From assembly GCF_016612505.1 (NCBI RefSeq), contig NZ_JAENRR010000025.1:1-64000 (forward strand): 64,000 nucleotides of DNA, given 5' to 3'. Shown piece after piece: positions 1 to 64,000 of the stretch. The notes below the pieces were generated by a model. That model did no database searches. It was not told where the DNA came from and was given only the letters and a program-made list of their open reading frames with translations. A program made the translations under genes and the position numbers. This DNA comes from Carboxylicivirga marina. GTDB lineage: Bacteria; Bacteroidota; Bacteroidia; Bacteroidales; Marinilabiliaceae. How positions within the stretch are numbered: position 1 is the stretch's first letter; each line of letters opens with the position of its first letter.

Positions 1-2
1 GT

Positions 3-86
3 TTTACTGGACTTGATGCTGGTTTTAGGGGTGTTGGTGAAATTGTGAAATTGCCCAGGTGTTACCTCGCCTCTCGGTACTATTAA
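3..86 (+). CDS. Possible C-terminal end of a gene cut by the window edge
   Basis: An open frame enters from the left edge and ends with TAA at 84-86. Its last residues read FTGLDAGFRGVGEIVKLPR, then CYLASRYY. The stop lies at the foot of a terminator hairpin, as expected for a gene end, which is the main reason to believe this frame. Another frame ends at 48. I do not recognise the family from so short a tail. Confidence 0.3.
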   Translation, partial: FTGLDAGFRGVGEIVKLPRCYLASRYY

Positions 87-117
87 AAAGCAGTTACAAT
101 AGTAGCTGCTTTTTTTT
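85..117 (+). terminator. Intrinsic terminator
   Basis: Arm AAAAAGCAG (85-93) and its perfect complement CTGCTTTTT (106-114) enclose a 12-base loop, followed by more T up to 117. It would end the gene entering from the left edge. From 118 to 308 I see no further feature beyond an AT-rich leader for the next gene. Confidence 0.7.
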
Positions 118-308
118 GTGTTCAAATATTTAAACAAATGTGGCAGTATGATTTAAACTACCTGCGAAACTCTCTGATTTTAGCATTGAATGATTCTGTG
201 GTGGCATTCGTACTTCTTCCATTGGAAATGAATTTTTAGGATTTAATACTCATTATTTGACTGAACAATTCCTCATTTCAAACCTTTTCTTGTCAAAAAG
301 AATTACCA

Positions 309-1928
309 ATGAGTCAATATAAAGATACACTGCACATCGTTTATGGCAGCCGCACCGGCAATGCCAAATCTGTTGCAGTTCTGGCCGATAAATATGCTAA
401 AAGTCTAGGTTATCAGTCGACATTAGTGGCTATGCCTGATATGGATTATCAGGAATTGGCAAAAATCGAAAATTTAGTGGTTATTGTTAGCACACATGGA
501 GAGGGTGAGCCGCCTGTGCAGGCAGAAGGGTTTTACGATTTCTTGCATAGTGAGAGTATTAATTCAGTCAAAGCAAAATATGCCGTTTTAGGATTAGGCG
601 ATAGTAGTTATCGCTATTATTGCCAGACTGGTGAAGATATATCACAGCGTTTGGGTGAGCTTGGAGGTGAAATAATGCTGCCTCTGGTTAAATGTGATAT
701 TGATTTTGAAGAAACCGCCAAGCAATGGGTATTGGACGTATTTGAAGCTTTTAAACCTGTTCTGCCAGTGCTTCATAAGCCCATGAAAGATGGCTTTACT
801 TTTGATTTAAAACTCGATGGTGATACGCATTCGGCATACAAAGCGGAGTTGCTCGAAAAAAGACTACTAACAAGTTCTGATAGTACTAAAAAAGTACTGC
901 ATGTTAGTTTGTCGCTCAAGAATTCAGGGATGGATTATTTGCCTGGTGATGCCATCGGTGTTTACGGTACCAATTCGCGTATGTACGTCGATGAGTTATT
1001 GCTTGCTCTCAATGTTGATAAAGCCTACCCGATTAAGGATAAAGAAACAACGCGCTTATTAAAAGATGTGCTGATTCATGATTATGAGTTGACATTAATT
1101 ACACCTTTAGTGGTTCAGAAATATGCTGATATTTCACAAAACCAAGCATTAAATCAACTACTTGATGATACTCAGAAGTTGGAGAAATATGCGGCAGAAA
1201 AGGATGTGTTGGATTTGGTGATGGATTATCCGGGAGTTTATTCGGTAGAAGAATTTCTTGGCGTATTACGTAAGCTAAGTCAGCGATTGTATTCTGTGGC
1301 ATCCAGCAAGAGTCAGGTAGGTGAACAGGCCGATATTACGGTTAAAGTTATTGAAAATGCCGATGATAAAAGAACAAGAAATGGGGTGTGCTCATCTTTT
1401 TTATGGCATCGCCTTGATGTGGGAGATATGGTGCCGGTTACGCTCGAAAGTATTTCTAAATTCAGATTACCAGAAGATGATAATGTACCCATTGTGATGA
1501 TTGGTGCAGGTACTGGTGTAGCGCCTTTTCGGGGGTTTCTGCAAGAGCGTTTCGCCAGAGACGCAAGAGGAAAAAACTGGCTTATGTTTGGTGAGCGAAA
1601 TAGTCAATCAGACTTTTTATACAAAGATGATTTAACAGATTTGCAGAATAAAGGAATGCTTCATGAGTTAAATACTGCTTTTTCGCGCGATCAAAACGAG
1701 AAAATATATGTCAGCCATATTATTGAAGAAAGAGCAGCTAACTTGCTGGATTGGATTGAAAATGGTGCTGTCGTTTACGTGTGTGGAAGCAAAGATAAAC
1801 TGGCTGCTTCAGTACGAAATAGTTTTGTAAAAATTCTTAGCAATCATCATGGCATCAATTCTGATGAGGCAAAAAGACGATTAGAGCAGTTGAAGGCCAA
1901 TAAACAATTTCAGGAAGAAGTATATTAA
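309..1928 (+). CDS. Flavodoxin-FAD-NADPH diflavin reductase (sulfite reductase flavoprotein alpha-like)
   Basis: A 539-residue cytosolic diflavin reductase that passes electrons from NADPH through FAD and FMN to a partner protein. An N-terminal flavodoxin domain carries the FMN phosphate loop YGSRTGNAKS (about 13-22) and VLGLGDSSYRYY. The FAD domain has RLYSVASS and GVCSSFLW. The NADP domain has GAGTGVAPFRGFLQERF, FGERN and YVCGSKD, and the protein ends in an aromatic residue (EEVY), as in CysJ and cytochrome P450 reductases. It is somewhat shorter than enterobacterial CysJ, about 600 residues. No sulfite reductase hemoprotein gene is adjacent, so the electron acceptor is unknown. The gene appears monocistronic and is followed by a strong hairpin. 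Confidence 0.88.
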   Translation: MSQYKDTLHIVYGSRTGNAKSVAVLADKYAKSLGYQSTLVAMPDMDYQELAKIENLVVIVSTHGEGEPPVQAEGFYDFLHSESINSVKAKYAVLGLGDSSYRYYCQTGEDISQRLGELGGEIMLPLVKCDIDFEETAKQWVLDVFEAFKPVLPVLHKPMKDGFTFDLKLDGDTHSAYKAELLEKRLLTSSDSTKKVLHVSLSLKNSGMDYLPGDAIGVYGTNSRMYVDELLLALNVDKAYPIKDKETTRLLKDVLIHDYELTLITPLVVQKYADISQNQALNQLLDDTQKLEKYAAEKDVLDLVMDYPGVYSVEEFLGVLRKLSQRLYSVASSKSQVGEQADITVKVIENADDKRTRNGVCSSFLWHRLDVGDMVPVTLESISKFRLPEDDNVPIVMIGAGTGVAPFRGFLQERFARDARGKNWLMFGERNSQSDFLYKDDLTDLQNKGMLHELNTAFSRDQNEKIYVSHIIEERAANLLDWIENGAVVYVCGSKDKLAASVRNSFVKILSNHHGINSDEAKRRLEQLKANKQFQEEVY

Positions 1929-1952
1929 TCACTTCTTCCCGTTTAATTTACT

Positions 1953-1989
1953 AGCCTGAGTTTCATATTTTAACTTAACTCAGGCTTTT
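1953..1989 (+). terminator. Intrinsic terminator between convergent genes
   Basis: AGCCTGAGTT (1953-1962) pairs perfectly with AACTCAGGCT (1977-1986) and is followed by TTT. It serves the flavoprotein gene. The convergent KamA-like gene may use the same stem from the other side, but the T-run exists only on the plus strand. Confidence 0.75.
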
Positions 1990-1990
1990 G

Positions 1991-3325
1991 TTATATAGTT
2001 TGCTTTAAGAATGATGATTCAACCGGCTTAAGTTGATCAATCCATGTCGCATTTTCATCGTAATGGGTTAAAAATGGTTTGTACGATAGTTTATAATCAC
2101 GATGACGGATGTATTGAATTTGAAAATACTTCTCGCCATTTAGTGGATTTTCGATGATGCCCATAATTTGTGCTTTACCTTTGGCTGCCGACATGGATGG
2201 TCCGGTTACTGTTTTAGCCAGGCTTGAGGTTACCCGAATAGCATCACTATATATTTTGTAAGCTTTAGCCAGTGGAACCTGGAAATACTCAAACGGACCG
2301 GTTTCGCGCTCAACAAACATATAGTACGGAATCATCCCCATATTTACTTGCTGGTCCCACATTTTGGCCCATACTTCAGATGATGCATTGATGTTATTAA
2401 GCAATGGTGATTGCGTTCTTATTTCTGCACCCGTTGCTCTTATATTTTCAATGGCTTCGGCCACGGCACTGTTCGACATTTCCTGATAATGGTTAAAATG
2501 TGCCATAATAGACAGGTGAATGCCTTTGTCAACAATGCGTTTAAATAAATCCAGCATCTCCTGTGCTTCCTCGTTGTATTGTGGTAAAAACACAAAGGGC
2601 CACCAGGTCAGTGATTTTGTTCCGAAACGTATGGTTTTTAGATTCTTAATGTCTGCCTTAAAAATGGTGTCGATGTATTTACTTATCGTACGCGGACTCA
2701 TAATCATTGGGTCGCCACCTGTAAATAATAACTCGTGCAGATGCTCATGCTGTTTAAAGTAATCACATACCTGACCTATTTCTTTCATCGAAAACTGTAG
2801 GTCGAGATCTTTAACGAATTGTGGCCAGCGGAAGCAAAAGGTGCAGTTGGCATGGCAGGTTTGTCCCTGAGTTGGAAAGAACAAAGCGATATCGCGATAT
2901 TTGTGTTGCACACCTGGTAAAGGTTGTCCGTTTAGAGTAGGGATATTAGATTGTTGTTGTGCCGGGTGCGGGTTTAAACTCATACGGATGCTGTTGGCAA
3001 TTCTGGTGATTTCTTCTTGTGACTTGCCACTTTCAACCGCCCATTTAATTTTCTCGTAGTCATCTTGCCTGAGCATGTGACGATTGGGGAAGGTAAGTAT
3101 GTAACAAGGATCGGTTTCGTAATTAGCCCAATCAATCAAGTAATCCACCACATAATTATTGGCTTTAAAAGGCAAAACCTTCGATACAATTTCTATTTCC
3201 TGCTTCACCGTTTCAGGTAGCATTTTCATGTATTCGATTTGCCTAAAATTTTTAACGTTATAACTTATAATCTTCATATAATATGCAAGTAAATGGTCCT
3301 TAATTATACCAACACGGTCGGGCAT
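1991..3325 (-). CDS. KamA-family radical SAM protein (lysine 2,3-aminomutase-like)
   Basis: A radical SAM protein of up to 444 residues. The cluster motif CHANCTFC (C157, C161, C164) is CxxxCxxC, followed by FRWPQF as in the KamA family, and LLFTGGDP forms the next conserved block. KamA enzymes use PLP and a 5'-deoxyadenosyl radical to move an alpha-amino group to the beta carbon. Where lysine 2,3-aminomutase has a glycine-rich loop before its PLP lysine, this protein reads TGPSMSAAKGKAQIMG, so the substrate may not be lysine. An internal Met at 3277 (MKIISYNVKNF) looks like the family start and may be the true one. It is a single gene. Confidence 0.8.
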   Translation of the reverse strand: MPDRVGIIKDHLLAYYMKIISYNVKNFRQIEYMKMLPETVKQEIEIVSKVLPFKANNYVVDYLIDWANYETDPCYILTFPNRHMLRQDDYEKIKWAVESGKSQEEITRIANSIRMSLNPHPAQQQSNIPTLNGQPLPGVQHKYRDIALFFPTQGQTCHANCTFCFRWPQFVKDLDLQFSMKEIGQVCDYFKQHEHLHELLFTGGDPMIMSPRTISKYIDTIFKADIKNLKTIRFGTKSLTWWPFVFLPQYNEEAQEMLDLFKRIVDKGIHLSIMAHFNHYQEMSNSAVAEAIENIRATGAEIRTQSPLLNNINASSEVWAKMWDQQVNMGMIPYYMFVERETGPFEYFQVPLAKAYKIYSDAIRVTSSLAKTVTGPSMSAAKGKAQIMGIIENPLNGEKYFQIQYIRHRDYKLSYKPFLTHYDENATWIDQLKPVESSFLKQTI

Positions 3326-3371
3326 AAAATGTTTGATTTTTACTCAACTAAGGCTTGATGATTTATGACAC

Positions 3372-3405
3372 AAAAAAAAGCTACTTCGAATTCAAAGTAG
3401 CTTTT
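3372..3405 (-). terminator. Intrinsic terminator of the chemoreceptor gene
   Basis: On the minus strand AAAAGCTACTT pairs with AAGTAGCTTTT around a short loop and runs into eight T. It lies just after the stop of the chemotaxis receptor. Confidence 0.75.
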
Positions 3406-3429
3406 AGATGATTATGTATCTGAGTTTGT

Positions 3430-5268
3430 TTATTTGTCGCTGTCGGCATCAAAAACCTGGATGGCTTCTTCTAGCTGATGGGATAGCTGTTCAAGTGTTC
3501 GGGCGGCATTATTAATGTCGTCGGCGCCTGCTGCATTACGCTGCGTGATTTGATTCAATTGCTGCAGGGCACTGTTTATTTGCTCAACGCCACTTAGCTG
3601 CTCTAGCGATGCTGTCGATATTTCTTTTACTAATGTGGCAGTCTTTTCAATTTCTGGCGTTATTGTATCTAGTTTCTGACGAGCTACACGCGATGATTCA
3701 CGTGTGTCTTCAGAGGCCGATGTTATCTCGTTGGCTGCCTGTTGGCTTCGTTCAGCTAGTTTGCGTACTTCAGCTGCTACCACAGCAAAGCCTCGTCCTT
3801 CTTGGCCGGCACGAGCCGCTTCAACAGCTGCGTTAAGTGATAATATGTTGGTTTGCATAGCAATATCACTTATTACATTTATCTTCTCCGAAATTTCTTC
3901 GATGTACTCACTGGCTATTTTTGAGGCTTCGTTGCTATCGGTAATGCCTTTAGAGGCTTCGCTGGCGATACGTTCAGTGGCTCTTGAATTATCGGTGTTC
4001 TGCTGAATGTTGGCAAACATCTCTTCCATTGATGACGACACTTCTTCGGCTGATGAAGCTTGTTGTGTGGCACCATCTGAAAGTTCATTGGCGCCATTTG
4101 AGAGTTGCGTGCTTGCAGCCACAATCTGCTTGGCACTATCGCTCACCTCAACCACCATGTTTTTTAAATTAACCACCATCGAGTTTAAGGCATCTGCCAG
4201 CTGGCCTACTTCATCTTTTCTGTCAGAGATAAATTCCACAGATAAATCGCCATTGGCCAATCGCTGAGCTTGTGCTATGCTTTGTTCAACAGGTCTGGCG
4301 ATGGCTTTAGATAAAAAGAACACCAGGCTAAACCAAAGTATTAGAACAATTATTAAGGCATATATTAAAATTTGATGTTGTAGTGAGTTGATTTGTTCGC
4401 TATCATCGCCCATTTTCATCATCATATCCAAACCAACATCTGCTGTTGCTCCAACTTCCCACATTATACTCTTAGCTAATTCAAATTGCTTTAGTTCTTC
4501 TGTTTTAAGCTGTCGTAAGGTACTTAAATAGTCGTTCATCGAACTTAATGCTGAATAGATTAACTCATCCTCACTTTGATTATAGCTTTTGCTTTCGATT
4601 TGACTTTTTACGCTATTGAAATTGTCGATTGTTGATCCTATATCTGAATAATCTTGTATAGACTCTTTATTGTAAATTTCTAATATTATACCTGATAATT
4701 GCTGATGTGCCTGCCTGGCGTTGTAGGTGCCAAGTTCCTTCAGCTCATTCGTTAATTCAAGAAATGTTGTCTTGTGTTGAGTCGATTTAAGGAATAGTGT
4801 ATAATACGATGAGGTCGTTTCGCGATACAGTTTTACTTGCTCGATTAACAATGGCATGTCAACACCGGCCGAAGTCATTATTGTCAAGTCGTTGTTTAAA
4901 ACGCTTTGAAGTTCGTTTAATGCCGTTGCTGTTTTCTCAAAGCTTTTCTCAGCCCTATTTTTATAGTAAGAGTTTCCTGTAAAGTCATATGAGCGGGCAA
5001 ACTCACGTGTTTCGTGCCAGTAACGATCTAGCTTTCCAGCTTCTCGTACAATAGGGATGTAGGTTTGTGTTAGCTCTTTGATGCCTTTGTTAACTTTCTG
5101 GAGGTTAACTAAAATGACGATTCCTAGCACGATGACGACCGCCATAATAAGGGCGAATCCACTCCCTATTTTGGAGCGAATTTTAAGATCTTTCCACTTC
5201 ATACTTGTTGGTTGTTTTGTTGCAAATACTTTCCGAAAGTTGTGAAAAAAATCATGTTTTGAAAACAA
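3430..5268 (-). CDS. Methyl-accepting chemotaxis protein
   Basis: An inner-membrane chemoreceptor of up to 612 residues. One membrane segment lies near 34-56 ([17 protein letters not shown]). A periplasmic helical region of about 240 residues follows, then a second membrane segment near 298-320, a HAMP domain, and the cytoplasmic coiled-coil with the signalling tip [17 protein letters not shown]. It would signal to CheA/CheW, which are not in this window. The start may be the Met at 5202 ([16 protein letters not shown]), which puts the membrane helix closer to the N-terminus. The gene is divergent from a sugar-binding lipoprotein only 59 bp away, so that protein may deliver the ligand signal. 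Confidence 0.92.
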
Positions 5269-5288
5269 TATTGTGATAAAATGTTACT

Positions 5289-5302
5289 TTTAGGGCCCCA
5301 AA
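5289..5302. promoter_or_regulatory. Near-perfect 14-bp GC-centred palindrome, possible operator
   Basis: TTTAGGGCCCCAAA has one mismatch between half-sites around a GGGCCC centre. It stands out in an AT-rich stretch and lies in the 59-bp gap between the divergent chemoreceptor and sugar-binding lipoprotein genes, where it could control both. No regulator is assigned. Confidence 0.35.
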
Positions 5303-5327
5303 CCTGTGATTTAAAATCAATATAAAT

Positions 5328-6335
5328 ATGCGCAATATCAATTTGATTGTATTCATGTGCCTGATTGTCATTATTAATGCATGTCAGTCAGACAAAGCTG
5401 TAAAACTGGGCTTTATCTATTCAACGCCTAATACAGAGCGATATGTTAAAGAAGCTAACTTCTTTAGAGCATATGCGGAGAAACATGGTGCAACCGTTTA
5501 TCTTGAACATGGTAATGGTGATGAAGCTATTCAATATCAAAAAGCCCTTGAGTTGTTTGACAAAGGTATTGATGGCTTGGCTATTATTGCGGTAAATGCC
5601 AATACAGCTGCTGCTATTGTTAGAGAAGGGCAGGGGCGAGGTGTTAAGGTGATGGCCTATAATCGCTTGATAAAAAACTGTGACCTGGATTTTTTCGTGT
5701 CGGGTGATAATAACGCTTTAGGAAAAATGATGGTTGATGAAATCATTAAAGTTAAGCCACGGGGCAATGCGATTATACTAGGTGGTGATAAATACGACCG
5801 TAATGCAGTGGAGTTAGCAGCATCGATTAATAAGCATTTAAAGCCGCATATCGAATCGGGCAATATTGACGTGCTGTATGAAACGTTTGTAGAAGAGTGG
5901 AGTGATGTGAATGCAGCTTATGAGTTAGAGCAGTTTATTTCATTATCAGGTCAGGTGCCTGATATTATATTTGCCGGTTTTGATGGCATGTCAGGCGGTT
6001 GCATAAGGGTGCTTGGGGAGCGCAATGAGGAAAAAGTAGTTTATATCAGCGGGCAAGATGCCACAGTTGAAGGTGTTAAAAATATCGTAGCCGGCAAACA
6101 GCAGATGACGGCTTTTCACCCATTAAAAGATACTGGTAGTAAAGCAGCTGAAATAATGCTGCAGTTGGTTGCTAATGAGAAGAAAGCCGAAAAAATGGCC
6201 AACTCATATACCAATAACGGACAAATAGATGTGCCTACCGTAAAGGTGCCATCTATTGCTGTAACTAAAAGTAATGTCAAAAAAGTACTTGTTGATGATG
6301 CTAAGTTTTACACCTACGAAGAAATTTACAACTAG
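5328..6335 (+). CDS. XylF-like periplasmic sugar-binding lipoprotein
   Basis: A 335-residue type I periplasmic binding protein. The lipoprotein signal ends in NAC with the lipid-bearing Cys19. The mature part starts KLGFIYSTPNTERY and keeps the ABC sugar-binding order, with GIDGLAIIAVNAN, VMAYNRL, FVSGDNNALGKMM and VYISGQDATVEGV, closest in look to D-xylose binders. No ABC permease or ATPase gene is nearby. Its divergent neighbour is a chemoreceptor, so a sensory role rather than transport is likely (inference). The sugar is unknown. Confidence 0.85.
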   Translation: MRNINLIVFMCLIVIINACQSDKAVKLGFIYSTPNTERYVKEANFFRAYAEKHGATVYLEHGNGDEAIQYQKALELFDKGIDGLAIIAVNANTAAAIVREGQGRGVKVMAYNRLIKNCDLDFFVSGDNNALGKMMVDEIIKVKPRGNAIILGGDKYDRNAVELAASINKHLKPHIESGNIDVLYETFVEEWSDVNAAYELEQFISLSGQVPDIIFAGFDGMSGGCIRVLGERNEEKVVYISGQDATVEGVKNIVAGKQQMTAFHPLKDTGSKAAEIMLQLVANEKKAEKMANSYTNNGQIDVPTVKVPSIAVTKSNVKKVLVDDAKFYTYEEIYN

Positions 6336-6341
6336 GCTTTT

Positions 6342-7301
6342 TTAATTACTTGAAGCGATTCTTTGTTCAACATTGCGGGCGAAGTTTCTTTTAAATTGTA
6401 CATCTACATAATTATCGATGCGCATGCATACTTCCGATGAAAACTCAATGCCATACGAAGCAATGCTGACCCAATCTTTAGCGGTAATGGTAAGCTCGTT
6501 ATTCTCTTTGTTGATCTTGTAATCTAGTAGTGCTTTAATAATACCGGCATTAAAATTATCACCTGCACCAATGGTGCTAACAGGATTGATAATAGGTACC
6601 TGAAAATGATGATGGTATGATGTGCCAAAAGCATAAACACCATTGGAACCAGCTGTTATAATCAGATTGTTACAATGAGCAGCCACTCGGGCATATACTT
6701 CTGTGGGATTTGATAGGCCGTAGATGTTTTCAAAATCTTCGTCGCTCCCTCTCACTATATCTGCTATCTGGAAATTTTCTTCAATTATCGGAATAAGTTT
6801 CTCTCTGTTTTTAAGATGGTGTTTTCTGAAGTTAGGGTCGTAAATGATTAACGCACCATTGCTTTTAGCCACTCGTAAATAATCCATTAGTCTTGGGCGT
6901 ATGGCTGGGTTAAGCCCAAAGTAAGAGCCAAAAATGATGATGTCGTTATCAGTAAAATCAGGAATATTGCCTACGAGTCTTTGTTTAGGATATTCTTTAA
7001 AGAATTCGTATTCGGCATCATTATTCTCATTCAGATAGGCGAGTGCCAAGGCCGACTTCCCTTCGGTAAAACGACATACGTACTCAGTGTTAAGCTGGTT
7101 GTCACTCAGAAATTGCATGATGTTCTCACCAACTTTGTCTCGTCCTATTTCGGTAATGAAGTTAACTGGTACGTCTACTCTTGCTAATGATACCAATGTG
7201 TTTAAAGCGCTACCGCCTGCTTTGGCAGCAATTGGTTGATGATTCTTAAAAATGATGTCCAAAACGGTTTCTCCTATCCCAAAAACTCTTCTCTTGCTCA
7301 C
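6342..7301 (-). CDS. PfkB-family carbohydrate kinase
   Basis: A ribokinase-like sugar kinase of 319 residues with FGIGETVLDIIF at the start, KAGGSALNTLVSLAR for sugar binding and the C-terminal signature STIGAGDNFNAGI with the catalytic Asp. An in-frame ATG at 7358 would give 19 more residues, but that stretch contains the terminator of the preceding gene. I therefore choose GTG at 7301, giving MSKRRVFGIGE, the usual PfkB beginning. It is the last gene of the SIS - phosphohexomutase - isochorismatase - kinase row on this strand. A terminator before it means it may be expressed apart or by readthrough. Substrate not known, fructose-like sugars being typical. Confidence 0.88.
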   Translation of the reverse strand: MSKRRVFGIGETVLDIIFKNHQPIAAKAGGSALNTLVSLARVDVPVNFITEIGRDKVGENIMQFLSDNQLNTEYVCRFTEGKSALALAYLNENNDAEYEFFKEYPKQRLVGNIPDFTDNDIIIFGSYFGLNPAIRPRLMDYLRVAKSNGALIIYDPNFRKHHLKNREKLIPIIEENFQIADIVRGSDEDFENIYGLSNPTEVYARVAAHCNNLIITAGSNGVYAFGTSYHHHFQVPIINPVSTIGAGDNFNAGIIKALLDYKINKENNELTITAKDWVSIASYGIEFSSEVCMRIDNYVDVQFKRNFARNVEQRIASSN

Positions 7302-7325
7302 GTTACGTTTTTTAAAATATCCCAA

Positions 7326-7352
7326 TAAAAAAGCCACCTCTTTAAAGGTGGC
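7326..7352 (-). terminator. Intrinsic terminator after the isochorismatase gene
   Basis: On the minus strand GAGCCACCTTTAAAGGTGG-type pairing gives a GCCACCT / AGGTGGC stem followed by TTTTTTATT. It lies between the isochorismatase stop and the PfkB GTG start, and rules out the longer PfkB start. Confidence 0.75.
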
Positions 7353-7373
7353 TCGCAAAATATGTATTTTCAG

Positions 7374-7916
7374 TTACTTAACCAATTTACTGATGGTTTT
7401 AAATGCATCAGAACCTGCAATACGACATAGTTCAAATAAGATAGATTCGTAGCTACTCACGATAACTCCTTCATGGCGTAGTCGCTCAAGCGCAATGCGT
7501 TTGTTTTCAGTAGTACGTGAACTTACACAATCTTCAACTATAACAGGTGTGAAACCTCTTTCTCGTAGGTCAATAGCTGTTTGTAGCATGCAGATGTGTG
7601 TTTCCATACCTGCCAGAATTACAGTGCGTTTTGTGCTTGTTTCGAGTGCTTCCATGAATTTTGGATCGTCGCAGCAGCTAAACGCCATTTTCTCAAAATG
7701 AGGGTCTTCTTTTACAAATGTTTCAATTCCTTCAATGGTATCGCCCAAGCCTTTTTTATATTGCTCAGTTACTAAAAAAGGAACCTCCAAGGCTTTAAGT
7801 CCCTGAACCAATATTTTTGTGTTGTTCTCTAACTGCTCATGCTCATTAATATGAGGGAATAATCTCTCCTGAATGTCAACAACAACGCCAATTACATTCT
7901 CTTTTAATAGTCTCAT
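7374..7916 (-). CDS. Isochorismatase-family cysteine hydrolase (YcaC-like)
   Basis: A 180-residue single-domain hydrolase. The catalytic triad of the family is visible: D14 in VVVDIQ, K76 in HFEKMAFS and C109 in LAGMETHICMLQTA. Members act on amides or related groups, and the natural substrate of this branch is generally unknown. The stop of the upstream phosphohexomutase (7918) and this start (7916) are nearly contiguous, so the two are co-transcribed. Its place in a sugar-phosphate operon is unexplained. Confidence 0.85.
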   Translation of the reverse strand: MRLLKENVIGVVVDIQERLFPHINEHEQLENNTKILVQGLKALEVPFLVTEQYKKGLGDTIEGIETFVKEDPHFEKMAFSCCDDPKFMEALETSTKRTVILAGMETHICMLQTAIDLRERGFTPVIVEDCVSSRTTENKRIALERLRHEGVIVSSYESILFELCRIAGSDAFKTISKLVK

Positions 7917-7917
7917 C

Positions 7918-9435
7918 TTATCTGTTAATTAATGATTTTAAGTCTAGTTCATTAAAATTCTCAAAAAAGCTTACCAACTCTTTGGCAATGACTTCAACAC
8001 CACCTTGGTTATCTGACTCAATATTTAAGGGGATAACGGGGTCATGCAGCGACAAACGCAATAAAAACCATCCTTTGGTTCCGTTGCTATTGATGCTTAC
8101 GCGCACGCCTTCATAATTATTTGGCACCAATTCCCAACCTGTTTTTGAAGCAGCCAAATGACCCAATTCACTGATCACCTTCTCGCCATATGACTTAAAG
8201 TCTTCAGCATTTATATTGATTCGAAATTCTTTACTTTCGGCAGGAACAGGTAGTTGGCTGATTAAAGAAGTAAGCGATTTACCTTCTTTTTTTAATTGTG
8301 CCATTTTGATAACACATTTCGTTACCAGATAAGCACCATCATCTAAAAAGTAATTTTCTTTTAATGCTGCGTGGCCTGATGTTTCAATTGCTAACCACGA
8401 TTCTTCGCCTGTTTCGTTTAGTCGAATGGCTTCGTTTATCACATTTTTATAGCCCCGCTTAAAACGATGATGCTGACCTTTTAGTACATCAGTAATAAAC
8501 CAGCCAAGGCCATCTGAAGTAATAGAATCAGTTACCACTGTTGAGCCCGGATGCTCTTCATTAACAATAGCTGCCGAAAGGGCTACCAATTCGTTACGGT
8601 TAATCGGGTTGCCATTTTCGTCAACAATTGCTGCCCGATCCACATCTGTATCGAAGATGATACCTAAGTCTGTATTGTTGTTTTTTACAGCATCGCAAAT
8701 CGATTTCATGGCAATGGCATCCTCCGGGTTAGGCACATGATTGGGGAAGCGTCCATCTGGTTCTAAAAACTGACTACTACTCACATCAGCACCTAATACT
8801 TCCAATACTTTACTGGCATAAAAACCACCGGCACCATTTCCGGCATCAACAGTCATCTTAAAGCCACTTAATGGTTGTTCGTAGTTACTTATTGAGTTAA
8901 CTTCTTTTCTGATTTTGTCAACCAGTAAATTTGAATAGACGCTTATAAAATCAATTTGCTCAACAGAGCCGCCATCTTTTTGAGTTGGCTCAGTCAGAGT
9001 TTCAGCTATGGCAAGAATTTCTGTAATGTCCTTTTTTTCTAATCCGCCTTCAGGTGTAAAGAATTTTAAACCATTGCGGTTAAAAGGCAAGTGACTGGCT
9101 GTTAGCATAACGCCACCATGGGCCTTATAGGGGGGCGTAATGGTTGTCATAAACATGGCTGGAGTTGAAGCCATACCACAATCCAAAACTTCAGCACCGC
9201 TATCGGCCAAAGAATTAATAAAAGCGGTTTTTAATTCCGGACCTGATAAGCGAGAATCCATTCCAACAGCAACTTTAATACGGCCAGAATTTCGCTTTTC
9301 TAACCATTGGTAGAAAGCTGCCCCTAAAGTGGCAACAATGATTGCATCAAGGTTAACTTCCTGACCGGCAATGCCTGTTAACGCTACACCTCGTATGTCA
9401 GAGCCGTTTTGTAGTTTCTTCCAGTTGAAATCCAT
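7918..9435 (-). CDS. Phosphomannomutase/phosphoglucomutase
   Basis: A 505-residue alpha-D-phosphohexomutase that moves phosphate between C6 and C1 of hexoses. The phosphoserine loop is GVMLTASHLPFNRNGLKFF with S114. The usual TASHNP is TASHLP here. The metal loop FDTDVDRAA, the sugar loop ETSGHAAL and the C-terminal phosphate loop with SNGTKGWFLLR are present. It lies 2 bp after the SIS isomerase gene, so they form one operon. It could feed mannose-1-P or glucose-1-P to nucleotide-sugar synthesis for the polysaccharide genes far downstream, but that link is inference. Confidence 0.88.
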   Translation of the reverse strand: MDFNWKKLQNGSDIRGVALTGIAGQEVNLDAIIVATLGAAFYQWLEKRNSGRIKVAVGMDSRLSGPELKTAFINSLADSGAEVLDCGMASTPAMFMTTITPPYKAHGGVMLTASHLPFNRNGLKFFTPEGGLEKKDITEILAIAETLTEPTQKDGGSVEQIDFISVYSNLLVDKIRKEVNSISNYEQPLSGFKMTVDAGNGAGGFYASKVLEVLGADVSSSQFLEPDGRFPNHVPNPEDAIAMKSICDAVKNNNTDLGIIFDTDVDRAAIVDENGNPINRNELVALSAAIVNEEHPGSTVVTDSITSDGLGWFITDVLKGQHHRFKRGYKNVINEAIRLNETGEESWLAIETSGHAALKENYFLDDGAYLVTKCVIKMAQLKKEGKSLTSLISQLPVPAESKEFRININAEDFKSYGEKVISELGHLAASKTGWELVPNNYEGVRVSINSNGTKGWFLLRLSLHDPVIPLNIESDNQGGVEVIAKELVSFFENFNELDLKSLINR

Positions 9436-9437
9436 AC

Positions 9438-10052
9438 TTATTTGTTTTGTTTGGCTGCTTCACGTGATTTATGCCCCAAATACCCACCGTGGTGACGTTT
9501 GGCATAATCTGCATTCGTAAAGTTTATCATTTTCATGAGTAAGACTACTAATACATCTCCAATCACAGTCATGGTGGTAGTTGATGTAGTAGGTGTTAAA
9601 CCTAGAGTACATACTTCTTTAGGATTGCCGGTATTGATGCAGACATTAGCTTCCTGAGCTAAAACAGACTCTGTGTTGCTGGTTATAACCACAATAGGGA
9701 TATTTGGACGAAGTCCGCGGGCTAAGTCAATTAACTCAATAATTTCGCGTGTTTTGCCAGAGTTTGAAATCATCAATAACACATCGTTTTCTTGTACCAC
9801 ACCTAAATCGCCATGTTGCGCTTCGCTTGGGTGTAGGAAGCATGATGGTGTGCCGGTGGAACTAAATGTTGTTGCCATATTAATGGCAATTTGTCCGGCT
9901 TTCCCCATGCCCGATGTAATTAGTTTTCCACCTTTTTGATGTACAAACTCATGTATCAGCTCTGCAGCTTTAATAAAATCATCTGTTGCAGGGATGTTTT
10001 TTACAGCTTGAGCCTCATGTTCTAATATGCTTTTTACGTCTTCTAAAACCAT
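9438..10052 (-). CDS. SIS-domain sugar-phosphate isomerase (KpsF/GutQ-like, no CBS domains)
   Basis: A 204-residue SIS protein with KLITSGMGKAGQIAINMA, LHPSEAQHGDLGVV, LMISNSGKTREIIEL and GLTPTTSTT, the pattern of D-arabinose-5-phosphate isomerases that make the Kdo precursor. Classical KpsF/KdsD proteins have two C-terminal CBS domains and reach about 320 residues. This one ends after the SIS domain, as short Bacteroidota homologues do. It is the first gene of the minus-strand operon. A 6-phospho-3-hexuloisomerase role is an alternative. Confidence 0.8.
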   Translation of the reverse strand: MVLEDVKSILEHEAQAVKNIPATDDFIKAAELIHEFVHQKGGKLITSGMGKAGQIAINMATTFSSTGTPSCFLHPSEAQHGDLGVVQENDVLLMISNSGKTREIIELIDLARGLRPNIPIVVITSNTESVLAQEANVCINTGNPKEVCTLGLTPTTSTTTMTVIGDVLVVLLMKMINFTNADYAKRHHGGYLGHKSREAAKQNK

Positions 10053-10139
10053 GGTTTTAATTTTTAGGCTACAAATGTACCATTTTAATTAGGAAAATAT
10101 TTTGAGCTTTATCATTGAAATTGGACTGTTCCTGATATC

Positions 10140-11075
10140 TTAATTGGGATATATGTTCTGGAGTTGAAGCAGCCACTGTTGATATGTATCTGGTTTATTA
10201 TGCTTCTTGAGTTTTCTTAGCAGGCGTTTCAGCTCTTGATTTACCTGTAATGGATAGTGCCAAAAACTCATTAGGTGATTGAAGGCCTGGTTCCAATCTT
10301 TGAAATGAGTGGTGATAAGGTTGAAAAAATGATGGTGCAAAGAAAATATGGATGGAAAAGTTTCTTTCTTATCTTCAATCAGTAGGTGTAAGTGGGGTTG
10401 GGTAAGCAGGCCTCGCCCAAGCATTATTGTATCAATGTTCTGTAGTTGCTTTATTGCTTCAGCATCATTTGGTGAATTGATATCACCATTAGCAATGATA
10501 GTATGTTGACTGAAGCTGCAAAGGTGTTGAAATTCACCCCAATTAACGTCACCACTGTATTTCTGAGTAACCAGCCGTGGATGAATGATCAGCTCTTCGA
10601 TTGGAAATTGATTAAGTAATTGCACTACATCGCGGCCTTGGTCTATTGAGCTTGTGCCCAATCGCATCTTCACCGACAGTTTTATATCTGTGGTTTTTGC
10701 ATAAAAATCATTCAGCAGTTGTGTAATAAGCTCTGGGTGCTGCAGTAGTCCACCGCCTTTATTCCGCTTTACCAACATTGGGAATGGACACCCCATGTTT
10801 AGGTTAATTTCATGATAACCCAGTTGCTTAACTATCGTTGCAAAATTAACAATGCTATCGCCACTGTTGGTTGCAATTTGGGGTATTATGTTTAAGTCTT
10901 CATTTATGGCTGTAGATAGTTCAGGGTGTGCTTTTAAAGTGCAAAGCTCCACATCTGCATCTTCAAAGAATGGTGTAAAATATTTATTCATACAACCGTA
11001 GGTAAGCGCATGTGCTTTCCTGTAAAAAGAAGTGGTGTAGCTTTGTAAAGGCGCCATATATTGCTTCATAGCCAT
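10140..11075 (-). CDS. tRNA-dihydrouridine synthase
   Basis: A 311-residue FMN enzyme that reduces uridine in the tRNA D-loop. It has YMAPLQSYT at the start, NLNMGCPFPMLVKRNKGGGLL with the catalytic Cys, KLSVKMRLG, IIHPRLVTQKYSG, IIANGDI and IMLGRGLL, in Dus order. The branch (DusA, B or C) cannot be set from motifs alone. Start MAMKQYMAPL follows directly after a possible 44-codon reading frame on the same strand. Confidence 0.88.
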   Translation of the reverse strand: MAMKQYMAPLQSYTTSFYRKAHALTYGCMNKYFTPFFEDADVELCTLKAHPELSTAINEDLNIIPQIATNSGDSIVNFATIVKQLGYHEINLNMGCPFPMLVKRNKGGGLLQHPELITQLLNDFYAKTTDIKLSVKMRLGTSSIDQGRDVVQLLNQFPIEELIIHPRLVTQKYSGDVNWGEFQHLCSFSQHTIIANGDINSPNDAEAIKQLQNIDTIMLGRGLLTQPHLHLLIEDKKETFPSIFSLHHHFFNLITTHFKDWNQAFNHLMSFWHYPLQVNQELKRLLRKLKKHNKPDTYQQWLLQLQNIYPN

Positions 11076-11076
11076 T

Positions 11077-11211
11077 TTAATATCGAGTTTTTAGAGCCTG
11101 ATAGTTCTTGGCATTATGAAAATTGATTAAATCAACTACATAATTAGGTTGCTCAAGTACATTGAATCTTTCTTTTACTTCTGTGCTAAAAGGGATTGTG
11201 CCGTTCTTCAT
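11077..11211 (-). CDS. Possible 44-residue small protein upstream of dus
   Basis: A short frame starts ATG at 11211 and ends TAA at 11077, one base before the dus start. It begins MKNGTIPFSTEVKERF and ends FHNAKNYQALKTRY. Composition is protein-like, with a mixed charge pattern and no rare codon run, and the coupling to dus suggests a leader cistron. I do not recognise it. It could also be a chance frame. Confidence 0.35.
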   Translation of the reverse strand: MKNGTIPFSTEVKERFNVLEQPNYVVDLINFHNAKNYQALKTRY

Positions 11212-11515
11212 ACTTTACGCTTCACTTCAATGAAAAGACAAATTAAACAAATCTTAATGGAAGCTTTGATTGTTTAAAGAAAGATATGGTAATGCAAGTT
11301 GCGTATCCTTTGTAATAAAGGGCTTGGACTTACGAAGATATATCAAAAAAAGCGTTAAAAAAGTTCTGACCCTTATTTTTATGACTTGCTTAATAATGAA
11401 TAGTAACTAAATTGCTTTCATATGCTTGCTCAATAATATTTTTGCTTATTTTGTAGAAATAATTGTTAAGAATTAAGAAGTCAAACACTAACTCTAGATA
11501 AGTAAAGAACGTAAA
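11212..11515. other. Intergenic region before the DeoR gene
   Basis: About 300 bp of AT-rich sequence. Apart from a candidate -7 box for the DeoR gene at 11437 I see no reading frame, repeat or RNA structure I can support. Confidence 0.5.
11437..11444 (+). promoter_or_regulatory. Candidate Bacteroidota -7 box of the DeoR gene
   Basis: TATTTTTG matches the TAnnTTTG consensus. A TTG at 11412-11414 lies 22 bp upstream, slightly too far for an ideal -33 box. Confidence 0.35.
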
Positions 11516-12298
11516 ATGAATAATTTCGATCCGACAACAACAGTTGGCCGTCGTGGCTTAATACTCAAATTATTAGACGAGAAAGGTCAGGTTAATGTTC
11601 ATGAGTTAAGTGAGCAGTTTAAAGTAAGTGAAGTGACCATTCGAAATGATCTGACTCAATTGGAGCATAAGAATTTGTTGATCAGAGCTCGTGGGGGTGC
11701 TATTAAAACAGATAAGGTTACGCTCGACATGAAGCTTTCGGATAAGAAAGTAAAAAATGCAAGAGAGAAAGAGGCGATTGGCAGACGGGCATCACGACTA
11801 ATCGAAGAAGGTGATACAATTGTTTTGGATAGCGGAACAACAACTAAGGAAGTATCAAACCATTTGGGCAAGTTTAAAAGTTTGACGGTGATTACAAATG
11901 CGTTGAATATAGCTGGTCCCTTGGCCGAATTAGAGCAGATCAATGTTATAATGCCGGGTGGTGTTATGCGCAAGAAATCCTTATCACTGGTAGGTTCAAT
12001 TGCACAAAATAGTTTTAAAAACTTCTTTTGCGATAAGCTGTTTATTGGAGCTGATGGAATTGATGTTAATTTAGGCTTTAGTACGCCACATCTTGAAGAA
12101 GCGGCTTTAAACAGGACCATGTTAAAGATGGCCAAAAAGGTGATTTTGGTAATGGATTCGAGCAAGTTTAAAAAGCGTAGCCTAGCTGTTATTGGCCAAA
12201 TTACCGATGTTGATATTTTAGTAACGGATAGAGGTATTTCAGAAGAGGAGCGAGAGAAGTTACTAAATGCAGGTGTCGAGGTAATTATTACTGAATAA
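11516..12298 (+). CDS. DeoR/GlpR-family transcriptional regulator
   Basis: A 260-residue repressor of sugar metabolism genes. The N-terminal winged helix reads VHELSEQFKVSEVTIRNDL then QLEHKNLLIRARGGAI. The C-terminal sugar-phosphate sensor domain has GDTIVLDSGTTTKEV, VITNALNIA, MPGGVMR and LFIGADGID. The effector is normally a phosphorylated sugar. Its target is not obvious, but the sugar-phosphate operon at 6.3-10.1 kb is the nearest candidate. Monocistronic, with its own terminator. Confidence 0.9.
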   Translation: MNNFDPTTTVGRRGLILKLLDEKGQVNVHELSEQFKVSEVTIRNDLTQLEHKNLLIRARGGAIKTDKVTLDMKLSDKKVKNAREKEAIGRRASRLIEEGDTIVLDSGTTTKEVSNHLGKFKSLTVITNALNIAGPLAELEQINVIMPGGVMRKKSLSLVGSIAQNSFKNFFCDKLFIGADGIDVNLGFSTPHLEEAALNRTMLKMAKKVILVMDSSKFKKRSLAVIGQITDVDILVTDRGISEEEREKLLNAGVEVIITE

Positions 12299-12320
12299 CG
12301 ATTAATTTTATAATAGTAAG

Positions 12321-12348
12321 AGGACTGCATTTTTGTGGTCCTTTTTTT
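12321..12348 (+). terminator. Intrinsic terminator of the DeoR gene
   Basis: AGGACTGCA (12321-12329) pairs with TGTGGTCCT (12334-12342), including two G-U pairs, followed by seven T. Confidence 0.75.
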
Positions 12349-12428
12349 ATGGTAGTGCCTGAACATTGAAAAAAATAAAATGTTTAAGCAATAATAGAAC
12401 TTGTAAGACTAACAATTAACAGATAAAA

Positions 12429-13205
12429 ATGCACATAATCATATCTCCGGCCAAGTCGCTTGATTTTGAAACGCCGGCACCAAAGACTGAGTTGTCCGAT
12501 ATAAGATTTCCCAAGCAGTCTAAAGCCATAGCTAAAGTGCTTAAAAAGAAAAAAGTTGAAGATTTGATGAAGTTGATGAAAATAAGTTCACAACTGGGGC
12601 AACTCAATCATCACCGTTTTCAACTTTGGCATTATCCGTTTTTGTCAGAGGATGTTAAGGCGGCACTTTTTGCTTTTAAAGGCGATGTGTATACTGGTTT
12701 AGATGCTTATTCATTAGGTACTGATGATGTAAATTATGCCAACGATAAGCTGCGCATGCTTTCTGGATTATATGGTTTGCTCCGGCCGCTCGACGGCATA
12801 ATGCCTTACCGCTTGGAGATGGGAACAAAGCTGCCGGTTGGTAAAAACAAGCACCTTTATGAGCTTTGGGGAGATGATATTGTTCAATTGCTTGAGAAGG
12901 ATATGGACGAACAAAATTCAGAAGTGTTAATCAACCTGGCTTCCAACGAATATTTTAAAGTGATCAAGAAGAAGCAATTTGGCAAACGCATTGTCACACC
13001 GGTTTTTAAAGACTGGAAGAATGGAGAATACAAGGTTATTAGCTTCTTTGCCAAGAAGGCAAGAGGTTGGATGACACGTTTTATAATTCAGAACAAAATT
13101 GACAACCCAGATGATTTAGTGGCATTTAATGAAGGAGGATATTACTATAAACCTGAATTGTCGAAGGAGGATGAGCTGGTGTTTGTTCGTGACCATGAAG
13201 TATAA
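12429..13205 (+). CDS. yaaA: Peroxide stress protein YaaA
   Basis: A 258-residue DUF328/UPF0246 protein. It begins MHIIISPAKSLDF, has LSGLYGLLRPLDGIMPYRLEMG in the middle and INLASNEYFK and TPVFKDWKNG later, all family signatures. YaaA lowers free iron during peroxide stress in E. coli and binds DNA. Length agrees with the family. It seems to stand alone, about 100 bp before an unrelated gene. Confidence 0.93.
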   Translation: MHIIISPAKSLDFETPAPKTELSDIRFPKQSKAIAKVLKKKKVEDLMKLMKISSQLGQLNHHRFQLWHYPFLSEDVKAALFAFKGDVYTGLDAYSLGTDDVNYANDKLRMLSGLYGLLRPLDGIMPYRLEMGTKLPVGKNKHLYELWGDDIVQLLEKDMDEQNSEVLINLASNEYFKVIKKKQFGKRIVTPVFKDWKNGEYKVISFFAKKARGWMTRFIIQNKIDNPDDLVAFNEGGYYYKPELSKEDELVFVRDHEV

Positions 13206-13304
13206 AATGATGGAAGGTGTTTGATTGCCATTGTTTTTTTTAATAACTTTTTAGATGACAAACTGAATGTAATAACGGAGGTTAAACAATTTAAACACAC
13301 ATCT

Positions 13305-14018
13305 ATGAGTACTAAAAAAATTATTTTACAGCGCTATGGAAACCTCCTAAAACAGGAGTCATTGGTGACCATGCAAGACAAAATTCTTCCGAATACTTTT
13401 GTGTTGGAAGCACCTGAGCCATTTCCTGGTTATTTTGGATATTATAGTGATATTCCGTCAGACTCTAAACCATTGTATATTTATCTGGTACTAAAAAAGC
13501 TATATACATTAGAAGAGGTTACGCGAGCTACGCAAAATATTAAGCGATACTTTAGTGCTGATTTTAATGCGGCAGCAGGTACTGTTCATCTTTATAATAA
13601 AGATTATCATGTAATTAGGGTGCGTCATTTGGATTCCTTTGATCAAATCATTGATTTGCAGGCAGGTTATATCGACGAAGGAATAGAGTTTAAAAAGAAA
13701 CCTAAGAATCTCGAAGGCCAGGCAATTATTCGATTAAAAAAATTCTTTACACTGGAAGAAATTGAAGAAGGGGTTTATTTTGATTTGGATGAAAAGGATC
13801 ATGGTTATTTTACTATACCTGATAAGCTAGGGTGGAAGTACTTCGAAGATTTAACAATTAAGGTGAAGCACAATTGGGATTTTAGCAAATTTGATGCCGC
13901 CATTGGGCATATTCATCAAGACTTCGGCATAGTTGATATAGTGAGGGTTTATAATCCGAATATTGATCGAGAGTACCTGCTGGGAGTAAGAAAAAAATAT
14001 CTTGAACGAATTAAATAA
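13305..14018 (+). CDS. Conserved hypothetical protein with an internal duplication
   Basis: 237 residues from the ATG at 13305 (MSTKKIILQRYGNLL). An in-frame TTG at 13221 would add 28 residues that do not look like part of the fold. Two halves look alike: IYLVLKKLYTLEEV, then NAAAGTVHLYNKDYHVIRVRHL; and AIIRLKKFFTLEEIEEG, then DAAIGHIHQDFGIVDIVRVYNP. This suggests two copies of a small alpha/beta domain of about 90 residues. No signal peptide or membrane segment. I do not recognise the family. A strong terminator follows. Confidence 0.75.
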   Translation: MSTKKIILQRYGNLLKQESLVTMQDKILPNTFVLEAPEPFPGYFGYYSDIPSDSKPLYIYLVLKKLYTLEEVTRATQNIKRYFSADFNAAAGTVHLYNKDYHVIRVRHLDSFDQIIDLQAGYIDEGIEFKKKPKNLEGQAIIRLKKFFTLEEIEEGVYFDLDEKDHGYFTIPDKLGWKYFEDLTIKVKHNWDFSKFDAAIGHIHQDFGIVDIVRVYNPNIDREYLLGVRKKYLERIK

Positions 14019-14030
14019 AATGAAAATATG

Positions 14031-14055
14031 AGAGCTGCCTTTGGCGGCTCTTTTT
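14031..14055 (+). terminator. Intrinsic terminator
   Basis: AGAGCTGCC (14031-14039) pairs with GGCGGCTCT (14043-14051) with one G-U pair around a 3-base loop, then TTTTT. Confidence 0.8.
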
Positions 14056-14174
14056 GTATTCAAAAGAGTTTAAAAGTATTGAGTTGAAATATTCATAATA
14101 ATTTAATCAATCTGTCAAAACCTTTTTGTAATCTTGTGCCTTATATTATAATTAGATTTAATCCATTTTAGCTA

Positions 14175-14930
14175 ATGATTAGAGGTAAAATTCACATAAT
14201 CAGTGCATGTATCTTGTTGATTTCGATATTGACAGCTTGTCAACATAGCGGATATAAGATCAATAATTCACAGGGAAGTTTTATTAAAACAGACAGCCTG
14301 GTCGGTTCTGGTAGATTAATTGAAGCGATAATTAGTCCATATAGGGATAGCCTCAAGTTGGAGATGGGTAAAGTTATCGGTAAAGCCGAGTACGAATTGT
14401 CAGGAGGATTTCCTGAAGGGCTATTGTCTAACTTTGTTACCGATTTAGTACCAGTTGAATGTGAGCGAAACGGATTTCAGAAACCTGATATTTGTATCGT
14501 GAATGTAAAAGGTTTACGCATACCAATAAGTAAAGGTGATATTACAGTTGAAAATATCTATCAATTAATGCCCTTTGAAAATGAGATTGTTTATCTGACA
14601 ATGTCAAAAGATCAAGTACTTGAATTATTTGATTTCATGGCTAGCGTTGGTGGTGATGGTATGTCAGGTGCGTCGTTTGGTATTAATGGTGCCAGAGCTG
14701 TTGATATACGTGTTCAAAACAAACGTTTAGAGAATCGGAATTATATCATCGCCACATCGGATTACCTGGCAGATGGAGGTGACCATTTTGAGGTATTTCA
14801 GACGGCCATTGAACGAAAAAGTACCGGTTTAAAAGTGCGTGATGCCATCATTAAACACATCAAAGAACTGACTGCATCGGGTGATATGATAAGTAGCAAA
14901 TTGGATAAAAGGATATACTATGCACAGTAG
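14175..14930 (+). CDS. 5'-nucleotidase C-terminal domain lipoprotein
   Basis: A 251-residue lipoprotein (lipobox TAC, Cys22). The mature part is only the C-terminal substrate-binding domain of UshA-type 5'-nucleotidases: GLLSNFVTDLV, GLRIPISKGDITVENIYQLMPFENEIV, and ATSDYLADGGDHF, which binds the nucleoside. The metal-binding half is encoded by the next gene, with which this one overlaps by 11 bp. The two products presumably meet at the outer face of a membrane to form one enzyme that dephosphorylates nucleotides. Confidence 0.88.
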   Translation: MIRGKIHIISACILLISILTACQHSGYKINNSQGSFIKTDSLVGSGRLIEAIISPYRDSLKLEMGKVIGKAEYELSGGFPEGLLSNFVTDLVPVECERNGFQKPDICIVNVKGLRIPISKGDITVENIYQLMPFENEIVYLTMSKDQVLELFDFMASVGGDGMSGASFGINGARAVDIRVQNKRLENRNYIIATSDYLADGGDHFEVFQTAIERKSTGLKVRDAIIKHIKELTASGDMISSKLDKRIYYAQ

Positions 14931-15834
14931 CAGGCGAAAATTTATAAAAAAATCATTAGTTGGCGTTTCTGCTTTGGGGCTAAGTTCATTGTTGAGTAAT
15001 TGCGTCACTTCTGATTTGAAGTTAACGATATTGCACACCAACGATGTGCACAGTCAAATTGATCCTTTTCCCAAGAATCATTCACGATGGCCCAATCAAG
15101 GTGGTTTTGCCCGAAGAGCAGAATTGATTCAACAAATTCGTAAGGAGCAGGAACATGTTTTATTGTTCGATTGTGGTGATATTTTTCAGGGTACCCCTTA
15201 TTTTAATATCTACAAAGGCAAATTGGAAATAGAACTGATGAACAAGATGGGGTATGATGCGGCTACTTTGGGCAATCATGAATTTGATAATGGTATTGAA
15301 GCATTGGCTGAGAACGTATCTCGGGCTGATTTTCCATTTGTTTGCAGTAATTATGATTTATCTGATTCGGTATTAAATGGCTTAACCATCCCTTATAAAA
15401 TCATTCAAAAAGGACGATTGAAAATAGGTATTATTGGCCTGGGTATTGAATTGGCCGGATTGGTGAATCCGAAATCGTATAAGGAAGCAAAGTATAATGA
15501 ACCTATGGAGGTCGCTAATGAGTTGGCTTCAAGGTTAAAGGGTGATGATGCATGTGATGCGGTTATTGTTATATCGCACCTGGGTTACAAATACAAAGAT
15601 GAGAGGGTTTCGGATGTCGTTGTGGCTGAAAATTCAAAGAATATAGATGTCATCTTAGGTGGACATACACATACATTTATGGATGAACCGGATATGGTGC
15701 TTAATCAGGATGGTCGAAAGGTAATTGTTAGCCAGGCTGGTTGGGGTGGACTTCAATTAGGGCGTTTGGACCTGAATTTCTCTGTAAATAATGAAAAAAC
15801 GGTAGCTTTGGTCAATTCAATTTATCATGTCTGA
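14920..15834 (+). CDS. Metallophosphatase half of a split 5'-nucleotidase, Tat-type lipoprotein
   Basis: 304 residues. The N-terminus has a twin-arginine motif SSRRKFIKK, a hydrophobic stretch and a lipobox-like LLSNC with Cys28. The calcineurin-like dimetal site is complete: HTNDVHSQ, FDCGDIFQGT, GNHEFDNG, VISHLG and GGHTHT. It ends where UshA-type enzymes would continue into their C-terminal domain, which is the upstream gene. Both are translated in an overlapping row, together with the following gene. The Tat signal suggests folding with metal in the cytoplasm before export. Confidence 0.9.
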   Translation: MHSSRRKFIKKSLVGVSALGLSSLLSNCVTSDLKLTILHTNDVHSQIDPFPKNHSRWPNQGGFARRAELIQQIRKEQEHVLLFDCGDIFQGTPYFNIYKGKLEIELMNKMGYDAATLGNHEFDNGIEALAENVSRADFPFVCSNYDLSDSVLNGLTIPYKIIQKGRLKIGIIGLGIELAGLVNPKSYKEAKYNEPMEVANELASRLKGDDACDAVIVISHLGYKYKDERVSDVVVAENSKNIDVILGGHTHTFMDEPDMVLNQDGRKVIVSQAGWGGLQLGRLDLNFSVNNEKTVALVNSIYHV

Positions 15835-16384
15835 TTCATTATTATTAAATACCGAGGGAATTGAACTTTTAAAGGAGCGTTTTCTTCTTGACGAACATTT
15901 TCAAAACATTGCATTGCCGCGCTTGCGTTTGATTTCGGCTGTCAAAGAGCAGTTGTCAGGCTTTGAAAATCTTCAGTGGAAAGTTAATTATGCACCTGTT
16001 AATCGTTCAGAAAACAGTGTGAGTATATCATTGTCAGATCCACGAAAGAAGTTCAATTTTCACTATGTTATTCCTTTAAGTTTACGTTTAAGTGTTCATT
16101 TGTATTTAGGCGACAATACCTTCAATTTTTTTGAAGCCTATCCTGTTCTTTTGAAGAATAATGTCATAAAAGAAGATGACTATAAGGTGAATGCAACCAT
16201 GAATACACTACCGCATCTAATTGTTAACAAAGGAAGTGATAAATACGAACTGGAACTCTTGCGAAAAGAGAATTTGTTGACTACCGATGTTCATCAATCA
16301 AATTTGTACCTTTTATTAAAAAGTGCTTTTGAGAGATTCAACAGTTCTTTGTTCGATATTATTATCGGAACTGTACAGATATAA
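15827..16384 (+). CDS. Hypothetical protein translated with the split 5'-nucleotidase
   Basis: 185 residues, overlapping the metallophosphatase stop by 8 bp, so the three genes form one translationally coupled row. No signal peptide, membrane helix or known motif is visible. The middle part is rich in beta-type hydrophobic alternation (VSISLSDPRKKFNFHYVIPL). I do not recognise it. Context alone suggests a role linked to nucleotide breakdown. Confidence 0.7.
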   Translation: MSDSLLLNTEGIELLKERFLLDEHFQNIALPRLRLISAVKEQLSGFENLQWKVNYAPVNRSENSVSISLSDPRKKFNFHYVIPLSLRLSVHLYLGDNTFNFFEAYPVLLKNNVIKEDDYKVNATMNTLPHLIVNKGSDKYELELLRKENLLTTDVHQSNLYLLLKSAFERFNSSLFDIIIGTVQI

Positions 16385-16385
16385 C

Positions 16386-16410
16386 AAAGGCCCCTTTAAA
16401 GGAGCCTTTT
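16386..16410. terminator. Bidirectional terminator hairpin
   Basis: AAAGGCCCCTTT / AAAGGAGCCTTT pair across a tight loop with one mismatch, between the plus-strand row and the convergent Lrp gene. T-runs exist on both sides. Confidence 0.7.
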
Positions 16411-16433
16411 ATATTTATTTCAACAAATTCAAT

Positions 16434-16898
16434 TTAGTCAATTGGCAATTGTCTTTTAAAGCTTTCGTCTAACGAAATAATTGTTTCAGTAGCCGAGATG
16501 CCTGCAATGGCTTGTAGCTTGTCGTGCAATATGCGCTTTAAATGCTCATTGCTTTTGGCATATATCTTAATAAAGATAGCATACTGTCCGGTTGTATAAT
16601 GACATTCAACAATTTGAGGTACCTCTTCTAGCATCTTTACCACTTTGTCAAATAGGCTTGCTTTTTTAAGGAAAATACCCATAAATGCACAAGTGTGATA
16701 ACCAATTTTGGCCGGATTGATAATAAACTCAGATCCTTTAATAACACCCATGTTCATTAAGCGCTGAATGCGCTGGTGAATAGCTGCTCCGGAAACTTTA
16801 CATTCACGAGCAACTTCTAGAAAAGGGATTCTTGCATTTTTTGTGATAAGTGATAAGATTTTCTTATCAAGACTATCGATTTGTAAATTGGTCTCCAT
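16434..16898 (-). CDS. Lrp/AsnC-family transcriptional regulator
   Basis: 154 residues. The N-terminal helix-turn-helix reads LDKKILSLITKNARIPFLE then VSGAAIHQRIQRLMNMGVI. The C-terminal RAM domain follows (AFMGIFLKKASLFDKVVKML, ECHYTTGQYAIFIKIY) and normally binds an amino acid and drives octamer formation. It is a typical Bacteroidota AsnC-type protein. The 237 bp upstream of it hold no other feature I can support. Confidence 0.92.
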   Translation of the reverse strand: METNLQIDSLDKKILSLITKNARIPFLEVARECKVSGAAIHQRIQRLMNMGVIKGSEFIINPAKIGYHTCAFMGIFLKKASLFDKVVKMLEEVPQIVECHYTTGQYAIFIKIYAKSNEHLKRILHDKLQAIAGISATETIISLDESFKRQLPID

Positions 16899-17135
16899 AC
16901 TGTATATGACAAATGTTAGGATTCGTAACTAATTGCGCTTTTTTATTAATAGTTTGCTACGAAAATAAAACATTATAAGTAAATATCCAACGATAATTAA
17001 CAATCAAACACCTAATTATCGGTGTAATGCTTTTAAATTCAAACCTTACGGAGGTTCTTAAAAATATCTAATTAACAATTGATTACAAAAATATTCTTCT
17101 TTTTAAAGTGTGGTGTTAACTTCAATTTATAACCA

Positions 17136-18431
17136 TTATAAAGAGTGATTTCCGTAATTAAGCGAGTTAAAATCATTTCCACTTGGTAATTGATATATTT
17201 TTAAATCAAATTCGTTAACAACAGCAAGAATGTGATCGAAAATGTCAGCCTGAATAGATTCGTAATTCTTCCACTCTTGATCTTTGCTAAAAGCATAAAT
17301 TTCAATGGGCTGCCCTTTTTCAGTTGACTGAAGTTGTCGTACCATAAAGGTCATATTATTGAGTGTCATTGGATGTTCACTCAAGTATTCGTTGAGGTAT
17401 TTCCTAAACACACCAAGATTTGTTAATCGTCTACCATTGGCTAAGCTTTCTGAAACTGATTGCCCTTCAATGGTAGTGTTATGATTTAATAGTTCATCTT
17501 CTTTTTGCGATATGTAATCTTTCAATAATCTGATTTTTTTGAATCGCTCTATCATATCTGCACTACAAAATTTAACGGTTCGCATATCAATATTAACCGA
17601 GCGCTTAATGCGACGACCGCCAGATTGTTCCATTCCTTTCCAGTTTATGAACGAATCTTCAACCATTTTATAGGTTGGAATGGTGGTAATGGTTTGATCC
17701 CAATTCTGAACTTTTACAGTGTTTAGTGAAATATCGATAACTGTTCCATCGGTTTTATAAGTAGGCATGGTAATCCAATCGCCGGTAGTCACCATTTTAT
17801 TGGCCGATAATTGTATGCTGGCCACAAAGCCAAGAATGGTATCTTTAAAAACCAAAAGTAGAACCGCTGCTGTTGCTCCTAATCCGGTTAATATCTTCGT
17901 AATATCGATATCAAATAATATAGATATAATAACAATTGCTGCTAGTGCCGAAACCGCAATTTGAATAATTTGAATAAGTCCTTTTATAGGACGTTCTTTG
18001 GCGTATGAGAAAGTGTTGTATATATCGTTAACCACACCTAAGAGGGCAATGAACGACAAAAGCAGAATAAACACAATGACACTGCTGGTTATTTTTTGCA
18101 AATGTCCAACAATGTCAGAATCGGCAAAGGCTTCAAAAATTATGCCCAACATCGAATAGATTATTATCGCTGGTACCAGGTTAGCTAATCGCTTAAATAC
18201 CTGACGTTCTAATAGAATATCGTCGTATTTCGACTTTGTTTTACGGATAATTTTCTCAATAACTCTGGCAATGTATTTTTTAGTAATGCGATTCGACAGC
18301 CAGGCAATTAGCACTGTTATGATAATCCAGAAAGTGGCTAGCAGGTATTTTGTATAACCTTGATCAATTCCTACAGAGTTTAGGTATTCTTGTAAAATCT
18401 GACTGATTTTGTTTAACTCAGATATGTCCAT
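17136..18431 (-). CDS. MscS-family mechanosensitive ion channel
   Basis: 431 residues. About five membrane helices occupy the first 200 residues (for example LLATFWIIITVLIAWLS, LVPAIIIYSMLGIIF and SVIVFILLLSFIALLG). The pore helix region GLGATAAVLLLVFKDTILGFVASIQL matches the MscS/YbdG type, followed by the beta domain (GDWITMPTYKTDGTVIDISLN). The channel opens under membrane tension and releases solutes after osmotic downshock. The soluble C-terminus is longer than in MscS itself, as in YbdG-like proteins. Confidence 0.9.
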   Translation of the reverse strand: MDISELNKISQILQEYLNSVGIDQGYTKYLLATFWIIITVLIAWLSNRITKKYIARVIEKIIRKTKSKYDDILLERQVFKRLANLVPAIIIYSMLGIIFEAFADSDIVGHLQKITSSVIVFILLLSFIALLGVVNDIYNTFSYAKERPIKGLIQIIQIAVSALAAIVIISILFDIDITKILTGLGATAAVLLLVFKDTILGFVASIQLSANKMVTTGDWITMPTYKTDGTVIDISLNTVKVQNWDQTITTIPTYKMVEDSFINWKGMEQSGGRRIKRSVNIDMRTVKFCSADMIERFKKIRLLKDYISQKEDELLNHNTTIEGQSVSESLANGRRLTNLGVFRKYLNEYLSEHPMTLNNMTFMVRQLQSTEKGQPIEIYAFSKDQEWKNYESIQADIFDHILAVVNEFDLKIYQLPSGNDFNSLNYGNHSL

Positions 18432-18577
18432 TTGACTATTGTTTGATTTAAAAGTGTCATAAAACTACTATTATTGCAAAGAAAAATAAACACACATACA
18501 TAGAAAAGAAGTAAGTTGGTTTAATTTCATTCGTTCATAAAATAGCACGTTTCTTAGTCTTAAAACAAATTCTTCAT

Positions 18578-19858
18578 ATGAGAACAAGTATCATAAGTTT
18601 ATTGAGTCTTTTGTTGTTGGCATCGTGTATGCAGGCACAAAATGACTTTGAAAAGTTCTTTCAAAATTACTCGATGAGGGTTGATTTGGTATTAGCCGGT
18701 AATGAAAATGCGCAATCGGCTTATTTATTGGAATTAAAACAAGAGCCATTTTGGGGTGGTTCACAATCAAAATTGGTTGACAAGTTGGGCTATGGCGAAT
18801 ACCATTTTACCATAACCGATCTGAAAACAGATACACTTATTTACTCTCGTGGCTTCTGTACTTTATTTGAAGAATGGCGAACCACTGAGGAATCAAAATC
18901 AGTTAACAAAGCTTTTTTTCAAACAGTGACTTTCCCTTATCCAAAGCAAGAAGTGATTTTTACATTGAATGAGCGCCAGAAAGATGGTGCTTACAACCCC
19001 CTTTTAACCACCATTATTAATCCTGATGATACCAATATTCGTAAAGAAAAAGTACCAGAATACGAAGTGTTACAAGTGATAAATAATGGCGAGGCTGTAA
19101 ATAAGGTTGATTTCACATTTATAGCCGAAGGGTATACGGTCAATGAAATGGATAAGTTTAAAGCCGATGTTAAGAAAATGGCGGATTATATATTATCGAT
19201 GGAGCCATATAACTCAAATGTTGATAAATTTAATTTTTGGGCTGTTTGCTCTCCGTCAGCGGATAGTGGAACCGATAATCCACGTGAAGAAAAATGGGTA
19301 AGCACAGCTGTTAATTCGTCTTTTAATACCTTTTATATTGAACGATACCTTGAGACGTACGATGTGCGCGCTATTAGAGACATAGCTGCCTGTGCGCCAT
19401 ATGATCACATTTGTGTTCTGGTTAATTCTGACAATTACGGAGGCGGAGGTATTTATAACCATTTTTCAATTGGCACAGCCGATCACCCATTCGCCAAAGA
19501 GGTGATGCTGCATGAGATTGGACATGGTTTTGCAGGCTTAGCCGATGAATATTATACCTCTGATGTGGCCTACCAAAATTTCTTTGATTTAAATGTAGAA
19601 CCATGGCAACCAAATGTCACTACTTTGGTTAACTTTGATAGCAAGTGGAAGCACCTTGTTGATGATTCAACGCCTATACCAACACCTGCTGATAAAGAAT
19701 ACGCTGATGTAACAGGTGTTTTTGAAGGCGGAGGTTATGTCGAGAAAGGTGTTTACCGGCCAGCTGTTAATTGTCGTATGAAAACGAATCAGGCCGAAGG
19801 ATTTTGCCAGGCCTGTCAGGCTGCAATTGTGAAAATGATTGATTTTGTAACCGATTAA
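18578..19858 (+). CDS. Secreted M64-family (IgA-peptidase-like) metallopeptidase
   Basis: 426 residues with a signal peptide ending near ASCMQAQ, which could also be read as a lipobox. An N-terminal beta domain of about 150 residues precedes the catalytic domain, which carries the zinc motif HEIGH (312-316) in MLHEIGHGFAGLADEYY, the signature of peptidase M64. It is probably a periplasmic or surface protease. The name IgA peptidase comes from a Clostridium member and says little about targets here. The next gene starts on the base after the stop. Confidence 0.9.
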   Translation: MRTSIISLLSLLLLASCMQAQNDFEKFFQNYSMRVDLVLAGNENAQSAYLLELKQEPFWGGSQSKLVDKLGYGEYHFTITDLKTDTLIYSRGFCTLFEEWRTTEESKSVNKAFFQTVTFPYPKQEVIFTLNERQKDGAYNPLLTTIINPDDTNIRKEKVPEYEVLQVINNGEAVNKVDFTFIAEGYTVNEMDKFKADVKKMADYILSMEPYNSNVDKFNFWAVCSPSADSGTDNPREEKWVSTAVNSSFNTFYIERYLETYDVRAIRDIAACAPYDHICVLVNSDNYGGGGIYNHFSIGTADHPFAKEVMLHEIGHGFAGLADEYYTSDVAYQNFFDLNVEPWQPNVTTLVNFDSKWKHLVDDSTPIPTPADKEYADVTGVFEGGGYVEKGVYRPAVNCRMKTNQAEGFCQACQAAIVKMIDFVTD

Positions 19859-20869
19859 ATGAGAACTATGAACTACCAAGCTGCAAGTACCAGATACAAC
19901 AAAATGCAATACAATCGCTGTGGCAGAAGTGGACTTAAACTTTCTGCTATTTCCTTAGGCTTATGGCATAACTTTGGCTCTGAGGACGTATTTAGTAATG
20001 CCCGAGATATATTGCTTCATGCATTTGATAATGGCATTACGCACTTTGATTTGGCCAATAACTACGGACCTGTTCCGGGTTCAGCCGAAGAGACGTTCGG
20101 AAAGGTGCTTAAGCAGGATATGGCTGCCTATCGCGATGAATTAGTAGTGTCAACCAAAGCCGGTTATTACATGTGGGAAGGGCCATACGGTGAATGGGGC
20201 TCAAAAAAATACCTGGTATCGAGTCTTAATCAGAGTTTAAAGAGAATGGGACTGGATTATGTTGATATTTTCTACCATCATCGCCCGGATCCTGATACGC
20301 CCTTGGAAGAAACCATGGCAGCATTGGATTTAATTGTGCGTCAGGGAAAGGCATTGTATGTGGGACTATCAAACTATAGTGCGGAGGATACACAAAAAGC
20401 CGAATCGATATTGCGTGAGTTAGGCACGCCTTGTTTAATTCATCAGCCACGTTATAACATGTTTGATCGCTGGGTGGAAGATGGATTGTTAGAGGTGTTA
20501 GATAAACGAGGAATTGGAGGTATTCCTTTTTCGCCATTGGCCCAGGGTTTGTTGACCGATCGCTACTTAAAAGAAATTCCAAGCGACTCTCGTATGGCCA
20601 AAGCTCATTTTTTAAAGGAATCGGCTCTAACGGAGGTGAAACGAAATGCCATTGTAGCCTTAAATGAGATGGCAAGTAAGCGTAATCAGTCATTGGCTCA
20701 AATGGCCATTGCCTGGTTATTGAGCAACAAAACAGTGACTTCAGTTTTGGTAGGGGCTTCATCTACTAAACAGCTTGATAATAACCTGGCAGCATTGGAT
20801 AATCTGAGTTTTACCGATGTTGAGTTAAAAACGATTAATGAAATTTGTGAACCTGTTCTAAAGGCATAA
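19859..20869 (+). CDS. Aldo/keto reductase (YghZ/GAP-reductase-like)
   Basis: 336 residues from an ATG that directly follows the previous stop. Later Mets at 19868 and 19904 (MQYNRCGRSGLKLS) are possible, the last giving the usual family start. The TIM-barrel active site is visible: Asp and Tyr in THFDLANNYG, Lys in VVSTKAGYYMW and His in VDIFYHHRPDPDTP. SVLVGASSTKQLDNN near the end binds NADPH. The branch is like YghZ, which reduces methylglyoxal and L-glyceraldehyde-3-phosphate. The physiological substrate is unknown. Confidence 0.9.
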   Translation: MRTMNYQAASTRYNKMQYNRCGRSGLKLSAISLGLWHNFGSEDVFSNARDILLHAFDNGITHFDLANNYGPVPGSAEETFGKVLKQDMAAYRDELVVSTKAGYYMWEGPYGEWGSKKYLVSSLNQSLKRMGLDYVDIFYHHRPDPDTPLEETMAALDLIVRQGKALYVGLSNYSAEDTQKAESILRELGTPCLIHQPRYNMFDRWVEDGLLEVLDKRGIGGIPFSPLAQGLLTDRYLKEIPSDSRMAKAHFLKESALTEVKRNAIVALNEMASKRNQSLAQMAIAWLLSNKTVTSVLVGASSTKQLDNNLAALDNLSFTDVELKTINEICEPVLKA

Positions 20870-20879
20870 AAACACTTCA

Positions 20880-20917
20880 AAGGCCTTAAGATAATCGAAA
20901 CCTTGAGGCCTTATTTC
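20880..20917 (+). terminator. Terminator hairpin after the aldo/keto reductase
   Basis: AAGGCCTTAAG (20880-20890) pairs with CTTGAGGCCTT (20902-20912) with one G-U pair. Only a short T-run follows. Confidence 0.6.
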
Positions 20918-21060
20918 TTCTCCAGAACAAGCCCAATTCACTTCTTCAACAATTCACTACATTTTTCTTACAACTCACTACTTTTCGTTTTTCTTAAGGC
21001 TATTCATATTTTAATATTGTATTATCAAATATTGTAGATGAACAACTAAAGAATATACCT

Positions 21061-22932
21061 ATGAGAGCGAAAATTACACACAGATTTAGGGGATTCATGA
21101 TAGCATCGATGCTTATTGCATTAGGTGTTTCGGTGTCTCAGGAGGCTTTGGCCGACGAAAAGCGCGAACGAAGCAGAAGTCGCGAGCGATCAAGTATGTA
21201 TGAACAGCGCGATGAATTAAGAAATGATTACCGCGAATTAAGGGCTGATTTACGTGAGAGTCTGGGAGAGATGCGCCGAGATTTGAACGGACGCAGAGAG
21301 ATTAAAATATCGACCAGTGCGTCGGATTTCCCATTTGATTTAAAATACAAGGGTATTATTGAATTATCTGAGGATAACAAAATGATTACGGGCATTTCGG
21401 CCGATGGTTTTGTTGAAATTAATAAGACTGCTTTTGGTAATAACCGCCGATTATTTATTCATGCCGATGACAAGGGTACCATTACCTATGAGTATTTTGT
21501 AGGTAAAACAGAAACAGCTTTTAATCCGGAAGGCAAAAAATGGCTGAGTGAGGTGTTGCCTGATATAGTAAAGCGTAGTGATTTAGGTGTTGAGTCGCGT
21601 GTGCGTCATTTATATAATAGTAAAGGCTTGAACGCTGTGTTAGATGCTCTTGATGATTTACCTTCTTCATCGTCTTATTCTTATTCGAGTGAATGGAATG
21701 TATTTACTATAAAAACATCCTCATATAAATCAGGGAGTTCAGCCTCAAAAAACACCTATTTAAAAACATTGGTATTTGATAATCAGCTAAAAAGCAAGGA
21801 CATTGTTCCGGTGTTAAATCAAATCGAAGAAGTGCGTTCAAATAGCACAAAGGGCACATTGATTCGTCATATTTTAGAGAATTATAAGTTAAATACAGAG
21901 CAGTTATCAGCTGTGCTTGACGCGACTTCAACACATGATTATAATACCGAGAGAGGTTCGACATTGCGCATTTTCAATCAGTTTTATTCAGATGATTTTG
22001 CAATACGTAAAGGCTATTTCGATATCATTGAAGACATGGAAATTAATTCTGAAAAAGGCAATGTGCTAAAGCATTTGTTAAAAACGACTAAGCTTTCTAA
22101 TGATAGTTGGATTAGTATGTTGCAGGCCATTGACGAGTTTTCATCGGAACGCGAAAAAGGAGCCTTGTTACTGTATTTGATAAAATACATGCCCGATAAT
22201 GAAGTGGTGATGGATGAGTTCAGAGATGTTTTGGATAATATGTCCGATAGCTACTACATTTTAAAGGGTGAAGTTACAACGGCTTTGTTAGATGCTGCTC
22301 TTGAATCAGGAAAGAAAAAGAGTGACAAAAGTACCTTATTGAACTATTTAAAAACAGCCAATGGTATTTCGTCAAACAGCCAGCGAGGTATGATTCTTCG
22401 CAAAGCCAATCGTTTATTCATTAATGATGAAGAAGTGGTGGATGCATACTTCGAAACATTAAATGGCTTGGATAGTGAAATGGAAATGTACAATGTGATG
22501 CTCGACTTGCTAAATACTAACAAACTAGAAGAAGCAGCCATGTATCGATTGTTAAAAACCTTAGATCGTTTGGTGGGCGATTTTCAGCATGGCACAGGCG
22601 CTGTTATGCGCGAAGTGGTAGCTCAATTTCCATTGTCGGCTAATAATTACAACCAATTCTTTCGCTTGATTAATCGCATGGATCAAAATAGTACCATTGA
22701 AGAATTGTTACGCTATGTAATTGACAGCTCAGCCATGGATGAAGGTATTGCGGCTAAGGTGATTGAATGTACACAACAAATTGATGTGGATGTTGAAAAG
22801 GCGACAGTTCTGGTACGTTTAAGTCCACATGTAAACAACAAAAACTCATCAACTGCTTATATATTTAAATCAATGGCCAAAGACTTTGACTCCGAATATG
22901 ATAAAAACAGAGTGCTAAAAACTTTGAACTAA
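21061..22932 (+). CDS. Secreted alpha-helical repeat protein of unknown function
   Basis: 623 residues. A signal peptide ends near SQEALADE. A strongly charged Arg/Glu segment (residues 32-80, RERSRSRERSSMYEQRDELR) looks like a coiled coil. A small beta-type domain follows (GIIELSEDNKMITGISADGF). From about residue 165 to the end, a unit of about 35-40 residues recurs with the core I-x-S-x-x-x-KG-x-x-L and a helix pair: SNSTKGTLIRHIL, INSEKGNVLKHLL, FSSEREKGALLLYLI, ISSNSQRGMILRKA, VDVEKATVLVRL. This predicts an alpha-solenoid for protein binding. It lies before the LytS/LytTR genes but has its own strong terminator. Confidence 0.8.
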   Translation: MRAKITHRFRGFMIASMLIALGVSVSQEALADEKRERSRSRERSSMYEQRDELRNDYRELRADLRESLGEMRRDLNGRREIKISTSASDFPFDLKYKGIIELSEDNKMITGISADGFVEINKTAFGNNRRLFIHADDKGTITYEYFVGKTETAFNPEGKKWLSEVLPDIVKRSDLGVESRVRHLYNSKGLNAVLDALDDLPSSSSYSYSSEWNVFTIKTSSYKSGSSASKNTYLKTLVFDNQLKSKDIVPVLNQIEEVRSNSTKGTLIRHILENYKLNTEQLSAVLDATSTHDYNTERGSTLRIFNQFYSDDFAIRKGYFDIIEDMEINSEKGNVLKHLLKTTKLSNDSWISMLQAIDEFSSEREKGALLLYLIKYMPDNEVVMDEFRDVLDNMSDSYYILKGEVTTALLDAALESGKKKSDKSTLLNYLKTANGISSNSQRGMILRKANRLFINDEEVVDAYFETLNGLDSEMEMYNVMLDLLNTNKLEEAAMYRLLKTLDRLVGDFQHGTGAVMREVVAQFPLSANNYNQFFRLINRMDQNSTIEELLRYVIDSSAMDEGIAAKVIECTQQIDVDVEKATVLVRLSPHVNNKNSSTAYIFKSMAKDFDSEYDKNRVLKTLN

Positions 22933-22957
22933 ATTTATATTGACTAAAATGAATTAG

Positions 22958-23005
22958 AAAAGTCAGCATTCATCTTCTCTTTAGGTGGATGTTTGACTTT
23001 TATTT
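22958..23005 (+). terminator. Long terminator hairpin
   Basis: AAAAGTCA (22958-22965) pairs with TGACTTTT (22994-23001), and the stem goes on inward for about eight more pairs past a single bulge, then T-rich sequence. It separates the repeat-protein gene from the two-component row. Confidence 0.75.
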
Positions 23006-23131
23006 AGTTACTAATGTTCAGTGACAAAGTGATATAAGCAAATGGCATTGGTAAATAAAGATAATATTGTCTTAAATGCATTGACAGATATCTTTTTGAA
23101 ATCTATATTAATGATATAACTTAGTGTTTCA

Positions 23132-24250
23132 ATGACTGCCAACACCCAATTATATTCATCAAAAAAGCTGGTAACACAAATACTGGTCAGTACTCTATAC
23201 GGTGTGCTGGCTTTTGTGTATCTGTATTATAGTGAAAACGGAGGATTACCAGTTCTCATAGAAAATATTGATTCCATCTCCTTCTTTACACTAAGTTCCT
23301 GGCTAATTTTTGGAATTCTCACACTCACTGCTCGTGGTATCAATATGATTTATCCATGGATTAAAGGGATGCCATCGCGATTTATGATTCAATTTGTACT
23401 TAATACCATTGTGGCAACAGTCTTCTTGTGGTTATCCATCAAGTTGCTTATTGCCATTAAGTACGATAATATATCGTTCAACCTCTTTATGGAAGAAAAA
23501 GGTGATGTAACCATCAAGTTCTTTATCATCTTCTTGTTAACGAATTTGATTTTTATCCTTGTTGATTTGTACCAGTATTCATTTACAAGTTTTATACAAG
23601 CCAATATTGAGAGTGAAAAGATGGTGCGAGAGCGCTTGAAATTACAATATGAGATTCTTAAGAGTCAGCTTAGTCCGCATTATCTGTTTAATACTTTAAA
23701 TACCATTGCATCTCTCATTCATCGTGATGCGTCGACTACCGAAGGCTTTATTCGGAAGTTTGCACAAACATTTAGCTATATTCTCAATAGCCATCAAAAG
23801 GAATTGGTTCCGCTTTCACAGGAAGTAGATTTTATTAATGCCTATTATTATTTGTTGCGCATTCGGTTTGAAAAAGCTCTGGAGCTTGATATACAGCTCG
23901 ATAAAAATGGCATTAAGAGTTATATTCCACCAATGACACTGCAATTGTTGGTTGAGAATGCCGTCAAACACAATCAGTTTTCAGAAGATAAGCCTCTGAA
24001 AATATGCATACGTTCAAATGGTGATGGTCGGATTGAAGTACGAAATAATTTTGAACGGAAGCCTGGATTCATAGAGGTAGATAATCAATTGGTTAAGAAG
24101 CCAGAGCCGCACGTGTCGCATAAAATCGGATTGGAAAATATTAAAAAGCGCTATGCGTATTTTACCAAGCATGAGGTTGAGATAAGCAAAAATGAAAACT
24201 TTGTTGTTCTTCTCCCATTGTTATTAAAGCACAAAATTATCAGGTATTAA
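23132..24250 (+). CDS. LytS/YehU-type sensor histidine kinase
   Basis: 372 residues with four predicted membrane helices in the first 150 residues and no extra sensor domain. The His_kinase box is QLSPHYLFNTLNTIASLI with phospho-acceptor H183. The ATP-binding N-box is LLVENAVKHN with N276, and the later G-box is KIGLENIKKRY. It phosphorylates the LytTR regulator encoded two genes on. The intervening gene is a catalytically degenerate copy. Genes are spaced 6 and 13 bp, so all three form one operon. Confidence 0.93.
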   Translation: MTANTQLYSSKKLVTQILVSTLYGVLAFVYLYYSENGGLPVLIENIDSISFFTLSSWLIFGILTLTARGINMIYPWIKGMPSRFMIQFVLNTIVATVFLWLSIKLLIAIKYDNISFNLFMEEKGDVTIKFFIIFLLTNLIFILVDLYQYSFTSFIQANIESEKMVRERLKLQYEILKSQLSPHYLFNTLNTIASLIHRDASTTEGFIRKFAQTFSYILNSHQKELVPLSQEVDFINAYYYLLRIRFEKALELDIQLDKNGIKSYIPPMTLQLLVENAVKHNQFSEDKPLKICIRSNGDGRIEVRNNFERKPGFIEVDNQLVKKPEPHVSHKIGLENIKKRYAYFTKHEVEISKNENFVVLLPLLLKHKIIRY

Positions 24251-24256
24251 AGCCTG

Positions 24257-25369
24257 ATGTATTTAGTTGATAATATGAAAGCATTCACAACAAGTAAGCA
24301 ACAAAAGTGGTTAAGGTTTATTCTTCCTTTCCCCATTGGAGCAGTCGGCTATATACTAATATTGTTGGTGTTTGATACCCTCAACCAGTTCAGTGCTAAT
24401 TTCTTTAGTCAGGAAGTAGTGGTAACTGTCTTTCTGGCCTTTGTATTGCTTGAGAGTTTGCGTGCCGTATTAAATGGTATTGATAAAAGATATCCGCTCA
24501 TTGAAAAAATGCTGACGACAGAATCGGAAGAGGTGAGCGATAAAGGACCTAATCATTCTCTGAGGATTGTACTTATTCCGTTGCTAAGTTTACTTGTATC
24601 CTTTATTGTTACAAGTTTTTTAGTAAGTATCTATTTTCGGTTTGTATTAATTATAAGCGATTTTAATACCGAGCTGATAGTTTTTAATGGCGTTTATGGG
24701 GTCGTAGCCATATTGTATGCAATAATTCATGTGAGCACTTCATTCTTAGCCGTTCACAAACAAATCCATTACAAGCAGGAAAAAGATTTGCGAAAGGGCC
24801 TGGAAACCGATTTGGAGAAGTTTAAGATGCAGATTAATCCACAGTTGCTTTATGATGGTCTTGAGAATCTGATATCCATTGTGCATGCGCAACCTCGATT
24901 AGCCGAGCAGTTTATTAATCACCTCTCACGAATTTATCGTTATAACCTTGATAACCGACATGTTGAGTTGGTCGATTTGAAGCAGGAGTTGGCGCTGAGT
25001 TCATCTCTGCTCCATGTGTTAAATGTTAAGTATAAAAATGCCATCTGCTTAAAGTCAGACTTACCCGATGAATGGTTAAGCAGACAAATAATACCTTGCA
25101 CCATATCTGCTTTAATTCAGGAGCTGGTTGAGCGCTCTATTGTGAATGATTTTCAGCCAATTAATATAATGCTTGAAATAAAAGAAGCAGAGTTAATGTT
25201 TGTTTGCAAGCATAATCCAAAAATTGGTTTAAATGGTAATAGCGAATGGAATCTTAATTTTATAAACAGAGCCTATTCGTTCTTTAGTGAAAATAAACAG
25301 CTCGTAATCACCCATCATAATCAACAATTACACATCAATATTCCTTTATTTGAAATAGAGGAAGAATAA
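24257..25369 (+). CDS. Degenerate LytS-type kinase homologue (predicted pseudokinase)
   Basis: 370 residues, four membrane helices and the same domain order as its upstream neighbour, but the key residues are gone. The His box reads QINPQLLYDGLENLISIV, with Gln196 where the phospho-acceptor His should be. The N-box reads ELVERSIVNDF, with Arg293 for the metal-binding Asn. The G-box is reduced to GLNGNSEWNLNFINRAY. The reading frame is intact over its full length, so this is selected loss of catalysis and not a decayed gene. It probably pairs with the active kinase to tune or sense. A start at Met 24275 is also possible. Confidence 0.85.
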   Translation: MYLVDNMKAFTTSKQQKWLRFILPFPIGAVGYILILLVFDTLNQFSANFFSQEVVVTVFLAFVLLESLRAVLNGIDKRYPLIEKMLTTESEEVSDKGPNHSLRIVLIPLLSLLVSFIVTSFLVSIYFRFVLIISDFNTELIVFNGVYGVVAILYAIIHVSTSFLAVHKQIHYKQEKDLRKGLETDLEKFKMQINPQLLYDGLENLISIVHAQPRLAEQFINHLSRIYRYNLDNRHVELVDLKQELALSSSLLHVLNVKYKNAICLKSDLPDEWLSRQIIPCTISALIQELVERSIVNDFQPINIMLEIKEAELMFVCKHNPKIGLNGNSEWNLNFINRAYSFFSENKQLVITHHNQQLHINIPLFEIEEE

Positions 25370-25382
25370 TAATTTAAACCGC

Positions 25383-26162
25383 ATGAGAGTATTAATTATT
25401 GAAGACGAAAAGCCAGCTGTTGAGAATCTGAAACACCTCTTAACGCGCTACGATAGCAGCATTGAAGTGGTTGGTGAGTTGGATTCCATTGCAGCCAGTG
25501 TCGATTGGCTATCAAATCCACTTAACTCCGTTGATTTAGTGTTTATGGATATCCACTTATCTGACGGCTTAAGCTTTGAGATATTTAATAAAACACAATT
25601 AAACCTTCCGGTAATCTTTACTACAGCCTATAATGAATATGCTATTCAGGCCTTTAAGGTGAATAGTATTGACTACTTATTAAAGCCGCTTGATTATGAT
25701 GATTTGTTTCGTGCTATGGAAAAGCTGGAAAGCTTGCGTGAAAATTTATCGTCGGCCAGTCAACGAATTAAACTGGAGGAATTAAACGAAGCGCTATTGC
25801 ACTACCGAAAAACATATAAAGAACGTTTTATGGTGAAGCTGGGCGAGCGTATTAAATCAGTGACTTCCGATAAAATTGTACTTTTTTATGCCGAAGGACG
25901 TAATGCGTTCATTTTAACTGCAAAAGGTAATCGATACATCATTGACTATAAACTTGAAGAGTTGGAGGAGATGTTAAATCCATCCACTTTTTATCGCATT
26001 AGTCGCTCTTTTATTGTTAATATCAATCATATTCAGGATGTGTTGGTGCACTCCAATAGTCGCTTAAAAATTCAATTTGAGCAAGCGTTTGATCGCGAAG
26101 TGGTTGTGAGCCGCGAAAAAGTAACACATTTCAAAAGTTGGTTTAGCGGGGCAGGAATTTAG
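25383..26162 (+). CDS. LytTR-family response regulator
   Basis: 259 residues. The receiver domain has IIEDEKPA, the phospho-acceptor D56 in VFMDIHL, the Thr of FTTAYNEYA and the Lys of LLKPLDY. The C-terminal LytTR DNA-binding domain is MVKLGERIKSVTSDKIVLFYAEGR, then FYRISRSFIVNINHI. LytTR proteins usually bind direct repeats about 10 bp long upstream of their target. It is the last gene of the kinase - pseudokinase - regulator operon. Confidence 0.94.
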   Translation: MRVLIIEDEKPAVENLKHLLTRYDSSIEVVGELDSIAASVDWLSNPLNSVDLVFMDIHLSDGLSFEIFNKTQLNLPVIFTTAYNEYAIQAFKVNSIDYLLKPLDYDDLFRAMEKLESLRENLSSASQRIKLEELNEALLHYRKTYKERFMVKLGERIKSVTSDKIVLFYAEGRNAFILTAKGNRYIIDYKLEELEEMLNPSTFYRISRSFIVNINHIQDVLVHSNSRLKIQFEQAFDREVVVSREKVTHFKSWFSGAGI

Positions 26163-26347
26163 GTCAACAGTTTTATCAGAGCGTTAAGTTTATCGTGTTT
26201 ACTCTAGCATTATCATCATTAGTACCTGCTTAATTGGAGCTTCTGAGTTTCCCGTAAGCTAAAAGCTATTGTTGATGTCAGGTATAGTCTATGTTGTAAA
26301 ACACTTATATCCTGTCCTATTTATTCGAGCCCACTCTTCTTTTTTTA

Positions 26348-26355
26348 TATTTTTG
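26348..26355 (+). promoter_or_regulatory. Candidate -7 box of the AbgT gene
   Basis: TATTTTTG fits TAnnTTTG and lies 30 bp before the ATG. No clear TTG is seen at the expected -33 distance, so support is weak. Confidence 0.35.
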
Positions 26356-26384
26356 GCATCTCCTAATAGTAAAACTTTCACTGT

Positions 26385-27920
26385 ATGAGTACTGCTGTAA
26401 AAAAGAAAAAATCATTTGTTGATATATTCCTGAATGGGGTTGAACGTGTTGGTAATGTACTGCCACACCCGGCTTTGTTATTTGGTATTTTTGCTGTTAT
26501 TGTTCTGCTTTTTTCAGGTTTATTTGCCTGGATTGGTTCAACAGCAACACATCCAACCACAGGCGAAACCATTGAGGTAATTAATCTTTTATCTGTCGAG
26601 GGCCTAAATCAGATTCTTACCGGTATGGTAAAGAATTTCACCAATTTTGCTCCCATGGGCATTGTTGTGGTGGCCATGTTGGGTATTGGTCTGGCCGAGA
26701 AGTCTGATTTAATTGGTGCGCTCATACGTAAATTGGTTTTAGCAGCTCCTAAAGGCTTACTCACCTTTGTAATCATTCTGGCAGGTGTCATTTCTAATGT
26801 TGCTTCAAGTGTTGGATATGTTTTATTAGTACCATTGGGCGGTGTCATCTTTCTGGTGGCAAAGCGTCATCCAATTGTAGGAATGGCTGCGGCTTTTGCC
26901 GGTGTTTCCGGGGGGTTCAGTGCCAATCTGATTATTGGAACCATCGACCCGTTATTAGCCGGATTAACCGAAGAAGCTGCACATATTGTAGATAAAAGCT
27001 ACACCGTTAACCCGGTAAGTAACTATTATTTTATGGTAGTGTCTACTTTTATGGTGGCCCTCGTGGGTACCTGGGTAACCGAGAAAATTATAGCACCGCG
27101 CTTTGGTGAGTATAAAGGAGAAGTATCTGAAGAAGAAACACGATTGGACGAATTATCCCATACCGAGAAGAAAGGCTTACGTTGGGTTGGCATTGTTTCT
27201 ATGGTGTTTTTATCCATCATGGCCTGGGGCCTAATACCTGCTGATGGTTTTTTACGTGGAGCTGATGGTCAATTGCTAACTTCGCCGCTATTAAAAGGAG
27301 TTGTAGCAGTACTGTTCCTTTGGGCCGGAACATGCGGCATTGTGTATGGAAAGATAACCGGTACTTTTAAAACCGACAAAGATATAATGGGCGCTATGGG
27401 GGAGGCCGCTAAATCATTGGGACCTTATCTGGTGCTGGTGTTTTTCGCGGCTCAGTTTGTTGCTTATTTTAACTGGAGTAACCTGGGCTTAGTCATGGCC
27501 GTAAATGGTGCAAATGCCATTAATGAATTGAACCTTTCTGTGATTCCATTGATGTTAATGTTTGCCTTATTCTGTGGTTTAATCAATCTGGTGATGGGAA
27601 GTGCTTCGGCCAAATGGGCCCTGCTGGCACCTATTTTTGTACCCATGTTTATGATGCTTGGTTATTCGCCTGAATTAACGCAGGTTGTTTATCGAATAGG
27701 CGATAGTGCTACCAATATTATTTCGCCGATGATGAGCTTCTTTGCACTTATCATCGTGTATTTCCAGAAGTATGATGAGAAAGCGGGAATTGGTACCATT
27801 GTATCCACCATGTTGCCTTATTCAATGGTGTTTTTGGTATCATGGATGATTCTATTGGCTATTTGGCTGCTAACAGGTTTGCCACTTGGTCCAACTGGAG
27901 GCTTGCATTACAGTATGTAA
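26385..27920 (+). CDS. AbgT-family transporter
   Basis: 511 residues with about a dozen membrane helices. It has the AbgT pattern: NGVERVGNVLPHPALLF at the start, MGIVVVAMLGIGLAEKSDLI, GGFSANLIIGTIDPLLAGLT, and GDSATNIISPMMSFFALII near the end. AbgT of E. coli takes up p-aminobenzoyl-glutamate, and other members export sulfonamides using the proton gradient. No abgA/abgB hydrolase gene is nearby, so import of folate fragments is not supported by context. Confidence 0.93.
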   Translation: MSTAVKKKKSFVDIFLNGVERVGNVLPHPALLFGIFAVIVLLFSGLFAWIGSTATHPTTGETIEVINLLSVEGLNQILTGMVKNFTNFAPMGIVVVAMLGIGLAEKSDLIGALIRKLVLAAPKGLLTFVIILAGVISNVASSVGYVLLVPLGGVIFLVAKRHPIVGMAAAFAGVSGGFSANLIIGTIDPLLAGLTEEAAHIVDKSYTVNPVSNYYFMVVSTFMVALVGTWVTEKIIAPRFGEYKGEVSEEETRLDELSHTEKKGLRWVGIVSMVFLSIMAWGLIPADGFLRGADGQLLTSPLLKGVVAVLFLWAGTCGIVYGKITGTFKTDKDIMGAMGEAAKSLGPYLVLVFFAAQFVAYFNWSNLGLVMAVNGANAINELNLSVIPLMLMFALFCGLINLVMGSASAKWALLAPIFVPMFMMLGYSPELTQVVYRIGDSATNIISPMMSFFALIIVYFQKYDEKAGIGTIVSTMLPYSMVFLVSWMILLAIWLLTGLPLGPTGGLHYSM

Positions 27921-27977
27921 ATAAGCTAATGACCTGAGTTTTTAAATTCAAATCGAACTCAACTTAGGATAGAAAAT

Positions 27978-28017
27978 AAAGCGGGAATTATCCATGTGAT
28001 GATTCCTGCTTTTTTTG
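27978..28017 (+). terminator. Intrinsic terminator of the AbgT gene
   Basis: AAAGCGGGAAT (27978-27988) pairs with ATTCCTGCTTT (28002-28012) with one G-U pair, then a T-run. Confidence 0.8.
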
Positions 28018-28105
28018 TGCAGTTTTATTAGATGAAATGCATCTATTCAAAAGGAGAGGTGGTTTTTGACAGGTTGATAATATTTACAACAAAACTCCAA
28101 TAAAT

Positions 28106-28148
28106 ATGACAGGCGTTTGGAAACTAATTGTTTACATGCGCCTGTCAT
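28106..28148. repeat. Isolated perfect 10-bp inverted repeat
   Basis: ATGACAGGCG (28106-28115) and CGCCTGTCAT (28139-28148) enclose 23 bp that can pair further through AAAC/GTTT. It lies between convergent genes that already have a plus-strand terminator. It may act as a terminator for the minus-strand lipoprotein gene, although T-runs are poor, or as a protein-binding site. Confidence 0.5.
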
Positions 28149-28211
28149 GATTAATCTTTTCCTACTGAAATTATGTTTGACCAGCTTAAAAACGAGAAAG
28201 GCCTCTTTAGC

Positions 28212-29201
28212 CTAACCTTGCTTTATCGTTAAGATTGTATTAGCTGGCTCTTGTTTCTCTATTAATTGGCGAACAATAAGGTTTTTGGTGATTTGGCGGC
28301 CTAATGCTTTTAAATCAACTGAAACGTTTAGTGTTTCCTCAGGCTTGCTGCTCATTGAAAATTCCGGACTTTGTACCTTTCCATTGCTATTGCTTTTGAA
28401 TTTGTCTGATACTAAAAAACCGCCGCTATAATTAAATCTTACCGGTATCATTTTTGCCGGATGCTTGTAACAATAAACAGAAACAATGGCACTCGACTCA
28501 GCAAGTTTCTCTTGAGCTGTCGCCGTTAATGTGCTAGTATTATATTCCAACTGTAATTCACTAATCAAATCGTTCAGAGCATCTTTGTTGACTTCAAATA
28601 GATCAATGGTGCCATTCTCAGTTTCAATAGATGTTTGCTCGTTTAAATACCCGCTAATGGCATCAATAGCTGCAGCATACTGCTCCAGTGCCAGAATGAA
28701 ATCATAATTATTGCGAGCTTCTTGTGCTTGTTTGTATTTAAGTAATGATAACTGTAAGGCTTCTTGTTTGCGCTTAGCTTTAAGGGCATAAAACTCACTT
28801 TTCGATAATCGATAATAGGCGTAGTAATAACTCTGATCTTCCCATTTATCAACAAACTCATAACCCTCTAAAAACTCATTGGAAGTAGCCTTTACACGAC
28901 TCTGGATATATTCATAAACGCCTTTGTTATCTTCCATGCGATAAAGGCTTTGCTCGCTTTTGATTTTGGTGCTTATTTGTTTCGACAGGTCAGCCAGCGC
29001 TTTTTCTTTGCCTTTGTCTTCGTAATAAATAACTCCACCAACTTTAGGCGTGATGCCAATTCCATAAAAGTAAATTGACGAAACAGGTCGATCTTTTAAC
29101 CAGGCTGGTTTTGAAAGTTCCAGTAATTCAGCTTCCTTCTTTTTCGAAGAGCAGGCAAAAAGCACTAATGTTGCCAGGCATATAATTGTTAGAGCCTTCA
29201 T
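28212..29201 (-). CDS. LPP20-like lipoprotein
   Basis: 329 residues with lipobox FAC (Cys17). The first half matches the LPP20 lipoprotein pattern: KPAWLKDRP, FYGIGI, KALADLSKQISTKIKSEQS, then YYYAYYRLSKSEFYA. A helical segment follows (about 150-200) and a beta-rich C-terminus. LPP20 proteins are envelope lipoproteins often found beside FlgO/CsgG-like partners. The gene lies 5 bp after a lipoprotein with a CsgG-like part, and the two surely share a transcript. Exact role unknown. Confidence 0.75.
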   Translation of the reverse strand: MKALTIICLATLVLFACSSKKKEAELLELSKPAWLKDRPVSSIYFYGIGITPKVGGVIYYEDKGKEKALADLSKQISTKIKSEQSLYRMEDNKGVYEYIQSRVKATSNEFLEGYEFVDKWEDQSYYYAYYRLSKSEFYALKAKRKQEALQLSLLKYKQAQEARNNYDFILALEQYAAAIDAISGYLNEQTSIETENGTIDLFEVNKDALNDLISELQLEYNTSTLTATAQEKLAESSAIVSVYCYKHPAKMIPVRFNYSGGFLVSDKFKSNSNGKVQSPEFSMSSKPEETLNVSVDLKALGRQITKNLIVRQLIEKQEPANTILTIKQG

Positions 29202-29206
29202 TGGGT

Positions 29207-30592
29207 TTAGTTTTCAGGTTTGTATTCGGTCACGTTTTTAGCAACGTGCTGTGCGCATTCTTTTAATAGATTATTTTCAAGGCTTGAAAGTGATTGTATC
29301 TCTTTATCATTCTTGAATAAAGCATGTAATTGTTTGCTTGAAGCTTCTGTATCGTACACCTGATCTTCAGATGACTCCTTATCGATGTATTTCCAGGTGC
29401 CGGCAATCAATTGTTTGTAGCTGCCGTCAAAGGTGGCATAGTGTATTTTATCTTTTTTGCTGCCCTGAAAATTATCGGTAAAAGCCAGTTCATCTTTATC
29501 AATACGATCTAAACCATAGCTTAAAGCTATTTCAATACTGTTTTCTTGTTCGTATTCATAATAGCGCACTTTGGTGTATTTTACCTTTTGCTCTTTAAGT
29601 TTTGTTTCTGGGTTAGTAACTTCTATGGTTTGTTTGATGTAGCCTTTTTTCTCCTTTTTATAAATCTGACCTTGTTTTCTGGTGTATTTATCAATGCGAG
29701 CTGTAAAAATGGTTTTCGCTTCAAAATATGGGCCTTCTTGCTTGGCAATCTTTATCGCAGCGCTTAAATCTTTAGTCTTTGACCAGTTGGGGATGGAAGT
29801 TATTGCTTCGTCACTAATGAGTTGATAAAAAGGTGATTTGATTTGAGATAACTCATTCACAACCCGATCCTTCATTACTGAAGTGTAGTTGCGATAGTTA
29901 CGGTACTTGTAGGTAAAAGGCAGAATGGCAATGGTAACCTTGGCTTCATCCAGACATTGTGATTGTAATTCGATGCTCTCTTTGTAGCCTTTGGTGGCTG
30001 TGTTAATCACATTGAAATCGTTGTAAGCACTTCTGAAAGATTCGGTTTGCATCAATCGGTTACCATGGCGATACACAGGTTCGTACCTGGCAGTAAGCCA
30101 TTGTGTTTGTACATCTTTAAAGTTCTTATCGATGCTGATGATTTCATTGAATTGGGCTTCTGCACTGGGAAATTCCTCTAATGTGAGTGCTTTCATACCT
30201 TGCTGGTAAAGGATGTCAAGATATTTATCCTTTACCTCCAGATAGTATTCCTTTTGCTCTTCTGACAAGATGAGTTTTACACCAAGGACAGATAGTTGAT
30301 TGTAATAACTCTCGGCTTCTCTGTATGCGTACACGGCATCTTTGGCCGTACCATTATTATATTGCTTCTGAAAAGCATCTACTTTATCTTCCAGTACTAA
30401 TTGTCCGGTACGTTGAAGACCCAGCTTGGCATCAATGTTATTTTTGTTGGCTTTCAGTGATTTGTAATAAAGCGCAGCGGCATCAGCGTATAAACCGGCA
30501 TTATCGAACTTTTGTGCTTTATTATAGTTGCGTTTACTGGCACATGCAGATAGTAAAAACAGGCCAATAAGTATTGGTAAAAATCGTTTCAT
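29207..30592 (-). CDS. TPR lipoprotein with a CsgG-like part
   Basis: 461 residues from the ATG at 30592, MKRFLPILIGLFLLSAC with lipobox Cys17. A more distal ATG at 30613 only adds MNNSNHY before the signal. The first half has tetratricopeptide-like helix pairs (KFDNAGLYADAAALYYKSL, FPSAEAQFNEII). The second half contains AKVTIAILPFTYKYRN and DRVVNELSQI, as in CsgG/FlgO-type nucleotide-fold domains. Together with the LPP20-like gene it looks like a periplasmic assembly or outer-membrane complex. Function inferred only from folds. Confidence 0.7.
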   Translation of the reverse strand: MKRFLPILIGLFLLSACASKRNYNKAQKFDNAGLYADAAALYYKSLKANKNNIDAKLGLQRTGQLVLEDKVDAFQKQYNNGTAKDAVYAYREAESYYNQLSVLGVKLILSEEQKEYYLEVKDKYLDILYQQGMKALTLEEFPSAEAQFNEIISIDKNFKDVQTQWLTARYEPVYRHGNRLMQTESFRSAYNDFNVINTATKGYKESIELQSQCLDEAKVTIAILPFTYKYRNYRNYTSVMKDRVVNELSQIKSPFYQLISDEAITSIPNWSKTKDLSAAIKIAKQEGPYFEAKTIFTARIDKYTRKQGQIYKKEKKGYIKQTIEVTNPETKLKEQKVKYTKVRYYEYEQENSIEIALSYGLDRIDKDELAFTDNFQGSKKDKIHYATFDGSYKQLIAGTWKYIDKESSEDQVYDTEASSKQLHALFKNDKEIQSLSSLENNLLKECAQHVAKNVTEYKPEN

Positions 30593-30705
30593 ATAATGAT
30601 TTGAGTTATTCAATTTTGAGCTATTGAACGTGAAGAAACAAAAAGAGTTCCGATTTATAAGAGATTAATTTAGATTTGTAATACAAACCGTCAATACAGA
30701 TAATT

Positions 30706-31383
30706 ATGGGACTCGTCAAGCATATGGACATTAAGCAGAATTTCAAACAGTTAATGAGTAATTGGGGCTTGTTAATCATTTTGTGCTTCACCATATTTGC
30801 ATTACCCATTCTGACCACGTTTATTAAATTTCGATTATTTGAAATCTTCATCACATTAATCGTTGTTGTTTCATCGTATGCCACTAGTGAAGATGGTAAG
30901 CCCAAAGTGATGTTGCAAGTACTGGTGGCTATTGTTGCCATATGGATGACTGATATTGCTAACTTGCAATTGATACATTATCTGTCATCTTTGTGGTTAG
31001 TGGTGTTTTTTTTGTTGCGGGTATTTCGTTTTATAGGAAAGGTGGCGCGCAAAGAGGATATTAACTCATTGGTTATTATCGAGGCAATAAATGGATATCT
31101 TCTTATTGGTGTCGGTTTTGGAGTATTGGTCAGTATGATTTCTCGTGAGCTTCCCGGTGCTTTTAATTTTGCTGTCGATAATTCTATCAGTCATGTGTAT
31201 GACTCGTTTTACTATACTTTCGTTTCGATGACCACATTGGGTTATGGCGATTTGTTGCCGGTTACTCCCGTGGCTAAATCACTGGCTTTATTAATAACGC
31301 TTTGCGGACAGTTTTACCTGGTTATTATCATGGCATTTCTGATTGGGCGTCTTTTATCCAGACCTGATAATGGTGATGCTTAA
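30706..31383 (+). CDS. Two-pore-helix potassium channel family protein
   Basis: 225 residues. Several membrane helices precede a pore domain with the selectivity filter TTLGYGD (176-182) in SMTTLGYGDLLPVTPVA, followed by a final helix (LALLITLCGQFYLVIIMAF). There is no C-terminal RCK/TrkA domain, so gating must rely on the membrane part. The start may be Met 30724. The last 4 bp overlap the end of the convergent D-TA-like gene. Confidence 0.9.
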   Translation: MGLVKHMDIKQNFKQLMSNWGLLIILCFTIFALPILTTFIKFRLFEIFITLIVVVSSYATSEDGKPKVMLQVLVAIVAIWMTDIANLQLIHYLSSLWLVVFFLLRVFRFIGKVARKEDINSLVIIEAINGYLLIGVGFGVLVSMISRELPGAFNFAVDNSISHVYDSFYYTFVSMTTLGYGDLLPVTPVAKSLALLITLCGQFYLVIIMAFLIGRLLSRPDNGDA

Positions 31384-32468
31384 AGCATACTGATTCGTTT
31401 GCCTTCTGTCGTTAAGTATTCGCCCATTAAGTTAGATGTTAGGCACGAGTGAACAGGCAGTATCGCGAGCATATCACCAATGTTAATTTGTTCGAACTGG
31501 TCAGTCGGTACTTTAATAATGCCGTGTTCCTGCGATAACTTAGCGATGTGTCCGATTTTGTGATTAGTATCCCAGTTTAAGCCGTCGAGTTTAATGACCG
31601 TACCAAATTGCGGCTTTCCATTAATAGATATCTGGTCCTTTGAAAAGTGCACGGCACCACCATGAATGATGATTTCCAGTCGTTCTGCATGTTTAGCTAC
31701 TACCGGGCAAGCCATAGCAACAGCAATGTCATTTAGATGACACGAACCCAGGTGTGCTTGCATATTATCATAAAAGGCAAAATTGCCCGGGCGTATTTCA
31801 TCGAAGCCTTCAAAATTATCGAATTGTGAGCACGATGGCGTGTCGCCATATGATAGTTGAATCAAAGGGAAGTCATTGGCCATAAAGGTTTTTAATGCCA
31901 ATAGTTGTTGTCGGGATGATTCCATTATTTGGCCAACTTCATCATTGCTAATAGTGTTGTAAGTATGGCCTGCATGGCATAAGAAGCCAATGAATATAAG
32001 GTTTTTGCAAGTTTTTAATTTGCTTAGAAGCATTTGCATGGTCTCATAATTTTCCGCATTTACACCTGTTCGCCCGTAGCCGGTATCTGTTTTGATGTAG
32101 ATCCCCACCGGGTTGCTAAGTTGCTTTTCCAGTGCTTGTATTGTTTCTATCGATTCAACAACAATATTGAGATTGATTCTTCCTGCCAGCTTATTAATAG
32201 TTGACCACTCTAGTATGTTAGCAGGAAAGGCAATCGTAATATCTGTCCATCCATTGTTAGCAAAATAAACAGCCATTTTAACTGAAGAAACCGTGATGCA
32301 TTCTACTTCATAGTCTCTGAACCACGAACCAACTTCGGCCGATTGGTGTGTTTTAAAATGTGGTCGGAATAATACATTGGCATTTTTAGCTTTTGTGGCC
32401 ATGCGCTCAATGTTGGCCAGGCATTTGGCTTTATCGAGAAGTAATGTTGGTTGTGTCAGCATCATCAA
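31380..32468 (-). CDS. D-threonine-aldolase-like PLP enzyme (D-TA family)
   Basis: 362 residues with the alanine-racemase fold. The PLP lysine is K39 in RPHFKTHQS. Metal-binding His and Cys of the D-TA/DSD1 family are visible near the C-terminus (ILPVHSCLTSNLM). Conserved IKTDTGYGRTGV and SYGDTPSCS flank the cofactor. Members cleave D-threonine or D-serine-like beta-hydroxy amino acids. It stands alone. The exact D-amino acid is not predictable. Confidence 0.85.
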   Translation of the reverse strand: MMMLTQPTLLLDKAKCLANIERMATKAKNANVLFRPHFKTHQSAEVGSWFRDYEVECITVSSVKMAVYFANNGWTDITIAFPANILEWSTINKLAGRINLNIVVESIETIQALEKQLSNPVGIYIKTDTGYGRTGVNAENYETMQMLLSKLKTCKNLIFIGFLCHAGHTYNTISNDEVGQIMESSRQQLLALKTFMANDFPLIQLSYGDTPSCSQFDNFEGFDEIRPGNFAFYDNMQAHLGSCHLNDIAVAMACPVVAKHAERLEIIIHGGAVHFSKDQISINGKPQFGTVIKLDGLNWDTNHKIGHIAKLSQEHGIIKVPTDQFEQINIGDMLAILPVHSCLTSNLMGEYLTTEGKRISML

Positions 32469-32520
32469 TTGGTTTGTTACAAATATAGCTATTGATTAAT
32501 TATTGATATATTTTTAGAGC

Positions 32521-33030
32521 ATGAAGAATATTGGATTGTTAAAGAAGATGACCAGTCAGGCGCTTTATTATTACTATAAATTATCAGGTATAGCCAATAA
32601 AAAAGTAATGGTAAAATCAGTGAAGAGTGAAGTGTCATTTAATCATATTAGCCTGCCACAGCGTGAGTTTTCAGCATTGAGTAAAAGCGGTAAAGTGATG
32701 GCATCGGGCAAAGTGATGCTGGGCCGGTTTCAGGAATATAAATATCATTACTGCATATTAAATGGAACAATTGTATTGCCTTTGTATCGACGTAGGAAAC
32801 TGGCCTCAAAACTCGTGAAGGCACGCATTCTGTTTTGCAGGAAAGAAGGTTTTGAAGTGTTAATTGTGGCAGTTGAAGCAAGTAACACTCCTTCGTTAAA
32901 AATGCTAAGTGCTTGTGGTTTTACATTTCCGGATAAGGAGCAATGGACGCCCTGGATGTATAAAGAGGCTCAGCTCTATAAGGAACAAGACATATTAATA
33001 GGACAAATTATTTTGCGCGATGTAAAATAA
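32521..33030 (+). CDS. GNAT-family acetyltransferase-like protein
   Basis: 169 residues. The C-terminal half has a GNAT acetyl-CoA fold: VLPLYRRRKLASKLVKARIL in the position of the pyrophosphate loop (a weak form of Q/RxxGxG/A), VAVEASNTPSLKMLSACGF and MYKE. The N-terminal half is hard to place. Target unknown. The weak CoA loop lowers confidence in enzymatic activity. Confidence 0.65.
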   Translation: MKNIGLLKKMTSQALYYYYKLSGIANKKVMVKSVKSEVSFNHISLPQREFSALSKSGKVMASGKVMLGRFQEYKYHYCILNGTIVLPLYRRRKLASKLVKARILFCRKEGFEVLIVAVEASNTPSLKMLSACGFTFPDKEQWTPWMYKEAQLYKEQDILIGQIILRDVK

Positions 33031-33031
33031 A

Positions 33032-33059
33032 AAGAGGCCAATCTTCCGAAAGGCCTCTT
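33032..33059. terminator. Hairpin between convergent genes
   Basis: AAGAGGCC (33032-33039) and GGCCTCTT (33052-33059) pair perfectly. It lies between the GNAT gene and the purine permease. T-runs are short. Confidence 0.6.
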
Positions 33060-33079
33060 GAAATATAGAAAGTGATATT

Positions 33080-34381
33080 CTACATAAATACAAACTTCAG
33101 TGCAAATAAGACTGCCAATACATAAGCAATGATTGATATGTCTTTGTGTTTGCCCGAAAGTAATTTTAAAACCACATACGATAAAATACCAAATACGATA
33201 CCTTCTGCAATTGAGAACGTTAATGGCATCATAATTAATGTGAAGAAAGCAGGGATAGATTCAGTGAAATCTTCTAAATCAAGATTCTGAATCGGCGTCA
33301 TCATCATAACACCTACCAATACAAGGGCAGGAGCTGTTGCTGCTGCAGGTATCATTAAGAATAATGGTGATAAGAATAATGCTAAGATAAATAATCCGGC
33401 AGTTGTTAATGCAGTCAGACCTGTACGTCCACCTTCGGCAACACCAGCTGCTGATTCAACATAGGTTGTAACGGTTGAAGTTCCTAAGGCAGCACCTACA
33501 GTTGTACCAATCGAGTCAGCCATAAGCGCCTGCTTTACGTTTGGAATACGACCATCTTTGCCAATCATCTTCGCTTTAGTTGATACGCCGATAAGTGTTC
33601 CTACTGTATCAAACATATCCACAAATAAGAATGTGAATAATACAGTAATCATTGTAAAGATACCCTCTGCAGAATTTACCCAGCTCCAGTCAAATTTCCA
33701 TGCAATTGAAGAAATTGAAGGAACAGAGAAATCAAAATGAGGTAATTGTGTTACACCTAATGGTAATCCAACAATGGTAGTTAATACCATACCTATTAAT
33801 AATGCACCTTTAACTTTTAAGGCTAAAAGAACACCTGTAATCATGATGCCTCCTAGTGCTAAAAGAACGCCAGCCGATTTCATATCACCTAAATGAACGA
33901 AAGTAGCATCGTTGGCTACGATAATACCGGCGTTTTTCATACCAATAAAGGCAATAAATAAACCGATACCAACTGAGATGGCATTCTTGATGCTCGAAGG
34001 AATAGCATTGATAATTAACTCACGGATATTAAAGGCCGTCATTAGAATAAATAAGATACCTTCAAGGAATACAGCTGTTAGAGCAAATTGCCACGACATG
34101 CCCATTCCAATACACACACCAAATGCGAAGAAAGCATTTAATCCCATTCCTGGCGCTAATGCAAATGGTAGTTTAGCCCAAAGAGCCATTACCAATGTAC
34201 CAATAGCGGCCGAAATAGCTGTAGCTGTAAAAAGTGCACCCTTATCCATGCCTGTAGCCGAAAGAATATCCGGGTTAACAGCCAGGATGTAAGCCATTGT
34301 CATAAACGTGGTAATACCAGCGATTACTTCCGTTTTAACAGTGGTTTTATTTTCTGATAATTTGAAGAATTTTTCTAACAT
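33080..34381 (-). CDS. NCS2-family purine (adenine/guanine/hypoxanthine) permease
   Basis: 433 residues, about 13 membrane helices. It begins with the AzgA/PbuG pattern TTFMTMAYILAVNPDIL, then ALAPGMGLNAFFAFGVC, and later LFVDMFDTVGTLIGV and GTSTVTTYVESAAGVAEGGRTGL, the signatures of nucleobase:proton symporters of the AzgA branch. It is the second gene after a Tsx-like outer-membrane channel, 16 bp apart, making a pathway over both membranes. I see no purine riboswitch in the leader. Confidence 0.93.
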   Translation of the reverse strand: MLEKFFKLSENKTTVKTEVIAGITTFMTMAYILAVNPDILSATGMDKGALFTATAISAAIGTLVMALWAKLPFALAPGMGLNAFFAFGVCIGMGMSWQFALTAVFLEGILFILMTAFNIRELIINAIPSSIKNAISVGIGLFIAFIGMKNAGIIVANDATFVHLGDMKSAGVLLALGGIMITGVLLALKVKGALLIGMVLTTIVGLPLGVTQLPHFDFSVPSISSIAWKFDWSWVNSAEGIFTMITVLFTFLFVDMFDTVGTLIGVSTKAKMIGKDGRIPNVKQALMADSIGTTVGAALGTSTVTTYVESAAGVAEGGRTGLTALTTAGLFILALFLSPLFLMIPAAATAPALVLVGVMMMTPIQNLDLEDFTESIPAFFTLIMMPLTFSIAEGIVFGILSYVVLKLLSGKHKDISIIAYVLAVLFALKFVFM

Positions 34382-34397
34382 AATAGTCTTGGATTAA

Positions 34398-35099
34398 TTA
34401 GAATGTCCATTTAGCAGCTAAGGTTGGGTTAACCTGAAAGCCATCTTCAACAAAGTTGTTACTCATTTCAATTTCGCCACCAAATGAGAAGTTAGAGTTG
34501 AAGTTGTACCACAACTGAGGTTCAGTTAGGAATCTGTATTTCTTATCACCAAAGAAAGTGTCTTCTCTCCAGAAATCTGCAAAACCAAGACAAGAAAGTT
34601 TACCTTCCATAAATTGTAAGGCCCAAACAGCAGTTAATTGAAAGCCAACAAGATTTTCCTGAGAGAAATCGTCATTGATTGTGCCATCTTTAATGTGCTT
34701 TAAGTTGGCTTGCAGCGTAAGGATTTTAGAAAAATCAGCAGTATTGAAAGTATACTGTCCACCAACTAACCATGCATTGTTGATAGGGCCAAACCAGGCA
34801 CCACCACTGTTGAACTCCACGCGTGGTTCAAACTTTTGAGTTTCTTTCCACTTAAAGCTTCTTGCAATTTCCATGTATCCTAAAGAAATACCGTTCTCTG
34901 TACCACGATTATCTTCGTTACTATAGTCGAAATCAACAAAGAAGAAAGTACTACCATATTTGTCTGGCTTAAACATTTCTAATGTGGTGGTAATCATTTT
35001 ACGTTCTTTACCTAAATCGTAATGAACTTGTAGGTTTTGAGCTTTTGCAACGGTCCCAAATGCCATAGCGGCAATCAATGAAAATAGAATTCTTTTCAT
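34398..35099 (-). CDS. Tsx-like outer-membrane channel (DUF5020)
   Basis: 233 residues with a signal peptide ending AKAQ and a beta-barrel pattern of alternating strands ending in a terminal aromatic (KWTF), as outer-membrane barrels do. The inner strands resemble the nucleoside channel Tsx/DUF5020 family: FFVDFDYSNED, ISLGYMEIARSF, FNSGGAWFGPINNAWLVGGQY. It precedes the purine permease on the same strand, so it likely admits nucleosides or nucleobases through the outer membrane. Confidence 0.82.
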   Translation of the reverse strand: MKRILFSLIAAMAFGTVAKAQNLQVHYDLGKERKMITTTLEMFKPDKYGSTFFFVDFDYSNEDNRGTENGISLGYMEIARSFKWKETQKFEPRVEFNSGGAWFGPINNAWLVGGQYTFNTADFSKILTLQANLKHIKDGTINDDFSQENLVGFQLTAVWALQFMEGKLSCLGFADFWREDTFFGDKKYRFLTEPQLWYNFNSNFSFGGEIEMSNNFVEDGFQVNPTLAAKWTF

Positions 35100-35142
35100 A
35101 AGTGATGTGTAATTAATAGTTTGTACAATGTTATTGATGGCG

Positions 35143-35150
35143 CAAAAGTA
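35143..35150 (-). promoter_or_regulatory. Candidate -7 box of the Tsx-purine permease operon
   Basis: On the minus strand TACTTTTG fits TAnnTTTG, 44 bp before the Tsx-like start. No convincing -33 TTG at the right spacing. Confidence 0.4.
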
Positions 35151-35271
35151 ACTATTTTATCAAAGTAAATGAAGATTGATTTCCGTAATTGTTTAATGAA
35201 ATGCTTATTTATAGTGATTAAAAGAAAGTAGGCAGAATTGTTTTGTAGAAGTGTTTAAGTGTTTAGAATCA

Positions 35272-35302
35272 TTTGTTTTTCACTACACAACATCTATATT
35301 TG
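35272..35302 (+). promoter_or_regulatory. Bacteroides-type promoter of ileS
   Basis: TTTG at 35272-35275, a 19-bp spacer and TATATTTG at 35295-35302 fit both consensus boxes and their spacing exactly. Transcription would begin near 35309, downstream of the in-frame GTG at 35259 and upstream of the ATG at 35340. This decides the ileS start. Confidence 0.75.
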
Positions 35303-35339
35303 TAGACTTTTTAAAATTAAGGGTAAAAATATAGAATTA

Positions 35340-38300
35340 ATGAGCGCAAAATTTCCGGAATATAAAGGTTTGAACTTGTCGCAGGTTAACAAAGATGTGT
35401 TAAATACCTGGGAAGAAAACGGAGCATTTGAGAAGAGTATCACTACGAGAGAGGGTAAACCAACGTTTGTGTTCTACGAAGGACCACCATCGGCTAATGG
35501 TATACCTGGGATTCACCACGTGATGGCGCGTACCATTAAAGATATTTTTTGCCGTTTTAAAACGCAGCAGGGTTTTCATGTTAAGCGCAAAGCTGGTTGG
35601 GATACCCACGGATTGCCAGTTGAGCTGGGCGTTGAGAAGGCCCTTGGAATAACCAAAGAAGACATTGGTAAAAGCATTACCGTAGAGGAATACAATGAAG
35701 CATGTCGTAAGGATGTGATGAAATACACCGATTTATGGGAAGATCTAACCCATAAAATGGGGTATTGGGTTGATATGGATGATCCATATGTAACCTACGA
35801 CAACAGATATATGGAAACGCTGTGGTGGTTATTGAAGGAGTTGTATAAGAAGGATATGCTTTACAAGGGCTATACTATTCAGCCATACTCTCCGGCTGCC
35901 GGAACAGGTTTAAGTACACATGAATTAAATCAGCCGGGTTGTTATCGCGATGTGAAAGATACTACCTGTACTGCTCAATTTAAAATTGTTAAAAATGAAG
36001 CTTCGGAAAAGTTATTTGATAACGATGAAGAACTAAGCTTCTTAGCCTGGACGACCACTCCATGGACACTGCCGTCAAATACAGCTCTGGCTGTCGGTCC
36101 AAAGATTGAATACCTTAAAGTAAAGTCATTTAATCCATATACCGGAGTACCTGTTTCTGTCATTGTTGCCAAGTCTTTGGTCAATAACTATTTCAACCCA
36201 AAGAATGCCGATCTGGATTTTGATGCGTATCAGGCAGGCGATAAAAAAATACCTTTTAAAGTAGTTGCTGAATACAAAGGGACAGATTTGGAAGGTGTTC
36301 GTTATGAGCAATTAATGCCATGGGTTAAGCCCGATGGAGATGCTTTCCGGGTGATATTAGGTGATTACGTCACAACTGAAGATGGTACAGGTATTGTGCA
36401 CATTGCACCTACTTTTGGTGCCGACGATGATCGGGTGGCTAAGGTAGCAGGTATAGCACCGCTTATTTTAGTTGATAAAGAAGGTAAGCGTCAGCCAATG
36501 GTTGATAAAACCGGTAAGTTCTTCAAAATTGAGGATTTAGACGACGATTTTGTTGCAAATTTTGTTAACAAAGAAACCTATGGCGAGTATGCAGGTCGTT
36601 TTGTAAAAAATGCTTACGATACTTCTTTAGCAGATGATGCACCTACACTCGATGTGGATTTGGCAGTCATGCTCAAGAAGGAGAATAAAGCATTTAAAGT
36701 TGAGAAACATGTTCACAACTATCCGCATTGCTGGCGTACGGATAAGCCAATCTTATACTATCCATTAGATAGTTGGTTTATTAAAACGACCGCGGTGCGC
36801 GATCGCATGATAGAGCTAAATAAGACCATTAATTGGAAGCCGAGCTCAACCGGAACGGGACGTTTTGGAAAATGGTTAGAGAATTTGGTAGATTGGAACC
36901 TGAGTCGTTCGCGCTATTGGGGAACGCCGCTTCCAATTTGGAAAACTGAAGATGGAACGGAAGAAAAATGCATTGGCTCTGTAGAGGAGTTGATGGACGA
37001 AATTAATAAAGCTGTTGAGGCTGGAGTAATGGACAAGAATCCATTCGAAGGTTTTCAGGTTGGCGATAACTCAAAAGAGAATTACGATAAAATTGATTTA
37101 CACCGTCATCATGTCGACGGAATTGTATTGGTGTCAGAAAGTGGGCAACCAATGCAGCGCGAATCGGATTTGATTGACGTGTGGTTCGATTCAGGAGCTA
37201 TGCCTTATGCTCAAATGCATTATCCATTTGAAAATAAAGAAGGTTTCGACCAGGTATATCCGGCCGATTTTATTGCCGAAGGTGTTGATCAAACGCGTGG
37301 TTGGTTCTTTACATTACATGCTATTGCCACCATGTTATTTGATACTGTTGCCTTTAAGAATATTATTTCTAACGGTTTGGTCTTAGATAAAAAAGGTAAT
37401 AAGATGTCGAAGCGCCTGGGCAATGGTGTTGATCCATTTGAGGTGATTGAAAAATATGGTTCTGATCCATTGCGTTGGTATATGATTACGAATGCACAAC
37501 CATGGGATAACCTGAAGTTTGATGTTGCCGGGGTTGATGAAGTGAAGCGTAAGTTTTTTGGCACCTTATATAATACCTATTCCTTCTTTGCTTTATATGC
37601 CAATGTAGATGGTTTTAATGGTAAAGAGGCAATTGTGCCAGTTGAGAAGCGACCTGAAATTGACCGTTGGGTAATGTCATTGTTGAATTCATTAGTGAAG
37701 GAAGTGACTGAAGCTTATGAGGCCTACGAACCAACGCGTGCAGGACGAGCTATTCAGGAATTTGTGATGGAGAACCTGAGTAATTGGTATGTGCGTTTGA
37801 ATCGCAAGCGTTTTTGGGGTGGTGAAATGAATGAAGATAAGTTAGCGGCATACCAAACACTATATGCATGTTTGGAGAAGGTGGCTTTATTGTCAGCTCC
37901 TATTGCACCATTCTTTACCGATCAGCTATTTGCCGATTTGAATAAGATGTCAGGTAACTATTCTGATGTGTCAGTTCACCTGGCCGAGTTCCCGTCGTTT
38001 GATGAGAAGATGATTGATAAGGATTTGGAAGAGCGTATGGAATATGCTCAGTCCATCTCATCCATGGTGCTTAGTTTGCGTCGCAAGGTAAACTTAAAAG
38101 TGCGTCAGCCATTGAATAAGATTATGATTCCAATTTTGGATGAAGCTTTTGAGCATCAGTTGGAAGCTATTAAAGATTTAGTGCTGACTGAGGTGAATGT
38201 GAAAGGGATGGAATACCTGAAAGAAGATGCAGGGGTATTGGTGAAGAAGATAAAGCCAAATTTCAAAACCCTTGGTCCTAAGCATGGTAAGAATATGAAA

Positions 38301-38771
38301 GCAATTTCGGGGGCAATAAATGCCATGGGTCAGGAAGAAATTGCTATCTTCGAAAAAGAAGAACAATATAAATTGGATGTCAACGGGCAATCCATCGTTC
38401 TTACTTTAGAAGATGTTGAAATTATGTCAGAAGATATTCCGGGTTGGTTGGTTGCCAATGAAGGTAAGATAACCGTAGCCTTGGATATTAATGTGACCGA
38501 TAAATTGAGAGAAGAGGGTATTGCCCGTGAGTTTGTTAATCGCATCCAAAACCTACGAAAAGATTCTGGATTCGATGTAACCGATAAGATTCGTTTACAG
38601 ATACAGAAACACGATGCAATCAATACTGCAGTTGAGAAGCACGCCGATTACATCGGGGCACAAACACTGGCTGTTGAAGTTAAATTAGTAGAACAATGCA
38701 ATAATGATGGTGTAACAACCGTTGAGATTGATGATGAAATAACCACAAGTATGTCTGTAGAAAAGGCATAA
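35340..38771 (+). CDS. ileS: Isoleucine--tRNA ligase
   Basis: 1143 residues from the ATG at 35340 (MSAKFPEYKGLNLSQV). A longer frame from GTG at 35259 would include the promoter, so it is rejected. The class I synthetase core has the HIGH-type motif PSANGIPGIHHVMAR, the editing domain with TTPWTLPSNTALAVG, WNLSRSRYWGTPLPIW, and KMSKR (688-692) in KKGNKMSKRLGN. The long C-terminal anticodon-binding region lacks a cysteine zinc finger, as in the eukaryote-like branch, which is often less sensitive to mupirocin. It heads the ileS - DksA-like - lspA row. Confidence 0.97.
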   Translation: MSAKFPEYKGLNLSQVNKDVLNTWEENGAFEKSITTREGKPTFVFYEGPPSANGIPGIHHVMARTIKDIFCRFKTQQGFHVKRKAGWDTHGLPVELGVEKALGITKEDIGKSITVEEYNEACRKDVMKYTDLWEDLTHKMGYWVDMDDPYVTYDNRYMETLWWLLKELYKKDMLYKGYTIQPYSPAAGTGLSTHELNQPGCYRDVKDTTCTAQFKIVKNEASEKLFDNDEELSFLAWTTTPWTLPSNTALAVGPKIEYLKVKSFNPYTGVPVSVIVAKSLVNNYFNPKNADLDFDAYQAGDKKIPFKVVAEYKGTDLEGVRYEQLMPWVKPDGDAFRVILGDYVTTEDGTGIVHIAPTFGADDDRVAKVAGIAPLILVDKEGKRQPMVDKTGKFFKIEDLDDDFVANFVNKETYGEYAGRFVKNAYDTSLADDAPTLDVDLAVMLKKENKAFKVEKHVHNYPHCWRTDKPILYYPLDSWFIKTTAVRDRMIELNKTINWKPSSTGTGRFGKWLENLVDWNLSRSRYWGTPLPIWKTEDGTEEKCIGSVEELMDEINKAVEAGVMDKNPFEGFQVGDNSKENYDKIDLHRHHVDGIVLVSESGQPMQRESDLIDVWFDSGAMPYAQMHYPFENKEGFDQVYPADFIAEGVDQTRGWFFTLHAIATMLFDTVAFKNIISNGLVLDKKGNKMSKRLGNGVDPFEVIEKYGSDPLRWYMITNAQPWDNLKFDVAGVDEVKRKFFGTLYNTYSFFALYANVDGFNGKEAIVPVEKRPEIDRWVMSLLNSLVKEVTEAYEAYEPTRAGRAIQEFVMENLSNWYVRLNRKRFWGGEMNEDKLAAYQTLYACLEKVALLSAPIAPFFTDQLFADLNKMSGNYSDVSVHLAEFPSFDEKMIDKDLEERMEYAQSISSMVLSLRRKVNLKVRQPLNKIMIPILDEAFEHQLEAIKDLVLTEVNVKGMEYLKEDAGVLVKKIKPNFKTLGPKHGKNMKAISGAINAMGQEEIAIFEKEEQYKLDVNGQSIVLTLEDVEIMSEDIPGWLVANEGKITVALDINVTDKLREEGIAREFVNRIQNLRKDSGFDVTDKIRLQIQKHDAINTAVEKHADYIGAQTLAVEVKLVEQCNNDGVTTVEIDDEITTSMSVEKA

Positions 38772-38802
38772 GTGGACTGTTTGATAACTAAAATTAGTCA
38801 TT

Positions 38803-39180
38803 ATGGCTGAAAAAACCCGTTACTCAGATGAAGAGCTTCAGGAATTCAAAGAGATTATCCTGAAGAAACTCAATAAGGCCAAGAAAGATTACGAATTGCT
38901 TAGAAATACCATCACTCACCAGGATGGTAATGATACGCAGGATACCTCACCAACATTTAAAGTGTTGGAAGAAGGGGCAGCTGTGTTGTCAAAAGAAGAG
39001 GCTGGTAAATTAGCCCAGCGTCAGCAAAAGTTCATTCAGCATCTTTCGGCAGCTTTGGTGCGCATCGAAAACAAAACCTATGGTGTTTGTCGCGTAAGCG
39101 GAAAATTAATTCCGAAAGAACGTTTACAAGCGGTTCCTCATGCTACATTGAGTGTTGAGGCAAAGCAAGGGCAAAAATAG
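38803..39180 (+). CDS. TraR/DksA-family regulator without the zinc cysteines
   Basis: 125 residues. A long coiled coil with acidic residues at its tip (DTQDTSPTF) is followed by the globular end YGVCRVSGKLIPKERLQAVPHAT, where canonical DksA has four zinc cysteines but only one Cys remains. The family enters the RNA polymerase secondary channel and alters stringent control. Loss of the zinc site is known in some DksA2-like members. It lies between ileS and lspA, an arrangement typical of Bacteroidota. Confidence 0.88.
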   Translation: MAEKTRYSDEELQEFKEIILKKLNKAKKDYELLRNTITHQDGNDTQDTSPTFKVLEEGAAVLSKEEAGKLAQRQQKFIQHLSAALVRIENKTYGVCRVSGKLIPKERLQAVPHATLSVEAKQGQK

Positions 39181-39223
39181 ACTGTTTTCGAGCCTGAAAT
39201 TATTAAAGAACAAAAAAAAACAG

Positions 39224-39257
39224 TGGCCAATGGAGAGCTTATATCCATTGGTCATTT
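39224..39257. repeat. Strong hairpin between the DksA-like gene and lspA
   Basis: TGGCCAATGGA (39224-39234) pairs with TCCATTGGTCA (39244-39254) with one G-U pair. TTTG follows on the plus strand and a nine-A run precedes it. It may be a leaky terminator or processing site that lowers lspA expression. Confidence 0.55.
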
Positions 39258-39351
39258 GTGCGTTTAATCGGATAACACTATTTAATGTTTATTTCGAAAC
39301 TTGTAGCTGCTTAATACGTAGGTACAATCACAATTATATAACACCGCAACT

Positions 39352-39954
39352 ATGTCTGTACTAAAAAAGTCATTTCTTATCATATTCTTAATCCTGCTGG
39401 TTGATCAGGTAAGTAAGTTCTACATTAAAACACACATGATGTTAGGCGACGAGATACCGGTTCTCGGCGATTGGTTTATCATTCATTTTGTTGAAAACAA
39501 TGGTATGGCCTTTGGCATGCAGTTGGCTGGTAAATTTGGAAAGGCGTTTTTAAGCATCTTTCGTATTGTGGCAGTTATTGGAATTGGTTGGTACATGGTT
39601 AACCTAAGCAGGAAAGGTGCGCCCAATGGATTGATTTATTGTGTGGGACTGGTTTTGGCTGGTGCACTCGGCAATATCATCGATAGTGCTTTTTATGGTG
39701 TGATTTTCGATCATAGCTATGGACAGATTGCCAGCTTTATACCCGAGGCCGGTGGCTACTCTTCGTTTCTGCATGGCAAAGTGGTGGATATGTTGTATTT
39801 TCCTCTGATAGAAGGTCGCTACCCTGAGTGGTTTCCCTATGTAGGTGGTAATCCTTTTATCTTTTTTCGCCCCGTATTTAATATCGCCGATTCATCAATT
39901 ACCATTGGTATATTTATAATATTATTCTTTCAAAAGCGTTTTTTCAAAGAGTAG
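39352..39954 (+). CDS. lspA: Lipoprotein signal peptidase (signal peptidase II)
   Basis: 200 residues, four membrane helices. The family motifs are DQVSKFYIK near the start, HFVENNGMAFGM, GALGNIIDSAFYGVIFD and FNIADSSITIG, the last two carrying the catalytic aspartates. It cuts the signal from prolipoproteins after lipidation of Cys, as needed for the many lipoproteins in this window. The insert before the last motif is longer than in E. coli, as usual in Bacteroidota. Confidence 0.95.
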   Translation: MSVLKKSFLIIFLILLVDQVSKFYIKTHMMLGDEIPVLGDWFIIHFVENNGMAFGMQLAGKFGKAFLSIFRIVAVIGIGWYMVNLSRKGAPNGLIYCVGLVLAGALGNIIDSAFYGVIFDHSYGQIASFIPEAGGYSSFLHGKVVDMLYFPLIEGRYPEWFPYVGGNPFIFFRPVFNIADSSITIGIFIILFFQKRFFKE

Positions 39955-40044
39955 TTGATTGAGTATCATCATTGATGATTTATCTCAGATATTATTATGT
40001 TGAAAAACCATTGTATTGATTAGCGTATTATGGGTATTTATCCA

Positions 40045-40052
40045 TAACTTCG
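40045..40052 (+). promoter_or_regulatory. -7 box of the exopolysaccharide operon
   Basis: TAACTTCG fits the TAnnTTYG type. It lies 168 bp before the first export gene and a hairpin begins 4 bp after it. TTG at 40016-40018 is farther upstream than ideal (26 bp). Confidence 0.5.
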
Positions 40053-40055
40053 CGC

Positions 40056-40085
40056 CGTCTTTTTTATCACTGAAAGACGTTTTTT
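40056..40085 (+). terminator. Terminator-like hairpin at the start of the EPS leader
   Basis: CGTCTTT (40056-40062) pairs with AAAGACG (40073-40079), followed at once by six T. Since it falls at or just after the likely start of transcription, it may attenuate the operon. It may instead end lspA transcription. Confidence 0.6.
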
Positions 40086-40121
40086 GCAGGCTGTTTGTTA
40101 TCAGCTAATTAAGCTTTCTGC
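40086..40121 (+). promoter_or_regulatory. Structured leader of the EPS operon
   Basis: GCAG (40086-40089) pairs with CTGC (40118-40121) around an inner stem GCTG (40090-40093) / CAGC (40102-40105). With the hairpin before it, it gives a folded 5' leader of about 150 nt before the first start codon. No known riboswitch family is recognised. Confidence 0.4.
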
Positions 40122-40219
40122 TACTGGTGAATCTTAGGATTTGGTGGGAGTGAGGAAGCGATAGCGTATTTAAAATTAACCTTTGAGCTCTAAGAGTTCA
40201 ATAATTTGAGGATAAACGA

Positions 40220-42634
40220 ATGAACTTACGTTGTTTTATTTTTTCTTTATTGATAATATTGAGTGCTTCGAGTATTCAGGCACAAAGCATTGATCCCAAT
40301 TCAGTTGATGTCAGATCGATGAATGTGGATGATATGACAGATGCACAGGTGATTCGAATGATTCAGGAAATGAAAAAACGAGGCTTGTCTGAACAGCAGG
40401 TCATTGCATTGGCTCAGGCACGAGGCATGAGTCAGGATCAAATTGCCAAGCTGCGTCAACGTATCAATGAAGTGAAGTTAACAGGCGGAACGGGAGCCGG
40501 AAGTGTCGGAGCGTCAGGTATGACCAGTGATTCTGGTATGACCGAGTCCATTAAAAAGCCGGTTGATTCGGCTGTTGCTGACCAACGTATTTTTGGATTC
40601 TCCTTCTTTAACAACGAAAATCTCACTTTTGAACCCAATATAAACTTGCCGGTTCCTCCATCTTATGTGCTTGGCCCAGGTGATGAAATATTAATTGATG
40701 TATGGGGCGTCTCACAACAAAACTACAATTTACCAATTGATAAAAATGGTTCTATTAATATTCCAAATGTTGGTCCCGTTCAGCTTGGCGGTTTAACGCA
40801 AGAGGCAGCCCAAAAACGCATTTTTAGCAAGTTAACATCTATTTATAGCGATTTAAAATCATCGAATCCACGTACTTTCGCCAGTATCAATGTTGGTACG
40901 GTGAAGTCCATAAAAGTGAATGTCATCGGCGAAGTGTTCCTGCCCGGAACCTATACATTGCCCGGAACTGCAACGGCTTTTAACGCTTTATACCTTTCTG
41001 GGGGTCCTAACAAGGACGGTTCGTTTCGTAATATTCAGGTGATTCGCAATGGTGAATTGCTGGCCACATTAGATGTGTATGAGTTTTTAATTCGGGGTAA
41101 AAGTGATATCAACGTGCCCTTGAGTGATGGCGATGTAATATTGGTACCAACCTATGAGAAACGCGTAAAAGTAGGTGGAGAATTTAAACGCAATGGCATT
41201 TTCGAAGCCAAAGGCGAGGAAAAGATAAGCGATTTGGTAGAGTATGCTGGTGGATTTACCGAGGATGCCTATACGTATCGTGTGGAGCTATATCGTACTA
41301 CCTCACGTCATCGGGCATTTAAAGATGTACTGGCCGATAATTATGAAAAGATTGTTATACAAAGTGGCGACAGTGTGTTTGCCGGTTCTGTATTGGAACG
41401 TTATGAAAACAAGGTAAGCATTGAAGGCGCTGTTTATCGACCAGGAAATTATGAGTTAAGCGAAGGCTTGACATTAAAACAATTGATTGATAATGCAGAT
41501 GGCGTGCGTGAAGATGTATTCCTAAATAGAGGTTTGGTCACACGTTTAATGGATGATTTGACACTGCAGAATATCACCTTCAATGTCGGAGAAGTGCTTC
41601 GTGGCGAAACGGATATAGAATTGCAGCGGGAAGATATGGTGACCATTTCTTCTATTGATGATTTGCGAGAAATTAGAACCGTTGAAATTTTCGGTGAAGT
41701 ACAATATCCTGGTGAGTTTGACTACAATGAAGACATGACTTTATCTGATTTAGTATTTAAGTCAGGTGGCTTTAAAGAATCAGCTTCTGAAGCCTTTATA
41801 GAAATTTCTCGTCGTTTGTCATATGATGAAGCACATAAGGCGGGTGATAAAATTGCGCATGTCTACCAGTTTACCATATCGCGCGAGTTGAAAATGAATG
41901 GTGAGGATGCTAAGTTTATTTTGAGTCCATATGATCAGGTGTTTGTTCGACAGTCGCCGGGTTACGAAAGAAAATCGGTGGTGAATGTCAAGGGTGAAGT
42001 GAATTATGCCGGGCAATTCAGTTTGACATCTAAGAAGGAGCGTGTTTCAACCATTATAATGCGTGCAGGAGGACTATCTCCTAATGCTTATTCAAAGGGT
42101 GCCATGCTAACGCGTAAAGTGGAAGTTTCCCAAAAGGTGAAGCGCCTTCGTGAACAATTAGCTGCATCTGATACCTCATTGGTATTTGATGATTTAGGCT
42201 TCGAGGTGGTGAGTATCGATCTTGAAAAAATATTAAATAACCCTGGTGCAAAGGATGATATATTCCTTCAAAATGGTGATGAACTGGTGATACCTCGTGA
42301 ATTACAAACGGTTAAGATCAGTGGAGGGGTACTAAATCCATTATCAGCTTCATACATAGAAGGTAAAGGGATGAAGCATTACATTCGTTCTGGTGGTGGG
42401 TTTGATTTACGCGCTAAAAAAGGAAAAGCATACGTGATTTATCCCAATGGAGCAGCTGCTTCTACGAAGAGCTTTCTGTTCTTTCGAAACTACCCGAAGG
42501 TCATGCCAGGTTCTGAAATTGTGGTGCCACAAAAGCCAGATAGAGATCCTATACCAGCAACGGCCTGGATTGCTATGGCCAGTGCTTTGGCGTCTCTATC
42601 GTTGACAATTGTAACGATTGCTGATAGAATGTAA
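40220..42634 (+). CDS. SLBB-domain polysaccharide export protein (Wza-like, long form)
   Basis: 804 residues with a signal peptide ending IQAQS. A helical segment with GLSEQQVIALAQARGMSQDQI (about 60-80) precedes the Poly_export domain (PPSYVLGPGDEILIDVWG). At least four SLBB domains follow (for example VKVNVIGEVFLPGTYTLPG, VSIEGAVYRPGNYELSEG, VEIFGEVQYPGEFDY, VNVKGEVNYAGQFSL). A C-terminal membrane helix ends SLTIVTIADRM. It builds the outer-membrane and periplasmic conduit for capsule or EPS. It is the first gene of the locus. Confidence 0.92.
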   Translation: MNLRCFIFSLLIILSASSIQAQSIDPNSVDVRSMNVDDMTDAQVIRMIQEMKKRGLSEQQVIALAQARGMSQDQIAKLRQRINEVKLTGGTGAGSVGASGMTSDSGMTESIKKPVDSAVADQRIFGFSFFNNENLTFEPNINLPVPPSYVLGPGDEILIDVWGVSQQNYNLPIDKNGSINIPNVGPVQLGGLTQEAAQKRIFSKLTSIYSDLKSSNPRTFASINVGTVKSIKVNVIGEVFLPGTYTLPGTATAFNALYLSGGPNKDGSFRNIQVIRNGELLATLDVYEFLIRGKSDINVPLSDGDVILVPTYEKRVKVGGEFKRNGIFEAKGEEKISDLVEYAGGFTEDAYTYRVELYRTTSRHRAFKDVLADNYEKIVIQSGDSVFAGSVLERYENKVSIEGAVYRPGNYELSEGLTLKQLIDNADGVREDVFLNRGLVTRLMDDLTLQNITFNVGEVLRGETDIELQREDMVTISSIDDLREIRTVEIFGEVQYPGEFDYNEDMTLSDLVFKSGGFKESASEAFIEISRRLSYDEAHKAGDKIAHVYQFTISRELKMNGEDAKFILSPYDQVFVRQSPGYERKSVVNVKGEVNYAGQFSLTSKKERVSTIIMRAGGLSPNAYSKGAMLTRKVEVSQKVKRLREQLAASDTSLVFDDLGFEVVSIDLEKILNNPGAKDDIFLQNGDELVIPRELQTVKISGGVLNPLSASYIEGKGMKHYIRSGGGFDLRAKKGKAYVIYPNGAAASTKSFLFFRNYPKVMPGSEIVVPQKPDRDPIPATAWIAMASALASLSLTIVTIADRM

Positions 42635-42637
42635 TTC

Positions 42638-42663
42638 GTCTTTAATCTTATGTCTTTAATCTT
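42638..42663 (+). repeat. Tandem pair of GTCTTTAATCTT
   Basis: A 12-bp word occurs at 42638-42649 and 42652-42663 with a 14-bp period, in the gap between the SLBB and Wzz genes just before the Wzz start. Function unknown. Confidence 0.55.
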
Positions 42664-42675
42664 GAATCTAATTAA

Positions 42676-43782
42676 ATGACCCAAAATAACGAACGAAAAG
42701 AATTGCAAATAATCAAAGGCGATGAAATCGATCTCATCGCTCTTGTTAAAACCATTTGGAATGGCCGTAAAACCATTTACTACTCGGTTGGCCTAGCTGT
42801 TTTTATTGGATTGGTTATTACTTTTACCAGCCCGGTAAAATACCAGGCCTACTGTACTTTGATTCCATCAAAAGAAAAAAAAGGGGGAATGGGAAATTTG
42901 GGCGCTTTAGCTGGCATAGCAGGTATTAACTTAGGTGCTATGATGGGGCAATCATCAGGTATCCCTACTGTAATCTATCCGCAGGTAGTAAATTCCTACT
43001 CCTTTAAAAAAGAAATGGTGCATCAGAAGTTTCATTTCGCAGAATATACGGAGCCAATTTCCTTGTATGAATATGCATTAGCAGATACCGTTGAGTCGTT
43101 TGGTAGTAAAGTAATCAAATACACCATTCGCTTGCCATGGACCATAAAAAATGCTTTGTCTGCTTCAGAAATTGAAGAGAAGGAGCTTCCTGACTATGGT
43201 GTGCTTAATTTGAGTGAAGAAGAATTAAGAGCAATGGCTGCTGTTGAAGAGGTAATTAAAATCGAGGTAGACAATAAAACAGGCCTAATTTCAGTTTCTG
43301 CGGAAGTGGTTGAACCAGTTTTAGTAGCTCAATTGGTTCATAAAGCTGTGGAGCTGCTTCAAAATTATGTAATACGATATAAGACAAAGCAAGCTCGTGA
43401 ACATTTAGAGTTTATACAAGACCAGTATAATAAAAAGAAGGATGCATACGAACAGGCTCAAAGAGCATTGTATGAATACAAGGACCAACACCGTAACATG
43501 GTATCAGAACGAGTGAACCTGGAGTTTCAACGTTTAAGTGATGAATACGAAATGTCTTCGACCGTGTTTAAAGGTTTGGCTCAACAGTTAGAGCAGGCCA
43601 AGATTGCCGTGAATGAACAAACACCTGCTTTTACCATTTTAGAACCAGCTAAGGTGCCCATTGAAAAGAGTGCGCCAAAGAAAAAGATAATTTTGGTTGT
43701 GAGTGTGTTTTTAGGTGGATTTGTTGGGCTCGGATTGATTTTTGGCCGATTAGTTTGGGATAACTTGAAACGAAGTTTCTAA
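42676..43782 (+). CDS. Wzz-type chain-length determinant protein
   Basis: 368 residues. Two membrane helices flank a periplasmic coiled-coil domain: near 35-55 (YYSVGLAVFIGLVITFTSP) and near 340-362 (KIILVVSVFLGGFVGLGLIF). The Pro-rich SAPKKK before the last helix is typical. It has no cytoplasmic tyrosine kinase domain. It sets polymer length with the Wzy polymerase, and may also form the inner-membrane part of the export channel with the SLBB protein. Confidence 0.9.
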   Translation: MTQNNERKELQIIKGDEIDLIALVKTIWNGRKTIYYSVGLAVFIGLVITFTSPVKYQAYCTLIPSKEKKGGMGNLGALAGIAGINLGAMMGQSSGIPTVIYPQVVNSYSFKKEMVHQKFHFAEYTEPISLYEYALADTVESFGSKVIKYTIRLPWTIKNALSASEIEEKELPDYGVLNLSEEELRAMAAVEEVIKIEVDNKTGLISVSAEVVEPVLVAQLVHKAVELLQNYVIRYKTKQAREHLEFIQDQYNKKKDAYEQAQRALYEYKDQHRNMVSERVNLEFQRLSDEYEMSSTVFKGLAQQLEQAKIAVNEQTPAFTILEPAKVPIEKSAPKKKIILVVSVFLGGFVGLGLIFGRLVWDNLKRSF

Positions 43783-43804
43783 GCAAAATGACTCAGGTAA
43801 ATAT

Positions 43805-44923
43805 ATGAAAAAAGTACTTATTGTATTCGGAACAAGACCGGAAGCGATCAAGATGGCGCCGGTTGTAAAAGAATTCAAGAAAAAATGTAAAGAATTTGAA
43901 ACAAAAGTTTGTGTAACCGCACAACATCGGGAGATGCTGGATCAGGTATTAAGTTTCTTTGATATTAAACCTGATTATGACTTGGACCTAATGAAACCAA
44001 ACCAGAATCTATACTCTTTAACTGGGGATATCATTAATGGAATGAAACCAGTTTTGGATGAGTTTAATCCTGACGTGGTTTTGGTTCATGGTGATACGAC
44101 TACTTCGAGTGCTGCAGCATTAGCAGCATTTTATAGTGGTGCGAAGGTCGGACATGTTGAAGCAGGTCTCAGAACCTATAATAAACTGGCACCCTTTCCC
44201 GAGGAGTTAAACCGACAGTTGACCGGGCGTATCGCTGACTATCATTTTGCACCTACAACAAAATCACAGAATAATCTATTGTCAGAAAATACTGATGCTA
44301 ACTCAATTGTAGTAACTGGTAATACAGTAATTGATGCACTTTTTGAGAGTGTTGAAATTGTAAATAAAGTTGAAGGTAATGAGGATATTGATAAACTAAA
44401 ACAATTAATTAATCCTGATAAGAAGTTAGTTGTTGTTACTGGTCATCGAAGAGAGAATCATGGACAGGGCTTTCTAAATATATGTGATGCTTTAAATAAG
44501 CTTGCTCAGCGAGACGACGTACAGGTTATTTATCCGGTTCATTTAAATCCTAACGTACAAAAGCCCGTCTACTCAATTTTAGGTGATAATGCCAATATTC
44601 ATTTGATTGCTCCACTGCCTTATGAGGCTTTTATTTGGTTGATGGATAAAGCCTACTTGATTGTAACTGATAGTGGTGGTGTACAAGAAGAAGCGCCTAG
44701 TCTTGGAAAACCGGTATTGGTTATGCGTGATACGACAGAGCGTCCTGAAGCTGTTGAAGCTGGAACCGTAATACTAGTAGGTACTGATAAAAACAAAATC
44801 GTTAATGAGGCGACTGATTTGATTGTGAATGAGGAAAGGTATTGTCAAATGAGCGAATTGCACAATCCTTATGGAGATGGGAAAGCTTCTCAACGAATTG
44901 TTGAATTTTTAATGAATAATTAA
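43805..44923 (+). CDS. wecB: UDP-N-acetylglucosamine 2-epimerase (non-hydrolysing)
   Basis: 372 residues. It converts UDP-GlcNAc to UDP-ManNAc in the cytosol. Family motifs are FGTRPEAIKMAPVV at the start, VHGDTTTSSAAALAAF, GHVEAGLRTY, PFPEELNRQLTGRIADYHF, TGHRRENHGQGF and TDSGGVQEEAPSLGKPVLVMRDTTERPE (read in two parts). It is followed 12 bp later by wecC, so the pair makes UDP-ManNAcA. Confidence 0.96.
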   Translation: MKKVLIVFGTRPEAIKMAPVVKEFKKKCKEFETKVCVTAQHREMLDQVLSFFDIKPDYDLDLMKPNQNLYSLTGDIINGMKPVLDEFNPDVVLVHGDTTTSSAAALAAFYSGAKVGHVEAGLRTYNKLAPFPEELNRQLTGRIADYHFAPTTKSQNNLLSENTDANSIVVTGNTVIDALFESVEIVNKVEGNEDIDKLKQLINPDKKLVVVTGHRRENHGQGFLNICDALNKLAQRDDVQVIYPVHLNPNVQKPVYSILGDNANIHLIAPLPYEAFIWLMDKAYLIVTDSGGVQEEAPSLGKPVLVMRDTTERPEAVEAGTVILVGTDKNKIVNEATDLIVNEERYCQMSELHNPYGDGKASQRIVEFLMNN

Positions 44924-44935
44924 TATCTCATAACG

Positions 44936-46153
44936 ATGACTAAAAATATAACAGTAACAACGGTTGGGCTTGGCTATATTGGTTTGCCTACAAGTGCCTT
45001 AGTGGCATCAAATGGGATCAGAGTAAATGGTATGGATGTTAATCCCAAAGTGGTAGAGACGATCAATCAGGGCAAAATTCATATTGTTGAGCCTGAATTA
45101 GAAAGCTATGTCTCTAAAGCTGTACAAGAAGGTTATTTAAAAGCATCTATAGATGTCAAGGCTGCAGATGTATACCTTATTGTCGTTCCAACACCTTTTA
45201 AAGGGAATCATGAGCCTGATATATCTTTTGTGGAAGCGGCTACTAAAAATGTTATTCCGCTATTGAAGGAAGGTGATTTATATATCATTGAATCAACTTC
45301 ACCAGTAGGGACTACAGAGAAGATGGAACAGCTGATATACCTAGAACGTCCAGAGTTAAAGGGTAAAATATCATTGGCATATTGCCCGGAAAGAGTTCTG
45401 CCAGGTAACGTGATGTATGAACTGGTTGAGAATGATCGTGTAATCGGTGGTGTTGATGACACTTCAACTCAAAAGGCCATCGATTTTTACACTTTGTTTG
45501 TTAAGGGGCAATTGCACCCTACCAATGCTCGTACAGCCGAGATGTGTAAATTGACGGAAAATGCGAGTCGCGATTCTCAAATAGCTTTTGCAAATGAATT
45601 GTCTTTAATCTGTGATAAAGCGGATATTAATGTCTGGGAATTAATAGAGTTGGCTAATAAGCATCCACGTGTTAATATCTTGCAACCAGGTTGTGGTGTT
45701 GGCGGGCATTGTATTGCAGTTGATCCATATTTTATTGTGTCCGATTATCCTCGTGAAGCACAAATGATTGGTAAGGCACGTGAAACAAATAATTACAAGT
45801 CCTTTTGGGTAGCAGAGAAAATTCAAACGGCTAAATTAGAGTTCGAGTTAAAGCAGGGGCGTAAACCGTCTGTAGCCGTTATGGGTTTGGCTTTTAAGCC
45901 AAATATTGATGATTTACGTGAATCACCAGCTAAATACATTGCACAAAAGGTGCTGCAAAGTGCAAATAATGAGGAAATATTTTTCGTTGAACCGAATATT
46001 GAAGAGCATCAAGTATTTAAATTAACTAATTACAAAGAAGCAGTCGATAAAGCTGATATAATTGCTTTTTTAGTTGCACATAATGAGTTTATCGGGTTAA
46101 AATTACAAGAAGAAAAGGTGGTTTTAGATTTCTGTGGAGTGTTATATTCGTAA
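44936..46153 (+). CDS. wecC: UDP-N-acetyl-D-mannosamine dehydrogenase
   Basis: 405 residues. An NAD-dependent enzyme that oxidises UDP-ManNAc to UDP-ManNAcA. The N-terminal Rossmann loop is GLGYIGLPTSALVASNG. IESTSPVGTTEKM and CPERVLPG are family motifs, and the catalytic Cys lies in GCGVGGHCIAVDPYF. The C-terminal domain has GLAFKPNIDDLRESPA. The uronic acid sugar it makes would give the polymer negative charge. Paired with wecB. Confidence 0.95.
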   Translation: MTKNITVTTVGLGYIGLPTSALVASNGIRVNGMDVNPKVVETINQGKIHIVEPELESYVSKAVQEGYLKASIDVKAADVYLIVVPTPFKGNHEPDISFVEAATKNVIPLLKEGDLYIIESTSPVGTTEKMEQLIYLERPELKGKISLAYCPERVLPGNVMYELVENDRVIGGVDDTSTQKAIDFYTLFVKGQLHPTNARTAEMCKLTENASRDSQIAFANELSLICDKADINVWELIELANKHPRVNILQPGCGVGGHCIAVDPYFIVSDYPREAQMIGKARETNNYKSFWVAEKIQTAKLEFELKQGRKPSVAVMGLAFKPNIDDLRESPAKYIAQKVLQSANNEEIFFVEPNIEEHQVFKLTNYKEAVDKADIIAFLVAHNEFIGLKLQEEKVVLDFCGVLYS

Positions 46154-46165
46154 CAAGTATTAAAA

Positions 46166-47467
46166 ATGCTAAACAATTTTAGAAGTATTGCAAAATCTAA
46201 AGGATTTGCAAAATACTTTAACAATACCTCATGGCTATTTGTAGAAAAAATTCTACGAATGAGTATTGGCCTTATAGTTGGGGTCTGGGTTGCTAGGTAT
46301 TTGGGACCAGAAGAGTATGGGATACTTAGTTACTCACAAAGCTTCGTGAGCATATATGCTGCAATAGCAACATTAGGTTTGGATAGTATAGTTGTAAGGG
46401 AACTTGTTAGAGATGATAGTAAGAGAGATATACTTATTGGAACTGCTTTTCGTCTTAGACTAATTGGAGCAATGAGTGTGTTAGTTTTAATAATTACATC
46501 TATTTTAATAATATCTAATGATAACGATATAAATTTATTGGTTTTTACAATAGCATGTGCAAGTATTTTTCAAAGCTTCAATGTTATTGATTTTTATTTT
46601 CGTTCTAAAGTACTAAGCAAATTTGTTGTATATGCCAACATAATATCCCTTTTACTATCTTCTCTTGTGAAAGTAGCTCTTATTCTTAATGAAGCACCAC
46701 TCATTACATTTGGTATTGCGATATTATTTGATAGTATAATACTAGCATTGGGATATATTTATTTTTATTGGAAACACAAGTTATTAATTCGAGAATGGAA
46801 GTATGATAATTTACTTGCAAAAAAAATGTTAAAGGATTCTGCACCTTTGATAATTGCTGGTGTGATGAATTCAATATACATGAAAATTGATCAGGTCATG
46901 TTGAAAGAAATGGTTGGAGCAAGTAAAGTTGGGTATTACTCAGTGGCAGTGAAATTTAGTGAAATATGGTTTAGCGTTGGGGTTATAATTTGCAACTCTC
47001 TATTCCCTGCAATTATTAATGCGAAAAATGAATCGGAAAAATTATATTATCAGAGATTGCAAAACTTGTTTTCATTTTTGGTTATTATATCTTATTTAGC
47101 CGGGATAAGTATCTTTTTCATCTCAGATTGGTTAATACTCAACCTTTATGGAGAGGAATATATTTTAGCTTCAGCAGTTCTTTCAATACATTTCTTTTCA
47201 GGAGTATTTGTTTTTCTAGGAGTTGGTAGTGGTCGATGGCTAATAAATGAGAATAGAACAATGATTAATTTATATAGAAATATTTTAGCTGTAGTAGTAA
47301 ATGTGCTGCTTAATATCTTGCTTATTAAAAATTACGGTATTATTGGTGCGGCTATTGCAAGTTTAACTGCTTATGCATGTGCCTTTTATTTTTATGATTT
47401 CTTTTTTAAAGAAACTAAAAGAATGGCTATTATGAAATCGAAAGCCTTAATGTTACTTAAATGGTGA
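46166..47467 (+). CDS. Wzx-type oligosaccharide flippase
   Basis: 433 residues with about 12 to 14 membrane helices. The N-terminus has FEKILRMSIGLIVGVWVARYLG-type sequence and GPEEYGILSYSQSF, the polysaccharide_synt family pattern. It carries lipid-linked repeat units across the inner membrane. Base composition turns visibly more AT-rich here than in wecB/wecC, and the genes from here to about 55 kb share that. Confidence 0.88.
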   Translation: MLNNFRSIAKSKGFAKYFNNTSWLFVEKILRMSIGLIVGVWVARYLGPEEYGILSYSQSFVSIYAAIATLGLDSIVVRELVRDDSKRDILIGTAFRLRLIGAMSVLVLIITSILIISNDNDINLLVFTIACASIFQSFNVIDFYFRSKVLSKFVVYANIISLLLSSLVKVALILNEAPLITFGIAILFDSIILALGYIYFYWKHKLLIREWKYDNLLAKKMLKDSAPLIIAGVMNSIYMKIDQVMLKEMVGASKVGYYSVAVKFSEIWFSVGVIICNSLFPAIINAKNESEKLYYQRLQNLFSFLVIISYLAGISIFFISDWLILNLYGEEYILASAVLSIHFFSGVFVFLGVGSGRWLINENRTMINLYRNILAVVVNVLLNILLIKNYGIIGAAIASLTAYACAFYFYDFFFKETKRMAIMKSKALMLLKW

Positions 47468-47471
47468 AAAA

Positions 47472-48632
47472 ATGAGGAAATTTATTACAATCATAAAGGG
47501 TAATAAAAAGCTACTATTATTAATTAGCCTTGCACGCTTTATTATGTCCTCTTCATTAAGGGGGATTAAAGGAGGTAAAAGGAAGTACCCAAAAGTTATT
47601 CAGCTACCTATTACATATAAATGTAATAGTAGATGTGTCATGTGTAATATCTGGAAAATGGGAAGTGCTCATGAAGCCTCTATTAATGAATTCAGAATTT
47701 TTCTTCAAGATGATATATTCAAAAAAGTCGAAGCTGTCGGGATTAATGGCGGTGAACCAACACTCTTGTTAAACCTTGTTGATTATGCAGAAGCGATCCT
47801 AGAATTGCCAAAAATAAAGTCATTAAACATCATCTCAAATGGTTTTAGAACAGATATTGTTCTTGATAAAATAGAATCTATTTATGGAGCTTGTAAAAAG
47901 AAAGGGGTTAATTTTCACGTTGCATTTTCGTTAGATGGTTATACCGAAATTCATAATACAGTGAGAGGAAAAGATGTTTTTAAACGAACAACAGCAACCA
48001 TTGATAAATTAATAAGTAATATTGGTAAATATTGTGACAGCTATGATCTCGGTTGCACGATAGTTAAGCAAAATGTTAATTATCTAATTCAGTTAGATGA
48101 ATATTGCAAAAAGAAGAATTATAATATAAAATATAGACTCGGGATTGATAACAAAAGAATTGAGAGTGACAAGTTGCGTAATCAATACTCGGTTATTTAT
48201 AGTCCATTAAAACAAAGTGCCTTAGAGTTTTTTATTTATCAGCTTACACAAACCAAGGAATTAGGAAAGCGCTTCAAATATTATGCGATAATGAAATGGT
48301 TAAGTGAACAAAATCCAAAGAGACTATTAGGTTGTATTTGGAAAGATGAAGGCATAACTATGGATGCTAGAGGAGATTTGTACTATTGTGCTGTTGCAAG
48401 TAAAAATATTGGAGGGTTGAGGCATAAGAAGGGTGAGGATATTTTTTTTAATCCTGATAATATAAAACATAGGCAGGAGATAATTTCTGACAACTGTGAT
48501 TCATGTATACATGATTATAATGGGAAGGTTAAATTGTCTAGTATTTTGACCTTTTTGTCAGATACATTCACCGAGATATATGGTAATAAATTGGCAATGA
48601 ACTTGTATAAAATTAAAGCAAGATTATTATGA
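47472..48632 (+). CDS. Radical SAM/SPASM-like protein in the EPS locus
   Basis: 386 residues. The cluster motif is CNSRCVMC (C51, C55, C58) in ITYKCNSRCVMCNIWKMG, followed by GINGGEPTLL. The C-terminal part has further cysteines in LLGCIW, LYYCAV and CDSCIHDY, the layout of SPASM proteins with auxiliary Fe-S clusters. Its product may modify a sugar or a small carrier molecule. Genes on both sides handle sugar units and it overlaps the pyruvyltransferase-like gene by 4 bp. Substrate unknown. Confidence 0.85.
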   Translation: MRKFITIIKGNKKLLLLISLARFIMSSSLRGIKGGKRKYPKVIQLPITYKCNSRCVMCNIWKMGSAHEASINEFRIFLQDDIFKKVEAVGINGGEPTLLLNLVDYAEAILELPKIKSLNIISNGFRTDIVLDKIESIYGACKKKGVNFHVAFSLDGYTEIHNTVRGKDVFKRTTATIDKLISNIGKYCDSYDLGCTIVKQNVNYLIQLDEYCKKKNYNIKYRLGIDNKRIESDKLRNQYSVIYSPLKQSALEFFIYQLTQTKELGKRFKYYAIMKWLSEQNPKRLLGCIWKDEGITMDARGDLYYCAVASKNIGGLRHKKGEDIFFNPDNIKHRQEIISDNCDSCIHDYNGKVKLSSILTFLSDTFTEIYGNKLAMNLYKIKARLL

Positions 48633-49774
48633 GAATAACGATCATAGGATGGTATGGAACAGAAACAATTGGAGATCGTGCTATCCTAGCTGGTATTATA
48701 TCTATATGTAATAACGTTTATGAGAGTTTGGAAATTTCTCTTGGAAGTTTGTATCCTTATTTTAGTGATCGAACTTTAAATGAAGATTATGACTTCTACA
48801 AGAATTTAACTCAAAAGGATATAAAAATAAATATCTTTAATTCAACAAAACCAAAGGAACTTGTTAATGCAATCAAGAAAAGTGATTTGATCGCAATGGG
48901 AGGAGGTCCTTTGATGGATGTTAGGGAGCTTTATTTGGTTGAGTATGCTTTTAAGAAAGCAAAGAAACTTGGAAAAAAAACAGCTCTATTGGGATGTGGT
49001 ATAGGTCCATTATTTAATAAAGAATTTAAAAAATCTGTTATTAATATAGTGACATATTCAGATATTGTAATATTAAGGGATAGTAAATCTGTAACCAATT
49101 TAAAAGAGATTATTTTGGAGTTCAATCACTCAACTTTTGATGTTGATTATAGTTATGATCCTGCAGTAGAGTGTGCTTTAAGATTTAATGAGTTAAATAG
49201 TAAAAGAGAAAGCGATTATATCTGTTTTAATTTAAGAGAGTTTCCTGTTTCTTATAGCAATACAAAAATTCAAAAAGATATTGATCGTGAATTGACTGTT
49301 TTTTTAGAACAAATAGCTAGGAAGTATGCAACTAAGGAGATTAAGCTTTTACCTATGCATTATTTTCATAAGGGCACTGATGATAGGGTTTTTTTAAATA
49401 AGATCGCTTTTGATTTAAAACTTGATAATATAAATGTACAAAATCCTACTTTAACCTTATCAGAAACGATGGAGGTATATCAACAAGCTGATATAAATAT
49501 AGGTATGAGATTTCATTCAGTGGTTTTACAGACTATCGTTAGTGGGAAAAACTTCGTGTTGGATTATACAGAACCTTATAAAGGTAAGATTTCTGGATTC
49601 ATAAACGATATTGATTGCAATAGTTTTTATGCTGATAGATATTTGAACTTACAATCAGATGATATTGATGCGAATATTATTAAGGATGTAGAGAAGAGGT
49701 TTGAGATTGATAAGGATGATGTCTACAAACGCCTTGATGTCTATAGTAAGAAATTAAAAGGATTAGTCAATTGA
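48629..49774 (+). CDS. Polysaccharide pyruvyl transferase family protein
   Basis: 381 residues. PS_pyruv_trans fold with GWYGTETIGDRAILAGI at the start, AMGGGPLMDVRELY and GMRFHSVVLQTIVSGKNF near the end, the last being the conserved donor-binding loop. The enzyme adds a pyruvate ketal to a sugar from phosphoenolpyruvate, which gives negative charge. It overlaps its neighbours by 4 bp on both sides, so the radical SAM protein, this protein and the next glycosyltransferase are translated as a unit. Confidence 0.85.
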   Translation: MRITIIGWYGTETIGDRAILAGIISICNNVYESLEISLGSLYPYFSDRTLNEDYDFYKNLTQKDIKINIFNSTKPKELVNAIKKSDLIAMGGGPLMDVRELYLVEYAFKKAKKLGKKTALLGCGIGPLFNKEFKKSVINIVTYSDIVILRDSKSVTNLKEIILEFNHSTFDVDYSYDPAVECALRFNELNSKRESDYICFNLREFPVSYSNTKIQKDIDRELTVFLEQIARKYATKEIKLLPMHYFHKGTDDRVFLNKIAFDLKLDNINVQNPTLTLSETMEVYQQADINIGMRFHSVVLQTIVSGKNFVLDYTEPYKGKISGFINDIDCNSFYADRYLNLQSDDIDANIIKDVEKRFEIDKDDVYKRLDVYSKKLKGLVN

Positions 49775-51009
49775 AAGTACTTATTGTTAATTTATCTGAT
49801 ATTGAAGGAGGAGCGGCAAGAGCAGCTTATAGGTTGCATCAATCTCTTTTAGGAGAGGGTGTTGATTCTCAGATGCTAGTAATTAATAAAAGAACTACGG
49901 ATTATACTGTATTGAGTTCTAATACAAAGAGCTCAAAATTGCTTGATGCTGTTCGCCCGAGTATAGAACAATTGCCAGTAAAATTTTATAAAAACAAATC
50001 CAAAACAACATTTTCAAACTCCTGTATTGGAAAAAGAAATCTTTTTAAAATAATAAATGAGATAAATCCAGATATAGTTCATCTTCATTGGATATGTGGA
50101 GGAATGATACGTATAGAAGACTTTAAAAAAATTAAAGCACCTATTGTTTGGTCATTGCACGATATGTGGGCATTTACAGGCGGTTGTCATTATAATGAAG
50201 ATTGTAATAGATACCAAGTTGGCTGTGGTGAATGTAAGGTGCTACATAGCAGGCATGCAAGTGATTTAAGTTCAAGAGTCTGGAAGAGAAAGAATAGAAC
50301 TTACAATAGGGTAAATAGTTTAACGATAGTTGGTTTAAGTAGTTGGTTAAATGATTGTTCTAAAAACAGCTTTTTACTTAAAGGGAAGAAACATTATAAT
50401 TTGCCTAATCCAATTAATACTAACCTTTACAGGCCTTTTGATAAAAGCCAAGCACGAGACCTATGGAGGCTCCCAAAAGATAAAAAGCTTGTTTTGTTTG
50501 GCGCAATGGGAGCGACAAGCGATCCACGGAAAGGTTATGTTTTGTTAAAGGAAGCCCTGGCTGAAATCAAACATAATGATGTAGAGTTAATAGTTTTTGG
50601 TAGTAGTAAACCAAAAGATTCCCAGAACCTGGGGTTTAAAACGCATTATTTGGGTCATATTCATGACGATGTAAGTCTAGTTACACTATATAGTTGTGTG
50701 GATGTAATGGTTGTACCTTCTGTGCAAGAAAATCTTTCAAATGCGATAATGGAAAGCCTCGCTTGTGGTACTCCTGTTGTTGGGTTTAATATTGGAGGAA
50801 ATAGTGATATGATTGAGCATAAGCTAAATGGTTATTTAGCGCCAGCTTTTGATATTACAGAACTTAGTAGAGGGATTGACTGGGTTATTAATAATAATAG
50901 TAAAAATGAGATTTCAGAGTATGCTAGAACTAAGGTTGTAACTTGTTTTGACAGTGAAAAAGTAGGGAAGCGTTATCTCTCTTTATATAAGGAAATACTC
51001 AGAAACTAA
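49771..51009 (+). CDS. Glycosyltransferase family 4
   Basis: 412 residues with a TTG start that overlaps the previous stop (TTGA). MKVLIVNLSDIEGGAARAAYRL is the normal GT4 beginning. VHLHWICGGM and WSLHDMWAFTGGCHY in the N-domain and ENLSNAIMESLACGTPVVGFN in the C-domain (EX7E motif) are typical. It uses a nucleotide-activated sugar to extend the lipid-linked unit on the cytosolic face. Sugar unknown. Confidence 0.92.
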   Translation: MKVLIVNLSDIEGGAARAAYRLHQSLLGEGVDSQMLVINKRTTDYTVLSSNTKSSKLLDAVRPSIEQLPVKFYKNKSKTTFSNSCIGKRNLFKIINEINPDIVHLHWICGGMIRIEDFKKIKAPIVWSLHDMWAFTGGCHYNEDCNRYQVGCGECKVLHSRHASDLSSRVWKRKNRTYNRVNSLTIVGLSSWLNDCSKNSFLLKGKKHYNLPNPINTNLYRPFDKSQARDLWRLPKDKKLVLFGAMGATSDPRKGYVLLKEALAEIKHNDVELIVFGSSKPKDSQNLGFKTHYLGHIHDDVSLVTLYSCVDVMVVPSVQENLSNAIMESLACGTPVVGFNIGGNSDMIEHKLNGYLAPAFDITELSRGIDWVINNNSKNEISEYARTKVVTCFDSEKVGKRYLSLYKEILRN

Positions 51010-51030
51010 AAAAAAGGAAGATTGGGAGAT

Positions 51031-52089
51031 ATGATTCGGAGTTTAGATACTAGATATAGTACGACAAGGCTAAATAGTGATAGAAGACCAACTATAACAG
51101 TCACATCTTCTGATAAATATAAAAGGAAATTGTTTCAGAAGGAATGTAAGAATGCTGGAGGTCTCAGAACTGAAGGTCATTACAAGCATAGCTATGAAAA
51201 GGTTAATAATGACTGGTGCATTGTTGATGAATCAGATAATGTAAAAGAAAAAGTAGTCTTTGAAAAGCCAATTGAGAAATACAATACATTACCACTTATT
51301 ACGGTAATTACTGTGGTTTATAATTGCGAAAAACTCATTGAAGATACAATATTAAGTGTTATCAATCAGTCGTATCCTAATGTTGAATATATTGTTATTG
51401 ATGGAGGCTCGAATGATGGAACTGTTGATATTATAAAAAAGTACGGAGATTATATTGACTATTGGATTAGTGAAAAGGATTCTGGAATTTATGATGCGAT
51501 GAATAAAGGAACCGTTTTAGCTGGAGGTAGTTGGTTAAATTACATGAATGCAGGGGATAACTTCTTTGAGAATACAACTATTGAAAAATTGAAATTGGCT
51601 AAACATGAGCAGGATATTGTTTGTGGTAATATCTATGTAGTTGATCATTTGGCCAACTCAAGTGCAGTCTATAAGCCTATTGATTGGAGTATTAAAAGTT
51701 TTTATACGAGTATGCCAGTATTTCATCAGGGACTTTTTGCAAACGTAAAAGCGTTCAAGACAGTTGGTCTTTATGATGAATCGTTTAGATATAGTGGCGA
51801 CTATGAGTGGTTAACAAGATTGTATCTTAGTGGTGGAACTTCCTTTTATTATGATATTAACGTTGCAAACTTTCTTGCCGATGGAGCAAGTTTCGATTAT
51901 TATAATAAAATAGAAAACCTTAAATTGGCTAGGAAGTATTTTCCTCCTTTTCAAGTCTTTCGAAGATATATTATATTAATTTCAAGTTTGGTGAGGATAT
52001 TCGTATTAAAAAAAATAGTTAATAAAAAATTGCATGGAATATATCGCAGGAAAAAATATGCAAAGAATATTGGAAAGTACATAAGATAA
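51031..52089 (+). CDS. Glycosyltransferase family 2
   Basis: 352 residues from the ATG at 51031 (MIRSLDTRYSTTRLN). A TTG at 51022 is possible. After about 85 N-terminal residues with GGLRTEGHYKHSYE, common in this subfamily, the GT-A domain has ITVITVVYNCEKLIEDTILS, IVIDGGSNDGTVDII and WISEKDSGIYDAMNKG. It probably adds one residue of the repeat unit. A positively charged C-terminus may hold it at the membrane. Confidence 0.88.
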   Translation: MIRSLDTRYSTTRLNSDRRPTITVTSSDKYKRKLFQKECKNAGGLRTEGHYKHSYEKVNNDWCIVDESDNVKEKVVFEKPIEKYNTLPLITVITVVYNCEKLIEDTILSVINQSYPNVEYIVIDGGSNDGTVDIIKKYGDYIDYWISEKDSGIYDAMNKGTVLAGGSWLNYMNAGDNFFENTTIEKLKLAKHEQDIVCGNIYVVDHLANSSAVYKPIDWSIKSFYTSMPVFHQGLFANVKAFKTVGLYDESFRYSGDYEWLTRLYLSGGTSFYYDINVANFLADGASFDYYNKIENLKLARKYFPPFQVFRRYIILISSLVRIFVLKKIVNKKLHGIYRRKKYAKNIGKYIR

Positions 52090-52110
52090 ACAATTTATAA
52101 AAGCAGAATA

Positions 52111-53304
52111 TTGAATGCAATAATTCGAAATACAGAACAAAATTCAAGCTTAATTAATTTTGTTTTTCTTATATCTATAGTTTTTTTGCCCCTTATGTTT
52201 ATTTCTGATGGAGTTTCTAAAGTTCTTGCGATATATGGTAGTAGCTTTAGTCGAATTTCATTAATAACAAGGTTTGCTTTTGAAACTATAATTGTTTTTT
52301 GGATAATTTTGAAAGTTAATTATTCAATTGTAAAGTATCTCACCTTTATATTTATACTTTTAGTATTCTTTTTATTAGGCCAGTCAAGCATTGGTAACAT
52401 AAATGATATATCTGAAAGTTTTATTACTTTTAATAAGTATATATACCTATTCTTGGTATATCTATTCTTAAGGGAAATAATTCAATTGTCAGAAGCTCAG
52501 TGCAATATTGTCTTTAAACTTTTATATTTTCTTTTTTTTATAAACATTTTATGTGTTTTGTGTGGATATATGTTCAAAATTAATTTTTTTGAAGCATATT
52601 ATTCTAAAGAATATAGATTCGGGTATAATGGTGTTTTTCTTGCTCCTAATGAATCTTCATATATTTTTATGTCAATGGTTAGTCTGTTCTACTACAGGGC
52701 AATATATGAAAATAAAAGTAAAGTAATCTTAATTTTATCCATTCTAGCATCTTTGATTACAGGTATGAAAGCTGTTTATTTGTTCTTAATTTTGCTTCTT
52801 CTTTTTCATGCTATTAATCACATGAAAAAGAAATATTTATTTATATTAATCTCCTTCTCGATATTGTTATTTGGATATTTAATTAGATACTTGCAAAGTG
52901 ATGAATTCAAATCTTTAATAGCACTCTTCATAAGGTTATATGAAGAGAAAGGCTTACTTCATATGCTATTGACAGGAAGAGATGACCTTCTTATCAATGA
53001 ATCTCCATTAGTTTTTAAAAAATGGACATTTATTAATTACCTCACTGGAGGTGTAAACATAAAAATCTATTCAATAGAAATGGATTTTTTTGATTTGTTA
53101 CTTTTCTTTGGTCTGCTGGGTAGTATCTTATATGTATTTATATTTTTTCAAACATTTATAAATGGTCTTTTAAAACATGCATTCGCTAAGTTTTTTATTT
53201 TCTCAATTCTTGCGCTTTCATTTTTTGGAGGACATTTCTTATACAGTCCGAGTTCTGCGGTTTATTTTTCACTAGTTATCATATATTTTAGGATGTCTAA
53301 ATAA
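52111..53304 (+). CDS. Wzy-like O-antigen polymerase (first copy)
   Basis: 397 residues, mostly hydrophobic, with about ten membrane helices. Start TTG at 52111. Conserved points shared with the protein at 59.3 kb are RFGYNGVFLAPNESSY, GMKAVYL, LTGGVNIKIYSIEMDFFDLL and GGHFLYSPSSAVY. Wzy proteins join repeat units in the periplasm, and their sequences vary widely, so this call rests on topology, context and a large central loop. Confidence 0.75.
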   Translation: MNAIIRNTEQNSSLINFVFLISIVFLPLMFISDGVSKVLAIYGSSFSRISLITRFAFETIIVFWIILKVNYSIVKYLTFIFILLVFFLLGQSSIGNINDISESFITFNKYIYLFLVYLFLREIIQLSEAQCNIVFKLLYFLFFINILCVLCGYMFKINFFEAYYSKEYRFGYNGVFLAPNESSYIFMSMVSLFYYRAIYENKSKVILILSILASLITGMKAVYLFLILLLLFHAINHMKKKYLFILISFSILLFGYLIRYLQSDEFKSLIALFIRLYEEKGLLHMLLTGRDDLLINESPLVFKKWTFINYLTGGVNIKIYSIEMDFFDLLLFFGLLGSILYVFIFFQTFINGLLKHAFAKFFIFSILALSFFGGHFLYSPSSAVYFSLVIIYFRMSK

Positions 53305-53350
53305 GATCGCGCCTATTGAACATGGAAAAAGAATAAAATTAGTTGCTTTT

Positions 53351-53983
53351 ATGAAGAAAATATTAAGACTACTATCACCTTATTTTTGGTTAAAAATCTT
53401 TCTCTATTTAGCAAATAAAAGAAGGTTTAAAAGAGTGGGTGTTAATTTTAGGTTTGATCCATTTAGTTCTATTTCTTATGATAGAATAGTAGTTGGGGAT
53501 AATGTATATATAGGTCCAAATTCGCATATTTCAGCTGAATTAGAAATTGGTAATAATCTTATGGTTGGTCCAAATTTTGTCGTTCTTGGTGGTGATCATT
53601 TGTTCGGTATTAAAGGCAAAAGAGCAAGGTTTATAAAACCCTGTAACGATTCAAATCAAGGAAAAATTAAGATAGGTGAAGATGTATGGATTGGTGCGAA
53701 TGTAACAATCTTAAAAGGTGTCGTGATAGGAGATGGGAGTGTTATAGGTGCAGGAAGTGTTGTTAATAAAAATATCCCTCCATATGTAATAGCTGTAGGA
53801 ATGCCAGCAAAGCCTAAAAAACGAATATTTGCTGATGATGATTTAATTTATCATTTAAAAGAGCTTAAATATTCGGACAAAACTATTTTGGATGTTTTAG
53901 ATACCAGAAAAGGTTATATTGATCTTCCTGTATTCGATAATAGTAAATTAGCAGAAACGGATTATACCTATGAAATTGATTAA
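53351..53983 (+). CDS. Left-handed beta-helix acyltransferase
   Basis: 210 residues of the hexapeptide-repeat family (WbbJ/CatB type). Repeats are visible from about 50: VVGDNVYIGPNSHISAELEI, then IGEDVWIGANVTILKGVVIG and GSVIGAGSVVNKNIPPYVIA. It probably acetylates a sugar of the repeat unit using acetyl-CoA, within a trimer. Confidence 0.9.
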   Translation: MKKILRLLSPYFWLKIFLYLANKRRFKRVGVNFRFDPFSSISYDRIVVGDNVYIGPNSHISAELEIGNNLMVGPNFVVLGGDHLFGIKGKRARFIKPCNDSNQGKIKIGEDVWIGANVTILKGVVIGDGSVIGAGSVVNKNIPPYVIAVGMPAKPKKRIFADDDLIYHLKELKYSDKTILDVLDTRKGYIDLPVFDNSKLAETDYTYEID

Positions 53984-54003
53984 TATTGATATATTCAGAG
54001 GTT

Positions 54004-54975
54004 ATGAGTAAAGTAAAAGAAGCATTAGAGCGTTACAATAGGAAATTAATTCTTGGCCCGTATCCTCCTCCTTTAGGAGGTGTTTCGGTTTACATTTACA
54101 GATTAAATAAGCTATTATTGAATACTCATGTTTCAGACTTTTCAAAGAGTAATTATTTGGGAGTTTTACGAGATGTGCTGTTTAGAAAATATGATGTTAT
54201 ACATTTGAATACTAATGATGTTAGAATTTTTATTCTCCTAATTTTAGTTAAAAGGTTTTGGCAATTCGATATATTTCTCACTAGCCATAACCCGAGGTTA
54301 TTCGATACGAAAAGCAAGCTGAAAATCTATGTTATAAAAAAGTTTTTTAAATCGGTTGATTGTTTATGTGTTGTTGGTCAGCATATTCTTGATAGTTATA
54401 AACAACAAAAGGTTACTTTACCTAAAGAAATAATTATTGAACCTGCTTTTGTACCACCACCTTTGGATGAAGAAAAAAAAATAATTAGTACATATCCAAA
54501 AGAGCTAAATGATTTCATTAATAGTCATAGTCCTGTTTTAGTTGCAAATGCCTTTAGAGTTGTTTTAATAAACGATGTGGATTTGTATGGCTTAGACTTG
54601 TGTGTTGATTTAATGACTAAAATTATCAACGAAAGACCAAATATAGGTTTTGTTTTTGCAATTGCAGATGAAATGACAAACGCTAGCTATCTTGACAAGA
54701 TTAGAGATAAAATTTATGAAAGTAATTTAGAAAAAAACTTTTATTTCTTAACCGGTCAAAAAGAACTATGGCCATTGTTTAAGAAAGCTGATTTGATGAT
54801 AAGGCCTACAGCTTCAGATGGATATGGTGTTAGTATTGCAGAGGCATTATTTTTTGATTGTCATTCTATTGCTAGTGATGTTTGCGATAGACCAAACGGA
54901 ACCATTATATTTAAAAATCGAGATATAGAAGATTTATATAATAAAACAAAAATGGTTTTAGATAAAAATGTTTAA
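54004..54975 (+). CDS. Glycosyltransferase family 4-like protein
   Basis: 323 residues from the ATG at 54004 (MSKVKEALERYNRK). A TTG at 53986 is less likely. It has GPYPPPLGGVSVYIYRLNKLL at the start, VIHLNTND, LTSHNPRL and RPTASDGYGVSIAEALFF at the C-terminus, the GT4 donor loop with Glu. Fairly short for GT4, but the fold seems complete. Last gene of the AT-rich block. Confidence 0.85.
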   Translation: MSKVKEALERYNRKLILGPYPPPLGGVSVYIYRLNKLLLNTHVSDFSKSNYLGVLRDVLFRKYDVIHLNTNDVRIFILLILVKRFWQFDIFLTSHNPRLFDTKSKLKIYVIKKFFKSVDCLCVVGQHILDSYKQQKVTLPKEIIIEPAFVPPPLDEEKKIISTYPKELNDFINSHSPVLVANAFRVVLINDVDLYGLDLCVDLMTKIINERPNIGFVFAIADEMTNASYLDKIRDKIYESNLEKNFYFLTGQKELWPLFKKADLMIRPTASDGYGVSIAEALFFDCHSIASDVCDRPNGTIIFKNRDIEDLYNKTKMVLDKNV

Positions 54976-54992
54976 AATTATAAATAGCTCAG

Positions 54993-57140
54993 ATGAAACA
55001 AGTAATACAAAACTTTAAAACAGGTGATCTTTATGTAGATGATGTTGCCACACCTTCTATTTCGAAAGGAATGGTTTTGGTTGAGAATGCCTTTTCGTTA
55101 ATTAGTGCAGGTACGGAAAGAGGTACGGTGAAAGTTGGTAAAGCAAGTCTTATTGGAAAAGCGAAACAACGTCCGGACTTGGTAGCGCAGGTACTTCAAA
55201 ATGTTAAAAAGGAAGGCATCAAGGCAACAATGCAAAAAGTTCAAACCAAGCTTGATTCATTAAAAGCACTCGGATATAGTACAGCTGGTATTGTGAAGTC
55301 TTCCCTTGATACAAATAATTATTATCAGCCAGGAGACAGGGTAGCATGTGCAGGTCAGGATTATGCTTCACATTCAGAGTATGCTAGTGTTCCTCAAAAC
55401 TTAGTGGCTAAAGTGCCAGATAATGTTTCTCTTGAAGATGCTTCATTTACTACCGTTGGAGCTATTGCATTACAAGGAGTTCGTCAGGCAGAACCAAATT
55501 TGGGAGATAATGTCTGTGTAATTGGATTAGGATTAATTGGACAGATTACATGCCAGCTTCTAAAAGCGAATGGTTGTAATGTATTTGGAATAGACCTATC
55601 AAGTAGATTAATTGAAATTGCTTCGGAGAATGGTGCGCATAAAGCGATGCATCGATCAGATGATGCATTATTCGCAGCTATACAATCATTTACTAAAGGC
55701 AACGGTTTTGATAGTATTATTATTACAGCTGCTGCTCCATCAAATGATCCAATTGAATTATCTTCAGAGATAGCACGAAAAAAGGGAAAAGTCGTTTTAG
55801 TAGGAGCTGTAAAAATGGATATTCCTCGCGATCCGCATTTTTATAGAAAAGAGTTGGATTTAAGAATGTCATGCAGTTATGGGCCAGGTCGATATGATGT
55901 TAATTATGAGGAAAATGGAGTTGATTATCCTTATGCTTATGTTCGTTGGACTGAACAACGTAATATGGATGCTTTTTTAAACCTTCTTTCGAATGGTTCA
56001 ATTACTTTAAAACACCTTATAACTCATATATTCGATATTAATGAAGCTGAGAAAGCTTATGATATCGTTTTAGGTAAAGTACAAGAACCTTCAATAGGTA
56101 TATTGTTGAAGTATGAAAAGAAAGATACTGAGGTAAAGTCTTTTGTTCAGGTTAATACTAATCCTGAAAAGGAAGTCAATGTGGGATTTATTGGCGCAGG
56201 CAGTTTCGCACAGAGTTATTTAGTGCCAAATGTGAAGGCATGGGGTGCTTCTCTTGATACTGTTATGACCTCAAAAGGAATTACTGGGAAGAATGTAGCC
56301 GAGAAATTTACGTTCAATAAAGCAACTTCAAGTCAGGATGATATATTAAAAAATCAAAGTATTAATACCGTTTTTATTGCCACTCCTCACAATTCCCATG
56401 CGAAATATACGCTTGATGCATTAAAAGCCAATAAGCATGTTTTTGTTGAAAAGCCACTTGCCATGTATTTGGAGGAGTTAGATGAGATTGCTTCACTATA
56501 TGAATCTTCAAAATCCAAATTAATGGTTGGATTTAATCGACGTTTTTCTCCAATTGCAGAAAAGATTAAACAAGAGTTTAAAGGTGTAAACCAACCGTTG
56601 GTTATGAATTTTCGCGTTAATGCAGGATTTATTCCTAAAGACCATTGGACACAAAATCCCGAAGTTGGCGGTGGCCGTATAGTAGGTGAAATGTGTCACT
56701 TTATCGATTTGATGCAATTCTTCACTGATTCAAAACCAACTTCTGTATATGCAGATTGTATTAATATGCAAAACTCTGAGATTACAAGTGAAGATAACAT
56801 AACTGTTATCGTTAAGTTCGAGGATGGGTCTATAGGTAATTTAATTTACCTGGCTAATGGTGATAAATCAATGCCAAAAGAGCGCTTAGAAGTTTTTGGT
56901 GGCGAAAAGATAGGTGTTATTCATGATTTCCGTTACGGAGAAATTTATAAAAACGGTAAGTGCCAGAAAATTTCTGATAGTGGCAAAGGACATAAGCAAG
57001 AAGTTACAGCTTTTCTTGATTCGATAAAAGAGGGCAAGTGTGTTCCAATATCTTTTGAGTCAATTTATTTAACTACATTAGTAACTTTTAAAATCAATGA
57101 TTCATTGGCTACTGGAGTAGTTCAACAGATTGACGCTTAA
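54993..57140 (+). CDS. Two-domain oxidoreductase: zinc-type alcohol dehydrogenase fused to Gfo/Idh/MocA
   Basis: 715 residues. The first half is an MDR dehydrogenase (NAFSLISAGTERGTVKVGKA, ALGYSTAGIV, VGAIALQGVRQAEPNLGDNVCVIG in parts). The second half, from about residue 393, is a Gfo/Idh/MocA domain with VGFIGAGSFAQSYLVPNV, then FVEKPLAMYLEEL and GGGRIVGEMCHFIDLMQFF. Such fusions occur in polysaccharide loci and are thought to oxidise, then re-reduce or move groups on nucleotide sugars. The reaction is unknown. Base composition returns toward the genome norm. Confidence 0.9.
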   Translation: MKQVIQNFKTGDLYVDDVATPSISKGMVLVENAFSLISAGTERGTVKVGKASLIGKAKQRPDLVAQVLQNVKKEGIKATMQKVQTKLDSLKALGYSTAGIVKSSLDTNNYYQPGDRVACAGQDYASHSEYASVPQNLVAKVPDNVSLEDASFTTVGAIALQGVRQAEPNLGDNVCVIGLGLIGQITCQLLKANGCNVFGIDLSSRLIEIASENGAHKAMHRSDDALFAAIQSFTKGNGFDSIIITAAAPSNDPIELSSEIARKKGKVVLVGAVKMDIPRDPHFYRKELDLRMSCSYGPGRYDVNYEENGVDYPYAYVRWTEQRNMDAFLNLLSNGSITLKHLITHIFDINEAEKAYDIVLGKVQEPSIGILLKYEKKDTEVKSFVQVNTNPEKEVNVGFIGAGSFAQSYLVPNVKAWGASLDTVMTSKGITGKNVAEKFTFNKATSSQDDILKNQSINTVFIATPHNSHAKYTLDALKANKHVFVEKPLAMYLEELDEIASLYESSKSKLMVGFNRRFSPIAEKIKQEFKGVNQPLVMNFRVNAGFIPKDHWTQNPEVGGGRIVGEMCHFIDLMQFFTDSKPTSVYADCINMQNSEITSEDNITVIVKFEDGSIGNLIYLANGDKSMPKERLEVFGGEKIGVIHDFRYGEIYKNGKCQKISDSGKGHKQEVTAFLDSIKEGKCVPISFESIYLTTLVTFKINDSLATGVVQQIDA

Positions 57141-57193
57141 ACTAATTTTAAAATCATTAATCTTGTAACAAAAAAATATAAGGTAACGTTAAA

Positions 57194-57230
57194 GGATATC
57201 CGTCTTAAGTTAAAGTCGGATATTTCTTTG
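57194..57230 (+). terminator. Possible terminator within the EPS locus
   Basis: ATATCCG (57196-57202) pairs with CGGATAT (57217-57223), then TTTCTTTGTT. It lies in the only large gap (249 bp) inside the main EPS gene row. Confidence 0.5.
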
Positions 57231-57389
57231 TTATTACAATAAATTGTGTTATCAGTTCTTCTTTAATTTTTATAGGATAGCAGTTATTACTATAAACCAT
57301 ACTATATGATTGTGGTCTTAATTAACGCATTTATTATTAGGTGATTATAATGGCTTTGTTGTTGTATTATACTGTAGGAGTTGTAAAAA

Positions 57390-58562
57390 ATGAATAAGGA
57401 AGTTTTGACTCAGATAAGTGATGTTTTTGAGAGACTAAAATCATTCGTTGAAAAGGAAGATTACAAAGGATGGGATCCCTTTGATGGGTTAAATAGTCAA
57501 ATTTTTAATAAGTTACCTGTAAAAAACAGTCGTTTTATACGCCTAGCATGGTTACAGGCATTTAAGATATCTCCAATTAACATGCGACCACTGTTGCATG
57601 TGCCGAAACAGCATAATAATAAAGGATTAGGCTTGTTTCTAACTGGATATTGTAATATGTACAAGGGGGGGAATGATGATTATATAATTAAAAATTTGAT
57701 TTCAATTCTAAAGAATGCTGTATCTGAAGGATATTCCGGAGCTTGCTGGGGGTATAATTTCGACTGGCAGGCTCGAGCTTTTTTTCAGCCTAAAGGTACA
57801 CCAACAGTTGTTGCAACCTCTTTTATTGCAAATGCCCTGTTGGACGCCTATGACAGAATCGGTAATGATGAACTAGTTGAATTGGCTCGTAGTTCATGTG
57901 ATTTTATTCTTAATGACCTAAATAAAACATTTGATTCTGATAATAATTATTGTTTTTCATATTCTCCACTTGATAAAACAAGTGTGTTTAATGCCTCTCT
58001 TTTAGGTTCTCGACTTCTTGCACGTACTTATCACTATACTAATGAAGTACAATTGCTTGAGTCGGCTTTGAAATCTGTGAAATATACGATTAATCATCAA
58101 CAAGCTGATGGGAGATGGGCATACGGCACTTTGCCATTTCATCAATGGGTTGATAATTTCCACACTGGATATAATTTAGAATCTATTTATGAATATCAAA
58201 AATATTCTGGGGATTTATCGTTTAAGGATAATATTGAAAGGGGGCTAGACTATTACCTTAACACTTTCTTTACAGAGGAAGGGATTCCTAAGTATTACAA
58301 TAATTCAATTTTTCCGATTGATGTGCATGCACCAGCGCAGCTTATTGTTACCCTTTATCGAATGAATCAACTTAGAAATTATAAGCCCCTTGTTGATAGA
58401 GTGCTTGAATGGACTATCAATAATATGTGGGATAAGAGAGGTTTCTTTTATTACCAAAAAAGGTCTAATTGGACTTCCAAGATACCATATATGAGATGGG
58501 CTCAGGCTTGGATGTTCTATGGATTAAGTTACTATATAAAAGAATTTAGTGAATATGAATAA
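57390..58562 (+). CDS. Alpha/alpha-barrel protein of unknown function in the EPS locus
   Basis: 390 residues, no signal peptide. A run of helix pairs with the conserved points ACWGYNFDWQARAFF, GTPTVVATSFIANALLDAY, FNASLLGSRLLARTY, DGRWAYGTLPFHQWVDNFHTG (in parts) and MRWAQAWMFYGLSYY resembles (alpha/alpha)6 barrels of glycan-processing enzymes such as unsaturated uronidases, epimerases or heparinase-like lyases. Trp, Asp and His residues line the presumed groove. It follows the two-domain oxidoreductase, next to which heparinase-like genes are often found. I cannot name a reaction. Confidence 0.75.
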   Translation: MNKEVLTQISDVFERLKSFVEKEDYKGWDPFDGLNSQIFNKLPVKNSRFIRLAWLQAFKISPINMRPLLHVPKQHNNKGLGLFLTGYCNMYKGGNDDYIIKNLISILKNAVSEGYSGACWGYNFDWQARAFFQPKGTPTVVATSFIANALLDAYDRIGNDELVELARSSCDFILNDLNKTFDSDNNYCFSYSPLDKTSVFNASLLGSRLLARTYHYTNEVQLLESALKSVKYTINHQQADGRWAYGTLPFHQWVDNFHTGYNLESIYEYQKYSGDLSFKDNIERGLDYYLNTFFTEEGIPKYYNNSIFPIDVHAPAQLIVTLYRMNQLRNYKPLVDRVLEWTINNMWDKRGFFYYQKRSNWTSKIPYMRWAQAWMFYGLSYYIKEFSEYE

Positions 58563-59298
58563 TACGATAGATGTTTTTGGAGTACCTGTAGCATCTTTAA
58601 CAATGGATGAAACTGTAAGCTATATTCTTTCAAAAGTCGAAGAAAGAAAAACACTACAACATGTTGTGGTAAATGCTGGTAAGTTGGTTGCAATGCAAAA
58701 AGATGTATTGTTAAAGAATTCGGTTTTAGATGCCGATTTAATAAATGCTGATGGACAGGCTGTTGTTTGGGCATCAAAGTTGCTCGGGCAACCATTGCCG
58801 GAGAGAGTTGCAGGAATTGATTTGATGTTGAACTTGGTTCAGATGGCTCATGATAAAGGCTTAAAGTGTTTTTTTCTTGGAGCGAAAGAAGAAGTACTTA
58901 AGAAAGTTGTTGATATTTTTTCTGAGAAATATTCCCCGGATATTATTGGAGGTTATCGCAATGGTTATTTTAAGGAAGGTGAAGAAGCCGAGATAGCAAA
59001 AGATATATGCAATAGTGGAGCACACTTGTTGTTTGTTGCCATTTCATCACCTAAAAAGGAGATCTTCGTCAATAAATATAAATCAATAATGAATGTACCT
59101 TTTGTTATGGGAGTAGGAGGTAGCTTTGACGTTGTTGCTGGTATTACGAAGCGAGCACCTTTATGGATGCAAAAAGTAGGTTTGGAGTGGTTTTATCGGT
59201 TTTTACAAGAACCTAAAAGAATGTGGAAAAGATACTTGATTGGGAATTCAAAATTTATATTATTGGTGTTTAAAGAAAAGTTTAAATCAAAGAAATAG
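58555..59298 (+). CDS. WecG/TagA/CpsF-family glycosyltransferase
   Basis: 247 residues from the ATG at 58555, 8 bp inside the previous gene. A GTG at 58549 is also in frame. Family motifs are VVVNAGKLVAMQKD, INADGQAVVWASKLLG, ERVAGIDLM, FFLGAKEEV, FVAISSPKKEIF and GVGGSFDVVAGITKRAPLWMQ (in parts). WecG transfers ManNAcA to lipid-linked GlcNAc. With wecB and wecC in the same locus, ManNAcA or ManNAc is a sensible donor here. Confidence 0.9.
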   Translation: MNNTIDVFGVPVASLTMDETVSYILSKVEERKTLQHVVVNAGKLVAMQKDVLLKNSVLDADLINADGQAVVWASKLLGQPLPERVAGIDLMLNLVQMAHDKGLKCFFLGAKEEVLKKVVDIFSEKYSPDIIGGYRNGYFKEGEEAEIAKDICNSGAHLLFVAISSPKKEIFVNKYKSIMNVPFVMGVGGSFDVVAGITKRAPLWMQKVGLEWFYRFLQEPKRMWKRYLIGNSKFILLVFKEKFKSKK

Positions 59299-59301
59299 GT
59301 T

Positions 59302-60510
59302 TTGAAGAATATATTATTAAAGCTATACGTAAAAGGAGAATTTCTATTAGTAGGAATGCTCCTTTTATTTTTTACGACGGATGCATTAAATGTCGTTTTG
59401 ATAGGTTTGACTGATGGACAGATTGGGAATACAAGTGCCTATACCGAAATGTCAGCAGTCAGTAAAGGCCTTGTCTTGCTTGTTTATTGCATTAATGCTT
59501 TAGTTTTAAATGCGAGACGTACTATTACCATTGCCGGTGTAATAGTTTTTTTTCTTATAAATGCAGCTATTATTTATTGCGGGGAGGGCTTTGAATTCTA
59601 TTTTACCTGGATACTTCATGTTGCTAAATTAGCTTTGCCATTTGTACTATATGATATTTTCGCTAAGCTTTGCATAAATAATGTTCATAAGGTGTTTTCC
59701 ATTTATATGGGCTTAATTTTGGTGCAGACACTAATTGTTATCATTGCGTTTATTTTTGGGATTGACTTATTTCTAACATATGGACACCATCGATTTGGGT
59801 ATTCCGGATTTATTACAGCGCAAAATGAAGCTTCTTTTTATTATGTTCTAGCAGTAATCTTTTTATTAAAATATTGGGAATTATCCCATCAGAAATTAAC
59901 AATAGGGCTTTTGTTACTAGTGTTGTTAGCATCTGTATTCTTGGGCTCTAAAGCTGTTTTTATATTATATTTTTCATTGGCTATATACATAGCCTTAACA
60001 CAAAAAAGGTTTAATAAGTTTAATGTCTTAGGGGGTTTGGGAGGGTTTGTTCTTACAAGTTTGCTGATGTTGTATTTAGTCGGATACTTCGATTTTTACA
60101 TTAACTATTGGCAAGAAGCTGACTTTCTTACAATGCTGACTTCATTTCGAAACCTATTAATTCAGGAACGATTGCCAGGAGTTTTTGCTCGATGGGAATG
60201 GTATAATTATTTATTTGGAGGAATTAACCCAGCAACTAGTTTTGTTGAAATGGATGTGATAGATTTATTCACTTTTGGTGGTTTAATAGGTTCACTACTT
60301 TATTTTATATTACTATTTAAAACACTCTTTAAATTTTCCAGAAATAACTATTTAGGGTGGTTTCTGGTTAGTCAATACTTTATAATTGGAGGTTTGGCAG
60401 GCCATGTTTTTGCAAGTGGTATCAATGCCATTTATTTGGCCTTAACGTGTTATTATTTACAAGAAAGTGAAAAGAAAAAAGAATTAGTAACAGTTCAAAG
60501 TATAGATTAG
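59302..60510 (+). CDS. Wzy-like O-antigen polymerase or ligase (second copy)
   Basis: 402 residues with a TTG start at 59302, 3 bp after the previous stop. About ten membrane helices. It shares with the protein at 52.1 kb RFGYSGFITAQNEASF, GSKAVFIL, LFGGINPATSFVEMDVIDLF and AGHVFASGINAIY, in the same order, so they are distant paralogues. One may be the polymerase and the other a ligase that moves the chain onto its acceptor. Confidence 0.75.
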   Translation: MKNILLKLYVKGEFLLVGMLLLFFTTDALNVVLIGLTDGQIGNTSAYTEMSAVSKGLVLLVYCINALVLNARRTITIAGVIVFFLINAAIIYCGEGFEFYFTWILHVAKLALPFVLYDIFAKLCINNVHKVFSIYMGLILVQTLIVIIAFIFGIDLFLTYGHHRFGYSGFITAQNEASFYYVLAVIFLLKYWELSHQKLTIGLLLLVLLASVFLGSKAVFILYFSLAIYIALTQKRFNKFNVLGGLGGFVLTSLLMLYLVGYFDFYINYWQEADFLTMLTSFRNLLIQERLPGVFARWEWYNYLFGGINPATSFVEMDVIDLFTFGGLIGSLLYFILLFKTLFKFSRNNYLGWFLVSQYFIIGGLAGHVFASGINAIYLALTCYYLQESEKKKELVTVQSID

Positions 60511-60545
60511 TCCCCTACGAAAAAAAAATATCACTCTCAATTCGA

Positions 60546-60575
60546 CCTACCTCGTTCCCAGGTGGGTTTTCTTTT
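60546..60575 (+). terminator. Terminator at the end of the main EPS gene row
   Basis: CCTACCT (60546-60552) pairs with AGGTGGG (60560-60566) with a G-U pair, then TTTTCTTTT. Confidence 0.65.
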
Positions 60576-60861
60576 GCCATAAACTTTCTTTTTCCACAAA
60601 GCCAAATTCGTCATTGAATTGTACCAATAAGGCATGAAACTCATACTAAATACATTGTTAACTCAAATTAAACTCATATTAAATTCGAATAAGATCGAGT
60701 TTTACTTGACTTAAGTTTGTATTTACTATAACTTGAATATGAATTTAAATTGAAAGAGGTAAGAAGTGTCTGCATGGCTGTTTTGAAAGAACTCAATAAG
60801 TTTTATGTATCCATGCTAATAGTCTAATTTATATTGTCTAACCATCTAATAGTCTAAATGA
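60576..60861. other. Intergenic region before the DUF6266 gene
   Basis: AT-rich. A possible -7 box TAAGTTTG at 60712-60719 fits TAnnTTTG but lacks a clear -33 TTG. The word CTAATAGTCTAA occurs at 60816-60827 and 60846-60857, with a related GTCTAA at 60835-60840, just before the next start. Confidence 0.5.
60816..60857 (+). repeat. Direct repeats CTAATAGTCTAA
   Basis: Two identical 12-bp words 30 bp apart with a third partial copy between, ending 5 bp before the start of the DUF6266 gene. They could be a regulator site or simple slippage repeats. Confidence 0.55.
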
Positions 60862-61476
60862 ATGGCACGCTACAATAGCATTAATGAAGGTTCGTCTGGC
60901 AAAGTTGGTAATGTGGTAACTTACAAAATGTATGGGAAAAGTTATATGCGTTCTATGCCCGGGCAATACACAGATAAGAAGTCGGAGAAACAATTGGCAC
61001 AACGTCAGAAAATGCAGTTGGTCAATGACTTTCTTGGGGCTTTTACAAATGTGCTCCGTATAACGTTTCAGAAAGAGGCAGTGGGGCGTTCGGCCTATGC
61101 AGCCGCCAAATCCTATAACCTCTTGCATGCCATTGGGGGTGAATACCCGGAACAGTACATTGATTTTACAAAGGCTTTGGTAAGTATTGGTTCCGTAATA
61201 TTGCCTTCAAACTTGAGTGTGAAACGAATAAATAATGGATTACTATTTAATTGGGAAAATGATGAGTTTGGGAATTTATCAGATACACTCTTTGTTACCG
61301 TCAAAGGGCGTTCAAAGCAATATGTCGAGTATAAACAAACAGAGGCACAACGAAAGGATGAGTCATATACCTGGAAGATGGATTTTACAGAAAATGAACA
61401 ATACGATGTGTGGCTGATATTTCGGGATTACAAAGAACGAGGTTTTAGTAAGAGTGTGTGGTTGGGATTGGTTTAA
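60862..61476 (+). CDS. DUF6266-family protein
   Basis: 204 residues. It begins MARYNSINEGSSGKVGNVVTY then YMRSMPGQYTDKKSEKQLAQR, the pattern of DUF6266: a Gly-rich start, a conserved arginine, and a beta-sandwich-like second half (LSVKRINNGLLFNWEN, DTLFVTVKGRSKQY). The function of the family is unknown. It is no obvious sugar enzyme. Repeats flank it on both sides, so it may have come in as a separate unit within the locus. Confidence 0.75.
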   Translation: MARYNSINEGSSGKVGNVVTYKMYGKSYMRSMPGQYTDKKSEKQLAQRQKMQLVNDFLGAFTNVLRITFQKEAVGRSAYAAAKSYNLLHAIGGEYPEQYIDFTKALVSIGSVILPSNLSVKRINNGLLFNWENDEFGNLSDTLFVTVKGRSKQYVEYKQTEAQRKDESYTWKMDFTENEQYDVWLIFRDYKERGFSKSVWLGLV

Positions 61477-61512
61477 TTGAGAGGAGAGAGGAGAGAAGAG
61501 AGAGGAGAGAGG

Positions 61513-61739
61513 TGAGTGTTTCACGCCAGTCGCAAAGAAAAATAGTCGCAAAGGCTGCAAAGAAATTTGTAAATGGAGTATTGAACTTTAGGTTCTTAGG
61601 GTATTATTTTTGCCCTTGGCGAGAACCTTGCGTTATTTGTATCTTCTTTTTGTTCTCTTTTAACTCAGCGGTAAAATCTTTATAATGTATTATCAAATTC
61701 ATTTTTCCGCAGGGAAAAAATCTGTGATAATCTGTGGAC
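61513..61739 (+). repeat. Repeat unit A with CGCAAAG heptamers, no gene
   Basis: It starts TGAGTGTTTCAC, carries CGCAAAG at 61531-61537 and 61547-61553 and TGCAAAG at 61556-61562. An inverted counterpart CTTGGCGAGAACCTTGCG follows after about 53 bp. The right part has TTTAACTCAGCGGTAAAA and a tail ending TAATCTGTGGAC. Unit B repeats the same landmarks in the same order. Confidence 0.7.
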
Positions 61740-61771
61740 AGGAGAAGAGGAGAGAATTGAGTTGTGATTGA

Positions 61772-62015
61772 TGAGTGTTTCACACAAAGCCGCAAAGTTT
61801 TTATACCATATATAGGTAGCAGGTTCAAAGGTAGCCAAGAAAAATGAAGTCATTCCCCCATCGCCCTATGGGCACTTCCCCCTGGATGAGGAAGAATGAT
61901 TAGCAGCTATGTTTTCACTGCGTTCTCATTTAACTCTGCGGTAAAACTCTTTTTAATGCAAAATCCAATTTTCTATAGGAAAATAATCCGTGCTAATCTG
62001 CGCCAATCTGTGGAC
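61772..62015 (+). repeat. Repeat unit B, diverged copy of unit A
   Basis: It starts with the identical TGAGTGTTTCAC, has CGCAAAG at 61791-61797, then GTTCTCATTTAACTCTGCGG, TAAAACTCTTTTTAATG and a tail with TAATCTGCGCCAATCTGTGG ending GGAC. Matching landmarks in A and B show common descent. Spacing differs by about 17 bp. Confidence 0.7.
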
Positions 62016-62283
62016 GCAAATAGAGATGAGTGGTGAGAAGAGAGAAATGAGTGATAACCAGAACTGCTCCCTGAGACATCGAAAAGAAACAAGAGCCGAT
62101 GTGATGAGTGTTATGATTTTTCGACCTTAGTGAAAGCCTTCACGTTTTAGCAAGAAAAGATTCCCTTGGATATTCCTTAAGATAAGCCGATATTTGTATC
62201 CCAAAATTTAAATAAGTAAAGTATTACAATACAAGGCTTGCGATCAATATTTTAGTTGCCAGCCTTTACCTAATGAACATTTT

Positions 62284-63399
62284 ATGTCAAAAGTTGCACT
62301 CATCACCGGTATCACCGGACAAGACGGCGCTTACCTAGCCGAATTTTTATTAAAAAAAGGATACATCGTACATGGTATCAAGCGTCGTTCTTCCTTATTT
62401 AATACCGATCGTATTGATCATTTATATCAGGATCCGCATGTGGAAAATCGAAATCTGATACTGCACTACGGTGATTTAACGGACTCTATGAACCTGACAC
62501 GTATTATTCAGGAGGTACAACCGGATGAGATTTACAATCTGGCGGCCATGAGTCACGTAAAGGTGAGTTTTGATACACCAGAATATACGGCCAATGCCGA
62601 TGGTTTGGGAACCTTACGTATTTTGGAAGCCATTCGTTTGTTAGGCTTAAGCGAGAAAACAAGAGTTTACCAGGCATCAACATCTGAATTGTATGGTTTG
62701 GTGCAGGAAGTGCCACAGAAGGAAACAACGCCTTTCTACCCACGATCACCATATGCGGTTGCCAAGATGTATGCCTACTGGATTACAGTGAATTACCGTG
62801 AAGCATACAATATGTACGCCTGTAATGGTATTTTGTTTAACCACGAGAGTCCCTTGCGTGGTGAGACTTTTGTGACCCGTAAGATTACGCGTGCTGTATC
62901 TAAAATTGCTTTGGGTATGCAGGACTGCCTGTATCTTGGTAATATGGATGCCAAGCGTGACTGGGGACATGCCAAAGATTATATCAAAGCCATGTGGTTG
63001 ATTCTTCAACAAGATCAAGCTGAGGATTATGTGATTGCAACAGGCGTAACCACTACTGTTCGTGATTTTGTGAAGATGTCTTTTGCGGAAGTGGGTATCG
63101 AATTAGAGTTTAAAGGCGAAGGAGAACAGGAAGTTGCTATTATTAAGGCCTGTTCGAATCCGGAGTTTCAGGTGGCTATTGGTACGGAAGTCGTGAAAGT
63201 AGATCCTGCTTATTACCGCCCAACAGAGGTTGAGTTGTTAATTGGTGATCCTACCAAGTCAAAAGAGAAACTGGGCTGGGAGCCTGAGTATGACTTAGCC
63301 GGTTTGGTGAAGGATATGATGGCGTCGGATGTTAACTTGATACAAAAAGATAAGTACTTGAGAGACGGTGGTTATGAAACATTAAACTACTTTGAGTAG
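62284..63399 (+). CDS. gmd: GDP-mannose 4,6-dehydratase
   Basis: 371 residues. An NADP-dependent short-chain dehydrogenase of the extended type that makes GDP-4-keto-6-deoxymannose, first step to GDP-L-fucose. The cofactor loop is [28 protein letters not shown] and the catalytic YxxxK ([12 protein letters not shown]) follow, then [20 protein letters not shown]. The partner gene fcl comes next, but a GxxExxY module sits in between. Confidence 0.97.
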
Positions 63400-63403
63400 A
63401 AAG

Positions 63404-63450
63404 TTTCTCGCAAAGACGCAAAGGTTTAAATAACGCAAAGGTCGCTAAGA
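63404..63450 (+). repeat. Left heptamer array of the GxxExxY module
   Basis: TTTCTCGCAAAGACGCAAAG starts the array, which holds CGCAAAG at 63409-63415, 63417-63423 and 63434-63440 and CGCTAAG at 63443-63449. Confidence 0.85.
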
Positions 63451-63469
63451 AATCAATTAAAGCTTTTCC

Positions 63470-63847
63470 ATGACAGAAAATGAGATTGCTCAAATAGTTG
63501 TTGATACAGCATTTCATCTTCATAAAGCGATTGGTCCCGGGTTACTAGAATCGGCATATGAACATGCTCTTAAGTATGACTTGGAGGAAAGAGGATTGAA
63601 TGTGCAAAGTCAGGTGGCTATGCCTTTTGAATATAAAGGTGTTAAATTGGATGTTGGTTATCGAATTGACTTATTGGTGGAAGATAAGTTGGTTGTGGAG
63701 ATAAAATCAGTCGAACAATTGGCTCCTGTGCATTTTGCTCAAACTTTAACCTACTTGCGTCTGTCTGATATTAAACTCGGATTACTTATTAATTTCAATT
63801 CAAAATTATTAAAGGACGGTATGCATCGTCTTGTTAACGGATTATAA
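63470..63847 (+). CDS. GxxExxY protein (PDDEXK-fold)
   Basis: 125 residues. The name-giving motif is G24-L-L-E27-S-A-Y30 in GPGLLESAYEHAL. A PDDEXK-like nuclease core follows with D67 (YRIDLLVEDK) and E77-x-K79 (VVEIKSVE). The family is frequent in Bacteroidota and others, its function is not established, and I recall it as often found with such repeats near polysaccharide genes. Here the flanking inverted heptamer arrays suggest that the protein acts on the repeat DNA, a view based on fold and position only. Confidence 0.9.
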   Translation: MTENEIAQIVVDTAFHLHKAIGPGLLESAYEHALKYDLEERGLNVQSQVAMPFEYKGVKLDVGYRIDLLVEDKLVVEIKSVEQLAPVHFAQTLTYLRLSDIKLGLLINFNSKLLKDGMHRLVNGL

Positions 63848-63848
63848 T

Positions 63849-63891
63849 CTTCGCGTTCTTTGCGCATAACTTTGCGCTCTTCGCGAGAAAC
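63849..63891 (-). repeat. Right heptamer array of the GxxExxY module (inverted)
   Basis: CTTCGCG at 63849-63855 and 63879-63885 and CTTTGCG at 63858-63864 and 63870-63876 are the reverse complements of CGCRAAG, facing the left array. The first one starts two bases after the GxxExxY stop codon. Confidence 0.85.
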
Positions 63892-63899
63892 AAAAGGTT

Positions 63900-64000
63900 A
63901 TGAATAAAGAAGCTAAGGTGTATGTAGCAGGGCATAAGGGATTAGTCGGATCTGCCCTATGGAAGACACTACAAAATAAAGGCTATAAAAACCTACTTGG
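63900..64000 (+). CDS. fcl: GDP-L-fucose synthase, N-terminal part
   Basis: Only the first 33 codons lie in the window. MNKEAKVYVAGHKGLVGSAL is the NADP Rossmann loop (GxxGxxG) of the GDP-fucose synthase/WcaG type, which epimerises and reduces the Gmd product to GDP-L-fucose. The position after gmd supports this. The protein continues beyond the right edge. Confidence 0.85.
   Translation, partial: MNKEAKVYVAGHKGLVGSALWKTLQNKGYKNLL

Follow-up and report, generated by a model that had tools for sequence, protein, structure and literature searches.

Several known systems resemble the locus described here in one respect or another. In REP/RAYT systems, or REPtrons, inverted repeat units border a gene of the nuclease type, gene-less units are scattered in the genome, and unit abundance goes with the presence of the gene, as set out in the available part of PMC8266576. 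Their TnpA-REP protein is an HuH enzyme and the REPs are palindromes of 20–40 bp with a GTAG tag, according to the available parts of PMC8266576 and PMC3733652. The intervening sequences of 23S rRNA are insertions of ~400–500 nt with complementary borders and one small ORF; in the parts of the sources at hand, S23p is the ORF of such sequences, which are excised by RNase III (PMC4990558; PMC11270868 for the ORF), it also occurs in cas loci (PMC3936711), and it is a relative of Avd (PMC10053308). The seg and mob homing genes of T4 place a nuclease of the GIY-YIG or HNH type in an intergenic gap (PMC2988022, in extract). Heptanucleotide repeats, such as the STRR, the TAACTGA units of Beggiatoaceae and the GGGAATC units of Xanthomonas, are 7-bp tandem units that lie mostly between genes; in extracts of two papers, inverted pairs are reported for Xanthomonas (PMC4692102) and horizontal spread is suspected with no evident mechanism (PMC4679880). 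In the same extracts, the repeats are not linked to GxxExxY or S23 genes, the terms "23S", "intervening" and "four helix" are absent from both papers, and "GxxExxY" is absent from PMC4679880. MITEs and IS elements, finally, have terminal inverted repeats and gene-less copies.

The locus analysed here is a cassette between gmd and fcl in the first 64,000 nucleotides of a Carboxylicivirga marina contig (NZ_JAENRR010000025.1), the whole of which stretch we call the window. It recalls a REPtron in its layout, but its protein is of the PD-(D/E)XK type, its heptamers are mirrored across the gene and several GxxExxY cassettes are possible in one genome. With the 23S rRNA intervening sequences it has in common its size, its complementary borders (the stem being predicted here) and a single small ORF; the S23p family, however, is shared by the S23 cassettes of its relatives (TIGR02436) and not by the window cassette, whose gene encodes an unrelated nuclease, and the cassettes sit at operon junctions rather than in rRNA helices and are bordered by heptamer arrays. 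Like the T4 genes, the nuclease gene occupies an intergenic gap of which cassette-free alleles exist, although the fold is a different one, and the T4 free-standing homing genes are not known to have mirrored repeat arms or gene-less arrays. Unlike known heptanucleotide repeats, the arrays are here the arms of gene cassettes. Compared with MITEs and IS elements, the cassette ORF matches no transposase family, the end sequence is not fixed and no target-site duplication is definable, the cassette-free sites being TAATG overlaps or short spacers of diverged species. Open-access full text names GxxExxY in passing, in the portions available, and includes no paper with the heptamer strings searched for; among the matches listed from the open-access literature, with subscription journals mostly outside it, heptamer arrays are not linked to GxxExxY or S23. 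Comparison with relatives suggests that the cassette exemplifies a widespread kind of insertion between operon genes, apparently undescribed as far as this literature goes.

Anatomy of the cassette between gmd and fcl

The gmd stop codon (TAG, 63397–63399) is followed by AAA and then directly by the left terminal repeat, and 8 bases separate the right terminal repeat from the ATG of an ORF that we take to be fcl, a name carried over from an earlier reading of the sequence; the whole gap is thereby taken up by the cassette (Table 1). Direct reading bears out the perfect 9-bp terminal inverted repeat of the original prediction and its single cargo gene, the GxxExxY ORF being the sole ORF inside the arms. 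The predicted spacing is exact on the gmd side (three bases) and slightly off on the fcl side, where about 9 bp had been given, and the mirrored CGCWAAG arrays stand as four units facing four inverted units, except that two of the units on the right read CGCGAAG. In an RNA fold of the cassette the arms pair as a stem enclosing the gene (z −2.86; 0/100 shuffles equally stable). No Rfam match was found at E ≤ 1 across 61400–64000, and a known structured RNA was rejected on that basis.

Table 1 Features of the gmd–fcl region. Positions are those of the window unless a contig is named.
Feature	Position	Strand	Details and basis
Gene-less array upstream of gmd	61531..61562	+	CGCAAAG, CGCAAAG, TGCAAAG; probably a solo or decayed arm
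Short gene-less array	61783..61797	+	CACAAAG, CGCAAAG
gmd, GDP-mannose 4,6-dehydratase; upstream host gene	62284..63399	+	Pfam GDP_Man_Dehyd, 3.7e-154
Left 9-bp terminal inverted repeat	63403..63411	+	GTTTCTCGC; exact reverse complement of 63883–63891
Left arm	63403..63449	+	CGCAAAG ×3 (63409, 63417, 63434) and CGCTAAG ×1 (63443), unit starts 8, 17 and 9 bp apart; direct reading; paired with right arm in RNA fold
GxxExxY gene, 125 aa, predicted PD-(D/E)XK nuclease	63470..63847	+	TIGR04256, PF13366, AlphaFold2, Foldseek
Right arm	63849..63891	-	CGCGAAG (63849), CGCAAAG (63858), CGCAAAG (63870), CGCGAAG (63879); direct reading
Right 9-bp terminal inverted repeat	63883..63891	-	GCGAGAAAC; exact reverse complement of 63403–63411
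fcl start	63900..64000	+	369 aa; extends to contig position 65009, past the window end
Gene-less mirrored array pair after fcl, just past the window	contig C124:65020-65229 (L011:5021-5230)		

The pattern CGCWAAG-N(0-6)-CGCWAAG has 8 matches in the 5.65-Mb genome and 0 for the reversed control pattern, and the arrays are therefore not due to chance. Four of the 8 lie on the window's contig, at 63409–65229, one of them in the gene-less mirrored pair just past fcl, and the remainder are three overlapping gene-less matches at C119:27664-27698 (L012:5665-5699) and one gene-less match at C11:122903. Copies of the array, for which a genome search had been proposed, thus exist elsewhere in the genome, though exact ones are few. 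The array pair past the window lies between fcl and the next gene, a 376-aa ORF that we take to resemble mannose-1-phosphate guanylyltransferase, and successive junctions of the gmd–fcl operon thus bear arrays. The C119 region and L013:4869-4942 (C11) present a solo array and a compact hairpin of the window's unit, both gene-less.

The GxxExxY protein

The window ORF matches TIGR04256 with 142.2 bits (cut-off 35) and PF13366 (PDDEXK_3) with 135.2 bits (cut-off 22), in agreement with the PDDEXK-like gene originally proposed, and profile searches gave only PDDEXK_3 and GxxExxY matches, with no transposase family, no HuH Y1 transposase and no S23p. The protein carries E27, D67, E77, K79 and Q91. 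Residues E27, D67, E77, K79, N108 and F109 are invariant in 49/49 family members, while Q91 is present in 45/49 and Y95 in 47/49; G24, E27, Y30, D67, E77 and K79, all present in the window protein, are invariant across 44 aligned members. The alignments A1, A2 and A3 contain minus-strand rows that lack a start codon, which leaves the window protein unaffected. An AlphaFold2 model of the protein was confident (pLDDT 96.4, pTM 0.90), and its best PDB matches in Foldseek were SSO0001, LHK-Exo and lambda exonuclease (probability 0.99–1.0), with E-values of 1.1e-3 to 4e-3, none of them ≤0.001. SSO0001 is, we presume, a Cas4 protein. A sequence search for solved relatives of GxxExxY returned nothing credible, with one match at E 0.54. 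GxxExxY is predicted to be a Cas4/lambda-exonuclease-like nuclease.

The GxxExxY genes of G000 and G005 showed a dN/dS of 0.043 at a saturated dS of 2.27. Strong purifying selection on the ORF, as this comparison suggests, needs an explanation beyond a decaying parasite, and purifying selection at one site over a saturated dS would fit a host-maintained gene too. Three cassette proteins matched 0 PADLOC families, and a known defence gene was rejected for this reason. GxxExxY matches occurred in 0/50,697 phage records and in 8/72,556 plasmid records; an origin mainly as cargo of phages or plasmids was rejected on these counts, which are unlike those of many active mobile elements and to that extent speak against a mobile nature.

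Cassettes, arms and arrays in other genomes

The gmd–fcl junction was compared in 12 genomes of the genus (G000–G011), with G020 and G021 of the 14 left out. Four of the 12 (G001, G002, G003 and G006) are cassette-free, their stop and start codons overlapping as TAATG; they form a single clade in the gmd tree and therefore count as one event. The window's cassette type is present in two genomes (G000 and G005), and another GxxExxY cassette with CGAATT-type arms in two more (G007 and G011), the gene of G011 being broken by an in-frame stop at codon 43. The remaining four (G004, G008, G009 and G010) carry an S23/IVP cassette, which encodes a 124-aa four-helix protein between purine-rich arms (e.g. 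GGAGAG, GTGAGAA). In every occupied gap (8 genus genomes) an arm starts within a few bases of the gmd stop, and short gaps of 83, 12, 3 and 115 bp are found in four other genomes of the order (G013, G016, G017 and G018, respectively). The sisters G009 and G011 (support 0.989 in the gmd tree, 0.995 in the fcl tree and 1.0 with four concatenated his genes), whose gmd genes are 86.5% identical, differ in their cassette, S23 in the one and GxxExxY in the other, and related species thus hold different cassettes at gmd–fcl. Comparison with the cassette-free junctions shows the cassette to lie between a stop codon and the next start codon, a position at which insertion damages neither gene. An empty site of the kind sought in relatives therefore exists in 4/12 genomes; together with cassettes of whole-unit similarity at different sites of another genome (G029, below), it upholds the view of the cassette as an inserted module. 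Arrays occur elsewhere and the states of the junction differ, and a fixed ancestral spacer or chance repeats were rejected in view of the cassette-free sites and of the mirrored arms in 52/70 listed matches vs 2/245 controls.

Those arms were counted in 80 GxxExxY loci that are the best listed matches to 11 sequences near the window protein and not a random sample; some may share genomes with the 80-genome set of the order, and many come from metagenome bins. Among the matches listed are loci of Bacteroidota, Ignavibacteria and relatives, Cloacimonadota, KSB1, Planctomycetota, SAR324, Chloroflexi, Acidobacteria and relatives, Desulfuromonadales and Cyanobacteria and one of Methanothrix. A frame of at least 110 aa from the chosen start was present in 72/80; flanks of 200 bp on either side were available for 70 of these, and 69 contained no N. 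The unit counted, CRCNRAK, had been picked by eye from other loci before the count. Among the 70 usable listed loci, 54 had at least two units on both sides, 52 had them mirrored and 68 had an array on at least one side, the only exceptions being L218 and L224; the corresponding numbers for 245 control windows from the same contigs were 4, 2 and 45. The gene thus goes with heptamers as a rule, and neither of the two outcomes named with the original prediction as refuting it came about. CGCWAAG itself, taken at first to be the repeat, holds for the window and is one variant only, other GxxExxY cassettes using loose CRCNRAK-type units. Own arms aligned better than shuffles (p < 0.02) in 47/69 listed loci and better than >95% of swapped arms in just 29/69, given that the arms of different GxxExxY loci are alike.

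For the order and genus, 79 of 83 distinct targets were used (46 GxxExxY, 33 S23), together with 29 control ORFs, and flank alignment against shuffles served as the inverted-arm statistic. Plain counts of shared 7-mers were rejected for this purpose because AT-rich flanks give many chance matches, at least three shared 7-mers being found in 54% of swapped GxxExxY pairs, 31% of swapped S23 pairs and 47% of control ORFs. Inverted flank similarity reached p < 0.01 in 29/46 GxxExxY loci, 18/33 S23 loci and 0/29 control ORFs (2/29 at p < 0.05). Counting against the arms are the 17/46 GxxExxY and 15/33 S23 loci that fell short of this level, and also the direct flank similarity (p < 0.01) of 19/46 GxxExxY loci, which was seen in 5/33 S23 loci and 2/29 controls. 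Within G029, the cassettes L135 and L136 are 91% similar over 478 bp between unrelated sequence on both flanks, and L131 and L132 are 88% similar over 432 bp with one visible flank unrelated, L131 ending with its contig; among the sequence comparisons, such similar cassettes at different sites point to movement most directly. Two near-identical GxxExxY loci of G092 were rejected as a transposition pair because their similarity continues through the flanks, and judging from this they are one region, duplicated or assembled twice. TIGR04256 matches were present in 40/80 genomes of the order (38 above the cut-off) and TIGR02436 matches in 55/80. In several genomes, GxxExxY and S23 genes were also observed only a few kb apart on one contig (G089:C25, G059:C33, G067:C21 and G037:C130).

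The S23 cassettes of relatives encode a protein of the TIGR02436 family, a relative of 2GSC with a match to the PHROG Avd family, and they have the layout of the GxxExxY cassette, one gene between mirrored arms, with a heptamer of its own at each locus. Their flanks have a sharp 7-bp period (4-mer self-match of 11.7 at lag 7 and 10.5 at lag 14, against 0.7–3.6 at other lags from 4 to 18), whereas GxxExxY flanks peak at lags 8–10 (2.7–4.2, against 0.9–1.9 at other lags and 0.8–1.9 in controls). The arms of an S23 cassette match each other better than those of other cassettes, with scores of 29.9 vs 16.0 in G000 (8 loci, permutation p 0.0002; own best in 5/8) and 40.7 vs 16.2 in G068 (10 loci, p 0.0002; own best in 9/10); the test covered all 8 frames of G000 and all 10 frames in 11 regions of G068, one of which is frameless. 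Some S23 arms (e.g. L108 and L117) use GGGGATT- or GAATTAC-like units, which resemble cyanobacterial heptanucleotide STRR repeats.

In the his operon of 14 genus genomes, with putative gene names judged from the protein sequences, S23 frames of at least 85 aa occupy three junctions in 10, 7 and 9 genomes, and 26/26 read in the operon sense. Cassette-free alleles, including spacers of 2–40 bp, and decayed remnants are present as well. At hisF–hisI the unit varies between species and the left and right arms change together (p 0.0002); co-change is weaker at the other two junctions (p 0.03 and 0.06), and species relatedness inflates all of these tests. The simplest reading of the aligned arms would be that complementarity is kept and sequence is not. 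Four S23 pairs gave dN/dS values of 0.014–0.082, and at his junctions most of the cassettes seem to have been inherited vertically, others having been lost or reduced to decayed remnants. At one junction (L303:2836-3489, G000 C122), before a gene that we take to be hisH, the downstream ORF as predicted takes in the right heptamer arm at its start, and this array may be translated as an N-terminal extension.

Neighbouring genes lie on the same strand in 44/63 loci and in 129/179 other gaps (named loci, both neighbours within 600 bp), and insertion gaps are no more common between co-directional neighbours than other gaps are. Where the neighbours share a strand, the cassette has their sense in 40/44 loci. 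Among the loci of the order and genus, 30/40 GxxExxY and 24/32 S23 cassettes have the orientation of both their neighbours, and 1 of each has that of neither. The median distance between the outermost heptamer and the upstream stop codon is 12 bp (n = 29; no more than 15 bp in 19).

Arrays also occur on their own. A GxxExxY or S23 frame was found within 500 bp at 3 of 32 array loci (28 from other listed arrays and 4 of the 8 matches in the window's genome), leaving 29/32 without a gene. Across 80 genomes, the array pattern gave 810 matches and the control pattern 47; the median was 4 matches in the 40 genomes with a GxxExxY match (E ≤ 0.001) vs 0 in the 40 without (p 5.5e-4), and at least 5 CGCWAAG array matches were present in 20/40 vs 3/40, respectively. 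The control pattern differs between the two groups too (p 0.006), and genome size or composition therefore contributes. Three genomes have 8–81 array matches yet no GxxExxY match. G027, with 143 pattern matches, had one GxxExxY gene among 20 regions, in the region picked for that gene; long direct CGCAAAG arrays, some with a larger periodic spacing, were seen in this genome (C91:30600-31043, C149:2531-3087, L351, L352 and L354), as if array amplification ran apart from the gene. In these samples the gene is nearly always accompanied by arrays while arrays are mostly without the gene, an asymmetry that looks like that of RAYT and REP.

Candidate explanations and their meaning

In our judgement the balance is even as to whether this single-gene intercistronic cassette is a minimal mobile element or the descendant of one, mobility being what we infer from the comparisons above. 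Two mirrored arms of short repeats surround one gene in the sense of the host operon, and the gene would presumably be translated from the operon's own mRNA. The arms would count less for any fixed sequence than as an inverted repeat that folds into a hairpin, whether as single-stranded DNA or as RNA, a role that comparison supports for the S23 cassettes and that may extend to the GxxExxY cassette. GxxExxY would cut the folded arms or the empty junction, host repair would then copy the cassette into a new junction, and gene-less arrays might be mobilised in trans, much as RAYT is believed to move REPs. A tight stem may also help the mRNA to tolerate the insertion, as in the 23S rRNA intervening sequences. 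Because S23 cassettes share this layout but encode no nuclease, GxxExxY activity is not the general motor; either each protein would act on such a hairpin through a chemistry of its own, or a common function would be performed by the arms at the RNA level. A nuclease tied to a fixed heptamer is likewise not the general explanation, given that the unrelated S23/IVP gene uses its own heptamer at each locus. We tentatively propose, with a little less than even confidence, that GxxExxY and S23 genes are both carried by a single large and undescribed class of bacterial mobile element, a mirrored-arm intercistronic cassette that would invade stop/start junctions and be defined by its structure and not by its sequence, the heptamer of each S23 cassette being rewritten in both arms by slippage and arm-to-arm copying.

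The arms might instead act mainly in RNA, as an intervening sequence of mRNA: the operon-transcribed stem would be cut by RNase III, freeing the small gene, whose protein would be a passenger or RNA-processing partner, and spread would occur by rare illegitimate events. We consider this unlikely, though a serious candidate. It accords with the fold in which the arms close a stem round the gene, with the operon sense of the cassettes, with S23 arms that stay mutually similar while their sequence changes and with an arm–arm duplex energy that averages −51.1 for own arms vs −37.3 for swapped arms, own arms beating all 20 shuffles in 48/70 loci and all 20 swapped arms in 24/70. S23p, moreover, is the known ORF of some RNase III-excised 23S rRNA intervening sequences (PMC4990558, available part). 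A cut polycistronic mRNA, however, would have no ribosome scaffold to hold its pieces, and a structure in single-stranded DNA or a cruciform would give the same-looking inverted arms; the Foldseek resemblance of GxxExxY to DNA exonucleases and the lack of an Rfam match in the range searched also weigh against it.

That the gene is maintained by the host for repair, regulation or defence, with the hairpins as slippage-born spacers or expression insulators and the species differences as ordinary gain and loss with the operon, seems to us improbable. Such a gene would explain the low dN/dS values of both families, the absence from phage records and rarity in plasmid records, and the largely vertical keeping of S23 at his junctions with its losses and remnants, but it sits poorly with mirrored arms that belong to the unit across phyla, with copies of the whole unit at different sites, with three unrelated cassettes at one junction and with the lack of a PADLOC match. 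Least probable by far, in our estimation, is a free-standing homing endonuclease that would cut the cassette-free gmd–fcl of incoming or sister DNA and be copied in by repair, in the manner of T4 mobE between nrdA and nrdB: cassettes are found at many different junctions, and homing leaves mirrored arms, gene-less arrays and S23 cassettes unexplained, even if the intercistronic site with its cassette-free alleles in relatives (4/12), the PD-(D/E)XK fold and the sister species with different cassettes all speak for it.

If the proposed mirrored-arm mobile cassette is real, two common orphan families and recurrent short bacterial repeats would be parts of one element that colonises operon junctions, among them those of the histidine and GDP-fucose synthesis operons. 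As one mobile kind, it would account for many unexplained bacterial heptanucleotide repeats, and the 23S rRNA intervening sequences would be its rRNA-resident branch; the element would be mobile without a recognised transposase and without fixed ends. Should the arms work at the RNA level, intervening sequences would be extended from rRNA to mRNA. Either reading gives the GxxExxY and S23 proteins testable roles.
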